A DNA stretch of 64,000 nt from Flavobacteriia bacterium (GTDB taxonomy: Bacteria > Bacteroidota > Bacteroidia > Flavobacteriales_D > Crocinitomicaceae): NCBI GenBank assembly GCA_016178305.1, contig JACOTM010000020.1, positions 1 through 64,000 of the forward strand, given 5' to 3'. Below, piece by piece: positions 1 to 64,000 of the stretch; position 1 is the stretch's first letter; each line of letters begins with the position of its first letter. Position numbers and translations under genes: made by a program. The notes below the pieces were generated by a model. The model saw only the letters and a list, made by a program, of their open reading frames with translations, did no database searches and was not told the origin of the DNA.

Positions 1-1699
1 CGGATTGATTTGATTTTTCGATACAAAATGTTTCTATAAGATTTCCATTTACATCAAAAGTTGAATCGCACAGCTGATTTTCATTCACATTAAATTTACA
101 AAAGTTATATGAACTTTGATAGGTTTCAACAAACCATGAAGGTGCTGCTGTGTAAAGTGGTGCTCCTGCTCCTCCGCATACAATTTGACACCGACCTTGA
201 TCTGGTCCACTTCCATAAGTTAAAACAGGAGTTGTTGTGCTCACATTTCTATTTATAGGCTTAGATCGTTCATACATGTGGTCATGTCCTGTCAATATTA
301 AATCCACACCATAATCATCAAATGCTTTCCACCAAGTATTGTAATAATTATCCATTTCTCCTGCATGGTTTCCAATTGTATAAAAAGGTCTGTGAAAAAA
401 TACTACTTTCCATGTCTTATCTTGATTTTCTTGTAAAGTATTAAGTAACCAATTGTATTGAACTAAATTGGAAGGATCTTCAGAATTCAAACAAATAAAT
501 AAAGCATTGCCATAATTGAAGGAATAAAATAAATTTGTTGTTCCAGTGTTTATCGGGCTAACGGGTAATTCAAAGTTATTCTGATAATCAGGAACACTGC
601 TTGCATCATGATTTCCTAATGCATGATATATAATATTATTTTCGACAAATGTTTTCGCGAAATCAAACCAATTGTTCCAATCAGAAACAGAACCACCGTC
701 TGCAACGATATCTCCATTAAAAAGAGTTAAATCTGTTTTTTTAGATTGCGCTAACTCAGACACTTGATTCCAAACACTTACTCCAGAACGACTATCACCC
801 AAAGCTGTAAACGAAAATGAAGTTGTTACAATTGGCTTTGAAGTTTTAAAAAGTTTTACATCTGACCACAACATACTATAGGAATCATACAATTTATAAT
901 AAAGCGTTGTATCAGGATTCAAATTTGGAAAAGTGTAATCATTGAAATAATCTTCATAACCACTTCTTGAACCAGCAGTAAATTCTCCCATTTCAAGATC
1001 AATAGCATAACCCCATTTTATTTTATCAGCCGTTCCTTTTCCTTTCCAAGTTACAGCCACCCCAACTAAGGGATTATTCGCACTGCCCCATCTTATCTGA
1101 GAGATTGAAAATGGCGGATTAATATTGCCTTCTAGCGATAAATCAAATGTTAAATCAGAACTAGTTGCGCTACTTTGATGTACTTCAACGGCCAATACAT
1201 TATTTCCATTTTGAAAAAGAACTGGCAATAACAATGTATCATGTGGCATACTTTCATCTGTTGACGATATTGCCGTTGATGCTAACGTCGCGTTATCAAT
1301 AACACTTATAGGCATATTATTTCTATATATTTCTATTCCATTCAAATAAACAACCAATCCATCATCTCTTTTAAGTGAAAGAGAAAAATTAAAAAATTGA
1401 GAAGGATTTGAAACATGAAACGTCTTTCTAAAATAAGTTGTAATATATTTAGAAGCAGTGTTTGAACCAAAATTTATTATTGTTGTCTCATCACCATCAC
1501 CATATCCAAATTCTCCGGAACCTGAATTCCATGTTTGATCTGAAAAAGATGCATTCATCCAATCATTTCCTGGATTCGTGCCTTGATCCCAATATTTCCA
1601 AGTGCTTCCAAAAGGTATAATCGCTGTTTGACTGTTTACAATTAAAGAAATAAAAATTCCACAAAATATTATTACTCCTTGTTTCCAATGTTTTTTCAT
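1..1699 (-). CDS. Secreted purple-acid-phosphatase-like metallophosphoesterase (C-terminus off window)
   Basis: Read by translating the minus strand from the ATG at 1699; the frame stays open to the left edge, so the C-terminus is missing. The N-terminus (MKKHWKQGVIIFCGIFISL...NSQ) is a signal peptide. About 270 residues of beta-rich sequence follow, then a calcineurin-like phosphoesterase domain with its metal-binding blocks in order: GDSRSG near residue 301, GDIVADG near 327, GNHD near 362, a FFHRP block, and GHDHMYER near 471. A fibronectin-like domain before this catalytic core is the purple acid phosphatase layout. It is probably an exported phosphomonoesterase or phosphodiesterase; the substrate cannot be told. 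A T9SS sorting domain may lie beyond the edge. Confidence 0.85.
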   Translation of the reverse strand, partial: MKKHWKQGVIIFCGIFISLIVNSQTAIIPFGSTWKYWDQGTNPGNDWMNASFSDQTWNSGSGEFGYGDGDETTIINFGSNTASKYITTYFRKTFHVSNPSQFFNFSLSLKRDDGLVVYLNGIEIYRNNMPISVIDNATLASTAISSTDESMPHDTLLLPVLFQNGNNVLAVEVHQSSATSSDLTFDLSLEGNINPPFSISQIRWGSANNPLVGVAVTWKGKGTADKIKWGYAIDLEMGEFTAGSRSGYEDYFNDYTFPNLNPDTTLYYKLYDSYSMLWSDVKLFKTSKPIVTTSFSFTALGDSRSGVSVWNQVSELAQSKKTDLTLFNGDIVADGGSVSDWNNWFDFAKTFVENNIIYHALGNHDASSVPDYQNNFELPVSPINTGTTNLFYSFNYGNALFICLNSEDPSNLVQYNWLLNTLQENQDKTWKVVFFHRPFYTIGNHAGEMDNYYNTWWKAFDDYGVDLILTGHDHMYERSKPINRNVSTTTPVLTYGSGPDQGRCQIVCGGAGAPLYTAAPSWFVETYQSSYNFCKFNVNENQLCDSTFDVNGNLIETFCIEKSNQS

Positions 1700-1886
1700 C
1701 GTTTCTGAGATTTCAATTATTATGAATCAAAAGTAAACGAGTTGTAAAATAATTAAAAATGAATATTCATTAGCTTTTTGGATTTCATTCTGAAATTCTA
1801 ACAGCTATTTTTATCCAATAATTTTAGACAAATTATTTTCGTAAGTTTATCGCGATGGTTTGAGTTTGTCGAAAGAAGTTTATTTC

Positions 1887-2150
1887 AAACCTCAGTTCGA
1901 TTAATATTTTACACTCAGATTTTAATTAAATTTGAAAGGACAAGGCGTGTTTTCGTAGGTTTAGCGGGCTAAATCAAGAAGACACAACGAAGGCTTTTCG
2001 AATTTAATTGAAAAGCATTTTGTACATTTCACCTATAAAAAGTGATTTACTTCCGATTGCAAAATATTAATCGAACTGAGGTTTCAAGAAACTTTTGAGA
2101 AGTGAATTGCTGTTTATAGACAATCTGAATGTAAAATTTTAGTCGAATTA
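1887..2150. repeat. Intergenic palindromic element, copy 1 (24-bp perfect inverted repeat)
   Basis: Between the phosphoesterase and the next gene, 1887-1910 and 2061-2084 are exact reverse complements over 24 bp (core CCTCAGTTCGATTAA). Inside are TAGCGGGCTA (1962-1971) and CTATAAAAAGTGATTTACTT (2033-2052). A second array, CTTTTGAGAAGT then TTTATAG (2092-2119) and a further end-like sequence (2125-2150), follows. The same modules recur at 59933-60219, and one end recurs at 20180-20207. No reading frame is visible, so it resembles a non-autonomous miniature element or a structured intergenic repeat. The family is not recognised. Confidence 0.75.
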
Positions 2151-2178
2151 AACAAAAATATATTCGCTTTTTTGGAAA

Positions 2179-3699
2179 TCAAATGGGTAATTCCTTAATA
2201 TCATTCGGGCTTATTTTCATTTTTACCCAATTCAATACACCAATCGCATTGAAAATTCCTTTTTCATATTCATCATGTTGAAGCGTTTGCAATTCTGTAT
2301 AAAGTTTCAAAAACAATACTTGTTCTTCCTTTAGAGAAGCAATATTGATTAGACGTTTAAAAAATTTTAACAAAATCGCTTCTGTTTTGAATAATTTATC
2401 GCGAGAAGATAAGAAGTAACGGGAAGATTGTACCAAGTATTCTAAGTGTTGAAAATCTTTCATTTCACAATGTGCCATCAAATTTAATAAACGGGCATAA
2501 CTCAGAATATCTTTTCTTAAATCAGAATTGGAATCTTCAATAATTTTACTAATCCATTGAACACATATCTTGTATTGTTTTGCGCCAAAAAAAGCATAGG
2601 AAATTTGATAATTTAACAATAAAATTTTTGACTTATGAATCACTTCTTGATAGTACTTGAGTCCTTGTTTGATCTCGTTGACTAAAGTAATGGAATCTAC
2701 AAACCTATTTTGCTCATTTAACAATGTTAGCTTCAAGCTATAATAACGATGAAATTGTTTTCCTTCTTGTAAAAAATTAAGTGGTTTAATCTGATTTATT
2801 TCTTGTAAAAGTCTTTCGACTTCATCATATTTTTTTGCTTTCAAACAAATTTCACAAGCATTTGCTTTGTGAGACATTTCATCAGAAAACCCTAATGAGG
2901 TATTTTTTGTATTTTTTCTTTCTTTTACAAACTGCTGATAATATGCGTACGATTCTTCAAATCTCCCTAAAACATACAGTGATGTATAATGAATAAAATG
3001 AAAGATTTCTTTTGCGAATTCAGATTTTGCCATTGTTATATCTTTCAGTAAATCATTTGATAAAATTTCATGAATCTGAGCAGCATTTTTATTATCTCTA
3101 ATCTGTTCCCCTTCCTGACGAATTAAAACGAAGAATTTTGTATATAATTCTATATATGCAGCTTGATTGGTCAATAGCTGAATAGAAGAACTTGAATCCA
3201 TCATTCCTTCATGCATCTTTTTAACCATTTTATCCACATTCACAGAAGATTGAGAACTGATTTTGATTTGTAATTTAGATAATTTTGGCATTAAATAATA
3301 AAGTTCATTTTGCTGAATTATTTTTTTTGCTTTTGCTAATTGTTTTCCACTTTGTTCATATAGCCCCTTGTTAAATAAAATTTCAGTTTCATGAAGTATT
3401 TGGCAAGCTGATATTTCTTGAGAAGTTCCAGCATGAAATTTATGCAATACCCGAAGAATTAGATTGTAGAGATAATTCTTTTCAGAAGGGAGATGTTTCA
3501 TAAAAACTTCTCCTGAAAACTGGGTAATTATTAGTTCTTCGCAGTAAAAAGTTTGACGGTCTATAGCATCAAAAAGACGAAGATAATTACTTTCTCTACC
3601 CTCGCTTTGTTTACGAGAAGTTTGTACTTTAAAATAACGTTTCTCACTTCTTGACAATGATTTAATCAGTGAAAATAGCTCATCCGTTTTCGCTTCCAT
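2179..3699 (-). CDS. Conserved hypothetical, helical-repeat protein
   Basis: A 506-aa soluble protein with no signal peptide or membrane segment. Its start MEAKTDELFSLIKSLSRSEKRYFK is charged and helical. The rest is a run of amphipathic helices with A/L/Y spacing (for example HKANACEICLKAKKYDEVERLL) that resembles degenerate TPR or HAT repeats, suggesting a protein-protein interaction scaffold. No catalytic motif is visible. It is a single gene between a repeat element and ftsE, both on the minus strand, with about 160 bp to ftsE. The product is not recognised; confidence is for the gene being real. Confidence 0.8.
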   Translation of the reverse strand: MEAKTDELFSLIKSLSRSEKRYFKVQTSRKQSEGRESNYLRLFDAIDRQTFYCEELIITQFSGEVFMKHLPSEKNYLYNLILRVLHKFHAGTSQEISACQILHETEILFNKGLYEQSGKQLAKAKKIIQQNELYYLMPKLSKLQIKISSQSSVNVDKMVKKMHEGMMDSSSSIQLLTNQAAYIELYTKFFVLIRQEGEQIRDNKNAAQIHEILSNDLLKDITMAKSEFAKEIFHFIHYTSLYVLGRFEESYAYYQQFVKERKNTKNTSLGFSDEMSHKANACEICLKAKKYDEVERLLQEINQIKPLNFLQEGKQFHRYYSLKLTLLNEQNRFVDSITLVNEIKQGLKYYQEVIHKSKILLLNYQISYAFFGAKQYKICVQWISKIIEDSNSDLRKDILSYARLLNLMAHCEMKDFQHLEYLVQSSRYFLSSRDKLFKTEAILLKFFKRLINIASLKEEQVLFLKLYTELQTLQHDEYEKGIFNAIGVLNWVKMKISPNDIKELPI

Positions 3700-3858
3700 T
3701 TCAGTTTATTATCATTCAAACTTACGTTTAAATTCTTTTTTTTCAAATATTAATTATTCATTCAAAAAAGACAAATTTTTCAGCACTTATAGCCTTTTAT
3801 TTAACTTGCTGAAATTTCGTTTTCTTAGATGGAAGTCATAATCAATTTAGACAGATTC

Positions 3859-4626
3859 TTAATCTTCGCTTGAAAAATTAATTTGTTCAAATGGATTGAA
3901 TCGATTTAAGGTATTGATTTCTTTAATTTTTCCATTTTCAACACGGGCTACTCTGCCAGGATATTTTTCAACCATTGTCATATCATGGGTTGCCATAAGA
4001 ACCGCAGATTTTTCTTCTCTTGCAACTGCTAAAAGCAAACGCATAATTTCTTCAGAAGTTTCAGGATCAAGATTCCCTGTGGGCTCATCTGCTAAAATTA
4101 ATTTTGGTTTATTGATTAAAGCACGAGCTATTGAAACACGTTGTTGTTCACCACCCGAAAGTGCATGAGGCATTACATTAATTTTATGCTCCAAACCTAC
4201 TAATTGTAAAATATCTCTTGATCGGGCCTCCATTGCTTTTTTGTCTTTCCAGCCAGTAGCTCCCATGACAAAAAATAAATTTTGCAATACTGTTCGATCT
4301 GTTAACAATTGAAAATCTTGAAAAACAACACCTAATTTACGTCGCAACATTGGAATATCTTTCTTTTTAAGATTTCTTAAATCATAACCACAGATTTCGC
4401 CTTCACCATCTTTTAAAGGAACTTCACCATAAATTGTTTTCAACAAACTACTTTTACCACTTCCTGTTTTTCCGATTAAATAAATGAATTCTGTTTCTCC
4501 CAATTCAAAATCAACCTCGTCAATGACAAGAGCACTTTTTTGATAAATTTTTGCGTTTTTAATACGAATTACGTGTTCCACTTCTAAAGTATTTCGTGTA
4601 AAGGTGCTAAAAACATACGAAGACAT
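3859..4626 (-). CDS. ftsE: Cell division ABC transporter ATP-binding protein FtsE
   Basis: A 255-aa ABC ATPase: Walker A GKTGSGKS (residues 52-59), Q-loop VFQDFQLL, signature LSGGEQQRVSIARAL, Walker B LILADEPTGNLD and H-loop ATHD. The sequence and short length fit FtsE, which with the membrane protein FtsX controls periplasmic peptidoglycan hydrolases during division. ftsX is not in this window. FtsE apart from FtsX and divergent from a large TPR gene is an arrangement I associate with Flavobacteriia (recollection, not checked). The first 20 or so residues are a short extension relative to most FtsE proteins, and no better internal start is visible. Confidence 0.93.
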   Translation of the reverse strand: MSSYVFSTFTRNTLEVEHVIRIKNAKIYQKSALVIDEVDFELGETEFIYLIGKTGSGKSSLLKTIYGEVPLKDGEGEICGYDLRNLKKKDIPMLRRKLGVVFQDFQLLTDRTVLQNLFFVMGATGWKDKKAMEARSRDILQLVGLEHKINVMPHALSGGEQQRVSIARALINKPKLILADEPTGNLDPETSEEIMRLLLAVAREEKSAVLMATHDMTMVEKYPGRVARVENGKIKEINTLNRFNPFEQINFSSED

Positions 4627-4822
4627 AAAAAAAAAATCAAAAATAATCTTAACAGAAATACGTTTAAAACTTTTACAAGTACTTTAAAAATACATGACCA
4701 TGCAGTTTAATTTTACTAGGTTAAAGACAATTCGAATCAATTTCAAATTGACAGAATAAAAAAAACAGATAATGTATTCATTTCATGTAGAATACTTAAA
4801 AAACAAACAAATAAATAAAGAG

Positions 4823-7800
4823 ATGAATAAATATTTAATAATATTATTTCTTACGACGATAACACAGCTTTTCAGCCAATCTACTGAAAAATACAATACT
4901 GATTATGCTTCATTTTATAGAGCTGAAGAATTGTATAACAAAGAACAATATGGCGCTGCAAGAAATGAATTTAGAGCTTTTATTAATCAATTTGATAAGA
5001 AAAATGATCCTCTTTATATACAGGCAATGTATTATGAAGGACTTTCTGCATTAGAACTATACCATAACGATGCTGTTGATTTATTGATAAATTTCAATAA
5101 AAATTATCCAGAAAGTATTTATCACAATGCTATTTTCTTTCGATTAGGGAAATATTATTACCAGAAAAAAGATTATTCTGAAACGTTGGTTTGGCTGAAT
5201 CAATTAAAAGTTACAGATGTGGAAGAAAGTGATCGGTCAGAATTTTATTTTAAGATAGGGTATTCGAATTTTCAAATTCATAAATTCGTTGAAGCTAGAA
5301 ATGCTTTTTTTGAAATTAAAGGAGATAGTTCACAATACAGCAATCCAGCCCTTTACTACTATTCTCATATTGCGTATCAAGATAAGTCGTATCAGACAGC
5401 TTTAGAAGGATTTCTAAAATTACAAAATGACACGCGTTTTTCCAGAGTTGTACCGTACTACATCATGCAGATTTACCATACGCAAAAAAAATACAAGGAA
5501 GTTACAGAATACGCTCCGAATGTTTTAGATACGAGCAATATTGTAAACATAAATGATATTAACCATATCCTCGGAGATGCCTACTATAAGACTGGTTTTT
5601 ATGATGAAGCGGTTTTATTTTTAGAAAAATACAATAAAGAATCCAAAACAACACGTGATGATGATTATGAATTAGCTTATGCATACTTTCAAAGTGAAAA
5701 TTATGTTGAGGCAATCAAATACTTTGACAAAGTAACCGAACAACGTGATAGTTTAAGTCAAGTAGCTTATTATCAAATTGGAGAAAGTTACCTCAAATTG
5801 GAAAAATTAGCACCGGCAAGAGCAGCGTTTAACGAAGCCTCGTTGATTAATTTAAATCCCAAAATTCAAAAAGATGCTTTATACAATTATGCTGTTTTGT
5901 CATATAAATTAGATATAAATCCTTATGATGAAGCAGTTGAAGCTTTGCAATTATATCTGAATAAATATCCCGATTCAGAGCGTAAAAATGATATTTATCA
6001 ATATTTGGTAAATGTTTATACCACTACCAATAAATTTGGAAAAGCCTTACAATCTCTTGATAAATTACAAAATAAAGATATTCGTTTAAAAACAGCTTAT
6101 CAAATAGTTGCTTATAATTATGCCGTAGAATTGTATCAAAAAAACAATTATGAAGATGCCGTTAAAACATTTGAACTGGTTGATAAGTTCCCTATTGATG
6201 CAACCATTTCAGCCAATGCAAAATTTTGGGAAGCCGATGCTCAATTTCAATTAAAAAAATATGATAAAGCTATTCAAGGTTATCGCGCTTATATAAATTC
6301 TCAAGGAATTACAGACATTACTATAAAGGCAGATGCATATTACAACATTGGATATGCGTATTACGCTAAAAACGACACCTCACAAGGGGTCGAAAATTTC
6401 CGAATTTATACGCAAACAATTAATTTATCCAATACAAAAAATAAAGCAAAATTAGTGGATGCATACATGCGGGCAGGTGATGGCTACTACATATTGAAAG
6501 AGAATGAAAACGCCGAAAAATTCTATAAAGGTGCCTATGATTTCAAATCAGGGAATGAAGATCAAGCTTTATTTTATTTAGCCAAAACATATACTGTTAT
6601 CAAAGGTAAAAACGAAGCGAAAATTAATGCATTGCAAGATATTATTAATAATTATTCCGGTTCAAAATATACACTTTCAGCTATCAATGAATTAGCTATA
6701 ACTTATAAATTTTTAGAAAAATATGATTTATCGCTTCGCTATTTTCAACTAATTGCAACCGATTATCCATCTTCTATACTTGTAAAATCAGTTAAAGTTG
6801 AAATTGCAGATTTATACTTAAAAAAACTAGATTATGTAAAATCAGAGCGTGCATTTAAAGAATTGTTAGACGAATATGGTTCTGATAGAGAAATTTGTGA
6901 GCGAGGAGCAAAAGGATTAATTGAATTATATTCTCTTCAAAAGAAATTTGAATTAGCAGAAGAAACTGGAAATAAATATCCATGTGCGGGAGTTACCAAA
7001 GACCAACAAGAACGAGAATTGTATTATTTACCTGCCATGATGGTTTATAATGATACAACAAAAACACTCGCAGCAATCGAATCCTTTGAAAAATATTTGA
7101 CAAAATATCCCGCTGGAATTTACGTCAATGAAGTTCGGAATCATTTAGCAGATTGTTATTATCGCACAAAAAACATTCCTAAAGCAGTTGAAATTTACAT
7201 CGAAACATTAAAAGAAACCACCAACGGTTATACAGAATTAGCTGCTATTCGAGTTTCTAAATACTTATTTAACTCTGAAAAATACGAAGAAGCAATACCA
7301 TATTATGCAAGATTAGAAAGTATCAGTTCAACACCAATCATTATTTTTAATTCAAGATTAGGGTTAATGAAAAGCCATTTTATTATTGAAGACTGGACCA
7401 AAGCAGCAGAATATGCGAAAATTGTTTTAGAAAACTCTCAATTAAATAATACAAACCGTTTGGATGCTGAATATGTTAAAGCTTTGGCAAATTACAATAT
7501 AGCAAATTATACAGAAGCAAAACCTTCTTTGGAATGGATTGTTAAAAATTCAACCAATGAAAAAGCTTCAGAAGCGAAATTCACAATCGCTGAAATGTAT
7601 TACAAATTAAAGGAATTAGAAAAATCAGAAATTGAAGTAAGAGCTTTATTGAAAATGAAACCAACATACAATTATTGGGTTGCAAAAGGCTTAATTCTTC
7701 AAGCAAAAACATTGATTTTGAAAAATGATCTTTTTCAAGCCGAACAAACATTAAAATCAGTCAAAGAACATTATCAAATAAACGATGATGGTATAATGGT

Positions 7801-7906
7801 TGAAGCAAATGAAGTTTGGGACGAATTAATGCAATTAAAAAATAAACCGAAAAATATTCAAGAAAGCGGTACTACAGAAATTGAAGTTAACGAAGGAGGA
7901 AATTAA
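4823..7906 (+). CDS. Periplasmic or surface TPR-repeat protein
   Basis: About 1027 aa. I start it at the ATG at 4823, where MNKYLIILFLTTITQLFSQ is a good signal peptide, rather than at an upstream in-frame ATG that would bury it. The rest is tandem tetratricopeptide and YbgF/CpoB-like repeats (many copies of the pattern A-x-Y-x-x-G-x-x-Y-x-x-x-x-Y-x-x-A). It likely scaffolds envelope complexes. The stop is 2 bp from the next ATG, so it is translationally linked to the outer-membrane barrel downstream. The exact partner is unknown. Confidence 0.88.
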   Translation: MNKYLIILFLTTITQLFSQSTEKYNTDYASFYRAEELYNKEQYGAARNEFRAFINQFDKKNDPLYIQAMYYEGLSALELYHNDAVDLLINFNKNYPESIYHNAIFFRLGKYYYQKKDYSETLVWLNQLKVTDVEESDRSEFYFKIGYSNFQIHKFVEARNAFFEIKGDSSQYSNPALYYYSHIAYQDKSYQTALEGFLKLQNDTRFSRVVPYYIMQIYHTQKKYKEVTEYAPNVLDTSNIVNINDINHILGDAYYKTGFYDEAVLFLEKYNKESKTTRDDDYELAYAYFQSENYVEAIKYFDKVTEQRDSLSQVAYYQIGESYLKLEKLAPARAAFNEASLINLNPKIQKDALYNYAVLSYKLDINPYDEAVEALQLYLNKYPDSERKNDIYQYLVNVYTTTNKFGKALQSLDKLQNKDIRLKTAYQIVAYNYAVELYQKNNYEDAVKTFELVDKFPIDATISANAKFWEADAQFQLKKYDKAIQGYRAYINSQGITDITIKADAYYNIGYAYYAKNDTSQGVENFRIYTQTINLSNTKNKAKLVDAYMRAGDGYYILKENENAEKFYKGAYDFKSGNEDQALFYLAKTYTVIKGKNEAKINALQDIINNYSGSKYTLSAINELAITYKFLEKYDLSLRYFQLIATDYPSSILVKSVKVEIADLYLKKLDYVKSERAFKELLDEYGSDREICERGAKGLIELYSLQKKFELAEETGNKYPCAGVTKDQQERELYYLPAMMVYNDTTKTLAAIESFEKYLTKYPAGIYVNEVRNHLADCYYRTKNIPKAVEIYIETLKETTNGYTELAAIRVSKYLFNSEKYEEAIPYYARLESISSTPIIIFNSRLGLMKSHFIIEDWTKAAEYAKIVLENSQLNNTNRLDAEYVKALANYNIANYTEAKPSLEWIVKNSTNEKASEAKFTIAEMYYKLKELEKSEIEVRALLKMKPTYNYWVAKGLILQAKTLILKNDLFQAEQTLKSVKEHYQINDDGIMVEANEVWDELMQLKNKPKNIQESGTTEIEVNEGGN

Positions 7907-7908
7907 AA

Positions 7909-9627
7909 ATGAAAAAGTCATTATTAACATATCTATTTATTTCACTTGGCTATTTCACATATAGCCAGGGTGAAATCAGTGTCAATGGCGAAAGCGTTGA
8001 TGTCAATACTAAAAGAACTGTTGAACCAGCTATGCGGCTAACTGAAAATCCAAAAGTAATCGATTCTATCAAGCCCACAAAAGTAATTGAATATCCATTG
8101 ATGAAGATTCAATTTCCAACAGTAATTGTTTTGGACACCATCAAACCTGCAAGCATTAAAACGGTGGACAAACTTCCACAATTATACCATTCGTATGTTA
8201 AATTAGGAATAGGAAGTAAATTAATGCCCTTAGGGGAAGTCTATTTTGATGGAAATCGTTCGAGAAGATATATATATGGCGTTCATGCTAAACATTTAAG
8301 TTCATTTGGGAATATTCCAAATTATGCCCCATCTCAATACGACCGTACAAATGGAAATATTTTTGGTGCTATCAATGAGAAAAATTATGCCCTAAAAGGA
8401 GATATTCACTATGGTAATAAAGGATTTCATTATTATGGAATTCAAAATGATTCGATTAACAGAGATAGTATTGCCCAAAGATTTAACGATTTCGGAGGAG
8501 ATTTTAGTTTTGATTCACACAAGAAAGATAGTGCAAATATGAATTATCTAATCGGATTAAGTTATAATAATTTTCAATCGAAAAAACCTGTCAATACAAA
8601 TTTAGCCAAATGGAAGGCTAATGAAAATTACTTTGCAATCAATGGTTTAGGAACTTATAAAACAGGAAAAGAAATCTACAATGTTGAATTAGGATTACGT
8701 TATAATGGTTACAAATATGGCGTTGCAGATACGAGTATTTCTTTATTGGATACTGGAATTGTTTCAAATAATACAATTATTCAGTTAAAACCTTCAATTA
8801 CTTCTTATTTAAAAAACAACCGTTTCAAAGTGAAAATTGGGGTTGATTTAACACTAGATGCACACGATAAAACAAAATTTTATATCTATCCTATAGCTGA
8901 ATTGAAATATTCTTTATTTAACGATTTATTTATTCCTTATATCGGATTAAAAGGTGGAATTAAACAAAATACATTTAAATCGGTCTCAACAGAAAATGAA
9001 TTTGTTTTAACCAATATCATTTTAAAAAACGAAAGTACTGCAATTGATGCTTTTATAGGATTTAAAGGAACTATTACCAAGCGAATTAGCTTCAATGCAA
9101 GTGCAAGTTTTGCAAGTTTTAAAAACAAACTTTTATTTGTGACAGACACAACATATTCTGTGAGAAACAAATTCAATGTAACGTATGACGATGGATTCAT
9201 GACGACAATTGAAGGGGCTCTTTCTTACCAATTAGTTGAAAAATTAAAAGTTGATGCTATTGCTAAATATTATTCTTATGCTTTAACAAACAATACTTAT
9301 GCTTGGAATTTACCGCAATTTCAAATAACGACAAGAGCACATTATAATTTATACGATCATTTTATATTCAATTTAGACTTAAATTTTGAAGGAGGAAGAA
9401 AAGCTTTGATTTATACAAAAGAATCAAATACAACTATTGAAAATAATCAATATGCTAAAAATTTAGGTTTAGTTTCGGATATTAATTTAAGTATTGAATA
9501 CCGATATAACAGTCGGATTTCAGCTTTTATACAAGGAAATAATTTAGTTGGTCAACGATATAAAAGATGGTATAACACACCTGTACAAGGCATTCAAGTA
9601 ATGGGGGGAGTTACTTTTAGATTTTAA
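7909..9627 (+). CDS. Outer-membrane beta-barrel protein (TonB-dependent-receptor-like barrel)
   Basis: 572 aa with signal peptide MKKSLLTYLFISLGYFTYSQ. The remainder is alternating hydrophobic/polar strands ending in an aromatic strand, GVTFRF, the usual outer-membrane barrel terminus. Sections such as YRYNSRISAFIQGNNLVGQRY resemble the last strands of TonB-dependent receptors, but no plug domain or TonB box is visible. The start is preceded by AAGGAGG, a rare clear Shine-Dalgarno for this genome, just after the TPR gene's stop. The two proteins probably act together at the outer membrane. Confidence 0.82.
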   Translation: MKKSLLTYLFISLGYFTYSQGEISVNGESVDVNTKRTVEPAMRLTENPKVIDSIKPTKVIEYPLMKIQFPTVIVLDTIKPASIKTVDKLPQLYHSYVKLGIGSKLMPLGEVYFDGNRSRRYIYGVHAKHLSSFGNIPNYAPSQYDRTNGNIFGAINEKNYALKGDIHYGNKGFHYYGIQNDSINRDSIAQRFNDFGGDFSFDSHKKDSANMNYLIGLSYNNFQSKKPVNTNLAKWKANENYFAINGLGTYKTGKEIYNVELGLRYNGYKYGVADTSISLLDTGIVSNNTIIQLKPSITSYLKNNRFKVKIGVDLTLDAHDKTKFYIYPIAELKYSLFNDLFIPYIGLKGGIKQNTFKSVSTENEFVLTNIILKNESTAIDAFIGFKGTITKRISFNASASFASFKNKLLFVTDTTYSVRNKFNVTYDDGFMTTIEGALSYQLVEKLKVDAIAKYYSYALTNNTYAWNLPQFQITTRAHYNLYDHFIFNLDLNFEGGRKALIYTKESNTTIENNQYAKNLGLVSDINLSIEYRYNSRISAFIQGNNLVGQRYKRWYNTPVQGIQVMGGVTFRF

Positions 9628-9661
9628 ATTTTAAGCCTCAAAAGAAACAATAAATAAAGAC

Positions 9662-10324
9662 ATGAAAAGAATAGTTGCCATAGCTATTATAACTCTTATA
9701 GGAATTCTTGTTGCATATTCAATAAATCGTAAAAAACCAAGGGAATTTCTTCCTATTTACAATCCTGTTGATCTCCATTCTGAAATGGTTGATTCATCCA
9801 TTTTAAGAAAAGGATTTGGGCATAAAATTGGAAATTTCAGTTTTAAAAACCAAGATGGTAAAAATATTACTCAAAAAACAATTGAAGGAAAAATTTTTGT
9901 TGTGGAATATTTTTTCACTACTTGCGGAACTATTTGTCCCAAAATGAACATTCAAATGCAACGTGTTCAGAAAGCGTTTTCGAACAATTTACAATTAAAA
10001 ATTCTAAGTTTTACAGTAAATCCAGAAATAGATACTGTTGAACAAATGAAACGCTATGCCCTTTCACATGGAGCCAATAACAAGCAATGGCATTTTTTAA
10101 CTGGATCGAAAGAAGAATTATACAAATTGGCCAGAACTTCATTTTTTGTACTCAAACCTGCTGAAGCTCAAAATTTAGGGGATGCTGGAAGTGATTTTAT
10201 ACACACGAATAATTTTGTATTAATTGACAAACAAAAACGTATTCGTGGTTATTATGATGGAACAAATTCAAAAGAAGTAGCTAAATTGATTAAACACATC
10301 CAACTTTTAATGGAAGAAGAATAA
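9662..10324 (+). CDS. SCO1/SenC family thioredoxin-fold protein
   Basis: 220 aa. An N-terminal membrane anchor (IVAIAIITLIGILVAYSI) is followed by a thioredoxin fold with the Cu-binding CxxxCP motif, C88-G-T-I-C92-P, and the conserved later histidine at 181 (FIHTNN). SCO proteins deliver copper to, or reduce, the CuA site of cytochrome c oxidase. No oxidase gene is nearby. It lies 34 bp downstream of the barrel gene on the same strand and may be the last gene of that transcript. Confidence 0.92.
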   Translation: MKRIVAIAIITLIGILVAYSINRKKPREFLPIYNPVDLHSEMVDSSILRKGFGHKIGNFSFKNQDGKNITQKTIEGKIFVVEYFFTTCGTICPKMNIQMQRVQKAFSNNLQLKILSFTVNPEIDTVEQMKRYALSHGANNKQWHFLTGSKEELYKLARTSFFVLKPAEAQNLGDAGSDFIHTNNFVLIDKQKRIRGYYDGTNSKEVAKLIKHIQLLMEEE

Positions 10325-10640
10325 ATATTTCACTAAAGAATTCAAGAATTATATGAAATCCATCTCCAATATCCAGCAAATATTTCCATAAAACTATAAA
10401 ATATTCATTCAAACACAGCTTTTAGTCGGATATTTCTATTGTTTTGTCGAATTAGTAGATTTTATTTAACGCGTTAGGAATACAAGAATTAATTTTAGCT
10501 CAACTTCTATGAATCGTATAATTTAATCTACGAACAACATTTTTTTAACAACCACTTAACATATTTCCCAGCAATTAAATTAATACAAATTCGTTTAAAT
10601 TTGAATAGAGAATGTTTTTTGATTTTTATTTCCTTTAGAT
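10325..10640. other. Intergenic, no gene seen
   Basis: About 316 bp of AT-rich sequence after the SCO gene. No start-to-stop frame with coding character was found on either strand. TAAATTTG at 10596-10603 resembles a Bacteroidota -7 element. The segment leads into the possible small RNA that follows. Confidence 0.5.
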
Positions 10641-10646
10641 CGATTG

Positions 10647-10772
10647 TAAATTTGTTATATCAAAGTTGAAAGTATTAAAAATAAATATATAAAATACTAA
10701 ACTCTTTTTTCAGTGAATAGTGGTTAGGTTAAGTTAGCAGAAAGCGATTCGATCCCTCGAATCGCTTTTTGC
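10647..10772 (+). ncRNA. Candidate small RNA ending in a strong terminator
   Basis: TAAATTTG (10647-10654) matches the Bacteroidota -7 consensus TAnnTTTG. Roughly 110 nt downstream is a perfect 12-bp terminator stem. Between them are a small AGTATT/AATACT hairpin and no open frame. A promoter-like box plus terminator with nothing coded between suggests a free-standing RNA of about 110 nt. Sequence alone does not tie it to 6S or another known family, and an SCO-operon terminator with an accidental promoter match is possible. Confidence 0.35.
10741..10770 (+). terminator. Rho-independent terminator
   Basis: Perfect stem AAAGCGATTCGA (10741-10752), loop TCCC, TCGAATCGCTTT (10757-10768), followed by TT-GC-TTT. 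Confidence 0.85.
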
Positions 10773-10926
10773 TTTATACTATTTTCTGTAGAAATAAGGA
10801 GATTTGTACTTATACTCATTTTGAAGATAAGAACTCATAAAATGAACATTTCCAACAAGCCCAACCGCCCTATATTGGGAAATTTAATAACCTCTCTAAA
10901 ATTATTTGATGAACAAATTTTAAAGG

Positions 10927-11732
10927 TTATGGTCTTAATACATTGAATTTTAATGATATGCCCGCAGAAAGATAAAAATAGTTATTTTTCACCCCTTCTT
11001 TAATGTTTCCTGTATGACCTTGATAATTCCATACAATTGGTATGGTAGATCCATTAATAAAATTTTCAGTTGTGTAGTTTAAATCATAAAAATATACATT
11101 GTTTCTAATATAACTACAACCAAAATTTAGGTAGGTATTGGAACATAATTTAAACTTTAGAGTTGTATTATAATCTAAATTTAAGATCGTATTTATCTTT
11201 TTTATTTTATTTGAATTATCATAATATTCTCCGCTATAAACGGACATATCATAACTATAACTTATCCAGTCTCTTCCTGGCGTACGACCCATTTCCCCAC
11301 CATAATGTTTGGTTTTATTAACAGCAAATCTTTTTATTACATTCACACCTAAATCTAAAACCATTCTACCATCGTAAAATTCAAATTGTTTAGAAATTCC
11401 AATATCTAATCCAATTCTATTATTTTTCAAGTCTATTCCTCCTAAAAGATCGGCTGATAATCTTTCATAACATCAAACTGCCCGCCAACATTTAGAAACA
11501 ATTTCTGTTTTTCCCAAATATTGTACCTATACAATATAGTTCCTGTAATATTGTATTGGGAATAAGTATTCAATATTTGTTGATGGTATTTTCCGTCTTT
11601 TGCAAAACCATTTTTTTCTCTAAAATTGTTGGTTGCAAAACCATATCCGAATTGAAAATTCACTTCACTGTCTTGAGAAAAAAAAGCTGAAGAAATCATG
11701 AAGATTATCAAAGATATAAAATATTTTTTCAT
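10927..11732 (-). pseudogene. Outer-membrane barrel-like protein, frameshifted
   Basis: The start at 11732 encodes a signal peptide (MKKYFISLIIFMISSAFFSQ) and strands up to NVGGQFD; that frame then stops at TAG 11442-11444. The next frame continues in register with a plausible barrel (YERLSADLLGGIDLKNN... to KFNVLRP) and stops at 10927. One indel between about 11445 and 11475 restores a 265-270-aa protein. The ATG inside the second part is not needed to explain it. Either the gene is recently broken or the sequence has an indel error. Function unknown; probably a lineage-specific surface barrel. Confidence 0.7.
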
Positions 11733-12005
11733 TTAATTTGTTGGTTGAGTTTTTTAAGCGAAATTTTTCGAGTGTTTATCTGTTAATATTTATATTCTTT
11801 TTCAGAACAAAATTTCTTTAAAAATTGGCAGAAACCCTTTTTTATACCGTTATTCAAGCAAGCTAAATCATAAAATATAAAACAAATTGATAAAGAAATG
11901 AGAGAATATTTTGTGAGGCTCTTAGGTACAAAAAATGGAACAAGAAAACGAATTAATTTGAAGTAAACGGAATAAAAAGAATTCAATATTTACTACGTTT
12001 CTAAA

Positions 12006-12030
12006 TTGTAACCTGAATACTTTATATTTG
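12006..12030 (+). promoter_or_regulatory. Possible promoter for the sensor operon
   Basis: TATATTTG at 12023-12030 matches TAnnTTTG, 27 bp before the ATG at 12058. The nearest upstream TTG (12006-12008) is closer than the usual 19-20 bp spacing, so only the -7 box is convincing. Confidence 0.4.
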
Positions 12031-12057
12031 TAGTTGTTAACTAAAAAATATCGTATA

Positions 12058-12579
12058 ATGGAAAATCAAATTTTAGAAAATAAAAATCAAAAAATCCAAT
12101 CAGATGGAGCTAATGTTATTATTAACACTGTGAAAGTAAATTTGCCTATTCCAACAGCAAGTACAATAACTTTTGGACCCGATAATCCCGATGGATTATT
12201 CCCTCCTTCTCCAATTATTCCAGATAATTACACTATATATCCGGTAAGTAATACCTATATTATACAAACAAATGTTTATTTACAAAACACTATAAGTAAT
12301 CCACAAACTTCCTATACAATCGAAGGATCTTTTGATGCAGTTTCTAAAATTTTCTACATTTGTTACAAAGCATTAGCGCCTACTCAGTCTTCTAAAACTA
12401 TGTATAGTTTGGTAACAATTAATATTACAGTTCCTCAATCTGTTTTTACTGGAATTAGTTCTTTTGATCTGGTACTTTGTAATTATACAGGAGCCTTTGA
12501 TGGACAATCTGGTGGTGGGGATACACCAGCAGGAACAACATCAAGAGGAACAAAAACAATAGCAGTTGGTTCTAGATAA
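12058..12579 (+). CDS. Hypothetical 173-aa protein preceding a sensor kinase
   Basis: I start at the ATG at 12058 (MENQILENKNQKIQSDG), which follows the TATATTTG box; an upstream in-frame ATG lies too near that box. No signal peptide or membrane segment is visible. The N-terminal 25 residues are polar. The middle is proline-rich (DGLFPPSPIIPDNY) and then predicted beta-strand (SYTIEGSFDAV, YSLVTINITVP). The C-terminus is Gly/Thr/Ser-rich with a GGG (FDGQSGGGDTPAG). It ends 6 bp before the histidine kinase. Not recognised; the position suggests a ligand or accessory factor of the sensor, which is inference. Confidence 0.65.
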   Translation: MENQILENKNQKIQSDGANVIINTVKVNLPIPTASTITFGPDNPDGLFPPSPIIPDNYTIYPVSNTYIIQTNVYLQNTISNPQTSYTIEGSFDAVSKIFYICYKALAPTQSSKTMYSLVTINITVPQSVFTGISSFDLVLCNYTGAFDGQSGGGDTPAGTTSRGTKTIAVGSR

Positions 12580-12585
12580 CAATAG

Positions 12586-14322
12586 ATGAAAAAAATAGTA
12601 TTTGTTGGCTTTTTTGTTTTTTTATTTTGCAATCATTTATTCGCGCAAAAAAAATGGAATAGTTTTCTACAAAATGATTTTTATAAAATAGGAATTGAGC
12701 ATAAGAAAGATATTTCGTTTTATAAGACAATAAACTATTTTTTGGAAAAAAATTGGGACTCAACAATTGTTACTTCTTCAAAAATTTTCAGTAAAAATAA
12801 CCCTGCGATAAAGGATTATATTCATTATTGCAGGGCTTTTAGTTTTTTAAGTAAACAGCTACTTATGAAATCTAAAAAAGAATTTTTAATGATCTCTCCT
12901 AATTTTAAATTTGAAAGCAAAGTTCAAATGAATTTGGGAGAAATAGCACTTGGAGAAAATAAATATTCAACAGCTTTAGGCTATTATCAATCAATTCTAA
13001 ATGATAAAGATTTCAGCAAAAATGACATTAAAAAAAGTGCCTTATTGCTTAATATAGGTTTGTGTTATTTTCACCTCAATCAAATTTCTGTAGCAGAAAA
13101 TTTTTATTTTAAAAGTTTAGCGATACAGCAAAAACAAAAAGACACCAGTTTTCTTATTAGTTCTTACATTAATATCGCCAATTTATATTACGAACAATAC
13201 AAAGATAAAGAAGCTATCTATTATTTTAAAAAAGCTTATGAGAGTGCGGCGAATGTGACAGATCCTCAATTGAAACAAATGACAGCTTTTAATATGGCTG
13301 TAGTAGAAGAAAACAGAGGAGAAATAGTAAAAGCAATGCATTATCGAAAGGAATTTGAAAATTGGAATGATTCTTTACACAATCAAAATAAGGTTTGGGA
13401 AATAGCTGAATTAGAAAAAAGATTTGCCATTCAGCAAAAACAAAAGAAAATTAATTTGCTAAGTATTGAAAATAGAGCCAAAAATGCAGAACGTAATGGA
13501 TTCTTTTTTGCTTCTCTTCTTTTATTAGGCACTTTATTTTCGGGAATATATTTCTATCGTCTTAAAATACATAAAAATAAAATTATCGAAAATCAACGAA
13601 ATGAATTGGATCAATTGAATGCAACTAAAGATAAATTACTTTCTATTGTTAGTCACGACTTAAGATCTTCAGTAAATGCTTTAAAAAATAGTAATCAAAA
13701 AATATTACGAAATTTTGAGTCTAATAACTATGATGAAATGGGATCTTTATTACTAAGAAACGCTAACATAACCAACAGTTCATATAATTTATTAGACAAT
13801 ATTCTTCATTGGGCTCAGCAACAAAATGAACAATTATATTTTCAACAAGAAGATATTCATCTTTCCAAAATTGTAGATCAAGTTATCTTCAATTATAAGT
13901 ACATCTTATTAGAAAAAGAAGTTACGTTTTCAAATAAAATACCAATTGAAACACTTGTTTTTTGCGATATTGACTCCTTGAAAATTGTATTTCGAAATTT
14001 GATTGATAATGCAATAAAATTTTCAAAAATTGGTGGTCAAATTTCAATGTATCTATTAAATAATCAAATAGATGATTTTGTTTGTTTTGCTATCGAAGAT
14101 ACTGGCTGTGGAATGCCACAAGAAGTTCTGGATAAATTAAGATTGAATCATCACTTATTAACACAAAAAAACAATAAAGAAATAATTGGTACAGGACTAG
14201 GGTTTCAACTGTGTAAATCTATGCTAAAGAAAAATAATGGAGAAATTACTTTGATAGAAAGCAAATTAAATATTGGAACAAAAATTATTATAAATTTACC
14301 GAAACAAAAAAAGAATGAGTAA
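12586..14322 (+). CDS. TPR-containing sensor histidine kinase
   Basis: 578 aa. Signal peptide (MKKIVFVGFFVFLFCNHLFAQ), a periplasmic run of TPR-type helices (residues 25-290), one membrane helix (about 305-325) and a coiled linker lead to the HisKA box SIVSHDLRSS with phospho-acceptor His357. The ATPase domain has RNLIDNAIKFS (N box), DTGCGMP (G1) and GTGLGFQLC (G2). TPR-sensor kinases of this layout are common in Bacteroidota. Its stop overlaps the response regulator start by 8 bp, so the two form a cognate pair. The stimulus is unknown. Confidence 0.93.
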   Translation: MKKIVFVGFFVFLFCNHLFAQKKWNSFLQNDFYKIGIEHKKDISFYKTINYFLEKNWDSTIVTSSKIFSKNNPAIKDYIHYCRAFSFLSKQLLMKSKKEFLMISPNFKFESKVQMNLGEIALGENKYSTALGYYQSILNDKDFSKNDIKKSALLLNIGLCYFHLNQISVAENFYFKSLAIQQKQKDTSFLISSYINIANLYYEQYKDKEAIYYFKKAYESAANVTDPQLKQMTAFNMAVVEENRGEIVKAMHYRKEFENWNDSLHNQNKVWEIAELEKRFAIQQKQKKINLLSIENRAKNAERNGFFFASLLLLGTLFSGIYFYRLKIHKNKIIENQRNELDQLNATKDKLLSIVSHDLRSSVNALKNSNQKILRNFESNNYDEMGSLLLRNANITNSSYNLLDNILHWAQQQNEQLYFQQEDIHLSKIVDQVIFNYKYILLEKEVTFSNKIPIETLVFCDIDSLKIVFRNLIDNAIKFSKIGGQISMYLLNNQIDDFVCFAIEDTGCGMPQEVLDKLRLNHHLLTQKNNKEIIGTGLGFQLCKSMLKKNNGEITLIESKLNIGTKIIINLPKQKKNE

Positions 14323-15058
14323 AATAAATATACTAATAGTTGAAGATTCTTTCGAAGAAAGTGAATTATTGGTTGATTTACTTGAAACGAATGGATATAA
14401 TATTGTTGGTATTGCTCGGAATTTTAAAGAAGCAATTACTTTATATCATTCTGAAAATTTTGATTTAGTAATTATTGATATTTTTTTGAATGGTTTACCA
14501 GAAGGAATTTTGTTTGCAGAAACCATTACAAGTATTCCAAATGGAATGAAACCTTTTGTATTCCTTACAAGTTCAAAAGATCGACAAATATTTGAGCGCG
14601 CCAAATTGACAAAGCCTTTTAGTTTTTTGATGAAACCATTCAACCAATTAGAAGTCTTATATGCAATTGAAATGGCTATTGAAAAATATTATGATCAAAA
14701 TTTAATGTTTTCATCAGTTGAACAACTCGTCAATTCTCAAGATTTTTTATTTATAAAGAAAAAATGCAATCTAGTAAAAGTTTTTAAATCTGACATCATT
14801 TTTATTGAAGTTGAAGATCGATATTGTAATATCTTTACTGAAAACGAAAAATTTGTAGTTCAAATATCATTGACGAAAATGGAATCTTATTTAGGTAAAG
14901 AAATTTTCACCCGTACTCATAGAAATTATTTAATCAATAAAAATAAAATTTCAGAAATCGATATTACTGATAACCTTATTTATTTACAAGGGAATTATAA
15001 AGTATTATTAAGTGAGACCTATAAAGGTTTTATCAATGACTTTAATATTTTAAGATAA
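14315..15058 (+). CDS. LytTR-family response regulator
   Basis: 247 aa. The receiver domain (residues 1-125) has acidic D11, phospho-acceptor D55 (LVIIDIF), T/S near 88 (FLTSS) and K near 108 (LMKPF). The C-terminal domain (about 140-247) is LytTR DNA-binding (FIEVEDRYCNIFTENEKF, FTRTHRNYLINKNKI). LytTR regulators bind paired direct repeats. It pairs with the upstream TPR kinase; the 97-aa and T9SS genes downstream are reasonable but unproven targets. Confidence 0.93.
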   Translation: MSKINILIVEDSFEESELLVDLLETNGYNIVGIARNFKEAITLYHSENFDLVIIDIFLNGLPEGILFAETITSIPNGMKPFVFLTSSKDRQIFERAKLTKPFSFLMKPFNQLEVLYAIEMAIEKYYDQNLMFSSVEQLVNSQDFLFIKKKCNLVKVFKSDIIFIEVEDRYCNIFTENEKFVVQISLTKMESYLGKEIFTRTHRNYLINKNKISEIDITDNLIYLQGNYKVLLSETYKGFINDFNILR

Positions 15059-15113
15059 ACCTCTCATTTTTTTAGAATTTTCTGATTATCTCATACATTC
15101 TTTCTCTGCTTTC

Positions 15114-15141
15114 ATGACATAGAATAACCTTTCTATGTCAT
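15114..15141. terminator. Perfect 11-bp hairpin after the response regulator
   Basis: ATGACATAGAA (15114-15124), loop TAACCT, TTCTATGTCAT (15131-15141). No T-run follows, so it may be a weak terminator, an RNA processing structure or a palindromic protein-binding site. Confidence 0.45.
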
Positions 15142-15238
15142 TCGCAATTTACTTTCGGTATATGCAATATAAATTCACCTCAGAAACAGAAGGCGTGTTC
15201 CGAAAAGCCAGTAGAGTAGGAAAATAATTAAAATTAAA

Positions 15239-15532
15239 ATGGAAACAGTAGCAGAAAAAAATGTAGTAATCAAATCAATACTAGGTGGTTGGTCTCTATA
15301 TCGAGAATTAAATGTGAATGACTTAACAGTTTTTAATGAAGCTTTAAACGGGTTGGTAGGTGTCAAATATACTCCTCAACTAGTATCAACTCAAATTGTT
15401 GCCGGCGAAAATTATAAATTTAAATGTTTAGCTCAACCTTCAGTTATAGAAATGACACAATATGAGGCTATTATTCATATTTTTAAACCCTTAAGCGGAA
15501 TGCCTTTTATCACGCATATTACTTCATTTTAA
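15239..15532 (+). CDS. Single-domain cystatin/stefin-like protein
   Basis: 97 aa, close to the size of animal stefins. It carries the three cystatin landmarks in order: an N-terminal Gly pair (G16-G17), the inhibitory first loop QIVAG (Q52-G56, in TQIVAGENYKFKC), and a C-terminal hydrophobic loop region (IFKPLSGMPF). Cystatins inhibit papain-like C1 cysteine proteases through these wedges. No signal peptide is visible, so it would act in the cytosol or leave by another route. It follows the two-component system by 180 bp. Cystatin assignment is from motif, length and order; actual inhibition is inference. Confidence 0.7.
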   Translation: METVAEKNVVIKSILGGWSLYRELNVNDLTVFNEALNGLVGVKYTPQLVSTQIVAGENYKFKCLAQPSVIEMTQYEAIIHIFKPLSGMPFITHITSF

Positions 15533-15555
15533 TGCATACTAAATCACCTATTTTC

Positions 15556-15583
15556 TTAAGGTTGATTTTATTTTAAACCTTAA
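15556..15583 (+). terminator. Terminator-like hairpin
   Basis: TTAAGGTT (15556-15563) and AACCTTAA (15576-15583) form an 8-bp stem after the cystatin-like gene, followed by TTTCGATT. It is AT-rich and weak. Confidence 0.4.
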
Positions 15584-15707
15584 TTTCGATTATCTTGATA
15601 TTTTGAAGAATACTTTCTTTATATCATGTATTACAGTTATTTTACCCTTACTATATTATTAGAAAATTAACAATTGATGTAGTAATAAATTCATTAATAA
15701 AGAAAAA

Positions 15708-18700
15708 ATGAAAGAGAATTACAAATTAAGTATATTATTCAGTTATTTAAAAAATGTTCAAGTGGCTACTGCTTTATTGACTTTTTTATGCTTTATGTCA
15801 ACTGAATCTTTTGCCAGTTACTATTGGCAAGTTAGTGCAATTACGGGAATTACTGGAGGGAATACATACTCTATGAATGCTCCGGCAAGTCCAATTACAA
15901 TTAATATTAATCAATGTGCTGGCGGGATTTCTCAGCCTCACAATTCAACTATTTATAACATTACATGGTACAAAAATACCGTGAATTCAACAGTTGGTGG
16001 TACATTGGTTGCAAGTTCTGTTGTTGGAACTCCGTATTCGTTTACGACTACACAATCTTATACACCTTCAACATCAACTTCAGGTACTTTGTATTATTAT
16101 GCTGTATTATCAAATCCCTCTATGACAACTTGTGGGTTTACTAGTACATTGACTAGTCCCACAACAGCTGTGACAGTTGCAAGTCCTGCTGCTGCGTTAA
16201 ATTTTGATGGGAATGATGATTTTGTGAATATTGGAAATTCCGTAACTTCTAGTTTAAGTGGCGGTCATAATATTACTGTTGAGGCTTGGGTTAATCCTGA
16301 AACAATGAATAATTTAGGTTGTATAATTGGTAATTATAATACTAGTTCAAACAATAACTTACAATTTTTATTAAGAAGAAGTACAAATTCATATTATGAA
16401 TTTTGGGTTGGTAATGGTGGCGTTTGGAATCAATTAACTTCTTCTATTGCTCCTGTATCAAATGTTTGGCAACATGTTGCTGCTACATGGGATGGATCTG
16501 TTTCAAAAATTTACATTAATGGCATTATTGCAGGAACAATAAATACAGCCATTTCTAGTTTTGGTACTGCTAATAATAACAATATATGGATAGGTGCTAA
16601 TAATATTAATGAGAATTTTAATGGAAAGATTGATGAAGTTCGTGTTTGGAACAGAACTTTATCTCAAGCTGAAATTCAAAATAATATGAATGGTGAAATT
16701 CTGACAACGGCAAATGGGTTAATGGTAAATTATCACTTCAACCAAGGAGTAAATAATGGAAACAACGCGAGTATAACAACATTAAATGATGCTAGTGGAT
16801 CTTCTATTAACGGAACTTTAAATAATTTTTCTTTAACTGGGTCAACTTCAAATTGGATTGCTCCAGGGGCTGTACCAAGTGGTATTGCTGTTCCCCAATT
16901 TATTAATGTAATTACAACTTCAATTGTAAGTCAGTCAAATGTAAATTGTCATGGCGGAAATAATGGGTCTGCAACAATAACTGCATCAGGAGAAGGAAAT
17001 CTTACTTATTCTTGGTCGCCAACAGGAGGAACTTCTGCAACAGCAACAGGTTTAATCGCCGGGAATTATATCTGTACAGTATCAAATGAATACGGAACTA
17101 CAGCAAATCAAACCGTGACAATTTCAGAACCAGCTGCAATTTCAGCTATAAGTTATGTTACAATTTGTGGAAATCAATCTTATTCAATAGGTACAAGTAC
17201 ATATACTACTACTGGAGTTTACACCGATATATTATCTAATTCAAATGGCTGTGATAGTACGGTTGTCACCCATTTAACTGTTCATCCGATTTATTCTTTT
17301 GTCGATACAGTAACAATTGAACAAGGTCAAAGTGCTTTAATTGGGGGAGTAAATAGAACAACGGCAGGAGATTATCCTTCACATTATTCATCAATTAATG
17401 GCTGCGACAGTACAATTACCACAACCTTAAATGTTTTGTTAATGTCTAGCCCTTCCAATTTAATAGCAACTCCATTTTCTCAAACTCAAATTAATTTAAG
17501 TTGGGCAGACAATTCACAAAATGAGTTTGGTTATATGATTGAAAGAGCATTGACATCTAATGGAACATTTGAACAAGTTGGTTTTACAAATCAAAATGAA
17601 ACAACTTTTACAGATTTAGAATTAATAGCAAATACAAATTATTGTTATAGAATCGTTGCAATGAATAGTAATGGTGAATTTTCAACTTATTCTTCAATTG
17701 TATGTGCTTCAACATTCCCGGTTATTATTTCTCCAGCTTCATATTTAACAGCAACTCCTTTATCTCAAACAAGTGTACAATTAAATTGGAGTGATAATTC
17801 ATCTACAGAATCAGGGTTTATTATTGTAAGTGAAATAAATGGACAAGGATTTAGTAATATCGATACCGTTGCTTCAAATATTACAACATATTTAAATACG
17901 GGATTGCTTGCAAATACAACATATAACTATAAAATAATTACTTACAATATTGGAGGAAATGCTCCATTTTCAAATACAGCTACTGCGTTAACATTTGATA
18001 ATTTACCAAATGCACCTATTAATCTTATAGCAACAAGTGTATCCGCAATTGATGTTCAGTTAACTTGGAATGATGTTTCAACAAACGAAGATTTATTCTT
18101 AATTCAAAGAAGTGCCTCATCAGGGTCAGGTTTTTTTACAATAGCAACAGTAGTAGCTAATACAACTTCTTTCAATGATTTTGAAGGTTTGAACTCAAAT
18201 ACAGAAGTTTATTATCGCATCGTTGCTGTAAACTCTGGAGGTAATACTTTTTCAAATGAAGCTTATACCCAAACATTAGCAACTGCAGGTTATGTGATGG
18301 ATAGTGTATTTATGAATTGTAGAGATGCATCATTTTGTATGCCAATCAAGTTAAATCATACAATTTCAGGAGTTATCGGTTACGATTTTACAGTCAACTT
18401 TGATACTACCAAATATGATTTTGATGGAATATCTATAAATTCAGCATTAATAAATCCAGCATTTACGGAGTTTTCAACTTATTCAAATGCAAATGGTACA
18501 GTCAAAGTTTTAGTAAATATTATTGGTTCTGCTCCATCTAATACATCTTTTAATGGTAATGGCTCTCTTTTGTGTATGAATTTCATCAAACATTTAGATT
18601 ACGAACAAGGTGTAGATCAGATTTCAATTTCTAATATTTTAGAAAGTTATGCGACTGGAACAATTTTTCAAACAATCTCAAACGGAGTTGTTAAAGTGGA

Positions 18701-20072
18701 TAAAGATACATTAGCTCCAGGAGTATTGCGTACATGGAATAATAATCAAGTAATGAGTTATAATAGTGCAAATCAAAATCAGTTTTTGATTACTAAAATT
18801 TATGGAAGCAATATTACAAATACAACTCAATCTACAAATTTTGTAACGCCTGATATTAATGGAAAATTTAATCATAATATTTATGATGGGAATTATATTA
18901 AAATTGTAAGAGATATTGCCGCATCAACGATTATGATGCCATTCATTAATGGATTAGATGTTCAAAAAATTAAACAAATAGCACAAAGTGATGCGAATTT
19001 TTTACCAAACGCATTTCAAATAATTGCTGCAGATGTTAATATGGATGGTCAAGTTACGGCAGGTGATGTAACTTTAGTTAAACAAAGACTGACACTTACA
19101 ATTGGTCAATATCCTCAAGCTTGGAATGTTACAAATGGTGAAGCTTCAAAAGATTGGATTTTCGTTGATTCAATGACTGTTGTTAGCGCTACTTCTTTTC
19201 AACGTTCAACCATTTATCCTGCTTATGATGGAATTGGGTTCAATAAAAATCATGTGCCCCATGTAGGATTAACTTTACCAGTAGCAGTTGATTATACAGG
19301 AAATTGTCCAGAATTTTCAACATCATATTTCAAAGGAATATTATTAGGCGATATTGATGGGAATTTCAATCAAATGGCTGCAGGAGGAACTAAATCAATG
19401 GATATTAATTCGATTGCTTTCGAAATAGCAGCTGCGGTACAGCATGAAAATTGTGTTGTCGATATACCATTTTATACGGGTGAATTTATTGGAGATAGTG
19501 TATTTGCAATAGATTTTGATATGGCATATAATAATTCTCAATTGGAATTTGATGAAATAATTTACAATAATTCAAGTTCTTCTTCTGAGCAATTATACAA
19601 TCAAGTTGATGGAAATAGAATCTTATTTACTTCCTCAGATGTTTATGCTTATGCACCTTCTACATTATTAGGATATATCCGTTTCAATGTTTTAGCAAAT
19701 CAAATATCAGCAACTGATTTTGGAACAATAACATCATATATTAATGGAATTGAAAGAAATGTAAGTATCGAAGGTCTTTCTAATTGCGCCAATTACAACG
19801 GCCTTCAAGAAGTAGAAGAAACACAAAATTTACATGTATTCCCTAATCCACATTCAGATAATTTTGTGGTAGAATTAAATACAGCTACAGATAAAAATGT
19901 AGAAATTTATTTAACAAATGTTTATGGTGAAATTGTTCAAATCATCGAGAATGGAACTGTTACAGGAACTTACAAAAAACAAGTTAATACTTCAGAATTA
20001 ACAAGTGGTGTATATTTCTTAACGATGAAATCAAATGGTCAAACAATCGTAAACAAATTAGTTAAAAAGTAG
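15708..20072 (+). CDS. Large T9SS-secreted multidomain surface protein
   Basis: 1454 aa. Signal peptide to about residue 37. Then a LamG/concanavalin-like domain (about 162-385; LNFDGNDDFVNIGN, IDEVRVWNRTLSQAEI), a SprB-type repeat (about 405-475; CHGGNNGSATITASGEG, YSWSPTGG) and three fibronectin III domains (about 580-865). A cohesin-like region follows (about 865-1000), with dockerin/EF-hand-like repeats (DVNMDGQVTAGDVTLVKQRL near 1107; a second near 1215). The C-terminal 80 residues are a T9SS type A sorting domain (VFPNPHSDNF, GVYFLTMKSNG). It is likely a cell-surface adhesin or carbohydrate-binding protein. It is a single gene with its own terminator. Confidence 0.93.
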   Translation: MKENYKLSILFSYLKNVQVATALLTFLCFMSTESFASYYWQVSAITGITGGNTYSMNAPASPITININQCAGGISQPHNSTIYNITWYKNTVNSTVGGTLVASSVVGTPYSFTTTQSYTPSTSTSGTLYYYAVLSNPSMTTCGFTSTLTSPTTAVTVASPAAALNFDGNDDFVNIGNSVTSSLSGGHNITVEAWVNPETMNNLGCIIGNYNTSSNNNLQFLLRRSTNSYYEFWVGNGGVWNQLTSSIAPVSNVWQHVAATWDGSVSKIYINGIIAGTINTAISSFGTANNNNIWIGANNINENFNGKIDEVRVWNRTLSQAEIQNNMNGEILTTANGLMVNYHFNQGVNNGNNASITTLNDASGSSINGTLNNFSLTGSTSNWIAPGAVPSGIAVPQFINVITTSIVSQSNVNCHGGNNGSATITASGEGNLTYSWSPTGGTSATATGLIAGNYICTVSNEYGTTANQTVTISEPAAISAISYVTICGNQSYSIGTSTYTTTGVYTDILSNSNGCDSTVVTHLTVHPIYSFVDTVTIEQGQSALIGGVNRTTAGDYPSHYSSINGCDSTITTTLNVLLMSSPSNLIATPFSQTQINLSWADNSQNEFGYMIERALTSNGTFEQVGFTNQNETTFTDLELIANTNYCYRIVAMNSNGEFSTYSSIVCASTFPVIISPASYLTATPLSQTSVQLNWSDNSSTESGFIIVSEINGQGFSNIDTVASNITTYLNTGLLANTTYNYKIITYNIGGNAPFSNTATALTFDNLPNAPINLIATSVSAIDVQLTWNDVSTNEDLFLIQRSASSGSGFFTIATVVANTTSFNDFEGLNSNTEVYYRIVAVNSGGNTFSNEAYTQTLATAGYVMDSVFMNCRDASFCMPIKLNHTISGVIGYDFTVNFDTTKYDFDGISINSALINPAFTEFSTYSNANGTVKVLVNIIGSAPSNTSFNGNGSLLCMNFIKHLDYEQGVDQISISNILESYATGTIFQTISNGVVKVDKDTLAPGVLRTWNNNQVMSYNSANQNQFLITKIYGSNITNTTQSTNFVTPDINGKFNHNIYDGNYIKIVRDIAASTIMMPFINGLDVQKIKQIAQSDANFLPNAFQIIAADVNMDGQVTAGDVTLVKQRLTLTIGQYPQAWNVTNGEASKDWIFVDSMTVVSATSFQRSTIYPAYDGIGFNKNHVPHVGLTLPVAVDYTGNCPEFSTSYFKGILLGDIDGNFNQMAAGGTKSMDINSIAFEIAAAVQHENCVVDIPFYTGEFIGDSVFAIDFDMAYNNSQLEFDEIIYNNSSSSSEQLYNQVDGNRILFTSSDVYAYAPSTLLGYIRFNVLANQISATDFGTITSYINGIERNVSIEGLSNCANYNGLQEVEETQNLHVFPNPHSDNFVVELNTATDKNVEIYLTNVYGEIVQIIENGTVTGTYKKQVNTSELTSGVYFLTMKSNGQTIVNKLVKK

Positions 20073-20092
20073 AAATACATAATTTAGCAATT

Positions 20093-20124
20093 AGCCGTGA
20101 GGATTCGTTCTCACGGCTTTTTTG
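20093..20124 (+). terminator. Rho-independent terminator of the T9SS protein gene
   Basis: AGCCGTGAG (20093-20101), 8-nt loop, CTCACGGCT (20110-20118), then TTTTTG. Confidence 0.92.
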
Positions 20125-20179
20125 TTTTTATAATGAATGAAAGCATTTTTTGAATGTGACCAATAAATAATCATGTTAA

Positions 20180-20207
20180 CCTTAGTCTATAAAATTTTAC
20201 ACTCCGA
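20180..20207 (+). repeat. Remnant end of the intergenic palindromic element
   Basis: CCTTAGTCTATAAAATTTTA and the following CACTC match the ends of the elements at 1887 and 59933 (CCTnAGTTCGATTAAAATTTTA, CACTC) with few differences. No partner end is nearby, so this looks like a decayed or solo end. Confidence 0.5.
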
Positions 20208-20234
20208 TTTTAATAAGGATCATCTATAAAAAAT

Positions 20235-20265
20235 TTTGAACTTAAATTAATTCAATTTACCTTTG
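20235..20265 (+). promoter_or_regulatory. Promoter of the metH operon (Bacteroidota consensus)
   Basis: TTTG (20235-20238), 19-bp spacer, TACCTTTG (20258-20265): exact agreement with TTTG-N19-TAnnTTTG. Transcription would begin a few bases downstream, just before the riboswitch. Confidence 0.8.
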
Positions 20266-20284
20266 TACCTCGTTCATTTAAATA

Positions 20285-20392
20285 ACTTATGAAGAAAGGT
20301 GGAGGGATAGGCCCTACGAAACCTTGGCAACCTCCGTATTTTCGGAATAGGTGCCAAATCCAATTCCGATTTAATATCGGAAAAAGATAAGT
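20285..20392 (+). promoter_or_regulatory. SAM-I (S-box) riboswitch
   Basis: P1 is ACTTAT (20285-20290) with ATAAGT (20387-20392). Between them are the S-box core blocks in order: GAAGAAAGGTGGAGGGA, GGCCC, GAAACCTTGGCAACCT, AGGTGCCAAATCC and an AATTCCGA/TCGGAA P4-type stem. These are the conserved SAM-I nucleotides. It precedes methionine synthase by 77 nt, so SAM binding should lower metH expression. No classical terminator stem with a T-run lies between aptamer and ATG, so translational control or a non-canonical platform is possible. Confidence 0.95.
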
Positions 20393-20468
20393 AGATTGAA
20401 TTTTTAATACAAATTCCCCTCTTTTCATAAATTTATTCAAGTGTACTTTACAAATTTTATTGTATTGA

Positions 20469-21485
20469 ATGAAAAAAATTGAAGAAATCCTCAAAGAAAG
20501 AATTTTGATCCTAGATGGAGCAATGGGTACCATGATACAACGGCATAAATTGGAAGAAGAAGATTTCCGTAAAGGTTGGTTTGAAAACCATGAGCATCCA
20601 TTAAAAGGAAACAACGATTTATTGTCTTTGACTCGCCCAGAAATCATAGAAGATATTCATCGTCAATATTTTGAAGCAGGAGCTGATATTGCTGAAACAA
20701 ATACTTTTTCAGGTACTTGGATTGCACAAGCAGATTATGGATTAGAAAAATTTGTCTATGACATTAACTTCCATAGCGCTCAATTAGCTAAAAAGGTGGC
20801 TGATGAGTTTACTGCTAAAAATCCAAATAAACCAAGATTTGTAGCTGGATCAATCGGACCAACAAATAGAACTGCGTCAATTTCACCCGATGTAAATGAT
20901 CCTGGATTTAGAGGTATTACTTTTGATGAATTAGTTGGTGCATACAAAGAACAAGTCAACGCATTGATTGATGGAGGAGTAGATATCTTATTAGTTGAAA
21001 CGGTTTTTGATACTTTAAATGCGAAAGCAGCTTTGTTTGCGATTGATGAAGTGTATGAAGAAAGAAAAATTGAATTGCCTATCATGGTTTCGGGTACTAT
21101 TACGGATCAAAGTGGTAGAACTTTAACAGGCCAAACAACGGAAGCTTTTTTGATTTCAATTTCTCACATGCCTCTATTAAGCGTAGGTTTAAATTGTGCG
21201 TTAGGAGCTTCGATGATGAGACCATATTTACAGATTTTAAATCAAACTTGTCCGTTTAGTGTCAGTGCACATCCTAATGCAGGTTTACCGAATGAATTTG
21301 GAAAATACGATGAGACACCCGAGATTATGGCGAAACAAATCAAAGAATTTTTAGATGAACATTTAGTAAATATTATTGGTGGATGTTGTGGAACTACTCC
21401 CGAACATATTCGCGCTATTGCAGATTTAGCGGCAACTTACCAACCAAGAAAAATTAATTATACGATTGAAAACGATGTCGAATAA
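20469..21485 (+). CDS. metH: Methionine synthase, homocysteine-binding subunit (split MetH, part 1)
   Basis: 338 aa corresponding to the N-terminal homocysteine methyltransferase barrel of cobalamin-dependent Met[12 protein letters not shown] near the start, [21 protein letters not shown], and the zinc-binding cysteines in GLNCALGA and [11 protein letters not shown]. It transfers the methyl group to homocysteine. The remaining MetH domains are encoded by the next gene, which overlaps by 11 bp. I recall this split from Flavobacteriia, and both parts look intact, so it is not read as a frameshift. Controlled by the SAM-I riboswitch. Confidence 0.95.
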
Positions 21486-24153
21486 AACAGCAGCAACTTT
21501 AAAATTATCAGGTTTAGAACCATTAATTGTTACTTCTGAAAGTAACTTCGTAAATGTCGGTGAACGTACCAATGTTACGGGATCACGTGCATTTCTTCGT
21601 ATGATTAAAGAAGAAGATTATGAAGCAGCTTTAGCTGTTGCGAGAGATCAAGTTGAAGGTGGGGCACAAATCATCGATATTAATATGGATGAGGGAATGA
21701 TTGATGGCAAAGAAGCAATGGTTAAATTTTTGAATTTAATTGCTTCTGAACCGGATATTTCTCGCGTTCCTGTGATGATTGATAGCTCGAAATGGGAAAT
21801 CATCGAAGCTGGATTAAAATGTGTTCAAGGAAAAGGGGTTGTAAATTCTATTTCCTTAAAAGAAGGGGAAGAACAATTTATTGAAAAAGCTAAATTAATC
21901 AAACGATATGGAGCAGCTGTCATTGTAATGGCATTTGACGAAGAAGGCCAGGCTGACTCTTATGAAAGAAGAATTGAAATTTGTAAGCGTTCGTATGATA
22001 TTTTAGTTGACAAAGTAAAATTCAATAGAAATGACATCATTTTTGACCCCAATATTTTTCCTGTTGCCACAGGAATGGAAGAACATAATAATAATGCTTT
22101 AGATTTTTTTAAAGCAACTGGCTGGATTCGTAAAAATTTACCCGGAGCACATGTAAGTGGAGGTGTTTCGAATGTTTCTTTCTCTTTTCGTGGAAATGAT
22201 AAAGTACGTGAAGCGATGCATTCAGCTTTCTTATACCATGCAATTAAAGAAGGGATGGATATGGGAATTGTGAATCCGACAATGTTGGAGGTTTATTCAG
22301 ATATCGATAAAGAATTATTAGAATATGTAGAAGATGTTTTGTTGAATCGTAGAGAAGATGCGACTGAACGTTTATTAGAATATGCTGTAACTGTAAAAGG
22401 TGACGGTAAGAAAAAAGAGGTTGATTTAACTTGGAGAAATGTTTCAGTACAAGAACGTTTAGCACATGCTTTGGTAAAAGGGATTGTTGAATTTATCGAT
22501 GAAGATACTGAAGAATGTAGAAAATTATATACTCGCCCAATTGAAGTGATTGAAGGACCTTTAATGGATGGAATGAATATCGTGGGAGATTTATTCGGTA
22601 GTGGAAAAATGTTCCTGCCGCAAGTTGTAAAATCAGCACGAGTAATGAAAAAAGCTGTTGCCTATTTATTACCATTTATTGAGGCTGAAAAAGATGGAGT
22701 TCAATCGTTCTCAGGAAAAGTATTGATGGCAACAGTAAAAGGAGATGTTCATGATATTGGAAAAAATATTGTGGGCGTTGTATTGGCTTGTAACAATTAC
22801 GAAGTGATCGATATGGGGGTGATGGTCCCTGCTGAAAAAATTATTCAGAGAGCAATTGAAGAAAAAGTAGATGTTATCGGATTGAGTGGATTGATTACAC
22901 CATCGTTAGACGAAATGGTAACGATGGCAAAAGAGATGGATCGTGCTAATTTATCAATTCCTTTAATGATTGGTGGTGCTACAACTTCTAAAGTTCATAC
23001 AGCTGTAAAAATTGAACAAAGTTATACGAAAGGCCAGGCAGTTCATGTTTTAGATGCATCAAGAGCCGTAACAGTTGTTGAAAGTTTATTAGGACCTAAG
23101 AAAGATGTGTTTGTTTCAGATTTAAAAACTGAATACGCTCGTTTGCGAGATCATCATGCAAAAAGCAGAGCTGCAAAACAATTACTTTCATTAGCAGAAG
23201 CACGTAAAAATCACTTTAAAATTGATTGGAAGCAAGAAGATATTATAACACCAATTCAATTAGGCTCTAAAATATATACTCATTTTCCATTAGAAGAATT
23301 AGTGCCTTACATTGACTGGTCGCCTTTCTTTCAAACGTGGGAGTTACATGGTAGATATCCAAATATTTTAACAGATGAAGTTGTGGGTACTGAAGCAACA
23401 AAATTATTTGCCGATGCACAAAAAATGCTTCAAACGATGATTGCTGAAAAATGGGTATCAGCGAATGCAGTTGTAGGTGTTTTTCCAGCAAATTCAATTG
23501 GCGATGATATTGAAATTTATACCGATGAAACACGTTCTGAAGTTGCTTTAATTCAACATTCCTTACGCCAACAAACGAAAAAAGTTGAAGGCCAACCAAA
23601 TATTGCATTAGCAGATTTTATTGCGCCAAAAGAATCTGGAATTAAAGATTATGTAGGAGCGTTTGTTGTTACAACAGGTACAGGATTAGATGAATATGTG
23701 GCACGTTTTGAAGCAGACCATGATGATTATAATTCGATTTTAGTGAAAGCATTAGCAGATCGATTAGCCGAGGCATTTGCAGAATGTATGCATGCGAAAG
23801 TAAGAAAAGAAATTTGGGGTTATTCAAAAGATGAAAACTTGTCGAATGATGATTTAATTCAAGAAAGTTATAGAGGTATTCGTCCAGCTCCAGGTTATCC
23901 TGCATGTCCAGACCATACGGAGAAAATTGGTTTGTTTGAATTATTAGATGCTACAGCGATTACAGGAGTTTCTTTGACAGATAGTTTAGCCATGTTACCA
24001 GCAAGCTCGGTAAGTGGATGGTATTTTGGTCATCCAGAAGCAAAATATTTTGGATTAGGAAAAATTACTGAAGAACAAGTAGAAGATATTGCCAATCGCA
24101 AGAAAATAGAAGGTCAACGGATGGAACGTTGGTTGTCTAGTGTGATGGTGTAA
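21475..24153 (+). CDS. metH: Methionine synthase, folate/B12/activation subunit (split MetH, part 2)
   Basis: 892 aa from the ATG at 21475 ([17 protein letters not shown]). Pterin-binding domain ([13 protein letters not shown]; about 20-300), B12 cap, cobalamin domain with [11 protein letters not shown] (the axial His near residue 426) and [10 protein letters not shown], then the SAM-dependent reactivation domain ([19 protein letters not shown] near 805). Together with the preceding subunit it makes a complete MetH: methyl-THF to cob(I)alamin to homocysteine. The start overlaps the end of part 1, so the two are probably translationally coupled. Confidence 0.95.
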
Positions 24154-24166
24154 AATATAAAATAGT

Positions 24167-24922
24167 TTATTTCTTTTCTGTTAAAGTAAAAGAATTTGTT
24201 GACGTTGAAGAAGTTGTTGAAGACCCTGATGTTTCAGTGTATGTATCTGTCATTTCAATTTCCATTTTACCTTTTTTCAAAGATTTAACTGTAATAACAC
24301 TTCCATAAGAATTAGCTTCAGTTGTCGTTGATGTTGCTGTTGAAGATGTGCTAAATGGTGTTGTTGACATTGCTGTAGTATATCTACCAGACGTATTTGC
24401 TGGAGTAGATGTACCAGGCTCAAAATATGTATATGTATGAGATTCATTATTTGTAGAACCTGTTGCTAACATTACAATCTGAGAATTTTTCTCAATTTCA
24501 CCTGTTCCACCAGTAATTGTAAATGTACCATTTTCAGTATATGTTGATACTTTGACATCTTTTTTATCCATAGTTCCATCAGGAAAATATGAACCTTGTA
24601 AATAATATGGCACTTCATTAGAACTTGTTGAAGTTGTAACCGTTGTAAGAGTGTAAGTCCCCGCTTTTTTATCGAATTTAAAAGTTCTTGAATAATCTGA
24701 AATAGTTGTAGCACTTCCAGTTACAGTTGTTTTTTCTGTTTCTGTATAGGTTGATGAAGAGGTAGTTGTTATTCCATTGTTCGTGTATGAACTTGATGAA
24801 GTTCCAGAAGTCAATGTCCATTCCCCATCTAATTTTCTTTTAGTTACTGTTTTGTGGCAACTTGTTAAACCAACAACGCTCAATAATAGTATAGCGGTGA
24901 TTTTGATGATACTTTTTTTCAT
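24167..24922 (-). CDS. Ser/Thr-rich lipoprotein
   Basis: 251 aa from the ATG at 24922 (MKKSIIKITAILLLSVVGLTSC). The LTSC lipobox places the lipidated Cys about residue 22. The mature start KLDGEWTLTSG resembles lipocalin-like domain proteins of Bacteroidota. The rest is very rich in Ser and Thr (many TSSSTYTET-like runs) with beta-strand patterning. Upstream in-frame codons would hide the signal peptide and are rejected. It converges on metH with 13 bp between them. Function unknown. Confidence 0.8.
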   Translation of the reverse strand: MKKSIIKITAILLLSVVGLTSCHKTVTKRKLDGEWTLTSGTSSSSYTNNGITTTSSSTYTETEKTTVTGSATTISDYSRTFKFDKKAGTYTLTTVTTSTSSNEVPYYLQGSYFPDGTMDKKDVKVSTYTENGTFTITGGTGEIEKNSQIVMLATGSTNNESHTYTYFEPGTSTPANTSGRYTTAMSTTPFSTSSTATSTTTEANSYGSVITVKSLKKGKMEIEMTDTYTETSGSSTTSSTSTNSFTLTEKK

Positions 24923-25046
24923 AATAAATTGATTTAAATTTTGGCAAATATATATAATCTTTATGAAAAACAAAATAATTGAATAAATTGGAGTTAAAAT
25001 TATTTTTGGAAGAGAACTTTTAGGATTCTAGGTAAAATAAACAAGA

Positions 25047-25301
25047 TTATTGGTCATCCTGTACAACTAATTCTGTTAAACTCACATTCAAAGCTTTTGT
25101 AATAACCGCCAATTTAGAAATGCTCATTCCAACCTTTCCACTTTCAATCTTGTACATGTATTGACGATCACTCAAAATCATATTGGCTCACTGTGTTTGA
25201 GTTAATCCTTGCTTTACTCGTAATTCACAAATCCTACTTGCAACTTTATGTTGAACCTCTAATCCTATATTTTGAATTTCTTCTTTGCTCAATTCGACCA
25301 T
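25047..25301 (-). pseudogene. XRE-family helix-turn-helix regulator with in-frame TGA
   Basis: Reading minus from ATG 25301 gives MVELSKEEIQNIGLEVQ...RICELRVKQGLTQTQ, then TGA (25188-25190), then ANMILSDRQYMYKIESG...LNVSLTELVVQDDQ and TAA at 25047. This is an XRE/Cro HTH (LTQxxLA, then the recognition helix and IE-G-K) whose conserved Leu is replaced by a stop; one base change from TTA explains it. Everything else is in register, so the lesion is recent or a base error. Free-standing, with no toxin partner seen. Confidence 0.75.
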
Positions 25302-25522
25302 AGACAAAGGTCTTTTGTATAAGGAAAAATAATGTAACCTAATACTACTACACGTAATATTGTTTTACTACATTTGTTGTATCTGAATTAATTCAAAATC
25401 TAAACCAAAGTAGATTTCAAACAATGAATTTTCCAATAACTAAATTAAACCTCATGAATAAAATAAATCCCCCCACGTTTTGAGATTGATCCATTATCAA
25501 GGGGTTCAGATGGTATAAATGA

Positions 25523-25553
25523 CAAACGGCAACCTATTTCTAAGTTGCCGTTG
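25523..25553 (-). terminator. Terminator of the initiator tRNA
   Basis: AACGGCAAC (25525-25533) and GTTGCCGTT (25544-25552) form a 9-bp stem; on the minus strand it is followed by TTTGTCATTT. It lies 20 bp past the tRNA 3' end. Confidence 0.75.
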
Positions 25554-25572
25554 ACTGTGCCGTATGGCTTCG

Positions 25573-25645
<73 letters not shown>

Positions 25646-25679
25646 CTCTATTCATTCTAGGATGACCTCAAATGCGTTG

Positions 25680-25711
25680 CAAAGATATGTATTCTTTGTC
25701 GAATCTACAAA
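25680..25711 (-). promoter_or_regulatory. Promoter of the initiator tRNA
   Basis: On the minus strand TTTG (25711-25708), 20-bp spacer, TATCTTTG (25687-25680), ending 34 bp before the tRNA 5' end. Agrees with the Bacteroidota consensus. Confidence 0.75.
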
Positions 25712-25775
25712 TGTTTTTAAAAAAGAAACTTAAAATATTTTCTTATTTAATTGTAATTGTCAGATTGTACGTGCG

Positions 25776-27620
25776 TTATAAATAACCTTGCATCGTACAA
25801 AGATTATAATATAATCCCTTTTTGGCAATTAATTCTTCATGTGTTCCCGTTTCTTTGATTTCTCCTTTTGATAAAACTAGAATATTGTCTGCATTTCGAA
25901 TAGTACTTAATCGATGTGCAATAACTAAAGACGTTCTATTTTTCATTAACTTTTCCAAAGCGTCTTGAACTAATTTTTCAGACTCAGTATCTAATGCCGA
26001 AGTAGCTTCGTCTAAAATCATAATCGATGGATTTTTTAAAACTGCGCGCGCGATGGACATTCGTTGTTTTTGTCCACCTGATAGTTTATTCCCTCGTTCT
26101 CCAATGTTCGTGTCGTAGCCACTTTCAAGATTCAGAATAAACTCATGTGCATTGGCAATTTTAGCCGCATTAACAATTTCTTCCTCTGAAGCATTTTCTG
26201 TACCAAAAGCAATATTATTTCGAACCGTATCGTTAAATAAAATTGATTCTTGCGAAACTATCCCGATATGATTCCTTAAATCAGTTACTGATGCTTCTTT
26301 AATATTCACAGAATCGTAAAAAATAGAACCTTCATTAACATCATAAAAACGAGGTAACAAATCCGATATTGTCGATTTACCACTTCCTGATTCACCAACC
26401 AAAGCAAATGATTTACCTTGTGGAATTGTAAAATTAATATCTTTCAAAACAAATTCATCTTTGTACCTAAAGGATACATTTTGAAACCGAATCGACTCCT
26501 TTAATTCCATTAATTGAATTGGGTTTTCTGCTTCATATATTTTTTCATCTGTATCAAAAATTGCCGTAATTCTATCCAATGAAACTTTTGCTTTATTGAT
26601 ATAACCTACAGAGTTTGCAACCCCTTGAATTGGACGTAAAAGTTGAGAAAACATCACAATAAAGGTAATAAATTCTGCTCCGCTTAAAGAGGCATTTTTT
26701 TCATCTGCCAAAATCATTGTTCCACCAAACCATACAATGCTAACCAAAACAAAGGCACCTAAAGTTTCATTCAAAGGAGATGACAATTCTTTTTTGCGAA
26801 ACATCCGTGTCAATAGTTGTTGATGTCGTAAATTAATTTTATTAAAAGAACTTAAAACCTGTGGAATTGCATTGAAAGCTTTGATTATTCGTATCGCTCC
26901 TAATCCTTCCTCTAGCGCTGAATTTAATACACCCATTTGATGCTGACCTTGAACGGCCGTTCTTTTTAAACTTTTACCAATTCTTGAAATAACCAAAGCT
27001 GAAAGCGGTAATAAAATGAACGAAAACAAAGTCAATTGCGGACTTATATTCAACAAAAAAGCAATACTAATCACAATGGTAATTGGTTCTCTATAAACCA
27101 ATTCCAGAACACTTACAACCGCCACTTCAATTTCCCCTACATCGCTATTCATTCGTGACATTAAATCACCTTTTCTTTCTTCAGAATAAAATGAAAGCGG
27201 TAAATTCAAAGATTTCTCAAACAATCTCGCTCGAATATCCCGTGTCACAGCCATTCTTAAAAACGATTGGCTCCAAATTACACCATAACGAAAAATGTTT
27301 TTGAATAAAAAAGCTATAAACACAGATACACAAACAAAATAAAGCGCCTTTTTAGGATCATTAGCAGCCATGCTCTCCATAAAATAATTGTAATACTTGG
27401 AAATATACCTAAAAAACCCAACAAATCCTCCCTGATAAATAGGTTCCGAAATTTCCTTTCCTACAGCAGACTTATCAATGAAAATTATTTTCAAAAATGG
27501 GATAAATAAAGCCAAAGAAATCAAATTGAATATGGCATAAAACAAATGGCAAACAATGATTAATAGTGAAGTCACCCTATAAGTAAACGCTAATCGATGT
27601 ATTTCCAGTATTTCTTTCAT
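25776..27620 (-). CDS. MsbA-like ABC exporter
   Basis: 614 aa half-transporter with fused domains: six membrane helices over residues 1-320, then an ATPase with Walker A GESGSGKST, Q-loop VSQES, signature KLSGGQKQR, Walker B IMILDEATSALD and H-loop IAHRLST. The layout and length match MsbA/lipid-A-type or multidrug exporters, which flip lipids or drugs across the inner membrane as homodimers. The substrate is not certain. Transcribed alone, divergently from mraZ across a 450-bp gap. Confidence 0.9.
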   Translation of the reverse strand: MKEILEIHRLAFTYRVTSLLIIVCHLFYAIFNLISLALFIPFLKIIFIDKSAVGKEISEPIYQGGFVGFFRYISKYYNYFMESMAANDPKKALYFVCVSVFIAFLFKNIFRYGVIWSQSFLRMAVTRDIRARLFEKSLNLPLSFYSEERKGDLMSRMNSDVGEIEVAVVSVLELVYREPITIVISIAFLLNISPQLTLFSFILLPLSALVISRIGKSLKRTAVQGQHQMGVLNSALEEGLGAIRIIKAFNAIPQVLSSFNKINLRHQQLLTRMFRKKELSSPLNETLGAFVLVSIVWFGGTMILADEKNASLSGAEFITFIVMFSQLLRPIQGVANSVGYINKAKVSLDRITAIFDTDEKIYEAENPIQLMELKESIRFQNVSFRYKDEFVLKDINFTIPQGKSFALVGESGSGKSTISDLLPRFYDVNEGSIFYDSVNIKEASVTDLRNHIGIVSQESILFNDTVRNNIAFGTENASEEEIVNAAKIANAHEFILNLESGYDTNIGERGNKLSGGQKQRMSIARAVLKNPSIMILDEATSALDTESEKLVQDALEKLMKNRTSLVIAHRLSTIRNADNILVLSKGEIKETGTHEELIAKKGLYYNLCTMQGYL

Positions 27621-27625
27621 AAGTA

Positions 27626-27633
27626 CAAAGATA
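27626..27633 (-). promoter_or_regulatory. -7 promoter box for the ABC exporter
   Basis: TATCTTTG on the minus strand (27633-27626), only 6 bp before the ATG, so the mRNA would be nearly leaderless. No clear -33 TTTG at the right distance. Confidence 0.45.
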
Positions 27634-27903
27634 ATTTTTGTTTTTGGATGACATAAAATTTTTAAATTTTGTTACCAATACACTCTTTTTTTGAATTTCC
27701 ACCGACAATCCAAATTGTTGAAAACAGCAGGTAAAATTCATCTTTGTGGTAAAGTAAATACAATCCTTTTTATTTCTTGAAATACTTCAGTTGAATCAAG
27801 TTAAAATACTGTATATCAATATATATAAATCGAATTAAATTAACTCTTTAATTTACGTCTTCAACGTTAATAACTTTAAGATTTATTAACAATTATAAAA
27901 GCA

Positions 27904-27919
27904 TCCCACTTTTTACCAC
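27904..27919 (-). promoter_or_regulatory. MraZ-box-like direct repeat, inverted orientation
   Basis: On the minus strand GTGGTA then GTGGGA with a 10-bp period (27919-27904), the mirror of the pair at 28025-28040. Spaced repeats on one helix face are the MraZ operator pattern. Confidence 0.45.
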
Positions 27920-28024
27920 TCATTAAAAAACAACATAAATCGTTGATATTATTGAAAAAAACTTCAACAAAATGAAACATTAAAAGTTATTAACCGTTAT
28001 AATTTATTAACAATACACACTTTG

Positions 28025-28040
28025 GTGGTAAAAAGTGGTA
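28025..28040 (+). promoter_or_regulatory. MraZ-box-like direct repeat upstream of mraZ
   Basis: GTGGTA (28025-28030) and GTGGTA (28035-28040), 10-bp period, within AAAAAGTGGTA, 33 bp before the mraZ ATG. MraZ is known to bind GTGG-containing tandem repeats upstream of its own gene, so this is a likely autoregulatory operator. Confidence 0.65.
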
Positions 28041-28072
28041 GAAATCTACTAATTTTACCCATTATTAATGCT

Positions 28073-28531
28073 ATGACAGGTTTAGTAGGAGAGTTTGAAG
28101 TAAAATTGGATGCCAAAGGGCGTTTCTTATTTCCTTCCGGTTTACGGAAGCAACTGTCTCCTGCTGCCCAAGAAAATTTCATGTTAAACAAAGGATTTGA
28201 AGAATGTTTAACACTGTATCCTATGAATGAATGGGAAAAAATCAGTGAAAAACTTTCTAAAATGAATTTGTTTAAACCAAAAAATAGAATGTTCTACCGT
28301 TTGTTTCATCAAGGAGCAAAACAAGTATCGTTAGATAATGTTGGTAGGGTTCACATTCCTGTAACTCACATGGAAAGAGTTGGTTTGGAAAAAGATGCAA
28401 TGTTAATTGCATACAATGACCGCATCGAAATTTGGGATAAATCTAAATACTTCGAAATGATCGAAGGAAACATGGCAGATTTCGCTGATTTGGCGGATGA
28501 AGTAATGGGTGATTTAAATGACGACGAATAA
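28073..28531 (+). CDS. mraZ: Transcriptional regulator MraZ
   Basis: 152 aa from the ATG at 28073 (MTGLVGEFEVKLDAKGRFLFP); the frame extends upstream across the operator repeats, which argues against an earlier start. Two AbrB-like SpoVT half-domains are visible, each with the DxxGR signature: LDAKGRFLFPSGLR (about 11-24) and LDNVGRVHIP (about 85-94). MraZ forms a ring-shaped multimer that binds GTGG repeats and controls the dcw cluster. First gene of the cluster; its end overlaps rsmH by 14 bp. Confidence 0.95.
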   Translation: MTGLVGEFEVKLDAKGRFLFPSGLRKQLSPAAQENFMLNKGFEECLTLYPMNEWEKISEKLSKMNLFKPKNRMFYRLFHQGAKQVSLDNVGRVHIPVTHMERVGLEKDAMLIAYNDRIEIWDKSKYFEMIEGNMADFADLADEVMGDLNDDE

Positions 28532-29441
28532 AATAGAGTACCATGTACCGGTAATGTTGCAACAATGCCTGGAAGGATTAACCATTAATCCTGATGGGAC
28601 TTATATTGATGTCACTTTTGGTGGAGGCGGGCATTCCCGAGAAATTTTTAAAAAATTATCTCCAAAAGGAAAACTAATTGCTTTTGACCAAGATCCAGAT
28701 GCGAAAAAAAATGCTTGGGAAGCTGCTAATTTCCATTTTATTGCAGCAAACTTTTCTTTTATTTCAAATCATTTACGAATGATGGGTGTCAAAAAGGTGG
28801 ATGGAATATTAGCTGATTTAGGTGTTTCTTCTCATCAATTTGACGATGGACAACGAGGGTTTTCAATTCGGACAAATGATCCTTTGGATATGCGCATGAA
28901 CCAATCTGGTGAAGTATCTGCGAAAACAATCATTAACGAATATTCTGATTTCGAACTAATGAAAATTTTTCGCAATTACGGAGAAATTTCAAATGCAAAA
29001 AAAGTAGCTTATACCATTCTTTCTGCTAGAGAACGTAAACCTATTGAAACAACTGGTGAATTAATGGACGCTTTGATTTCTTGCGCTCCAAAATTTAAGG
29101 ATCATAAATTTTTTGCTCAAATTTTTCAAGCCTTACGAATCGAAGTAAATCAAGAATTGGATGTTTTAGAAAGATTTCTAATCCAAACCGCAGATATCAT
29201 TGCTCCTGGCGGAAAATTAGTAATCATGTCTTACCACTCTTTGGAAGATAGATTGGTGAAAAATTATATGAAACGTGGTTCTTTAGAAGGGGAAATAAAA
29301 AAAGATTTCTACGGAAACGTTTTAAAACCTTTTGACGAAGTTGTAAGACATCCAATCATTCCGGATGAAGAAGAAATTAATAAAAACTCTCGTGCACGCA
29401 GCGCGAAATTAAGAATTGCTGTTCGAAATGTCGGAGAATGA
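28518..29441 (+). CDS. rsmH: 16S rRNA (cytosine1402-N4)-methyltransferase RsmH
   Basis: 307 aa. HVPVMLQQCLEGL at the start, then the SAM-binding motif DVTFGGGGHSREIF, GILADLGVSSHQFDD, RGFSIRTNDPLDMRMN and the C-terminal YHSLEDRLVKNYM, all hallmark RsmH (MraW) blocks. It methylates N4 of C1402 in 16S rRNA. It overlaps mraZ before it and ftsL after it, so the three genes form one translationally coupled unit. Confidence 0.96.
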   Translation: MTTNKIEYHVPVMLQQCLEGLTINPDGTYIDVTFGGGGHSREIFKKLSPKGKLIAFDQDPDAKKNAWEAANFHFIAANFSFISNHLRMMGVKKVDGILADLGVSSHQFDDGQRGFSIRTNDPLDMRMNQSGEVSAKTIINEYSDFELMKIFRNYGEISNAKKVAYTILSARERKPIETTGELMDALISCAPKFKDHKFFAQIFQALRIEVNQELDVLERFLIQTADIIAPGGKLVIMSYHSLEDRLVKNYMKRGSLEGEIKKDFYGNVLKPFDEVVRHPIIPDEEEINKNSRARSAKLRIAVRNVGE

Positions 29442-29844
29442 ATACATATCTAAAGATGTTGTTGATGAACAACTGGCAGAAGAACTAAAGAAGAACAAAA
29501 AATCTTCTAAAAGTTCAAAATCTGTTCGTTCAAATGCATTTGTTCAAATTTTAAATGGAGAATTCTTAACGAAAGAATTTGTCTTAAATAATTTAAACTT
29601 CATCTTTTTTATCATTCTCCTATTACTTCTTTTAGTTGGAAAAGGATATTACGGTAAACAATTAGCAAAAGATGCTGATAATGCTCAAAAAGAATTGGAT
29701 GAAATGTCTGCAAATTATGTAGAAGTAAAAGCAAAATTAGAAGAAGAAACAGGTCGATCAAAACTAAGAAAAAGATTAGAATACAGAGGACTACATGAAA
29801 CTGTCAATCCCACAAAAGTGATTCGGATTCGGAAAGAAGATTAA
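29428..29844 (+). CDS. ftsL: FtsL-like division protein
   Basis: 138 aa from the ATG at 29428, overlapping the rsmH end by 14 bp. A basic cytoplasmic region (KKNKKSSKSSKSVRS), one membrane helix (NFIFFIILLLLLLVG; about 72-86) and a periplasmic coiled coil (AKDADNAQKELDEMSANYVEVKAKLEEE, here spanning about 95-120). Position between rsmH and ftsI plus this topology identify the FtsL role (septal FtsQLB complex); sequence identity alone is weak, as usual for FtsL. Confidence 0.82.
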   Translation: MSENEYISKDVVDEQLAEELKKNKKSSKSSKSVRSNAFVQILNGEFLTKEFVLNNLNFIFFIILLLLLLVGKGYYGKQLAKDADNAQKELDEMSANYVEVKAKLEEETGRSKLRKRLEYRGLHETVNPTKVIRIRKED

Positions 29845-29851
29845 GTTTTAG

Positions 29852-29925
29852 ATGCTTGATACTTGATGTTAGATATTAGACTTTAGATATTAGATATCAG
29901 ATATTAGATATTAGATATTAGATAA
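29852..29925 (+). repeat. TTAGATA tandem repeat abutting the ftsI start codon
   Basis: Imperfect head-to-tail copies of TTAGATA/TTAGACT/ATCAGATA fill the ftsL-ftsI junction and run into the ATG (ATTAGATAAATGG). Same TAGA-rich vocabulary as the hairpins at 43908, 56175 and 58081. No Shine-Dalgarno is present, so ftsI initiates from this repeat. Confidence 0.75.
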
Positions 29926-32034
29926 ATGGAAAAGGAAAAAAAGAGCATATTTTGGAGAGCATACCTGATTTACTTCGGGTTTGTTGCTATTATGCTTGTC
30001 GTACTTTTCAAAACATTTTCTATTCAAATGGAAGGACGTACAAATATGCTTTCTAATTCTGAAGAAAAACTACCGACACGAATCATTAAACGCATTCCTA
30101 GAAGAGGTGAAATTTTAGATGCCCATTTCACCCCATTAGTAACTTCTGTTTCTTTTTACAATATTCATCTTGATCCAACAGTTTGCGAAGAAAAATTATT
30201 TACAGATTCTATAACGGATTTATCAAGAGGATTATCACGAATTTATCCCTCAATGTCAACCCATGAATGGGAAGTACATATTCGCAGAGGAAGAGAACGC
30301 GGAAATCGTTATTTGTTAATCAGCAGTAAAGCAACTAGTGAAGAAAGACGTCAATTAAAAGCACTTCCTATTTTCAATAAAGGACGAATGGGCGGCGGAT
30401 TAATTGATACAGATGAAACAAGCATTCGAAAACGTCCACACAACGAATTATTGAAACGTACATTAGGTTATTTCAAACCTGCAGAAGGAAATTCGCCAGA
30501 ATTACGAGTTGGAATTGAAGGAGCTTATAATGCTTATTTAGCAGGTGAAGAAGGCGAAGAAATTGAACAAAAAATTTCAACAGGTTGGAAAAAAACAGGT
30601 CGCATTGTAAAAGAAGCCGTTGAAGGTGCTGATGTTATCACTTCAATCGACAAAGAAATACAAGAAGTTGCACATTCTGAATTATACCAACAATTAAAAG
30701 CTCACAACGCTAAAAGTGGTTGTGCAATTGTAATGGATGTTAAAACAGGATTTGTAAAAGCTATTGTAAATCTTTCTCAAGCAAATGATGGTGAATTTTA
30801 TGAATTATACAATCATGCAATTGGAACAAAAGAAGTTCCTGGTTCGACATTTAAACTGGCTTCTTTAATGGCCGCATTAGAAGAAGATAAAATATCAATT
30901 GACGATACTGTTACAGCAGCTTCTCGATATAACTATTTAGGAAAAACAATTACAGAGGCACATGGAAATAATTACGGACGAATTTCAATCAAAAGAGCTT
31001 TTGAATTATCCTCAAACGTTATTTCCAAAGTCATTTACAAAGCTTTTAAGGATGAACCTCAAACCTTTGTTGATAAATTAAAATCATTTGGATTAGGACA
31101 GCCTTTAGGAATTGAACTAGAAGGAGAAGCTGATCCTACATTGTATCAACCTGGTTCAAGAAATTGGTGGAGAGGCTCTTTAGCTTGGATGGCGGTTGGG
31201 TATGAAGTTCAACAAACACCTTTACAAACTTTAGCTTTTTACAACGCTGTAGCAAACAACGGAAGATTTCTTCGTCCTCAATTTGTAAAAGAAATTAGAC
31301 GAGGTTCTGAAATTGTAAAAGAATTTCAACCCTATACTTTAAAATCTCAAATCTGTTCAAAAAGCACACTTAAAACTTTAAAAGAATGCTTAGAAGGCGT
31401 AATGAAAGAAGGTACTGGTAAAAGATTGACTTCCTCATTTTTTAAAATAGCAGGTAAAACAGGAACAGCGGAAATTCAAAATGACGATATGCGTTACGGT
31501 GCAAAAGGCGAAAAACGTTATCTAGCATCTTTTGTGGGTTATTTTCCAGTAAGCAAACCAATTTATTCATGCATTGTTTCAATAACTGCATCTGGTGAAA
31601 ACATTTACGGAGCTACCGTTTCAGGAACTGTATTTTCTGCAATAGCAAATAAAGTTTACGCTACAAGCTTGAAATATCATCACGCAATCAATGAAGCGAA
31701 GAAAAAAATTTATGAAACTCCTATTTCAAAAGATGGGAACAGACACGACTTAGTCAATGTCATGAAACGCTTAAAAATTCCTTTCAAAAGTTCAAGCGAA
31801 GGAGAATGGATCAATACATATTCAGATGGTAAAGTAATTGAAATTAAAAAACGAAACATCGCTAAAGGTGTCGTTCCAAATGTTATTGGGCTCAGTGCTA
31901 AAGATGCCGTTTACCTCATCGAAAATATTGGAATGTATGTTTCAATTAAAGGATTTGGAACAGTTATCAAACAATCATCTCCAGCAGGAACTCCTTCATT
32001 CCATGGTGGATTAATCGAATTAACATTAGAATAA
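29926..32034 (+). CDS. ftsI: Division-specific transpeptidase FtsI/PBP3 with PASTA domain
   Basis: 702 aa. A membrane anchor near residues 10-30, a dimerisation domain, then the penicillin-binding transpeptidase with SxxK (PGSTFK, Ser near 308), SSN (ELSSNVISK) and KTG (KTGTAE, 511-513). A PASTA domain closes the protein (VPNVIGLSAKDAVYLIENIGM), as is usual in Bacteroidota. It crosslinks septal peptidoglycan with FtsW. Its stop overlaps the murE start by 1 bp. Confidence 0.96.
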   Translation: MEKEKKSIFWRAYLIYFGFVAIMLVVLFKTFSIQMEGRTNMLSNSEEKLPTRIIKRIPRRGEILDAHFTPLVTSVSFYNIHLDPTVCEEKLFTDSITDLSRGLSRIYPSMSTHEWEVHIRRGRERGNRYLLISSKATSEERRQLKALPIFNKGRMGGGLIDTDETSIRKRPHNELLKRTLGYFKPAEGNSPELRVGIEGAYNAYLAGEEGEEIEQKISTGWKKTGRIVKEAVEGADVITSIDKEIQEVAHSELYQQLKAHNAKSGCAIVMDVKTGFVKAIVNLSQANDGEFYELYNHAIGTKEVPGSTFKLASLMAALEEDKISIDDTVTAASRYNYLGKTITEAHGNNYGRISIKRAFELSSNVISKVIYKAFKDEPQTFVDKLKSFGLGQPLGIELEGEADPTLYQPGSRNWWRGSLAWMAVGYEVQQTPLQTLAFYNAVANNGRFLRPQFVKEIRRGSEIVKEFQPYTLKSQICSKSTLKTLKECLEGVMKEGTGKRLTSSFFKIAGKTGTAEIQNDDMRYGAKGEKRYLASFVGYFPVSKPIYSCIVSITASGENIYGATVSGTVFSAIANKVYATSLKYHHAINEAKKKIYETPISKDGNRHDLVNVMKRLKIPFKSSSEGEWINTYSDGKVIEIKKRNIAKGVVPNVIGLSAKDAVYLIENIGMYVSIKGFGTVIKQSSPAGTPSFHGGLIELTLE

Positions 32035-33494
32035 TGAAGAATTTAAAAGACATATTAAAAGGGATAACATTGGCTTCTGTAAAAGGCACTACAGACCTCC
32101 ATGTTGAAACGCTTGTTTTTGATTCTCGTAACGCATCAAATAATACTGTATTTTTTGCAATCAAAGGAGCAACAGTTGACGGACACGATTACATCCCTTC
32201 AGTTATTGAAAAAGGTTGTCAAATTATTGTTACTGAAAAAGAAATTGAAGTTCCTGAAAACATCACTTTAATCGTTACAGACAACTCGTCAAAAGCATTG
32301 GCAATAATGGCGACTAATTTTAATGAAAATCCATCCTCCAAACTAAAATTAATTGGTATTACAGGTACAAACGGAAAAACAACAACAACGACATTATTAT
32401 TCAATTTATTTACAAAATTAGGTTATAAATGCGGTTTGCTTTCTACTGTTGTTAACAAAATTGGAGCAACAGATATTCCTGCAACACATACAACACCAAA
32501 TCCAGTAGCATTGAATGTCTTACTACACCAAATGGTTGAAGAAGGTTGTACACATTGCTTCATGGAAGTAAGTTCACATGCTATTCATCAGCATAGAATT
32601 ACTGGATTACATTTCGAAGGGGGTGTTTTTACAAACATTACGCATGATCATTTAGATTACCATAAAACATTTCAGGAATATATTAAAGTAAAGAAATCAT
32701 TCTTTGATAATCTTTCAGAAACATCATTTGCATTAGTCAATGTGGACGATAAAAATGGTAGCGTTATGCTACAAAACACAAAAGCTAAAAAATACACATT
32801 CGCTTTAAAATCACCCGCAGACTTCAAAGTCAAAGTCATGGAAAACCAATTTTCTGGTTTGGTTTTAAATTTATGCGGAACTGAAGTTTGGTCAAGATTA
32901 ATCGGCGATTTCAATGCTTATAATTTAGTAACTGTTTATGCTGTTGCAGAATTGTTAGGAGAAGATAAAATGGAAATTCTTACACTATTGAGCAATTTAG
33001 AATCCGTCGAAGGCAGATTTCAATATATCACTAGCGAAAAAGGAATTACAGCAATTGTAGATTATGCCCATACACCAGACGCTTTGGAAAATGTTCTGAA
33101 AACTATTGAAAATATTCGAACAAAGAATGAAACTGTTTATACCGTTGTTGGATGTGGTGGTGATAGAGATAAAGCAAAAAGACCTAAAATGGCAGCAATT
33201 GCTTGTGAAATGAGCGATAAAGTTATCATTACTTCAGACAATCCTCGTTCTGAAGATCCAAAAGTCATTATCGAAGAAATGATGGAAGGAGTTGAAGGAC
33301 TTTACTATAAAAAAACATTGTCTATTGAAGACCGAGAACAAGCTATAAAAACAGCCGTTTCAATGGCAGAAAAAGGTGATATCATTTTGATTGCAGGAAA
33401 AGGTCATGAAAAATATCAAGAAATCAAAGGTGTAAAACTCCATTTTGACGATATGGAAACAGTAAATAATCTCTTTAAAAAGTTAGAAAAATAA
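32034..33494 (+). CDS. murE: UDP-MurNAc-tripeptide synthetase MurE
   Basis: 486 aa Mur ligase. ATP loop [14 protein letters not shown] (about 108-121), central-domain HDHLDYH, and C-terminal domain with [17 protein letters not shown]. The DNPR motif (SDNPRSEDP) predicts meso-diaminopimelate as the third residue rather than lysine. It adds that residue to UDP-MurNAc-L-Ala-D-Glu. The stop overlaps the mraY start by 1 bp. Confidence 0.96.
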
Positions 33495-34741
33495 TGTTAT
33501 ACTATTTATTTAAATATCTTGACACAATGAACTTTCCAGGCGCTGGATTGTTTCATTATATTTCATTTAGAGCTGGAATGGCGCTAATCACATCTTTAGT
33601 TGTTTCAATAATTTTCGGTAAACGAATTATCAATGCTTTGCGAAGACAACAAATAGGAGAAACCGTACGTGATTTAGGATTAGCTGGACAAATCGAAAAA
33701 CAAGGAACACCAACTATGGGTGGATTAATTATCCTAAGTGCTATTTTAATCCCCACTTTACTTTTTGCTAAATTGGATAATGTTTACGTAATCACAATGA
33801 TTATATCGACAATTTGGTTAGGATTAATCGGATTCTTAGATGATTACATTAAAGTCTTCAAAAAAAATAAAGAAGGATTAAAAGGGAAATTTAAAGTTAT
33901 CGGGCAAATTGGAGTTGGGATTATCGTAGGCTCAATTTTATATTTCAGTAAAGATGTGCAAGTACATAAAAGAGTTCCTCAATCGTATGTCTTATCGCCA
34001 GATGAACAATTGGTAACTCATGAACATTCTGACATCGATAAAGATGATAATTCCAAATGGATTAAAACAGATGACATGACAACAACAATTCCATTTGTAA
34101 AAGGAAACGAATTTAATTACAATTGGATCATTGGTGATAATCATAAATCTTGGGGTTGGTTACTCTTTATTCCGGTCGTAATTTTCATTGTCATCGCCGT
34201 ATCAAACGGAGCAAATATGACGGATGGCTTAGATGGTTTAGCAACTGGAACATCAGCAATAGTCGGTATTGCGCTGGCTGTCCTAGCTTATGTCAGTTCA
34301 AACGTTCATTTTGCCGATTACTTAAATGTGATGTACATCCCATTGGCAGAAGAAATGGTCATATTTATAGCCGCTTTTGTTGGAGCATGCATTGGATTTT
34401 TATGGTATAACTCCTACCCTGCTCAAGTATTCATGGGTGATACTGGAAGTTTGGCTTTAGGAGGAATAATCGCTGTATTTGCTATCTCTATTCGAAAAGA
34501 ATTATTAATCCCTGTTTTATGTGGTGTTTTCTTAATTGAAAATTTATCGGTAATTCTTCAAGTTGGATATTTCAAATTAACCAAAAAAAGGTTTGGTGAA
34601 GGAAGAAGAATTTTCTTAATGGCACCATTGCATCATCATTACCAAAAAAAAGGAATTCATGAAGCAAAAATAGTTTCACGCTTCTGGATTGTTGCAGTGC
34701 TTTTAGCAGTAATGACAATCGTAACATTGAAATTAAGATAA
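33494..34741 (+). CDS. mraY: Phospho-MurNAc-pentapeptide transferase MraY
   Basis: 415 aa with about ten membrane helices. Key blocks are GTPTMGG, the Mg-binding [10 protein letters not shown] and [13 protein letters not shown], and [12 protein letters not shown] near the C-terminus. It makes lipid I from UDP-MurNAc-pentapeptide and undecaprenyl phosphate. A hydrophilic insertion of about 60 residues (around 165-220, [16 protein letters not shown]) is longer than in E. coli MraY; I recall such insertions in Bacteroidota. Confidence 0.96.
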
Positions 34742-34771
34742 AATAAATAACAAATACAATTAAAACTATAA

Positions 34772-36115
34772 ATGAAAACAAACCAAAAAATATCAATTCT
34801 TGGCGCTGGCGAAAGCGGTGTTGGTGCTGCTATTCTTGCAAAAAAACAAGGTTGGGATGTTTTTGTTTCAGATTTTGGTTCAATCAAAGAAGAATTTAAA
34901 AACGAATTATCTGAAAATGGTTTTAATTGGGAAGAAGGCCAACACTCTGAAGAAATTATTTTAAACTCAGATTTAGTAATAAAATCACCGGGTATTCCTG
35001 ATAAAGCGCCAATTATTAAAAAGCTGAAAGAAAAAGGTATCAAAATTATTTCAGAAATAGAATTTGGAGGATATTATACAAACGCTAAAACAATCTGTAT
35101 CACAGGAAGTAATGGGAAGACAACAACAACCATGTTAACTTACCACATCTTAAAAAAAGCAGGTTTGAATGTTGGTTTAGCAGGAAACGTTGGAAAAAGT
35201 TATGCTAAACAAATTGCAAATGATGCTTTCGATATTTATGTCTTGGAATTAAGTTCTTTTCAATTGGATGATATGTTTGAATTCAAAGCAGACATCGCTA
35301 TTTTATTAAACATTACTCCAGATCATTTGGATCGCTACAATTACGAAATGCAAAATTATGTTGATTCAAAATTTAGAATTATTCAAAATCAAACAAACTC
35401 AGAATGGTTCATATACAATTACGATGATTCCATAATACAAGCAGAGATTTCAAAAAGAGAAATCAAAGCAAAACAAGCTCCATTTTCAATGAACAAACAA
35501 CTTGAAATTGGCGGATATGCAACACAAGAACAAATAACAATAAACACAAACAACAAACAATTTATTATGTCAATTCACGAATTAGCTTTAAAAGGCAAAC
35601 ACAATGCCCAAAATTCATTGGCTTCAGGAATCGCTGCAAAAATTCTTGAAATTAGAAATGAATCCGTACGAGAAAGTCTAACTGACTTCGTAAATGTGGA
35701 ACACCGTTTAGAATTTGTTGCTAAAGTTCATGGCATCGAATTTATCAATGATTCCAAAGCAACAAACATTAATTCAACATGGTTTGCATTGGAAAGCATG
35801 GATAAACCTACTGTTTGGATTGTTGGAGGAGTAGATAAAGGAAACGATTACAATGAATTAATGGCTTTAGCAAAAGAAAAAGTAAAAGCAATCATTTGCC
35901 TTGGAGTAGATAACAGTAAAATAATTGAAGCTTTTTCAGGAACAATTGATACAATCGTTGAAGCAAAATCTGCCATGGAAGCAGTTGCTTACGGATACCG
36001 TTTGGCCAAAAAAGATGAAACCGTTTTACTTTCTCCTGCCTGTGCAAGTTTCGATTTATTCGAAAATTATGAAGAAAGAGGAAATATGTTTAAAGCAGCT
36101 GTTCGTAGTTTATAA
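34772..36115 (+). CDS. murD: UDP-MurNAc-L-Ala:D-Glu ligase MurD
   Basis: 447 aa. N-terminal Rossmann domain (ISILGAGESGVGAAILAKKQGWDVFVSD), ATP loop GSNGKTTTTM (about 110-119), NITPDHLDRY, NDSKATNINST, and the C-terminal domain (IVGGVDKGNDYNEL, then LLSPACASFDLFENYEERG). Adds D-glutamate to UDP-MurNAc-L-Ala. The C-terminal domain appears to have a divergent copy in the next gene. Confidence 0.96.
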   Translation: MKTNQKISILGAGESGVGAAILAKKQGWDVFVSDFGSIKEEFKNELSENGFNWEEGQHSEEIILNSDLVIKSPGIPDKAPIIKKLKEKGIKIISEIEFGGYYTNAKTICITGSNGKTTTTMLTYHILKKAGLNVGLAGNVGKSYAKQIANDAFDIYVLELSSFQLDDMFEFKADIAILLNITPDHLDRYNYEMQNYVDSKFRIIQNQTNSEWFIYNYDDSIIQAEISKREIKAKQAPFSMNKQLEIGGYATQEQITINTNNKQFIMSIHELALKGKHNAQNSLASGIAAKILEIRNESVRESLTDFVNVEHRLEFVAKVHGIEFINDSKATNINSTWFALESMDKPTVWIVGGVDKGNDYNELMALAKEKVKAIICLGVDNSKIIEAFSGTIDTIVEAKSAMEAVAYGYRLAKKDETVLLSPACASFDLFENYEERGNMFKAAVRSL

Positions 36116-36126
36116 ACCTATTCACG

Positions 36127-36603
36127 ATGGAAAATAACACGACTATTCACACGAAAGAAAAACAATTACTTGAAGCTAGAAGAGAAGGTTTAAAAAATGC
36201 AGAAAATACTTCAATCCGCCCACATGGAAAATTATGGGACATGGATGTTTTCTCATGGTACAAACCAAACATTCAAGTATTGACAAACACAATTCATGCT
36301 TTTCCATATCCTGTAATTTGGGTTGGAAATTCAGCTGATATTCTAAATGCAATAAATGAAGATGAAACGATTGCGACACAATTACATGCTGTAATGGCCA
36401 TCGATAACTCCAAATTAGCGTTGGATTTGATTGACAAAAAAGAAATTCCAAATGTTGCAGGCACGAATGAAGTTGAACATACACTTGCGCTTGTAAAAGC
36501 AACAAAACATAAAAACACAATTTTATTATTTTCAGCTTCAGATGAAAATTGGGAAAATGACAAAAAAGAATTTGATGAATTTATAGCACTACATCAGAAT
36601 TAA
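36127..36603 (+). CDS. Hypothetical 158-aa protein inside the dcw cluster, possible decayed MurD C-domain copy
   Basis: No signal peptide or membrane segment. N-terminal about 50 residues are polar (MENNTTIHTKEKQLLEARRE). From about residue 60 the order of elements follows MurD's C-terminal domain: YPVIWVGNSAD (MurD PTVWIVGGVD), LHAVMAIDNSKLALDLI (MurD VKAIICLGVDNSKIIEAF), TILLFSASDENWENDKKEFDEF (MurD TVLLSPACASFDLFENYEERGNM), split here for length. Catalytic residues are not kept. A divergent duplicate is my inference; it could be a new family. It sits 11 bp after murD and 3 bp before ftsW, so it is co-transcribed. Confidence 0.8.
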   Translation: MENNTTIHTKEKQLLEARREGLKNAENTSIRPHGKLWDMDVFSWYKPNIQVLTNTIHAFPYPVIWVGNSADILNAINEDETIATQLHAVMAIDNSKLALDLIDKKEIPNVAGTNEVEHTLALVKATKHKNTILLFSASDENWENDKKEFDEFIALHQN

Positions 36604-36606
36604 TAA

Positions 36607-37794
36607 GTGAAAGAATATTTAAAATATTTAAAAGGAGATCGTGTAATTTGGATAATTACGCTCATAATGCTTGCTTTTTCTTTAGTAAGTGTCTATAGCT
36701 TTGTCCCAATATTGGTGAAAATTGAAGGAGGAACTCCAATCAAATATTTGTTTAAACACTTTACTTATGTTATCATTGCTTTTATTGCAATGTATTGGAT
36801 TCATAAAAAAGATTCTAAATACATTTCCCAATTATCCAAATTTGGTTTTTACCTCGGAGTTGGATTATTAATATTTACCTTCTTTTTTGGCTCTACCGTG
36901 AATGGTGCTGGAAGATGGATTCGAATACCCTTCGTAAGTTTAACTTTTCAATCTTCGGATTTTGCTAAACTTGCTTTAATCATATACGTCTCACGCTTAA
37001 TGGTTAAGAAAAAAGATAAAATGAACAGTTGGAAAGAAGGTTTTTGGCCGTTAATGCTTCCTATTTTTGTTATTTGTGGATTGATTGTCAAGGATAATTT
37101 CTCGACCGCAGCCATCTTATTTTTCATCTGTTTATTGTTACTTTTTGTTGGGAAAATTCCTTTCGGAAAAATTGCCTTAGTTGTAGGAGGTGGAATTGTT
37201 TGCCTCGGAATCGTAATCGCTATTCATAAAGCTGTTCCTGCATTGCACTTACTACCACGTTATGAAACTTGGGAAAATCGAATCACGAATAGTTTTGATG
37301 AATCTGGAGAAAATGTCATTGCGAATGCACAAGCTTTAAATGCACAACTGGCTATATTTAGCGGTGGAATTAGAGGTCAAGGAGTAGGTGATGGAAAATT
37401 AAAAGAATACCTACCTGAAGCTTATGCCGATTTTTATTATTCGAGTTTTGTTGAAGAATTTGGTTCTATCTCAGCAGTAATATTACTTCTAATGTACCTA
37501 ATTCTATTATATAGAATCATGAAAATAGGTTTAAATTCTCAAAATCTATTTGAAACCTATACTTGCATTGGAATTGGGATATTGCTATTAATGCAAGCAA
37601 GTGTAAATATGTTAGTTTGTACAGGTGTTTTTCCTGTTACGGGTCAAAACATGCCTTTATTGGCAATGGGTGGATCAGCATTAATTATGACTTGTGTTGC
37701 TTTAGGAATTGTGCAAAGCATCGCTAATAAACAAACAAAATCAGAAGATAAAGAAAAAAGAGATAAAAATTCAAATGCATTTATTCAAAAATGA
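36607..37794 (+). CDS. ftsW: Lipid II glycosyltransferase FtsW (SEDS family)
   Basis: 395 aa with about ten membrane helices, GTG start at 36607. SEDS blocks are visible: GAGRWIRIPFVSLTFQSSDFAK, IVKDNFSTA, GQGVGDGKLKEYLPEAYADFYYSSFVEEFG (given in parts: GGIRGQGVGDGKLKEY, then ADFYYSSFVEEFG) and FPVTGQNMPLLAMGGSA. It polymerises lipid II at the septum with FtsI. Its end overlaps murG by 4 bp (ATGA). Confidence 0.95.
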   Translation: MKEYLKYLKGDRVIWIITLIMLAFSLVSVYSFVPILVKIEGGTPIKYLFKHFTYVIIAFIAMYWIHKKDSKYISQLSKFGFYLGVGLLIFTFFFGSTVNGAGRWIRIPFVSLTFQSSDFAKLALIIYVSRLMVKKKDKMNSWKEGFWPLMLPIFVICGLIVKDNFSTAAILFFICLLLLFVGKIPFGKIALVVGGGIVCLGIVIAIHKAVPALHLLPRYETWENRITNSFDESGENVIANAQALNAQLAIFSGGIRGQGVGDGKLKEYLPEAYADFYYSSFVEEFGSISAVILLLMYLILLYRIMKIGLNSQNLFETYTCIGIGILLLMQASVNMLVCTGVFPVTGQNMPLLAMGGSALIMTCVALGIVQSIANKQTKSEDKEKRDKNSNAFIQK

Positions 37795-38891
37795 ACTTAA
37801 ATAGAGTTGTAATATCAGGTGGTGGAACTGGGGGACATATTTTCCCCGCGATAGCAATTGCCGATGAAATTAAAAGAAGAAATCCCGATACTGAAATTCT
37901 TTTTGTTGGTGCGAATGGAAAAATGGAAATGGAAAAAGTTCCTGCAGCTGGATATAAGATTGTAGGTTTAAATATTGTTGGATTCCAACGTAAATTGACT
38001 TTAAAAAATTTTTTATTGCCATTTAAAATCATTGCTAGTTTGCTAAATGCTAGAAAAATTTTAAAAGAGTTTAAACCACAAGTTGTTATTGGTGTTGGTG
38101 GTTTTGCTTCTGGTCCTACGCTTCAAGCGGCTACTTACTTAAATATTCCTACTTTGGTTCAAGAGCAAAATTCTTTTCCTGGGAAAACAAATAAAATTCT
38201 TTCTAAAAAAGTAACGAGGATTTGTACAGCTTATGAAGGATTGGATAAATTCTTTCCAGCTAGCAAAATTGTTGAAACAGGAAATCCAGTTCGCTCAGAA
38301 ATGGTACAAATCGAAGGAAAACGTCAAGAAGCCTTGGAGTTTTATGGATTTGATTCGACAAAACAAACGATTTTGATTATTGGAGGAAGTTTAGGAGCAA
38401 GAACATTGAATGAAAGCGTACTACCGTTTATAAAAGAATTACAAGAAAAACAGATTCAAGTGCTTTGGCAATGTGGTTCTTATTATTACGACACATTAAA
38501 AACTCAGATTGATCAAATAGAAATGACAGGAATTAATATGGTTAAATTTATTAACCGTATGGATTTAGCGTATGCAATGGCTGATGTTGTTATTTCCAGA
38601 GCAGGGGCTATTTCTGTTTCGGAATTGTGTTTAATTCAAAAACCAACCGTTTTAGTTCCTTCTCCTAACGTTGCTGAAGATCATCAAACGAAAAATGCAA
38701 TGGCGTTAGTGAATAAAAATGCAGCCATTTTGGTGAAAGATGTTGAAGCAGTAAAAGATTTGATTCCTGCCGCAATTAGTTTAACAATAAATAAAGAAAG
38801 AAGTGCTGCATTAGTTAAAGCTATAAGTAAACTAGGGAAACCAAATGCAACTGTTTCGATTGTAGATGAGATTGAAAAGATAGTAAAGTAA
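37791..38891 (+). CDS. murG: Lipid II synthase MurG
   Basis: 366 aa GT-B glycosyltransferase. N-terminal loop ISGGGTGGHIFPAIAIADE, lipid-I-side IGVGGFASGPTL, EQNSFPGKTNK, GNPVRSEM, then the UDP-GlcNAc domain with IIGGSLGARTLNE and ISRAGAISVSELC. Converts lipid I to lipid II on the inner face of the membrane. Overlaps the ftsW stop, so it is translationally coupled. Confidence 0.96.
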   Translation: MNLNRVVISGGGTGGHIFPAIAIADEIKRRNPDTEILFVGANGKMEMEKVPAAGYKIVGLNIVGFQRKLTLKNFLLPFKIIASLLNARKILKEFKPQVVIGVGGFASGPTLQAATYLNIPTLVQEQNSFPGKTNKILSKKVTRICTAYEGLDKFFPASKIVETGNPVRSEMVQIEGKRQEALEFYGFDSTKQTILIIGGSLGARTLNESVLPFIKELQEKQIQVLWQCGSYYYDTLKTQIDQIEMTGINMVKFINRMDLAYAMADVVISRAGAISVSELCLIQKPTVLVPSPNVAEDHQTKNAMALVNKNAAILVKDVEAVKDLIPAAISLTINKERSAALVKAISKLGKPNATVSIVDEIEKIVK

Positions 38892-38902
38892 ATAATTTTG
38901 AA

Positions 38903-38959
38903 TTTTAAATTTTGAATGTATTACTTCGAAATCCAAAATCCAAAATCCAAAATTTAAAA
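38903..38959. repeat. Palindromic low-complexity spacer between murG and murC
   Basis: TTTTAAATTTTG (38903-38914) is an exact 12-bp reverse complement of CAAAATTTAAAA (38948-38959); between them are three copies of ATCCAAA. Same kind of intergenic hairpin as elsewhere in the cluster but with a different sequence. Confidence 0.6.
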
Positions 38960-38961
38960 AG

Positions 38962-40353
38962 ATGGATTTAAAAAACATACAACTTTCAACATATAATAAA
39001 GCTTACTTTGTGGGAGCTGGTGGGATTGGTATGTCTGCTTTAGCACGCTATTTTAAATCACTAGGCTGGAAAGTTGGAGGTTATGATAAAACAGCAACAC
39101 CATTAACAGAAAGTTTAATTGCAGAAGGAATTGATATTCATTTTGAAGATTTAGGTTCTGAAATCCCAACTGAATTCAAAGAAAAAGAGACAACGTTGGT
39201 TATCTTTACACCAGCTATTCCCAAAAATAATGGTGAATTAAATTACTTTATGAATACTGGCTTTCATTTGTTTAAACGTTCACAAATTCTTGGAATAATT
39301 ACCGCAAATTCTTTAGGACTTGGGGTAGCTGGAACACATGGAAAAACAACAACCAGCACTTTATTAGCACATATATTAAATGAATCACATTTAAAATGCA
39401 ATGCTTTTTTAGGTGGAATATCAAGTAATTTCAATTCAAATTTAGTTACTTCAAAAGATGCTCAATACACCGTCGTTGAAGCAGATGAATTTGACCGTTC
39501 GTTTTTACAATTATCCCCTTTTGCATCAATTATCACTTCAACAGATGCTGATCATTTAGACATTTATGGAGATGCATCCATTTTCTTACAAGGATTTCAA
39601 GATTATGCCAATTTGATTCATAAAGAAGGCTTTTTAATTTTAAAAAAAGGACTAAAATTAAGCTCCAAAGCACCTATATACACGTACGGAGTGAATGCAA
39701 AAGACGCTAATTTTACAGCAACAAACTTGCGATTTGAAGAAAATAAATTTTTATTTGACATTGCATTTCCAAAAGGAGAATGGAAAAATATTGAATTTGG
39801 TTTACCTGGAATTCACAATACTGAAAATGCTTTGGCATGTATTGCGTTACTTCAACAAATTGGCTTGGATGAAAATGAAATTCGCTTAGGGTTAAAAACA
39901 TTTAAAGGTGTAAAACGACGATTTGAATACCAAATTAAATCCAAAAAATTAGTGTATATTGACGATTATGCACATCATCCAACAGAAATTCAAGCATTGA
40001 TTTCGTCCGTCCGTTTATTATATCCAAATAAAAAAATAACAGGAATATTTCAACCACATTTATTTTCAAGAACGCGTGATTTTTTTGATGATTTTGCAAA
40101 CGAATTAAGTCAATTAGACGAAATCATATTATTACCGATATATCCAGCAAGAGAAGAACCGATTGAAGGAGTGGATAGCGCTGTTTTATTAGCCAAAATC
40201 AACAATACACAGAAGCATTTGATGCAACCTTTAGAAGCAATAGAATTTTTAAAAAACACACAAGAAGGAGTCATATTAACAATTGGCGCTGGAGATATAG
40301 ATAGAATAGTTGAAAAATTAAAAACGGTATTAAACGATTCAATAAAAAAATGA
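38962..40353 (+). CDS. murC: UDP-MurNAc:L-Ala ligase MurC
   Basis: 463 aa. FVGAGGIGMSALARYFK at the start, ATP loop GVAGTHGKTTTSTLLAH, EADEFDRSFL, TSTDADHLDIYG, DDYAHHPTEIQALI, and FQPHLFSRTRDF in the C-terminal domain. First Mur ligase of the pathway. It ends overlapping ftsQ by 4 bp (ATGA). Confidence 0.96.
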   Translation: MDLKNIQLSTYNKAYFVGAGGIGMSALARYFKSLGWKVGGYDKTATPLTESLIAEGIDIHFEDLGSEIPTEFKEKETTLVIFTPAIPKNNGELNYFMNTGFHLFKRSQILGIITANSLGLGVAGTHGKTTTSTLLAHILNESHLKCNAFLGGISSNFNSNLVTSKDAQYTVVEADEFDRSFLQLSPFASIITSTDADHLDIYGDASIFLQGFQDYANLIHKEGFLILKKGLKLSSKAPIYTYGVNAKDANFTATNLRFEENKFLFDIAFPKGEWKNIEFGLPGIHNTENALACIALLQQIGLDENEIRLGLKTFKGVKRRFEYQIKSKKLVYIDDYAHHPTEIQALISSVRLLYPNKKITGIFQPHLFSRTRDFFDDFANELSQLDEIILLPIYPAREEPIEGVDSAVLLAKINNTQKHLMQPLEAIEFLKNTQEGVILTIGAGDIDRIVEKLKTVLNDSIKK

Positions 40354-41147
40354 AAAATTGGATTAAAATAGCATTGTGGTCAACGTTTGGATTGACTGTA
40401 ATTTTGCTTTTGAGCATGGTTCGAAGTGCGCAAGATGAATTTGCTATTGAAAAACCCGAAATTATAATACACATCAATGGAGAAAATGCTTTTTTAACCA
40501 AAGATGAATTATTTGACCGTTTAAAACGAAAAGGATTATTTTACCTTGGACAAAATAAAAAAAATTTAAAAGTTCATGCAATTGAAACATATTTGCGTTC
40601 GATGACAGAAGTGAAAGATGCAAAAGTTTTTACGAAAATTGGAGGTGGTTGGACTGTAGAAGTAGAGATTCGAAAACCGATTGCACGAATTTTTAACAAA
40701 TATGGAGAAACTTTTTACCTCGACGACTTGGGTTTTACCATGGCACCATCAACCATTCACACAGCTCGTGTTGTGGTAGTTACAGGAAATATTCCAGACA
40801 AAATTACGTCCCCATCTGTTGAAAAAATAATTAACAATCCATCATGGAAAAGTATTCGAAAAATTGATGATGTGTATCGAATTTCGAGTTATGTTTGTAA
40901 CGATCCATTGCTCCAATCTTTGGTCGGACAAATTCACTTGAAAATAAATGGTGATTTTGTTTTAATTCCTCAGGTTGGTGGGCAAGAAATTATTTTTGGA
41001 ACAGCGTTTTCTGACGAAGAAGTTCGAGAGAAATTCCGCAAGTTAAAAATATTTTATATGGAAGCTATTCCTTACGAGGGGTGGAATAAGTATGAAGAGA
41101 TCAGTTTGAAGTACGATAAACAAATTGTTTGCAAGAAAAAAAGTTAA
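40350..41147 (+). CDS. ftsQ: Division protein FtsQ
   Basis: 265 aa. One N-terminal membrane helix (IALWSTFGLTVILLLSMV), then a periplasmic POTRA-like domain (EIIIHINGENAFLTKDELFDRL) and a beta-rich domain with VEVEIRKPIARIFNKYGETFYLD. Position between murC and ftsA, topology and length identify FtsQ. It ends 1 bp before the ftsA start. Confidence 0.9.
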   Translation: MKNWIKIALWSTFGLTVILLLSMVRSAQDEFAIEKPEIIIHINGENAFLTKDELFDRLKRKGLFYLGQNKKNLKVHAIETYLRSMTEVKDAKVFTKIGGGWTVEVEIRKPIARIFNKYGETFYLDDLGFTMAPSTIHTARVVVVTGNIPDKITSPSVEKIINNPSWKSIRKIDDVYRISSYVCNDPLLQSLVGQIHLKINGDFVLIPQVGGQEIIFGTAFSDEEVREKFRKLKIFYMEAIPYEGWNKYEEISLKYDKQIVCKKKS

Positions 41148-41148
41148 T

Positions 41149-42170
41149 ATGTCAAAAGTAATAGTTGGATTAGATATTGGTACTACAAAAATTGCTTGCT
41201 TTGTTGGTTGTAAAAACGAACATGGTAAGATTGAAATATTATCAATGGGTACGAGTGAGTCTTTAGGAGTTACTCGTGGAGTTGTATCTAATATTGAAAA
41301 AACAGTACAATCAATTCAATTAGCGGTTAAAGAAGCGCAACAAAGAGTTGAAGGAGAATTAGTAATCCGTGTTGTAAATGTTGGTATTGCTGGTCAGCAC
41401 ATTAAGAGCTTGCAACACAGAGGAATTCATACTAGAAACAATGCAAGTACTGAGATTTCTCAAAAAGACATCGATGCCTTGATAGAGGACATGCACAAAT
41501 TGGTCATGTTACCGGGAGAACAAATCATTACCGTTTTGCCTCAAGAATACATTGTAGATAATGAGCAAGGGATTAAAGATCCAATTGGTATGATGGGAGT
41601 TCGTTTAGAAGCGAATTTTCATATTATTATCGGAAACGTTGGTGCTTCAATGAATATCAATAAATGTGTTCACAAAGCAGGATTAGAAGTAAAAGATATT
41701 ATTTTAGAGCCTATCGCATCAGCTGATGCCGTTTTATCAGATGAAGAAAAAGAAGCTGGTATTGTATTAGTAGATATCGGTGGTGGTACAACAGATGTTG
41801 CGATTTTTCATGAAGGGATTATTCGTCATACAGCTGTTATTCCTTTTGGAGGAAACATCATAACAGAAGATATTAAAGAAGGTTGTACGATTATGAAACG
41901 TCAAGCTGAATTATTGAAAGTAAAATTCGGTTCAGCATTGGCAAGTGAAAGTCAAGAAAATGAAATTGTTTGTATTCCTGGATTGAGAGGAAGCCTATGT
42001 ATTCAACAGGTATTGGATTAGTATTAAAAGGCTTCGAATCAGTAAACTCAAATATGGTTCCAGAGGTTGCAAGTACTGGAAAAGTAAGAACAACAGAAAC
42101 ACCAAAAAGAGGTGGTTTTTTTGAAAAAATTGTAAACACAGGAAAAAACTGGTTTGCAGAAGAAGATTAA
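41149..42170 (+). pseudogene. ftsA: ftsA with internal deletion and frameshift
   Basis: Start ATG at 41149 (MSKVIVGLDIGTTKIACFVG), just after the ftsQ stop. The first 280 or so residues are intact FtsA: phosphate-1 loop DIGTTK, the 1C domain, and phosphate-2 VLVDIGGGTTDVAIF. At GLRG (41979-41990) normal homology ends and the frame runs out at 42021. The other frame resumes with RKPMYSTGIGLVLKGFE and the C-terminal amphipathic helix (GFFEKIVNTGKNWFAEED) to 42170. About 100 codons of domains 2A/2B, including the adenosine-binding TGGGS region, are missing, and the reading frame changes. Either a true lesion or a sequence or assembly error. Confidence 0.85.
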
Positions 42171-42205
42171 TAAAAAGAATAACTAACAACAAAAGAATAA
42201 ACACT

Positions 42206-43888
42206 ATGGAATTCGATTTACCAAAAGATACATCTTCAATTATTAAAGTAATTGGTGTTGGAGGAGGAGGAAGCAATGCCGTTAATCACATGTATAACCA
42301 AGGTATTGTTGGAGTTGATTTTATTGTATGTAATACAGATAGACAGGCATTGGATATTTCTCCAGTTCCATTAAAAATTCAATTAGGTGCTTCTTTAACG
42401 GAAGGACGTGGTGCAGGAGCAATTCCAGAAATTGGAAAAAATTCTGCTATTGAGAATATAGATGAAATTAAAGCGTTCTTAAACAAGAATACAAAAATGG
42501 TTTTTGTTACTGCTGGTATGGGTGGTGGAACTGGTACAGGTGCTGCTCCAGTTATCGCACAAGTAGCAAAAGAAATGGGAATATTGACAGTTGGTATCGT
42601 AACAGTACCATTTGGTTTTGAAGGGCGTAAAAGACGTCAACAAGCAGAAGATGGTTTAGATGAAATGCGTAGAAATGTTGATACTTTATTGGTAATCAAC
42701 AATGAACGTTTACGTGAAATTAGCGGAAACTTAACAATTGGAAATGCTTTCATGCAAGCAGATGATGTATTAACAATGGCAGCTAAAGGTATTGCTGAAG
42801 TTATTTCAGTTACGGGTGCGATCAATGTGGATTTCAATGATGTGAACACAGTGATGAAAGACAGCGGTGTTGCAATTATGGGAAGTGCAATGGCTGATGG
42901 TAACGATAGATCAACTAAAGCTGTTCAACAAGCATTGTCTTCTCCATTGTTAAATGATAACGACATCAGCGGTGCAAAATATGTATTGTTAAACATTACT
43001 TATGGAGCCAAAGAAGTATTAATGGATGAAATTACTGAAATCACTGATTTTATTCAAGATCAAGCTGGTTCTACAGCAGATGTTATTTGGGGACATGGAT
43101 ATGATGAAACATTAGGTGATAAAATTTGTGTTACTATCATTGCAACTGGATTTAATTCATCTCCAATTACGGGTTTTGAAAAAGCTCCAGAAAAAACAGT
43201 AAGACCATTGGAAGAGGAGCCTAAAAAAGAAATTACTGCACCGTTGGAATCTCCAACACATATTAATACATTTATTCCAAAAACTGTTTCTGAAACAATT
43301 AATGAAGAACCATTTTTGAAACCTGAGGTTGTTATCAATGAAACTCCTACATTTGTTCCTGAAAATAGAGTTGAATTAACAGAAGAAGTAATTCCTCACA
43401 CACCGATAGAAGCAATCGTTGGTGAAACTATTTCAGAACCTTTCATAAAAAATGAAGAAGTTAAAGTTGAAACACCAAATTTATTTGAATGGGGTGTAGA
43501 AACAACTGCAACGGTTACTCCAACATATACACCTGAACCAGTTCAAGAGCCAGCTAAAGAGGAAGTAAAAAAATTCCAATTAGAGGATGAATTAGAACAA
43601 AAAGCAAATTTAGATAATTACACTGCTCGCCCAGTATTGTCTCAAGAAGAGCAACAAAGAAGAGCACAAGAACGTTTGCAAAGAATTCAAGAATATACTG
43701 CAAAATTAAAAAGAGCAGATGGAATTAATGAATTTGAAAATGAACCAGCTTATGTTCGCCGCAACATTCAATTAGATAATTCAAAACACAGCGAAACGGA
43801 AAGAGTTAGCCGCTTTGGAATATCTGATTCTGACAATGGTACAACATTAAGAAGCAACAATTCATTTTTACACGATAACGTAGATTAA
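42206..43888 (+). CDS. ftsZ: Cell division GTPase FtsZ
   Basis: 560 aa. GTPase core with VIGVGGGGSNAVNHM, NTDRQAL, the tubulin signature GMGGGTGTGAAP (near 110), and NFNDVNTVMKDSG-type T7 loop (VDFNDVNTVM). After about residue 320 a long acidic disordered linker (about 200 residues, rich in E, P, T) leads to a C-terminal peptide SNNSFLHDNVD, which I recall as the Bacteroidota ending in place of the E. coli FtsA/ZipA-binding peptide. Forms the Z-ring; ftsA upstream appears broken. Confidence 0.96.
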   Translation: MEFDLPKDTSSIIKVIGVGGGGSNAVNHMYNQGIVGVDFIVCNTDRQALDISPVPLKIQLGASLTEGRGAGAIPEIGKNSAIENIDEIKAFLNKNTKMVFVTAGMGGGTGTGAAPVIAQVAKEMGILTVGIVTVPFGFEGRKRRQQAEDGLDEMRRNVDTLLVINNERLREISGNLTIGNAFMQADDVLTMAAKGIAEVISVTGAINVDFNDVNTVMKDSGVAIMGSAMADGNDRSTKAVQQALSSPLLNDNDISGAKYVLLNITYGAKEVLMDEITEITDFIQDQAGSTADVIWGHGYDETLGDKICVTIIATGFNSSPITGFEKAPEKTVRPLEEEPKKEITAPLESPTHINTFIPKTVSETINEEPFLKPEVVINETPTFVPENRVELTEEVIPHTPIEAIVGETISEPFIKNEEVKVETPNLFEWGVETTATVTPTYTPEPVQEPAKEEVKKFQLEDELEQKANLDNYTARPVLSQEEQQRRAQERLQRIQEYTAKLKRADGINEFENEPAYVRRNIQLDNSKHSETERVSRFGISDSDNGTTLRSNNSFLHDNVD

Positions 43889-43907
43889 TAATAAAGATTT
43901 TAGAGAA

Positions 43908-43968
43908 TAGAAGCTAGATATTAGAAATTGACTAGTCTAGCTTCTAAAGTCTATAGTCTAATTTCTAA
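43908..43968. repeat. TAGA/TCTA hairpin between ftsZ and yqeY
   Basis: TAGAAGCTAGA (43908-43918) pairs exactly with TCTAGCTTCTA (43936-43946); a second TTAGAAATT/AATTTCTAA pair overlaps (43921-43929, 43960-43968), so alternative hairpins exist. Sequence vocabulary shared with 29852, 56175 and 58081. Confidence 0.65.
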
Positions 43969-43973
43969 AAGAA

Positions 43974-44420
43974 ATGAGTTTTACAGAAAAAATAAATGCA
44001 GATATTAAAACTGCTATGCTTACGAAAGATAAAGATCGTTTAGCAGCATTGAGAGATATCAAATCAAAATTACTTTTAGAAGCGACTTCAGGTTCTGGAG
44101 AAGTAACAGAAGAAGCAGCGATGAAAATTGTAATGAAGTTGCACAAACAAAGAATGGAAACATATACTTTGTATGTACAACAAAACAGAGAAGATTTAGC
44201 TGCGGATGAATTATTTCAAGCAAAAGTTATTGAAGAATATATGCCTAAAATGATGAACGAAGATGAAATTAAGGCAGAAGTTCTTGCCGCTATTACATCA
44301 ACAGGTGCATCTAGCCCACAAGACATGGGTAAAGTTATGGGGATATTAACTGGAAAATTAGCTGGAAAGGCTGATGGTAAAATAATTTCAACATTCGTAA
44401 AAGAGGCATTATCAAAATAA
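43974..44420 (+). CDS. yqeY: GatB/YqeY domain protein
   Basis: 148 aa. MSFTEKINADIKTAMLTKDKDRLAALRDIKSKL and later QAKVIEEYMPKMMNEDEIKAEV are typical of the all-helical YqeY family, related to the tail of GatB (tRNA amidotransferase). A free-standing YqeY probably binds tRNA; its role is unsettled. It is the last gene of the dcw transcript, followed by a terminator. Confidence 0.92.
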   Translation: MSFTEKINADIKTAMLTKDKDRLAALRDIKSKLLLEATSGSGEVTEEAAMKIVMKLHKQRMETYTLYVQQNREDLAADELFQAKVIEEYMPKMMNEDEIKAEVLAAITSTGASSPQDMGKVMGILTGKLAGKADGKIISTFVKEALSK

Positions 44421-44442
44421 ATGCTTAGTTAATAAAAAAGAC

Positions 44443-44473
44443 AAGAGGAGATGTATGTTTCCTCTTTTTTTTT
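44443..44473 (+). terminator. Terminator of the dcw cluster
   Basis: AAGAGGA (44443-44449), loop, TCCTCTT (44460-44466) followed by a run of Ts. Confidence 0.85.
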
Positions 44474-44568
44474 GGCTGTAATTTATAAACATTCTAATCT
44501 TTATTAGTTCTTCCGAATATATTTTTTTAGTTCGAATATTTTTTTTACATTAATAAAAAATAACGACT

Positions 44569-45894
44569 ATGGCTAAGAAACAAAAAATATTTGTGTTAGA
44601 TACTTCCGTTTTATTACATGACCATCTAGCCATCGAAAATTTCGGTACTGATAACGTTTCAATTCCAATTACGGTTCTAGAAGAACTTGATAAATTTAAA
44701 GTTGGAAATGACTCAAAAAATTTCTCGGCAAGGGAAGTCATTCGTTTTATCGATAAATTATCTGGAAATGGTGGTTTGCAAGAATGGATATCATTAGGAA
44801 AAGGACAAGGAAAATTCAAAATTGTTCTCGAATCAAATCCAAAAGAAGTCAATGCTGAATATGTCTATTCTGTTGGAAAAAATGACCATAAGATCATAAA
44901 TGCAGCGTTATATTTAAAAGAAACCGAACCAAATTATGAAGTTCTTTTAATTACGAAAGATATCAATATGCGTATCAAAGCAAAAGCTTTGGGGGTTAAT
45001 GCACAAGATTACGAAACAGGAAAAGTTACGTTAACAGAAATTGACAAATCTGGTGCCTACACTATTGATAATGTAGATTCTGAAGTTATTCGCCATGTTT
45101 TCACTAAAGGTGCAGTTGCAGAAAATGGAATATTAGGAGATAAAAAAATACCAAATGGTTACTATATCTTAAAAAATGGTAAAACATCTTCCTTAGTTGT
45201 CTATAATTCAAAAACAGATCAAATTGAACGAATAGAGAAAGAATTTGTTTATGGAATTAAACCTAAAAATGCTGAACAAGCTTTTGCTTTAAACGCATTG
45301 TTAAACGATGATATAAAGCTTGTAGCAGTTCAAGGTGTTGCAGGCACAGGTAAAACACTGATTGCCTTGGCTTCTGCCTTAGAACAAGCGAAAAGTTACC
45401 AGCAAATAATACTTGCTCGTCCTATTATTCCATTGTCAAATAGAGATATTGGTTTTTTACCAGGCGATGCAAATGATAAAATAAGCCCTTACATGGAACC
45501 ATTATGGGATAATTTAAAATTCATTAAATCCCAATTTGGTGAAAATGAAAAAAAGCATAAAGCGATCCTTGAAATGGAGCAATCCGGTAAGATTATCATT
45601 ACACCTTTAGCTTTTATTCGTGGAAGAAGTTTTTCAAATATTTTGTTCATTATTGATGAGGCACAAAATTTAACACCACATGAAGTTAAAACAATTATTA
45701 CGAGAGCTGGTGAGAATACAAAAATCATTTTCACAGGAGATGTCCATCAAATTGACACCCCTTATTTAGATGAAAACTCAAATGGCTTGGCATATTTGAT
45801 AGACCGATTAAAAGGACGTGATCTCTTTGCACATGTTAAATTAGAGAAAGGAGAGCGTTCCGACTTAGCAAATTTAGCGAACGACTTATTGTAA
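44569..45894 (+). CDS. PIN domain fused to PhoH-like ATPase (YlaK type)
   Basis: 441 aa. N-terminal PIN nuclease domain (FVLDTSVLLHD near residues 6-16, LEELDKFK, ITKDINMRIKAKALG) and a C-terminal PhoH ATPase with Walker A GVAGTGKT (about 256-263), RPIIPLSNRDIGFLPGD and Walker B FIIDEAQNLTP. PIN-PhoH proteins are RNA-unwinding/cleaving enzymes (VapC-like nuclease plus helicase). Free-standing with its own terminator. Confidence 0.93.
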   Translation: MAKKQKIFVLDTSVLLHDHLAIENFGTDNVSIPITVLEELDKFKVGNDSKNFSAREVIRFIDKLSGNGGLQEWISLGKGQGKFKIVLESNPKEVNAEYVYSVGKNDHKIINAALYLKETEPNYEVLLITKDINMRIKAKALGVNAQDYETGKVTLTEIDKSGAYTIDNVDSEVIRHVFTKGAVAENGILGDKKIPNGYYILKNGKTSSLVVYNSKTDQIERIEKEFVYGIKPKNAEQAFALNALLNDDIKLVAVQGVAGTGKTLIALASALEQAKSYQQIILARPIIPLSNRDIGFLPGDANDKISPYMEPLWDNLKFIKSQFGENEKKHKAILEMEQSGKIIITPLAFIRGRSFSNILFIIDEAQNLTPHEVKTIITRAGENTKIIFTGDVHQIDTPYLDENSNGLAYLIDRLKGRDLFAHVKLEKGERSDLANLANDLL

Positions 45895-45917
45895 CAAAAA
45901 ATCAGAAAATTAATCTA

Positions 45918-45950
45918 CGAGGCTATCCCCAAAGGTAGCCTTGTTTTTTA
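45918..45950 (+). terminator. Rho-independent terminator of the PIN-PhoH gene
   Basis: AGGCTA (45920-45925), loop, TAGCCT (45936-45941), then TGTTTTTTA. Confidence 0.75.
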
Positions 45951-45983
45951 TTGGATAAATCCCATATCCAAACGCCGCATTAT

Positions 45984-46952
45984 TTAAATCTCCCTATCCA
46001 TTAAATACGCAGCTAATTCAAACAAAGGTTTTTTCTTGTCAGTTGAAATATTGATTTTATGTAATGCTTCTTTTGCTATGGAATAATGAATCTGCATAAT
46101 TTCTTTGCATTTTTCTTTTATTCCCATTCCATCAAATAAATGTCGAACAGCAATAACTTTAAATTCCAAATCTTTCTCTTCCAAAAGTATTGTCAATTCC
46201 TCTTTTTGAAAATCACTTGCAATCTCAAATGCCTTCAAGAACAACAATGTTTTTTTATTGCTAATCACATCTCCCCCTACTTGTTTGCCAAATTTTTCTG
46301 GATCAGCATATAAGTCTAAAATATCATCTTGAATTTGAAAAGCTATACCTATGTGTTGTCCAAATTCATATATTAATTCCTTATTTTCTAAAGATGTTTC
46401 AGCAACTATTGCCCCCATCTCTAACGCACAACCTAATAAAACAGAAGTTTTAAGTCGAATCATTTCAATATATTCAGCAATTGTAACATCATTTCGAGAT
46501 TCAAAATCCATATCCATTTGTTGCCCTTCACAAACTTCAACCGCAGTTTTATTAAACACAGTCAACAACTCTGCTACAATACTTGAATTTTGTTTTGCTA
46601 ATTCTTGATATGCTTTAACTAAAAGTACATCTCCTGATAAAATTGCAATATTTTGATTCCATTTAGAATGTACCGTATCTTTTCCTCTTCGAATAGGCGC
46701 TTCATCCATGATGTCATCATGAATTAAAGAAAAATTATGAAACAATTCAATAGCCAAGGCAGACGGTAAAGCATTCTTACAATCAATATTAAATGCATCT
46801 GCGCTCATCAATGTTAACATTGGACGCATCCTCTTCCCTCCTAAATCTAAAAAATAGCGTAACGGATCGTATAAATTGGATGGTTTCGCAGGGAATGTTA
46901 AATCTCCTAACCCTTTTTCAATAATCTGAGAAAAATAGTGAATTGATTGCAT
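45984..46952 (-). CDS. Polyprenyl diphosphate synthase
   Basis: 322 aa trans-isoprenyl synthase: GGKRMRP, first Asp motif LIHDDIMDEAPIRRG (DD at 79-80), DVLLVKAYQEL, and second Asp motif QIQDDILD. Makes farnesyl, geranylgeranyl or longer chain diphosphates; product length cannot be read with certainty. Its start overlaps the rmlA stop by 1 bp (TAATG), so the two are co-translated; rmlA precedes it in transcription. Confidence 0.93.
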   Translation of the reverse strand: MQSIHYFSQIIEKGLGDLTFPAKPSNLYDPLRYFLDLGGKRMRPMLTLMSADAFNIDCKNALPSALAIELFHNFSLIHDDIMDEAPIRRGKDTVHSKWNQNIAILSGDVLLVKAYQELAKQNSSIVAELLTVFNKTAVEVCEGQQMDMDFESRNDVTIAEYIEMIRLKTSVLLGCALEMGAIVAETSLENKELIYEFGQHIGIAFQIQDDILDLYADPEKFGKQVGGDVISNKKTLLFLKAFEIASDFQKEELTILLEEKDLEFKVIAVRHLFDGMGIKEKCKEIMQIHYSIAKEALHKINISTDKKKPLFELAAYLMDREI

Positions 46953-47815
46953 TAATCTTTGACTAAATTTAATAAATATGAGCCATAACCGCTTTTTACT
47001 AAAGATTGAGCTAAAGATTTTAATTGTTCTTTAGAAATAAATCCATTGCGATAAGCTACTTCTTCAATACAACCTATTTTCAAACCTTGTCTTTCTTCGA
47101 TAACTTGAACAAATTGTCCTGCTTGCATTAAAGAAGGAAACGTTCCTGTATCTAACCAAGCTGTGCCACGATTTAATATAGCAACTTTTAATTTATTTTG
47201 CCTTAAATATTCAGCATTAATATCTGTAATTTCGAATTCACCGCGAGCCGAAGGTTTTAAATTTTTGGCAATTTCAATAACACTGTTGTCATAAAAATAT
47301 AAACCCGGAACAGCATAATTGGATTTAGGATTAACTGGTTTTTCTTCTATCGACTTTGCATTCATTGCATTATCAAATTCAACAACACCATACCTTTCAG
47401 GATCACTAACATGATAAGCATATACAACGCCACCTTCTACATTGACATTTTCTTTCAATAAATTCCCCATTCCAACACCGTAAAAAATATTATCGCCAAG
47501 AATTAATGCTACTTTATCTTTTCCAATAAATTCTTCTCCGATAACAAATGCTTGTGCTAGTCCATTAGGTACCTCTTGTACTTTGTAAGTAAATTTACAA
47601 CCTAACTGCGTACCATCTCCTAATAGCTTTTCAAAATGAGGCAAATCATGTGGCGTAGAAATAATCAGAATATCCTTTATTCCAGCACTCATTAAACTAG
47701 ATAACGGATAATAAATCATAGGTTTATCATAAATCGGCATCAATTGTTTACTAATTGCCAATGTTAATGGATGTAACCTCGTACCAGAACCTCCTGCAAG
47801 AATAATTCCTTTCAT
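46952..47815 (-). CDS. rmlA: Glucose-1-phosphate thymidylyltransferase RmlA
   Basis: 287 aa nucleotidyltransferase: [67 protein letters not shown], and [10 protein letters not shown]. Makes dTDP-glucose, first step to dTDP-rhamnose. None of rmlB, C or D is adjacent, so it is away from its usual operon. It follows the RND gene by 17 bp. Confidence 0.94.
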
Positions 47816-47832
47816 CGTAAATAGCGTTATCG

Positions 47833-50457
47833 TTATATTTTCTTCGTTGATTCCACTTGAAGTTGATCATTTTCATAATCAATTTCTTCATCGTATATAT
47901 CAAAAAATGGTTCTTTGAAAGATTTAGTTGTAATTTTTCTTTCCAAACTTAGAAGTAAAGCTGGTAGAATAATTAAATTCGTCATCATCCCAACTAAAAT
48001 AGTCAATGAAACTAGCATCCCTAAAGCTTTTGTTCCTCCAAATTGAGAAAAAGCGAACATAATAAATCCAAAAAATAAAATTACAGAAGTATAAAATATA
48101 CCTAATCCTGTTTCTCTCAAAGAAAGTAGAATAGAATATTTAATATCCCACATGTGCAGCTTGAGTTCCTGCCTATATTTGGCTAAAAATAAAATCGCAT
48201 TATCAACTGTAATTCCTAAAGCAATACCAAAAACCAATAAAGTTGAAGGTTTTAACGGAATTTGAAAATAGCCCATAATTCCTGCTGTAAACAATAAAGG
48301 AATAACATTGGGAATCATAGAAATCATAATAATTCTAAATGATCTGAACAAAACAGCCATTAATGCTGCAATAGATAAAATTGCAAAAACTAAACTTTGA
48401 ACCAAGTTAATAAATAAATATTTTGTACCTTCAGAAACAACTACAGAAGTACCTGTAAATGTTAAATCATAATATTCTTTATCAATAGCTTTTCTTAATA
48501 TGTGCTTAAAATAGGGTTTCTTAATATAACTATTTATTTTTTCTGGATTCATGTCAAATGACAATTGAACTTCATCATTTCCTTTTGACAATATAGAAGT
48601 AACACTATTAAAAACATTTGAATATGTATAAATAATAGAATCAACATAACTTGTTTTACCTTTCAAATAAAGATTATATAGACGCTCTATATCTTTTTTA
48701 TCCGGATTCAATAATGCATCAACTTCGGCTTTTAAAGTATCCACTTTTTGAGCTACTTGATACGAACCTAAATCTTTCATTTGTGTTCGGATTCTTAAAG
48801 TAGTATTTAAGGTATCTACCAATTCTTTTAAGGAAAGATTCCCCCCATTTGCACTACTAATATCAAATTTATCAATGTATTTTTTAAGTTTCAATTTATC
48901 TTTATTTGAAACTAATTTATATTGACTTGGATTATTTCCATAGTAAGCCATATTGATCGCTTTAATAAAATCAACCAACGATAAACTTTTTGAAAACAAA
49001 GTATCTTCTGCAAATTTTTCTTGAATTGCTTCTACTTTATTCAGCGTTTCATTTTTAAATAAACGTCCTTTTTCTTTATAATTGATCGTCATTTCAAAAG
49101 GAATTGAACCACCAAAATTCTTTTCAATAAATTTCAAATCAACTAAAATCGGATCATCTTTTGGTAAATCTCCTGTTACATTACCAGTAGCAGTGATTTT
49201 TGTCATTCCATAAATACTAACAATTGTTAATAAAACGGAACCTATGTATATCCATTTTCTTTTAGTAGAAACTAAATGAACTATTTTTTCAATAAATCCT
49301 TTTGAATATACGCGATATAAGTGCTTTAAATGTCTAGGTTTTGGTGGTTTTGAAAAAGAAGCAATAATTGGAATGATGCAAATTGAAAGAACAAACACAA
49401 CCATGATGTTTACGCTGGAAATGATTCCAAATTCAGCTAATTTATCAGAACTTGTAAACGTACAAAAACCTACAGCTGTAGTTAAATTGGTTAAAAAAGT
49501 TACTGATCCAATTCTACGAATCATCGTATATAAAGCCTTTATTTTATTGCCATGTAAGACATATTCCTGATGGTATCGGGTGACTAAAAATACACAATTT
49601 GGAACGCCTATCACAATCATTAATGGAGGTATTAATGCCATCATAATTGAGATTTTGAAACCAAGTAAACCAATTGAACCTAAAGCCCAAATTACGGAAA
49701 CAAAAACAACGATATTACACTGAATTACAACCCTTAATGATCTAAAAAAGATATATAACAATAAAGAAGAAGCGAATACAGAAAGTGCTAAGAAAATATA
49801 CATTTCATTCAAAATACGTTTTCCAATTACAACTCTCATGTGCGGTAAACCAGCGAAATGAGGTTTTCCGAAATATTTAGAATAAGTTTCTGCAAGAGCC
49901 TCAATCTGGAAAACAACTTTCGATTTTTTCTTATCTGCTAAAGCTTTTTCATTCATTCCAATCATTATCAAAGAAACTTTCGAATCATCATTGTATAATA
50001 ATTTATTGTAAATGGGATTTCTTCGAATTTCCTTTTTAATAGAATCCATCGTCTTTTCATGGAATGTTAAATCAGAAAATATTTTTCGAATTTCAAATCT
50101 ATTTTGTTCAATGTTGTTTGAAATTGTATATAAAGTTGCTTCTGATATTACATTAACAACACCATCGAATTTCAGAATCGAATCCCCTAATTCTTTCCAT
50201 TTAATAAAATTCTTCTTATCGTATAATGAATCTGATTTTACAGCAATAACAAGCGTAGAGCCATCTTCACCAAACTGTGCTTTAAATTTCAAATAATCTG
50301 CTTGAGCTGGGGAATCTTTAGGTAAAGTATTTCCGTATCTATTGTCAACTTTAAGAGAAGTTACTGCGTAATAGCCTAAGAAAACTGTCAGTAAAGCAAT
50401 GACTGTCAATACAAACAATCTATTTCTTAAAATTAAACTAGCTAAAACTTTCCACAT
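47833..50457 (-). CDS. RND-superfamily (MMPL/patched-like) membrane exporter
   Basis: 874 aa with the twofold RND layout: membrane helix near residue 15-33, a large periplasmic loop, about five helices (near 220-380), then the same pattern again (about 425, periplasmic loop, 690-855). Typical pieces are [20 protein letters not shown] and [21 protein letters not shown], where the conserved Asp of the proton pathway is present. Such proteins export lipids, hopanoids or fatty acids. The substrate is unknown; it heads the rmlA-polyprenyl synthase run. Confidence 0.9.
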
Positions 50458-50529
50458 ATTTTATTATATCTTGAAAAATGAACCGATAAAGTTAATAATT
50501 TATTTCGGTATTAATATTTCTACTTCTTT

Positions 50530-52554
50530 TTACTTTAAATCTTGTGCTAACCATTCAAAAAATTCGCGGTACCAAACCAAACTATTTTGTGGACTTGTTA
50601 CCCAATGGCTTTCTTCTGGGAAATATAAATATTTACTTTTAATACCTTTTAATTGAGCAACTTGAAATGCTTGCATACCTTCACTTTCTGGAACTCTAAA
50701 ATCCAAGCCACCATGTATTACCATGATTGGTGTATTCCATTGATCAACTTTATAATGCGGGCTGTTTTTGGTATAAAATTCTTTATTTTCTGGCTTCCAA
50801 TATGGCCCACCAATATCATGATTTGCAAAAAACAATTCTTCTGTTGTTCCATACCAACTTTCTAAATTAAATAATCCACAATGAGCAACAAATGTTTTAA
50901 ATCGATTGTTATGAATTCCTGCCAAATAATATACAGAATACCCTCCATAAGATGCGCCAACTGCACCAACTCTATTCACATCAATATATGGCTCTGTTGT
51001 GATATTGTCCACCGCAGATAAATAATCTTTCATAGCCTGCCCTCCCCAATCTAACGAAATAGCATCATTCCATTCTTGTCCAAAACCAGGTAATCCTCTT
51101 CTATTTGGTGCAATCACAACATATCCTTGCGAAGCCATTACTGTAAAATTCCATCGATAAGAAAAAAACTGGCTTACAGGGCTTTGTGGTCCTCCCTGAC
51201 AATACAACAAGGCTGGATATTTTTTACTAGCATCAAATTTCGGTGGAAAAATCATCCAAACCAACATCCTTTTTCCATCCGTAGTTTCAACCCAACGTTT
51301 TTCAATTGTCGGTAAATCAATCTCTTTCAACAATTCTTTATTAATCTCTGTAATTTGTTTGGCTTTTCCTTTTTTGATTGATATTTCAAATAAATCTGTT
51401 GGTGCAATCATAGATTGTCTTCCTGCAAAAATTTCTTCTTCCGTTACGGCTAAACTAACATAATCACATTCTTCATTTGTCAATTGCCGATTCGCTAAAG
51501 TTTCAATATTTATTTCAAATATTTGTTTTGTACCTAAAGTTGCTGCAATAAAATAAATCACTTTATTGTTTGGATGCCATTGAAAATCAGTTACTGAAAC
51601 ATCAATTTCTTTTGTTAAATTAACATCTTTCCCTGTAATTAAATTTCTATAAATAATGTCATTTTTACCAGATTCATGTCCGTCTTCAGCCATACTTTGC
51701 CATGCCATAGATTTTCCATCGAACGAGAAATTAGGATTAACATCGTACCCATTATATCCTTCGGTCAATAATTTCGTTTGTTTTGATTCAATTGTAAATT
51801 CATACAACTGTGAATTTGTACTTAAAGCGAAATTTTTTCCAACCATTTTTTTGGAAGTATAAACAATTTTTTTTGCATCTGACGAATAGGAAAATTGCTC
51901 TGAACCTCCATGTGGCGGTAAAATTCCATCAAATTTCTCTTCTTTCAATAAATCAATTCCCGAGGTGTTCAGTTGCGAATTATTCATTGTATATAAGACT
52001 AAATGTCGTTTCTTAAAATCATGATACTTATCCCAATGTCTATACATCAAATCATCTTCAACTCGAGCATTTGCTAATGGTAAATCCGGGTATTTATCTT
52101 GAATTGTTGGCAACATTTTAATTGCTTGAATCAACACAAATGAAGATTCATCAGGAGCAATTTTAAAGCCTTCTATTTCTAAATCTTTGAAATTTGAAAT
52201 TTGAAATTTAAACTTTCCATCACTGGTTATTTTCCAAACTTGCAAACCTTCTTTTTCGCTTGATAAAAACCAAATGGTATTATTTTTCCCCCATTGAGCC
52301 TCTATTTCCGAAAAAGGTGTTGCTGTAATTTGTATCGATTTATTTTTCTTAATATCGTAAATAAACAAATCATTATTACTTTTATTTGTAATTACGTCAT
52401 AATTTCGAACTTCATAAAGTATTAATTTCCCATCAGGTGATAATGTTCCTCCGTTTAATCTTTTTAATTTCCAAAGTTGTTCAGGAGTAAGTACATTTTG
52501 AGACATTCCAACAACTGAAATGAATGTCATTATTGTCAATAATAAAGATCTCAT
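50530..52554 (-). CDS. Secreted S9-family prolyl oligopeptidase-like peptidase
   Basis: 674 aa. Signal peptide (MRSLLLTIMTFISVVGMSQ), a beta-propeller (about 30-400) and a C-terminal alpha/beta hydrolase with the nucleophile in GASYGG (Ser535), Asp618 (GGLDFRVP) and His650 (EESHWV). Order and spacing fit S9C/DPP-type exopeptidases, which release peptides from proteins for nutrition. Probably periplasmic. It lies 72 bp upstream of the RND gene on the same strand. Confidence 0.94.
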   Translation of the reverse strand: MRSLLLTIMTFISVVGMSQNVLTPEQLWKLKRLNGGTLSPDGKLILYEVRNYDVITNKSNNDLFIYDIKKNKSIQITATPFSEIEAQWGKNNTIWFLSSEKEGLQVWKITSDGKFKFQISNFKDLEIEGFKIAPDESSFVLIQAIKMLPTIQDKYPDLPLANARVEDDLMYRHWDKYHDFKKRHLVLYTMNNSQLNTSGIDLLKEEKFDGILPPHGGSEQFSYSSDAKKIVYTSKKMVGKNFALSTNSQLYEFTIESKQTKLLTEGYNGYDVNPNFSFDGKSMAWQSMAEDGHESGKNDIIYRNLITGKDVNLTKEIDVSVTDFQWHPNNKVIYFIAATLGTKQIFEINIETLANRQLTNEECDYVSLAVTEEEIFAGRQSMIAPTDLFEISIKKGKAKQITEINKELLKEIDLPTIEKRWVETTDGKRMLVWMIFPPKFDASKKYPALLYCQGGPQSPVSQFFSYRWNFTVMASQGYVVIAPNRRGLPGFGQEWNDAISLDWGGQAMKDYLSAVDNITTEPYIDVNRVGAVGASYGGYSVYYLAGIHNNRFKTFVAHCGLFNLESWYGTTEELFFANHDIGGPYWKPENKEFYTKNSPHYKVDQWNTPIMVIHGGLDFRVPESEGMQAFQVAQLKGIKSKYLYFPEESHWVTSPQNSLVWYREFFEWLAQDLK

Positions 52555-52600
52555 ACCTTCTTATTTAAAGAAAGTGTGAAGTTAATTAAACTTTATGAAT

Positions 52601-52810
52601 TTATTTAAAATGAAATGCTTTCTTTTTCGATTTGTTTTTTTTGTTTGAAGCAACAAGAAAATAGTAAAAAACAACCAAAACAACTAAAATACCAATCGAA
52701 ATGAAAATGGATTTAAAAATTGGAAAAACAGTTGAATTAACGAATACAATTGTATTCAAACTCATTAAAAATAAAAGTACTATTTTTTGAAACAATTTGA
52801 TCCTATCCAT
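52601..52810 (-). CDS. Small membrane protein (69 aa)
   Basis: Two hydrophobic segments (KIVLLFLMSLNTIVFVN and SIFISIGILVVLVVFYYFLV) and a strongly basic tail (NKKNKSKKKAFHFK), fitting a two-helix inner-membrane protein by the positive-inside rule. It lies 46 bp upstream of the S9 peptidase on the same strand. Not recognised; coding status rests on composition and topology. Confidence 0.55.
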   Translation of the reverse strand: MDRIKLFQKIVLLFLMSLNTIVFVNSTVFPIFKSIFISIGILVVLVVFYYFLVASNKKNKSKKKAFHFK

Positions 52811-52864
52811 TTAAACATCTCATTTTGAAACATGAAGATAGAAAATAATTTTATTAATCCAAAT

Positions 52865-53683
52865 TTAAAAACCTTTATTTTTTAAAATATCAGCCATTTC
52901 TTGCTGTAATTTTCGTGCTTCACCTTTCGCTTTTTCAGCAAAATCAAGTCCTTGTGAAGCGTAAATTATTCCTCTTGAAGAATTAATTAATAAACCACAA
53001 TCTTTGTTCCAACCGAAATTTACAACATCTTCCAATGAACCACCTTGTGCGCCAACTCCAGGCACTAAGAAAAAATGATTCGGAACAATTTTACGAACTT
53101 CAGCAATGTCAGAACTTCTAGTTGCACCAACAACATACATTAAGTTTTCATCCGTTCCCCATTCTGCTGATTTTTTCAAAACAGATTTGAATAATTCTTC
53201 TCCATTTTGATCTTGGATCATTTGAAAATCTAATGCTCCTTTATTTGAAGTTAAAGCCAATAAAATTACCCATTTATTATCAAATGCTAAAAATGGAGTA
53301 ACACTATCTTCTCCCATGTATGGAGCAACTGTTACTGAATCGCATGGTAAATATTCAAAAAATGTTTTAGCGTAATAAGTAGAAGTATTTCCAATATCTC
53401 CACGTTTTGCATCAGCAATGGTAAAGATGTTTTTAGGAATGTATTCCAATGTTTTACGTAAAGACTCCCAACCTTTTGGACCATAACATTCATAAAAAGC
53501 AATGTTTGGTTTATAGGCCACGCAAAAATCTTTTGTAGCGTCAATGATTGCTTTATTGAACTCAAAAATAGGATCTTCGGTTTCTAATAAATGTGCTGGA
53601 ATTTTTGATAAATCTGTATCCAATCCTACACATAAAAAAGATTGCTTAATTCTAATTTGTTCAATAAGTTCTTGACGTGTCAT
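52865..53683 (-). CDS. pyrF: Orotidine 5'-phosphate decarboxylase, long form
   Basis: 272 aa. [30 protein letters not shown], the catalytic block [24 protein letters not shown] (parts [10 protein letters not shown]), [13 protein letters not shown], and VPGVGAQGG for phosphate binding. Length and the last motifs fit the larger (type 2) PyrF subfamily. Last step of UMP synthesis. TACTTTTG at 53706-53699 is a -7 promoter-like box. Confidence 0.95.
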
Positions 53684-53755
53684 TTTCTAAATTTTGTACA
53701 AAAGTACTATTTTTTTTCAATGTTAGTTGGCTTCGACTCGCTCAACCAACTATCA

Positions 53756-54892
53756 TTATTTATTTTCGATGAAACAAAATTCTTTAAAATTCAAAGGTGT
53801 AATAATTTCTGTTTTAGCATTTGGATAAGCGTTCGTGAAAGCCAATGTGATTTTATGTTTTTTCTCACTATTCCATTTTATTTCATAAGCGGTTAATTCG
53901 CCATATTGTTCTTCGAGGTAATCTACTTCACGTTGTTGAAGATTTCTCCAGAAGTAACTTTTAGCACCTATTTCTTTCCAAGCTTTTGATTTCATTCTTT
54001 CGCTAATTAAGAAATTTTCCCACAAAGCACCGATGTCGTTTCTTAATTCTAATGGACGAAAATCTTCAATTATTGCATTTCGAATTCCATTGTCCCAAAA
54101 ATAAATTTTATTCATTTTAGTAACTTCTTTACGTTCATTTGTGCTATAAGCTTTCAATCGAAAAACGACAAATGATTTTTCTAATAAATCGATGTAATTT
54201 TCTACCGTTTCTGATTTAACTTTTAAAGCATTCGCTAATTCATTGATTGAAACTTCTGAACAAACCTGAAAGGCTAATAATTTTAATAATTTGTCTAATA
54301 GTTCGGGTTTTCTTATGTCTTTCCAAATCAAAACATCTTTATATAAATACTGACTTGATAAGTTTTTCAATAAAGTTTCTGCATCTGATGGATTATTGCA
54401 CACGTCTGGATATGAACCAAATCTCAAATGAAAAGGTAAAGTTTGTTCCAATTCATAATTGGATTTTTGAGGATATAGCTCTTCTTGTGAAAAGGGGTAT
54501 AAGTGAAATAAAATATGTCTTCCTGTTAACGGCTCAAATATTTTATCAGAAATTTCTAAAGCCGATGAGCCAGTTGCGATAAATTGAACTTCTTTAAAAT
54601 TATCAATCATCATTTTTAAGAGTAATCCTGGATTCAACAATCGTTGTACCTCATCAATTATTACTATTTTATGATTACCGATTAAATCGCGAATACCTTC
54701 ACTGTTTATTTGTTCTAATCTTATTCGAAGTGCTTGATCATCTCCATTTAACCATAAAGCTTCTTCTTTTGAAAAGAGCATTTCTAACAAAGTAGTTTTT
54801 CCTACTTGTCTTGCGCCTGTAATAATTAAAACTTTCTTTTTAAACATCCAATAAGAAAGTTTTGTTCTTAAAATACGTGTCTTAGTATTCAT
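53756..54892 (-). CDS. AAA ATPase with DUF4143 domain
   Basis: 378 aa. Walker A TGARQVGKTT (about 20-29), Walker B KIVIIDEVQRL (about 74-84), sensor FIATGSSALE, GRHILFHLYPFS, then a C-terminal DUF4143 domain with VENYIDLLEKSFVVFRLKAY and YFWDNGIRNAII, and a final VDYLEEQYGELTAYEIKWN segment typical of the nuclease-like end. A widespread, uncharacterised family that behaves as mobile accessory genes. Preceded by three 32-bp direct repeats. Confidence 0.92.
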   Translation of the reverse strand: MNTKTRILRTKLSYWMFKKKVLIITGARQVGKTTLLEMLFSKEEALWLNGDDQALRIRLEQINSEGIRDLIGNHKIVIIDEVQRLLNPGLLLKMMIDNFKEVQFIATGSSALEISDKIFEPLTGRHILFHLYPFSQEELYPQKSNYELEQTLPFHLRFGSYPDVCNNPSDAETLLKNLSSQYLYKDVLIWKDIRKPELLDKLLKLLAFQVCSEVSINELANALKVKSETVENYIDLLEKSFVVFRLKAYSTNERKEVTKMNKIYFWDNGIRNAIIEDFRPLELRNDIGALWENFLISERMKSKAWKEIGAKSYFWRNLQQREVDYLEEQYGELTAYEIKWNSEKKHKITLAFTNAYPNAKTEIITPLNFKEFCFIENK

Positions 54893-54912
54893 TTTTTCTA
54901 CTTACTTTTTTC

Positions 54913-54997
54913 AAAAGTATTAAATTTTCGAGTATAATAGAAAAAAAAGTATTAAAATTTCCATTATGATAGAAAAAAAAGTATTAAAATTTCCATT
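54913..54997. repeat. Three direct repeats with exact 32-bp period upstream of the AAA ATPase
   Basis: On the plus strand AAAAGTATTAAATTTTC begins each unit, with GTATT at 54917, 54949 and 54981. The last two units are near identical over 30 bp, with TTTCCATTA after the core. It lies just before the ATG at 54892 on the minus strand, so it is promoter-proximal. Likely regulator binding sites or an iteron-like array. Confidence 0.75.
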
Positions 54998-55011
54998 AAA
55001 AAATGTGGGAA

Positions 55012-55040
55012 TAATAAAAAAGGGAGCTAAAAGACTCCCT
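55012..55040 (-). terminator. Terminator of the prfA transcript
   Basis: AGGGAG (55021-55026), 8-nt loop, CTCCCT (55035-55040); on the minus strand it is followed by TTTTTTATTATT. Confidence 0.85.
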
Positions 55041-55061
55041 AAATAGTATAAAATCAATAAT

Positions 55062-56147
55062 TTAAGCTTGATTTTCCTCGCCCTTCATCTTCTCAGCATT
55101 CTCAGCCATTTTTAATGAATCAATCATATCTTGAATGTCACCATTCATAAACGCACTTAAATTGTAAATTGTTTTACCAATTCTATGATCTGTAATACGT
55201 CCTTGTGGATAGTTGTAAGTTCTAATTTTAGCTGAACGGTCACCTGTAGAAACTAATGTTTTACGTTGAGCTGCTCTAATTTCGTGAACTCTATCTAATT
55301 CCGCTTGATACAAACGTGAACGTAATACTGAAATTGCTTGTTCTAAGTTTTTATGTTGCGAACGACCATCTTGACATTCAACCACAACTCCTGTTGGGAT
55401 ATGCGTCAAACGAATTGCCGATTCAGTTTTGTTAATATGCTGACCACCCGCTCCAGAAGCTCTAAATGTATCTTTACGAACATCATTCATATCTAAATGG
55501 AAATCAACTTCTTCTGCTTCTGGCAAAACAGCTACCGTAATTGCTGAAGTATGTACACGTCCTTGTGATTCTGTTTCAGGAACACGTTGTACACGGTGTA
55601 CACCTGATTCAAATTTCAACATTCCGTATAAACCTTCGCCTTCAATATTCATTGAAATCTCTTTGTATCCTTTTGTAGTTCCTTCAGAAGAGTTGATAAT
55701 TTCGTATTTCCAACCAATTTCTTTGAAAAACATCGTGTACATTCTGAAAATATCTTCTACGAAAATACAAGCTTCATCTCCACCAGTTCCTGCACGTAAC
55801 TCCATAATGGCGTTTTTATCATCTTCAGGATCTTTCGGGATTAACAACATTTTGATACGTTCTTCCAATTCAGGTCGTTTTTGCTCTAAATCGTTAATTT
55901 CCATCTTTGCCATTTCACGCATTTCTGGATCTTCTTCAATTTCAAGCAATTCTTTAGAACTCTTTAAATTATCAAATATGTTTTTGTATTCTTTATAAGC
56001 TAAAACTACCTCCTCCAAATCACGGTATTCTTTGCTCAACTTCACATAGCGATCCATATCAGAAATAATATCTGGATCGACAATCAAAGTCCCTACCTCG
56101 ATAAATCGGTAATTAATTGCTTCTAATTTTTTTAGTAAATCTTCCAT
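55062..56147 (-). CDS. prfA: Peptide chain release factor 1
   Basis: 361 aa. The PTH-site motif GGQ appears in SGAGGQHINKTESAIRLTHIP (about 232). Upstream HRVQRVPETESQGRVHTSAIT carries the class I PxT-type anticodon-like segment (VPETE). RF1 terminates translation at UAA and UAG. Followed by a strong terminator, so prfA ends the transcript. Confidence 0.96.
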   Translation of the reverse strand: MEDLLKKLEAINYRFIEVGTLIVDPDIISDMDRYVKLSKEYRDLEEVVLAYKEYKNIFDNLKSSKELLEIEEDPEMREMAKMEINDLEQKRPELEERIKMLLIPKDPEDDKNAIMELRAGTGGDEACIFVEDIFRMYTMFFKEIGWKYEIINSSEGTTKGYKEISMNIEGEGLYGMLKFESGVHRVQRVPETESQGRVHTSAITVAVLPEAEEVDFHLDMNDVRKDTFRASGAGGQHINKTESAIRLTHIPTGVVVECQDGRSQHKNLEQAISVLRSRLYQAELDRVHEIRAAQRKTLVSTGDRSAKIRTYNYPQGRITDHRIGKTIYNLSAFMNGDIQDMIDSLKMAENAEKMKGEENQA

Positions 56148-56174
56148 TTTTCAGATTTTAGATTTTTAGAAGTT

Positions 56175-56236
56175 AGACATTAGACTTTTGTCCTACTACT
56201 TTAAATCTATGTATTATTTTAATAAGTCTATTATCT
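56175..56236. repeat. TAGA/TCTA hairpin between prfA and purM
   Basis: AGACATTAGACTT (56175-56187) pairs with AAGTCTATTATCT (56224-56236), 11 of 13 bp. Flanked by further TAGA-type repeats. Same family as 43908 and 58081. Confidence 0.55.
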
Positions 56237-56263
56237 AATATCTAAGTGTCTTTTATCTTACGA

Positions 56264-57430
56264 TTAATATTCGAAAGTACCGTATTCCGATTGAATCGTT
56301 AATTTTTTTCCTTCGTTTTTCTCTACTCTACCGACGATTTGAGCATCGATATTGAATGATTTTGAAATTTCAATGATTAATTGCGCAACTTCTTGATTAA
56401 CATATACTTCCATTCTGTGTCCCATGTTGAATACTTTGTACATTTCTTTCCAATCTGTTTTTGATTCTTCTTGAATCAATTTGAAAAGTGGAGGAATTGG
56501 AAATAAATTATCTTTAATTACATGAACATCATTCACAAAGTGTAACACTTTCGTTTGTGCTCCACCACTGCAATGAACCATTCCATGAATATCTTTTCTA
56601 TGTTTATCTAAAATTTGTTTGATAACAGGCGCATACGTTCTTGTTGGTGACAACACCAATTTTCCAGCATTTATAGGAGAACCTTCAACTTCATCTGTTA
56701 ATTTTTTAGAACCAGAATATACCAAATCAGCAGGTACACTTGCATCGAAACTTTCAGGGAATTCTGTCGCTAATTCTTTTGAGAAAACATCGTGTCTTGC
56801 AGAAGTTAAACCGTTACTTCCCATTCCACCGTTGTATTCTGTTTCGTAAGATGCTTGACCGAAAGAAGCTAAACCTACAATCACATCACCATTTTGAATC
56901 GTATGATTCGAAACGACATCTTCGCGTTTCATTCTACAAACTACAGTTGAATCTACAATAATTGTACGAACTAAATCACCAACATCAGCCGTTTCACCAC
57001 CTGTAGAATGAATTCCAATTCCTTGATTTCTCAATTCAATTAACAATTCTTCCGTTCCATTGATGATTTCAGAAATAACTTCTCCAGGAACTAAATTTTT
57101 GTTACGACCAATTGTAGAAGACAATAAAATGTTATCTGTTGCACCAACGCACAATAAATCATCGATGTTCATGATCAAAGCATCTTGCGCAATTCCTTTC
57201 CAAACAGAAATATCACCTGTTTTTTTCCAATACATATAAGCCAAAGAAGACTTCGTACCTGCACCATCAGCGTGCATTACGATACAATAGTTTTCATCAC
57301 CTGATAAAGTATCTGGAACAATTTTACAAAATGCTTGCGGAAACAATCCTTTATCTACATTTTTAATTGCATTGTGAACGTCCTCTTTTCCTGCAGAAAC
57401 GCCTCTAAGGTTATAACGAATGTCTGACAT
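56264..57430 (-). CDS. purM: Phosphoribosylformylglycinamidine cyclo-ligase PurM
   Basis: 388 aa from the ATG at 57430 (MSDIRYNLRGVSAGKEDVHNA); an upstream TTG is less likely. YCIVMHADGAGTKSSLAY, MNIDDLLCVGATDN, STGGETADVGDLVR, GLASFGQASYETEYNGGMG, MVHCSGGAQTKVLHF and KVFNMGHRMEVYV are typical for the family, with an extended N-terminus. Fifth step of purine synthesis (FGAM to AIR). TATCTTTG at 57455-57448 is a -7 promoter box. Confidence 0.92.
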   Translation of the reverse strand: MSDIRYNLRGVSAGKEDVHNAIKNVDKGLFPQAFCKIVPDTLSGDENYCIVMHADGAGTKSSLAYMYWKKTGDISVWKGIAQDALIMNIDDLLCVGATDNILLSSTIGRNKNLVPGEVISEIINGTEELLIELRNQGIGIHSTGGETADVGDLVRTIIVDSTVVCRMKREDVVSNHTIQNGDVIVGLASFGQASYETEYNGGMGSNGLTSARHDVFSKELATEFPESFDASVPADLVYSGSKKLTDEVEGSPINAGKLVLSPTRTYAPVIKQILDKHRKDIHGMVHCSGGAQTKVLHFVNDVHVIKDNLFPIPPLFKLIQEESKTDWKEMYKVFNMGHRMEVYVNQEVAQLIIEISKSFNIDAQIVGRVEKNEGKKLTIQSEYGTFEY

Positions 57431-57496
57431 ATTCAAATTTGAAAGTGCAAAGATAGGGAATTTTAAAATTGGAATTAAATTAATTCAACATTCAAC

Positions 57497-58060
57497 TCAT
57501 TTATTGTTCCAATTTGTCATTGTTAAGCCTAAACCGATTGTCGTAAAACTTTTAAGGAATTCTGCACATATTTCAAGTCGTTCCTGCAATTTTTCTTTTT
57601 CCGGTTTATCCCATTCCCCAAGCACATAATCAGCTTGTCTTCCAGGGTAAAAATCATTCCCAACACCAAAACGAAGTCGCGCATACTCATTGGTTTTTAA
57701 TATTGCTTGAATATCTTTTAAACCATTATGCCCTCCATCGCTTCCTTTTCCTTTCATTCTTAATTTTCCAAAAGGTAATGCAATATCATCTGCAATTATT
57801 AAAATATTTTCAATAGGAATTTTCTCAGCTTGCATCCAATAATTTACAGCTTTTCCTGATAAATTCATAAATGTTGTTGGTTTGACGCAAATTATTGTTC
57901 TCCCTTTAAATTTTACTTCTGCAACATCAGCTAATTTGTTACTTAAAAATTTTTCATTTTGTTGCCGAACAAACAAATCCAACACCTTGAAACCAATATT
58001 ATGTCTTGTTTCTTCGTATTTATCACCAGGATTTCCTAAACCAACAATTAGATATTTCAT
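57497..58060 (-). CDS. pth: Peptidyl-tRNA hydrolase
   Basis: 187 aa. VGLGNPGDKYEETRHNIGFKVLD, CVKPTTFMNLSGKAV, IIADDIALPFGKLRMKGKGSDGGHNGL; the catalytic His is in RHNIG and Asp in ADDIALP. It recycles peptidyl-tRNA. Purine and translation genes are neighbours on the same strand but gaps with repeats separate them. Confidence 0.96.
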   Translation of the reverse strand: MKYLIVGLGNPGDKYEETRHNIGFKVLDLFVRQQNEKFLSNKLADVAEVKFKGRTIICVKPTTFMNLSGKAVNYWMQAEKIPIENILIIADDIALPFGKLRMKGKGSDGGHNGLKDIQAILKTNEYARLRFGVGNDFYPGRQADYVLGEWDKPEKEKLQERLEICAEFLKSFTTIGLGLTMTNWNNK

Positions 58061-58080
58061 GTTATATTATTTTTAGAATC

Positions 58081-58182
58081 TAGAAACTAGATTTTAGACA
58101 TTAGACAAAATTAATAAAAGTCTAATATTTGAACTGTATTATAAAGAAATATCTAGGTTCTAATATCTAGTTTCTAATGTCT
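58081..58182. repeat. TAGA/TCTA hairpin between pth and the next gene
   Basis: TAGAAACTAGAT (58081-58092) pairs exactly with ATCTAGTTTCTA (58165-58176). A nested TTAGAC/GTCTAA pair (58101-58106, 58120-58125) and AGACATTAGA/TCTAATGTCT also lie here. Strongest member of the TAGA family. Confidence 0.65.
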
Positions 58183-58184
58183 TC

Positions 58185-59213
58185 TTAAATCATATCCTTA
58201 CAAGAAACATAATGAATTAAATTTTCATTCCATTTTTGATTTGATTTTCGCATGACATTCACTTCTGTTTTCCCAACCAATTTATGTAATAAACCCCAAT
58301 TAATTTTCTTTTGCACAAATTGGAATAACTCATCTTTTTGATCAATCCACCAAAGAATTAAAGTTTTTTTCTTTTCAAATAATAATGCCGAAAAAAATTC
58401 TTCTAATAAAAACGCATTATTTTCTTTTACCCAAACTGCTTCAGGAACAATAAATGTATGTTTTTTAGGTTTTATAATTTTATTTAGAATTGGAATTAAT
58501 GGAATGACTTTCGTTAATAAACCGCCCATTTTCCCAGGTAAACGTACAATTTCCCAAGTTGCTTCATTATATTTGCAAAGTGTCAATAATTCACCAGCCT
58601 CATTTTTTAATCCATAAAAAGGTCCCTCCTTTAAATAAGTCTCAAAATAATATGAATAATTTTTGTACTTCTTCTCGAATAACAATTGAACTTCTTTCCA
58701 TGAATCAATTTTCACCAACCGATTGCTTTTTTTAGGCTTAACACGGCTAAATGTTTGTGTGAGAACGGTTGCAATTTTTTTAAATCCAAAATTTTCGCTC
58801 ATTTGAATACTGCGTTTATTCTTTGGTTCGATGTAAGCGTAAAATGAAGATACCAATTCACTATTAATTCCTTTTTCTAATGCCGAATTAAAAAAAACAG
58901 TTAATTCCTCTTTTAATTTAGATTTTTTTGCTTTTGACTTTAACTTACCTGAAGAACTATAATGAATATTAAAAGTAAAAAATCGTATATACCAATCTCC
59001 TTCTCTTCTGCAGAAAGTACAATTCCCTAAAACTTTTTTATTTCTCTCTAATGAAAGATGCAAAGGGTTATCCAATCCTTCAATTCTTTCCAAAGTATCC
59101 AAATGCCGATAGCATGCTCCCTCTGTTCCATAAGTAGTCTGGTGCAACAATTCTTTTAAAGAAGCTGAAGCTTTTTCATTTAAAGTAAACATTGAAGATC
59201 GATTCTCTTCCAT
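58185..59213 (-). CDS. Hypothetical protein with GNAT-like features
   Basis: 342 aa from the ATG at 59213 (MEENRSSMFTLNEKASASLKE). A segment FYAYIEPKNKRSIQMSENFGFKKIATVLTQ matches the motif B / last strand pattern of GNAT acetyltransferases (NxRSxxxYExxGF), and the earlier part NKKVLGNCTFCRREGDWYIRFFTF looks like its beta sheet. The C-terminal 150 residues are a second, unidentified domain. A GNAT-type acyltransferase is tentative. Confidence 0.6.
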   Translation of the reverse strand: MEENRSSMFTLNEKASASLKELLHQTTYGTEGACYRHLDTLERIEGLDNPLHLSLERNKKVLGNCTFCRREGDWYIRFFTFNIHYSSSGKLKSKAKKSKLKEELTVFFNSALEKGINSELVSSFYAYIEPKNKRSIQMSENFGFKKIATVLTQTFSRVKPKKSNRLVKIDSWKEVQLLFEKKYKNYSYYFETYLKEGPFYGLKNEAGELLTLCKYNEATWEIVRLPGKMGGLLTKVIPLIPILNKIIKPKKHTFIVPEAVWVKENNAFLLEEFFSALLFEKKKTLILWWIDQKDELFQFVQKKINWGLLHKLVGKTEVNVMRKSNQKWNENLIHYVSCKDMI

Positions 59214-59371
59214 CAAAATTAAACTTTGAATTCAAAAATAACTTTTAAACTTCAATTCTATTAGAAAATACTTAAAAATGCAACTTATTTATTTCTTAAA
59301 CGTAACAAAGTATCAAAACTGTCTAAAATTAAGGTTTTAATAAAAAATCATTTTAACTTAAATAAGAAATT

Positions 59372-59932
59372 ATGAAGACATTGAAAATAACATTATTCAC
59401 AATCTGCTGCTTATATTTTGGAAGCTCATTTTCACAATACGAAAAAACCTGGAGTATCGGTCTTGGTGCAAATATGATTGATAATGATGGTAATGCTTTT
59501 GGTAATTTCTTGAATATAAAAAAAGGATGGAATACACTTCCTTTTCCAAACACTTTAACAATCGGATATAAATACAACGATTGGTTCAAATTCGAATTCA
59601 TGGAAGCCATTAATTGCTTTGAAAAAGGGAAATATGAAAATGGTATAAAGATGACTCGTCCTCAGTATTTTTATTCAACATCTATACAAGCTCAAGCACA
59701 TGTGAATAATTTATATAATAAAATAATGTGGTTCGATCCTTATTTTAATGCTGGTGTAGGTGTTACTGCAATCGATCATATTGTTTTGCTACAACCAAAT
59801 ACTGGACTTGGAAGTAATTTTTGGTTGGATAAATCAATAGCAATCAATGTACAAGCTTTGGGCTTCTTTGGAATTACGCAAGTGAAAAATAATTTTATCA
59901 TGTACACAATCGGATTAAAAGTTGCTTTTTAA
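59372..59932 (+). CDS. Secreted outer-membrane-barrel-like protein
   Basis: 186 aa. Signal peptide MKTLKITLFTICCLYFGSSFSQ, then WSIGLGANMIDNDGNAF and alternating strands ending in FIMYTIGLKVAF, with a terminal aromatic. The family resembles small OmpA-like or porin-like barrels of Bacteroidota (no peptidoglycan domain seen). Unknown function. Confidence 0.78.
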   Translation: MKTLKITLFTICCLYFGSSFSQYEKTWSIGLGANMIDNDGNAFGNFLNIKKGWNTLPFPNTLTIGYKYNDWFKFEFMEAINCFEKGKYENGIKMTRPQYFYSTSIQAQAHVNNLYNKIMWFDPYFNAGVGVTAIDHIVLLQPNTGLGSNFWLDKSIAINVQALGFFGITQVKNNFIMYTIGLKVAF

Positions 59933-60219
59933 CCTTAGTTCGATTAAAATTTTGTATTCAGATCAGCTATAAATAGTGAGTTACGATTAAAAGGCTAGAA
60001 GGAATAGCGGGCTATTTCAAGAGGCTTTTGAGAAGTAAATCGCTTTTTATAGTTGAAAATACAAAAAAGTTTTTCAATTATATTCAAAAGGGCAATGATG
60101 TTATCTTGATTTAACTCCTTTCGAAAAAAACTCAAACGATAGTGCTAAATATCTGGTAACAAACATCTTTATTTCAAGTTAAAATATTATCTGAGTGTGA
60201 AATTTTAATCGAACTTAGG
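59933..60219. repeat. Intergenic palindromic element, copy 2
   Basis: The ends CCTTAGTTCGATTAAAATTT (59933-59952) and its near-complement ending CGAACTTAGG (60219) form an imperfect inverted repeat. Internal CTATAAATAGTGAGTTACGA (59967-59986), TAGCGGGCTA (60005-60014), CTTTTGAGAAGT (60025-60036) and AAGTAAATCGCTTTTTATAG (60033-60052) match copy 1, in part inverted. No reading frame. Confidence 0.75.
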
Positions 60220-60242
60220 TTTTTAATAAAAGCAGCAAATAG

Positions 60243-60287
60243 AAAAGCGGAGTAAATTTTTCATAAGATAATCTACTCCGCTTTTTC
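60243..60287. terminator. Bidirectional terminator
   Basis: AAAAGCGGAGTA (60243-60254) and TACTCCGCTTTT (60274-60285) form a perfect 12-bp stem between two convergent genes. Confidence 0.9.
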
Positions 60288-60312
60288 ATTTAATACTATT
60301 CAAAACAGTTTC

Positions 60313-61875
60313 TTAATCATTCACTTCACTCATCGTGTTCACAGTCAATAACGTTCTCAAATTTACTTTTTGATCAATCAATCTATGTAGATCTGTAATA
60401 GCGATACGTTCTTGTTGCATCGTATCTCTATCACGTATTGTTACCGTATTGTCTTCCAATGTTTGGTGATCAACCGTAACAGAGAAAGGAGTTCCAATTG
60501 CATCTTGACGACGGTAACGTTTTCCGATAGAATCTTTCTCATCATAAGTACATAAGAAGTCAAATTTCAATCCGTCGATGATTTCTCTTGCTTTTTCTGG
60601 TAAACCATCTTTCTTCGTTAATGGCATAACAGCAACTTTGTAAGGAGCTAAAGCTGGAGGTAAATTCAACACAACTCTTTCTGAACCATCCTCTAATACT
60701 TCGTTTTTATGAGAAGCACTTAATACAGCTAAGAACATTCTATCTAAACCAACTGAAGTTTCAATGACATAAGGAACATAGTTTTGGTTTAATTCTGGAT
60801 CAAAATATTGTAATTTTTTACCTGAGAATTGTTCGTGTTGTTTTAAATCGAAATCAGTTCTTGAGTGAATTCCTTCTAATTCTTTGAAACCCATCGGGAA
60901 ATTGAATTCAATATCTGCAGCAGCATTTGCGTAGTGGGCTAATTTGATATGATCATGGAAACGGTAATGTTGTTCACCTAATCCTAACGCTTTATGCCAT
61001 TGGATACGCGTATTTTTCCAGTATTCATACCATTTCATTTCTTCTCCTGGGCGAACAAAAAATTGCATTTCCATTTGTTCGAACTCACGCATTCTAAAGA
61101 TGAACTGACGCGCAATAATTTCATTACGGAATGCTTTACCAATTTGAGCAATTCCAAATGGAATTTTCATTCTTCCTGATTTTTGAACGTTCAAGAAGTT
61201 TACGAAAATACCTTGAGCCGTTTCTGGACGTAAATAAATGGTAGAAGCATCACCTGCAACTGATCCCATTTCCGTTGAAAACATCAAATTGAATTGACGC
61301 ACATCTGTCCAGTTTTTAGAACCGCTGATTGGACAAACAATTTCTAATTCTTCAATTAAGTTTTTTAATCCTTCTAAGTCATTGTTTTCCAAAGTTACAC
61401 GCATCTTATCTTCGATGTATGTAATTTTTTCAGCATTACGAAGTACATTCGGGTTTGTCGCTCTAAATTGATCTGCATCAAAAGCATCACCGAATCGTTT
61501 CAATCCTTTTTCAACTTCTTTCTCAATTTTTTGACGAATTTTTTCGATGTGTTCTTCTAATAAAACGTCTGCTCTATATCTTTTTTTAGAATCTTTATTA
61601 TCAATCAATGGATCATTGAAAGCATCAACGTGACCTGAAGCTTTCCAAGTAGTTGGGTGCATGAAAATAGACGCATCAATACCGACAATGTTTTCGTGCA
61701 TTTGCACCATTGCTTTCCACCAATAAGTTTTGATGTTATTTTTCAATTCAGAACCCAATTGACCATAGTCATAAGTTGCTGCTAAACCATCATATATTTC
61801 AGAAGATGGAAATACAAATCCATACTCCTTTGCGTGGGAGATAACCTCCTTTAATTTATCTTCTCTTTGTTCCAT
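60313..61875 (-). CDS. glyS: Glycyl-tRNA synthetase (alpha2 type)
   Basis: 520 aa class II synthetase. N-terminal FVFPSSEIYDGLAATYDYGQLG, then AEKITYIEDKMR, RPETAQGIFVNF (motif 2 region), EFNFPMGFKELEGIHSRTDFDL, and the C-terminal anticodon domain with YDEKDSIGKRYRRQDAIGTPFSVTVD. It is the homodimeric eukaryote/archaeal-like form rather than the E. coli alpha2beta2 type, which is usual in Bacteroidota. CAAAGGTA at 61880-61887 gives a TACCTTTG box near the start. Confidence 0.96.
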   Translation of the reverse strand: MEQREDKLKEVISHAKEYGFVFPSSEIYDGLAATYDYGQLGSELKNNIKTYWWKAMVQMHENIVGIDASIFMHPTTWKASGHVDAFNDPLIDNKDSKKRYRADVLLEEHIEKIRQKIEKEVEKGLKRFGDAFDADQFRATNPNVLRNAEKITYIEDKMRVTLENNDLEGLKNLIEELEIVCPISGSKNWTDVRQFNLMFSTEMGSVAGDASTIYLRPETAQGIFVNFLNVQKSGRMKIPFGIAQIGKAFRNEIIARQFIFRMREFEQMEMQFFVRPGEEMKWYEYWKNTRIQWHKALGLGEQHYRFHDHIKLAHYANAAADIEFNFPMGFKELEGIHSRTDFDLKQHEQFSGKKLQYFDPELNQNYVPYVIETSVGLDRMFLAVLSASHKNEVLEDGSERVVLNLPPALAPYKVAVMPLTKKDGLPEKAREIIDGLKFDFLCTYDEKDSIGKRYRRQDAIGTPFSVTVDHQTLEDNTVTIRDRDTMQQERIAITDLHRLIDQKVNLRTLLTVNTMSEVND

Positions 61876-61879
61876 GCTA

Positions 61880-61887
61880 CAAAGGTA
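61880..61887 (-). promoter_or_regulatory. -7 promoter box for glyS
   Basis: TACCTTTG on the minus strand, 4 bp before the glyS ATG at 61875. No convincing -33 box at the usual spacing. Confidence 0.4.
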
Positions 61888-62185
61888 ATGTAAGAATTTA
61901 TAAGATTGATATATGTCGTGGATTTTATTAATGCAAATATGGCAAAGGAAATTACACTAATAACCTGAAATTCTATGTTAATATTAAAAACACTTCTGTT
62001 TGTCTGATTAATGGTAAGCGTTTCTAATTTTCCTTTTTGGGAATTTCTTTTCGAGAATCTAGAATCGGGGAAGGAAAATTTTCCAGCTTAGTCTAACTCT
62101 AAAAAATTGTCTATAACGCATCAATCTGATATGTTTATTTTCATAAAAGAATTATATTTACCTCAAAATTATTATGAACTAAACT
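61888..62185. other. Intergenic between divergent genes, no gene seen
   Basis: About 300 bp between glyS and the next gene. No coding frame. A GGAAAATTTTCC palindrome is near 62076-62087. Nothing else stands out. Confidence 0.5.
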
Positions 62186-62614
62186 ATGAAACAAATAATC
62201 AAAACATTAGCAATGTTATTTATTGTATTTAACATGAATGCTCAAACTAATTTCAATACAGGAGATCAAGATTTAGACAAACAACTGGTTGAGATAAACA
62301 ATGAAGCAAAAAATGATTTAACAAAATTTAAAACTGATTTGCTAAATGTTTTCAAAATTCCTTTCGAAAAAACAGAAGTATTATTGAAAGAAAAAATGGA
62401 ACCTGCAGAAATTTTGCTTTCTGCAAAAATTGCATCTATCAGTAAAAAATCACTCGATCAAGTTATTACATGTTACAAAACAAATAAATCAAAAGGCTGG
62501 GGCTATATTGCAAAAGAAATGGGAATTAAACCTGGTTCACCTGAATTTCATGAATTAAAAAAGAAAAAAGAGAAAGGAAATAGTAACAATAAAGGCAAAG
62601 GAAAAAAGAAATAA
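62186..62614 (+). CDS. Conserved secreted protein with KGWG/IAKExGIKPGS motif
   Basis: 142 aa. Signal peptide MKQIIKTLAMLFIVFNMNAQ, a helical middle (DLDKQLVEINNEAKNDLTKFKT), then KSKGWGYIAKEMGIKPGSPEFHELKKKK, and a Lys/Gly/Asn-rich tail (KGNSNNKGKGKKK). I recall the KGWG...IAKE-GIKPGS-EFH block as a conserved motif of an uncharacterised periplasmic family. Basic tail suggests binding to an acidic surface or nucleic acid. Function unknown. Confidence 0.75.
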   Translation: MKQIIKTLAMLFIVFNMNAQTNFNTGDQDLDKQLVEINNEAKNDLTKFKTDLLNVFKIPFEKTEVLLKEKMEPAEILLSAKIASISKKSLDQVITCYKTNKSKGWGYIAKEMGIKPGSPEFHELKKKKEKGNSNNKGKGKKK

Positions 62615-62657
62615 TACAAGAAGAATCTGCCTAATATTATTTTGATTTTAAGTAACT

Positions 62658-62689
62658 GTCAAAAATATTGAAATCACAATATTTTGGAC
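62658..62689. terminator. Terminator-like hairpin between convergent genes
   Basis: Left arm 62658-62670 and right arm 62677-62689 pair over 12 of 13 bp (core AAAATATTG / CAATATTTT), loop AAATCA. AT-rich; no clear T-run. Confidence 0.5.
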
Positions 62690-62692
62690 TGC

Positions 62693-63493
62693 TTATTCTT
62701 TATTTTCACCGTCTAAATTAATTATATATCCAATATTTATTCCCCACATTTTTAATTTAGAAGTATAAACTTCGGTATAGTAATTTTCATAAATATACTT
62801 ATTAGGCAAAGCGGTATAAATAGACTCTTCTTTTATCACTACACCATTATGATCCAAAGCATTTACATCAAACATATTATTAACATTGCAATAACTAAAA
62901 TTTCCAAAGCCTTGTAAAAAACTCACACTTAATAATAAGCGATGTTTTGTATTTCCTGTAATTTTTTTCTTGAAAATATTATTCAATATGATTTCAGTTC
63001 CTATTTCTAAACCATAAACAGGATTCAAATTTCTTTGAACTACTTTATGACCAGAATGATTTTGGCTGTTTGGATCATCAAAATTATAAGAACTAATTGT
63101 TCTAAAATTTGCCAATCCTATTTGAGGTGTTACAAATCCTCGAAAAGTATTAATATCATAACCAATCAACCACTTTGTTCCGACTAAATATTTATTAAAA
63201 CGACTTTTAAATTCCGCATGTACATTTGTAGCAGGACTATTATTGTAAAGCAGAACTTTAGTTGAATGATATTCTGAAGCATAGTTTCCAAAACTCGATT
63301 TAAATTCTGCAATCATTGGAAAACCAAAAACGGGTCGATAACCAAATGAAAAACCAAACCCAACTGCTGTATTCATATTAGGCATAATATTTTTATTTGG
63401 AATATCAATTGGTAGATAGAAAGCAAATTGTGATTTTTGAGAATTACTATAGAATGAAACGAATAGAGTAAAGAGTAAAATCAATTTTTTCAT
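62693..63493 (-). CDS. Secreted outer-membrane-barrel-like protein
   Basis: About 266 aa from the ATG at 63493 (MKKLILLFTLFVSFYSNSQ), a clear signal peptide; upstream in-frame ATGs would add an unlikely prefix. Strand pattern AVGFGFSFGYRPVFGFPMIAEFKSSFG, then FKSRFNKYLVGTKWLIGYDI and the last strand MWGINIGYIINLDGENKE fits a small beta-barrel, common in Bacteroidota. Unknown function. Confidence 0.7.
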   Translation of the reverse strand: MKKLILLFTLFVSFYSNSQKSQFAFYLPIDIPNKNIMPNMNTAVGFGFSFGYRPVFGFPMIAEFKSSFGNYASEYHSTKVLLYNNSPATNVHAEFKSRFNKYLVGTKWLIGYDINTFRGFVTPQIGLANFRTISSYNFDDPNSQNHSGHKVVQRNLNPVYGLEIGTEIILNNIFKKKITGNTKHRLLLSVSFLQGFGNFSYCNVNNMFDVNALDHNGVVIKEESIYTALPNKYIYENYYTEVYTSKLKMWGINIGYIINLDGENKE

Positions 63494-63569
63494 GTTCATT
63501 TTTTTGATAAAGTTAACAAGAGACTTCAAAAACTATTCCATTTTGAAAATATTATTTCATTAGAACGTT

Positions 63570-63577
63570 TATCTTTG
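63570..63577 (+). promoter_or_regulatory. -7 promoter box for mtnC
   Basis: TATCTTTG, 4 bp before the mtnC ATG. TTTG at 63542-63545 is a -33 candidate at 24-bp spacing, a little long. Confidence 0.45.
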
Positions 63578-63581
63578 TAGA

Positions 63582-64000
63582 ATGAATTTCAGCAACGTAC
63601 AATTTGTTTTAACCGATATCGAAGGAACAACAACATCAGTTTCTTTTGTATACGAAGTTTTATTTCCTTATTTCCAAACGAACATTTATCAATTAAAGGA
63701 TTTAACTTCTTTGGATGAAGTGAAAGATGCATTTCAACAAACAATTGAAATAGCTAAAACAGAAGGAATAATTTTATCAAATGACGATGAAATAATTGCC
63801 CAACTTTTAAAGTGGTGTTTGGAAGATAAAAAAATCACTCCATTGAAAACCTTACAAGGAATTTTATGGAACGAAGGATATCAATCAGGTGAAATTAAAG
63901 GGCATGTATATGATGAGGTTGCGGATCAATTATTGATTTGGAAACAAAATAACATACAGATGGGAGTTTTTTCATCGGGTTCAATCGCTGCTCAAAAATT
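63582..64000 (+). CDS. mtnC: Enolase-phosphatase E1 (C-terminus off window)
   Basis: Read by hand from ATG 63582; open to the right edge. HAD-type hydrolase with FVLTDIEGTTTSVSFVYEVLFPYF (catalytic Asp in DIEGTT), KTLQGILWNEGYQSGEIKG and MGVFSSGSIAAQK (motif II Ser). This is the MtnC signature: it dephosphorylates and enolises the methylthio-phosphopentane intermediate of methionine salvage. Fits the methionine theme with metH but is 40 kb away. Confidence 0.92.
   Translation, partial: MNFSNVQFVLTDIEGTTTSVSFVYEVLFPYFQTNIYQLKDLTSLDEVKDAFQQTIEIAKTEGIILSNDDEIIAQLLKWCLEDKKITPLKTLQGILWNEGYQSGEIKGHVYDEVADQLLIWKQNNIQMGVFSSGSIAAQK

Follow-up and report, generated by a model that had tools for sequence, protein, structure and literature searches.

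In the usual view, a MITE is a short-lived deletion derivative that stems from a single insertion sequence in a single lineage. REPs and REPINs, which go with RAYT, are dispersed pairs of inverted hairpins on opposite strands. IS982-derived MITEs are already known in Bacteroidota from MITECca01 of Cardinium, which, in the part of its description that we draw on, has IS982-family ends and no transposase, is about 240 bp long and lies mostly between genes at high copy number (PMC9769881). The same part of that report gives MITECca01 from one strain only, ties it to the parental ISCca4, and describes neither conserved arms nor conservation across genera (PMC9769881). In the cited sections of a survey of IS982, this is a DDE family in which the length of the target duplication usually varies, 3 bp included, and 57 of 69 elements start with AC (PMC7335449). 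BrickBuilt and other P. gingivalis MITEs are likewise Bacteroidota MITEs with predicted stem-loops; as far as the cited part of their description goes, the stem-loops come from tandem repeats, the ends are different, and outside matches lie in ends or coding traces (PMC4596501). ERIC, NEMIS/Correia, RUP and QMITE-type elements are short, palindromic and strongly folding MITEs that are transcribed, according to the portions of the two sources used here (PMC3733652, PMC10969869).

The element described here resembles MITECca01 in its phylum, IS982-family ends, lack of a transposase, approximate length, mostly intergenic position and high copy number. Unlike what is described for MITECca01, its interior has persisted in many genera with little variation in length and with compensatory changes. 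It differs from the ERIC, NEMIS, RUP and QMITE-type elements in having two distinct arms, inverted relative to each other and biased to opposite strands, with covariation across genera, and from REPs and REPINs in having arms of ~90 nt inside IS982-type ends, 3-bp duplications and no Y1 transposase in its own genome. Comparison of G.U with A.C mismatches tells the strand on which each arm is kept. A search of the open-access literature, end sequence included and with subscription papers and ISfinder outside its scope, returned no report of the element or of strand-specific paired MITE arms.

We consider it probable that the element is a MITE moved in trans by IS982 transposase, and that its two inward-strand hairpin arms are under selection as a single-stranded form. 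More tentatively, and with rather less confidence than we place in that reading, we propose that an IS982-ended Bacteroidota MITE carries a two-sided, inverted and strand-specific pair of hairpin modules that acts as RNA or as single-stranded DNA. If so, the MITE would be the vehicle of a structured module under selection across genera and not a passive deletion derivative, functional RNA modules in bacterial MITEs would become directly testable, and other structured MITEs could be sought with a simple in silico test.

Two family members in the window

The window, that is, the whole 64,000-base stretch analysed, comprises bases 1-64000 of contig C29 in a 3.6-Mb genome of 124 contigs. It contains two members of one element family, and their features are collected in Table 1. 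A preliminary description had recognized two copies with common ends and modules; we confirm both and correct their limits. Copy 1 differs from a full-length copy on contig C124 by a single 71-bp deletion in the alignment, which removes the 5' half and the apex of arm 1. Copy 2 has both ends and both arms, with additional bases at the apex of arm 2. The motifs TAGCGGGCTA and CTTTTGAGAAGT belong to the arms.

Table 1. Positions in the window of the two MITE copies and of associated features.
Feature	Position	Strand	Basis
MITE copy 1, 196 bp, internally deleted	1888-2083	-	covariance model 145.5 bits, minus strand
Target-site duplication TCA, left side of copy 1	1885-1887		sequence
Target-site duplication TCA, right side of copy 1	2084-2086		sequence
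Probable piece of older host copy (arm 2, older type)	1848-1887 (approximate start)	-	gapped local alignment to reversed copy 2
Remainder of older host copy: 3' part of arm 1 and decayed end	2084-2150	+	alignment to copy 2
MITE copy 2, older subfamily, 291 bp	59931-60221	+	covariance model 150.1 bits; alignment A1
Target-site duplication TTT, left side of copy 2	59928-59930		sequence
Target-site duplication TTT, right side of copy 2	60222-60224		sequence
Left terminal inverted repeat, copy 2	59931-59963	+	33-nt arm, 85% complementary to 60189-60221
Right terminal inverted repeat, copy 2	60189-60221	-	33-nt arm pairing with 59931-59963

Judged from its sequence, the region of copy 1 is a composite, in which the insertion is nested in an older, decayed and rearranged member of the same family. 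The right flank aligns to copy 2 (TCAAGA..CTTTTGAGAAGT..TTTATAG) and retains the end motif with two mismatches at 2133-2149, the decayed end of the older host copy. The left flank is a probable piece only, its similarity to reversed copy 2 being clearest in the last ~35 bases. When the flanks of copy 1 are joined with one TCA, the run TTTCAAGA..CTTTTGAGAAG is restored and matches copy 2 across the junction, which provides a second line of evidence for mobile DNA. The suggested inversion of part of the internal module between the copies is explained by their opposite orientation plus the nesting.

The joined flanks of copy 2 gave no junction-spanning match in 12 genomes of the genus, a result that the poor conservation of the upstream gene accounts for. 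Copy 2 sits at the stop codon of the upstream frame (59920-59935); this TAA takes a single T from the duplication and its AA from copy 2, and the joined flanks likewise give TAA.

Within the window, the end motif has nine matches (4.1 expected), CTTTTGAGAAGTRAAT five (4.5 expected) and TAGCGGGCTAWWTCAAGA two (0.2 expected). A segment at 20180-20207 had been taken for a solo end. Its alignment score of 37.8 is not significant against shuffled sequences (mean 30.5, maximum 51.8), nor is the segment among the covariance-model matches at E≤10, and its reading as a solo end is not supported. Two known RNA motifs occur elsewhere in the window: a SAM riboswitch (20284-20393; RF00162, 89.1 bits) just downstream of the claimed solo end, and a DUF805b RNA (15190-15222; RF02914, 36.1 bits, threshold 35.6).

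Dispersal, target-site duplications and IS982-type ends

The family is genome-wide, as the preliminary description had supposed. The 24-base end motif, with up to three mismatches, occurs at 43 sites in the genome and its reversed control at none; copy 2 as a blastn query gives 88 rows at E≤10, with overlapping rows and both strands counted. The best five candidates scored are full-length copies of 263-267 bp (C124:18860-19126, C10:1937-2203, C21:56775-57040, C17:12199-12463 and C18:20163-20425). We collected 101 distinct places from this genome, its relatives and named records, dropped eight that were short, weak, duplicate or carried insertions (L002:1117-1407, L273, L276, L293, which is L100, and L340, L354, L355 and L356), and removed three duplicates. 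This left 90 distinct copies, 88 of them with both flanks known.

The intact element is 262-268 bp long in 76 of the 90 copies. It has terminal inverted repeats of ~30 bp (AACCTGAGTTCGATTA...) and reads AACC...GGTT from end to end. Directly outside AACC...GGTT, 56 of the 88 copies have an exact 3-bp duplication and 32 do not, compared with a mean of 9.6 and a maximum of 18 when flanks are shuffled among copies (1000 trials). Duplications of other lengths are found in 0-8 of the 88 copies, and ATT and AAT together account for 30 of the 56 exact ones. The duplications at the window copies are TCA for copy 1 and TTT for copy 2. Compared with the published IS982 ends, the limit implied by the duplication lies one base farther outward, at AACC. 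The copies at C21:66062 and C93:47399, two separate loci of the genome, have the same deletion junction in arm 1, CTATAAATAGGAAGTAAATC; the deletion derivative itself may have moved, or the same microhomology may have been used twice. Matches in one genome (G024) that were considered as ends of insertion sequences are copies of the same 266-bp element, and a blastn search for plasmid or phage carriers of the C124 copy gave no match at 1e-5.

No transposase lies inside the element, as had been noted: there is no gene-sized frame between the ends in sequences of 196, 291 or 262-268 bp. The ends themselves are found around IS982 genes. The end pattern, used to scan named genome contigs, occurs in at least 110 stretches, and among the matches listed (80) all are titled Bacteroidota or Balneolales, with carriers including Pedobacter, Flavobacterium, Aquimarina, Marivirga, Dysgonomonas and Riemerella columbina. 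Pairing of the ends among these listed matches gives size classes, one of which comprises at least four loci of 1007-1011 bp. In a record titled Urechidicola croceus MAG (L167:4959-5969, 1011 bp, duplication ACT), the ends flank an intact transposase of 297 amino acids that matches NF033520 of NCBIfam (IS982, 262.5 bits, cut-off 130) and PF13612 of Pfam (DDE_Tnp_1_3). This locus resembles the IS982 family, in which elements of ~1 kb have ends flanking the transposase; the MITE differs in having no gene. L227 (TAA) and L237 (AAC) likewise have the same ends and duplications, and L193 has the ends without a duplication, so that 3-bp duplications occur at three of the four ~1-kb IS982 loci (L167, L227 and L237). 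The end is found on both sides of IS982 at these four loci and at a broken copy in G023, and it adjoins IS982 genes or pieces in G001, of the same genus as the window, and in G023, G760 and G049.

The matching transposase or RAYT gene expected of such a family was thus found in part, as IS982 with the same ends in other genomes; the own genome (G000) gave no match to Y1 and none to IS982, whether with the transposase protein, NF033520 or PF13612. Three one-contig closed genomes that carry the element (G523, G526 and G546) have no IS982 gene. We compared 38 of the 49 element-bearing genomes with 19 genomes without a match to the covariance model, and found IS982 matches at 1e-10 in six and in none, respectively. 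The IS982 cut-off was passed in two of these 38 (G589 and G023). At their intact IS982 loci the end is absent within four mismatches of its 16-mer, and in these two genomes it appears at that tolerance only at the broken IS982 locus of G023.

The element is a MITE, with IS982 as its probable mobilizer: the MITE-like character proposed in the preliminary description stands, with terminal inverted repeats, target-site duplications and IS982 as the matching transposase family in other genomes. Given these shared ends, IS982 is the likely mover, and we infer mobilization in trans. In the proposed mechanism, the element is a non-autonomous transposon of ~265 bp with terminal inverted repeats (AACCTGAGTTCGATTA...) of one IS982-family group. 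An IS982 transposase acting in trans would bind the ends and then excise or copy the MITE, which would insert at an AT-rich site and generate the 3-bp duplication. Many of the copies seen today may date from activity that has since ceased.

The same ends also bound MITEs whose interiors are unrelated (L152, L172, L197, L225 and others); such elements are ~191 bp long in Pedobacter and 425-602 bp in Balneolales.

Two hairpin arms and the strand on which each is kept

Between the ends lie two hairpin arms of ~90 nt, arm 1 and an inverted arm 2, which have a common apical hairpin module. In the 265-bp class, the modules follow the same order in copies from different genera (alignments A1 and A2), with a column identity of 64-65%. 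A covariance model (265 positions, 96 pairs) matches 49 of 399 sampled genomes in the order, in 17 of 70 genera (E≤1e-6). Across the phylum it matches 8 of 395 genomes at 1e-4; besides the own genome, only G214 and G282 exceed 100 bits, and the remaining matches are below 40 bits. A match of 36 bits in G214 (L281) covers arm 1 only. Two loci in records titled Crocinitomicaceae (L153 and L217) coincide with the loci of copies in G587 and G708, which belong to the GTDB family of the window.

Some copies carry additional sequence. In L165:2594-3031 and L231:7236-7673, both of the 265-bp class, a second element of ~173 bp with ends like AACCCAAATTATGCATTAGT sits at the apex of arm 2. Arm 1 holds extra sequence in L355 and L356 (both G049) and in L093 (G007); the inserts of L355 and L356 are similar (ATTCGTTTCTCTCACCCTTC..CGCTTCGCTCAGTTG) and occupy the same place. 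The elements of L092 (G049) and L209, a record titled Marivirga sp. MAG, are 89% identical and the taxa of the records differ, which reflects either recent horizontal spread or a binning error.

The 21 sequences of alignment A2 share a three-part structure of end stem, arm 1 and arm 2. Paired cells amount to 87.7%, compared with 74.1% after shuffling and 35.6-46.7% when the structure is slid along the alignment; the helix of the end repeats (helix 1) has 91.3% of its cells paired. Double changes are present in 63 of the 96 pairs (39.4 after shuffling), and none of 500 shuffles reaches any of five structure measures. Two cautions apply: relatedness alone can lift an alignment above its shuffled versions, and the alignment tested is also the one that yielded the structure. 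The slid controls and the strand test described below are therefore the better evidence. These alignments show that compensatory changes maintain both arms throughout the order. The apical modules of arm 1 (plus strand) and arm 2 (minus strand) match each other above 5 bits in 21 of 59 copies, compared with none of 59 on the reverse strand and none of 177 shuffles. A known structured RNA family was considered and rejected: no Rfam 15 family passes its gathering score at the window elements, and none exceeds threshold at the elements in 20 loci, where the only hit is a flanking tRNA. At lenient E-values Rfam gives only weak eukaryotic or staphylococcal matches.

The strand test exploits the difference between a palindrome kept only as DNA, in which G.U and A.C mismatches, each a single mutation away from Watson-Crick pairing on one strand or the other, should be equally common, and a folded single strand, which tolerates G.U more than A.C. 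We used 59 sequences (245-272 bp, less than 93% similarity) for this test as well as for those of unpaired bases, apical modules, gene context, energy and promoters. To keep the test unbiased, they were aligned without structure, and a fold restricted to Watson-Crick pairs gave the same 82 of 82 pairs on either strand. G.U and A.C mismatches number 106 and 30 in arm 1, 49 and 126 in arm 2, and 46 and 37 in the ends; counted as column pairs, the ratios are 16:6, 5:20 and 9:9, respectively. When the set is reduced to 20 sequences, each from another genus or record title, the counts are 29 and 5 in arm 1, 15 and 39 in arm 2, and 8 and 8 in the ends. In this smaller set the inward strand is favoured by 19 column pairs against 5 (p 0.007, column pairs treated as independent).

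Base composition and folding energy follow the same pattern. The A+G share of unpaired bases is 0.68 on the plus strand of arm 1 and 0.70 on the minus strand of arm 2, and the G+T share has no matching skew in the arms. RNA energies are lower on the plus strand for arm 1 in 56 of 59 copies (mean 11.8 kcal/mol) and on the minus strand for arm 2 in 52 of 59 (mean 6.0 kcal/mol); with DNA parameters the same strands are favoured in 58 and 56 of 59. The end repeats, taken as control, lean weakly to the plus strand in RNA energy (40 versus 19, mean -1.5 kcal/mol, p 0.004) and give 35 versus 23 with DNA parameters (p 0.17). Strand bias in the end repeats is absent or weak. By these comparisons, each arm is shown to be maintained as a fold of one strand, namely the strand that reads inward from the end next to that arm, which suggests selection on a transcribed or single-stranded form of the element.

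Possible roles of the arms

The likeliest selected form is RNA from transcription running into the MITE, because a transcript from either side meets a correctly folded arm first; the layout would work for either orientation of insertion. A folded arm could protect or end the read-in transcript, or bind a protein that aids persistence. The Bacteroidota-type promoter consensus TAnnTTTG is not enriched inside the element (9 and 5 of 59 copies, 10.1 after shuffling), and the two-sided layout is easier to reconcile with a role as RNA than with an internal promoter. Copies with a deletion in arm 1 have an intact duplication (copy 1 of the window) or a common deletion (C21:66062 and C93:47399), and arm 1 may thus be dispensable for moving.

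The arms could instead function as single-stranded DNA in folded form, for instance on the lagging strand or within an intermediate of transposition, and provide landing or recognition sites. Although doubtful in our view, this alternative is in agreement with the strand preference obtained with DNA parameters, which leaves RNA and single-stranded DNA not separated, and with the likeness of inverted hairpins on opposite strands to the REPIN layout. However, IS982 is a DDE family, for which we know of no single-stranded recognition, and purine-rich unpaired bases are usual in RNA.

Alternatively, the element could be an ordinary MITE with a passive interior, in which the arms are ancient palindromic filler that is duplicated together with the ends. 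Compensatory changes would then stem from correction of the palindromes by template switching, and the asymmetry from a mutational process. Arm-deleted copies exist, and the MITEs that combine these ends with a different interior indicate that the ends suffice for moving. Nevertheless, we regard a passive interior as unlikely: the length stays at 262-268 bp in 76 of 90 copies despite a column identity of ~65%, the strand bias follows the orientation of the element, runs in opposite directions in arm 1 and arm 2 and almost vanishes in the ends, and the GT content of the unpaired positions is not skewed as a mutational process would predict.

A host-beneficial cis-regulatory RNA, such as a terminator, attenuator or mRNA stabilizer, that spreads by transposition and is retained because of what it does to nearby genes is improbable. 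The position of the element would suit such a role, with no more than 30 bases of ORF overlap in 55 of 59 copies and many copies close to gene ends, and transcribed MITEs that alter mRNA stability are on record in the part of the review cited here (PMC3733652). However, the 51 gene gaps with the element (27 tandem, 16 divergent and 8 convergent) reveal no preference for convergent genes or 3' ends when compared with other gaps at the same loci (36, 12 and 10), so that nothing here suggests that individual host genes profit from the element. In the 20 loci, no Rfam family reaches threshold at the elements.

The other half of the preliminary description, a REP or BIME family that owes its movement to a RAYT (Y1) transposase, has the dispersed, palindromic and intergenic character in its favour but is refuted on the features tested and can be set aside, given the 3-bp duplications, the terminal repeats of ~30 bp, a length of 265 bp in place of a 20-40 nt palindrome without target duplication, the presence of the same ends on IS982 elements, and the lack of any Y1_Tnp (PF01797) match in the own genome.

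We folded 15 copies of MITEs with the same ends and other interiors, and reject a structured interior as a general property of IS982-ended MITEs (z-scores of -1.9 to 0.4 for L194, L176, L234 and L184). Among the Pedobacter loci, L172, L197 and L224 are IS982-ended MITEs of ~191 bp with inverted pairs of CGTC-tagged palindromes (GTCATGCTGAATTTATTTCAGCATC ... CCCTGAA..TTCAGGGTGACG). According to the part of the review cited here, such REPs have no dedicated transposase (PMC3733652), and IS982 ends could be one vehicle for them. At L171, L184 and L244, of which the first two are titled Balneolales, IS982-type ends surround interiors of 425-532 bp with other GC-rich hairpins.
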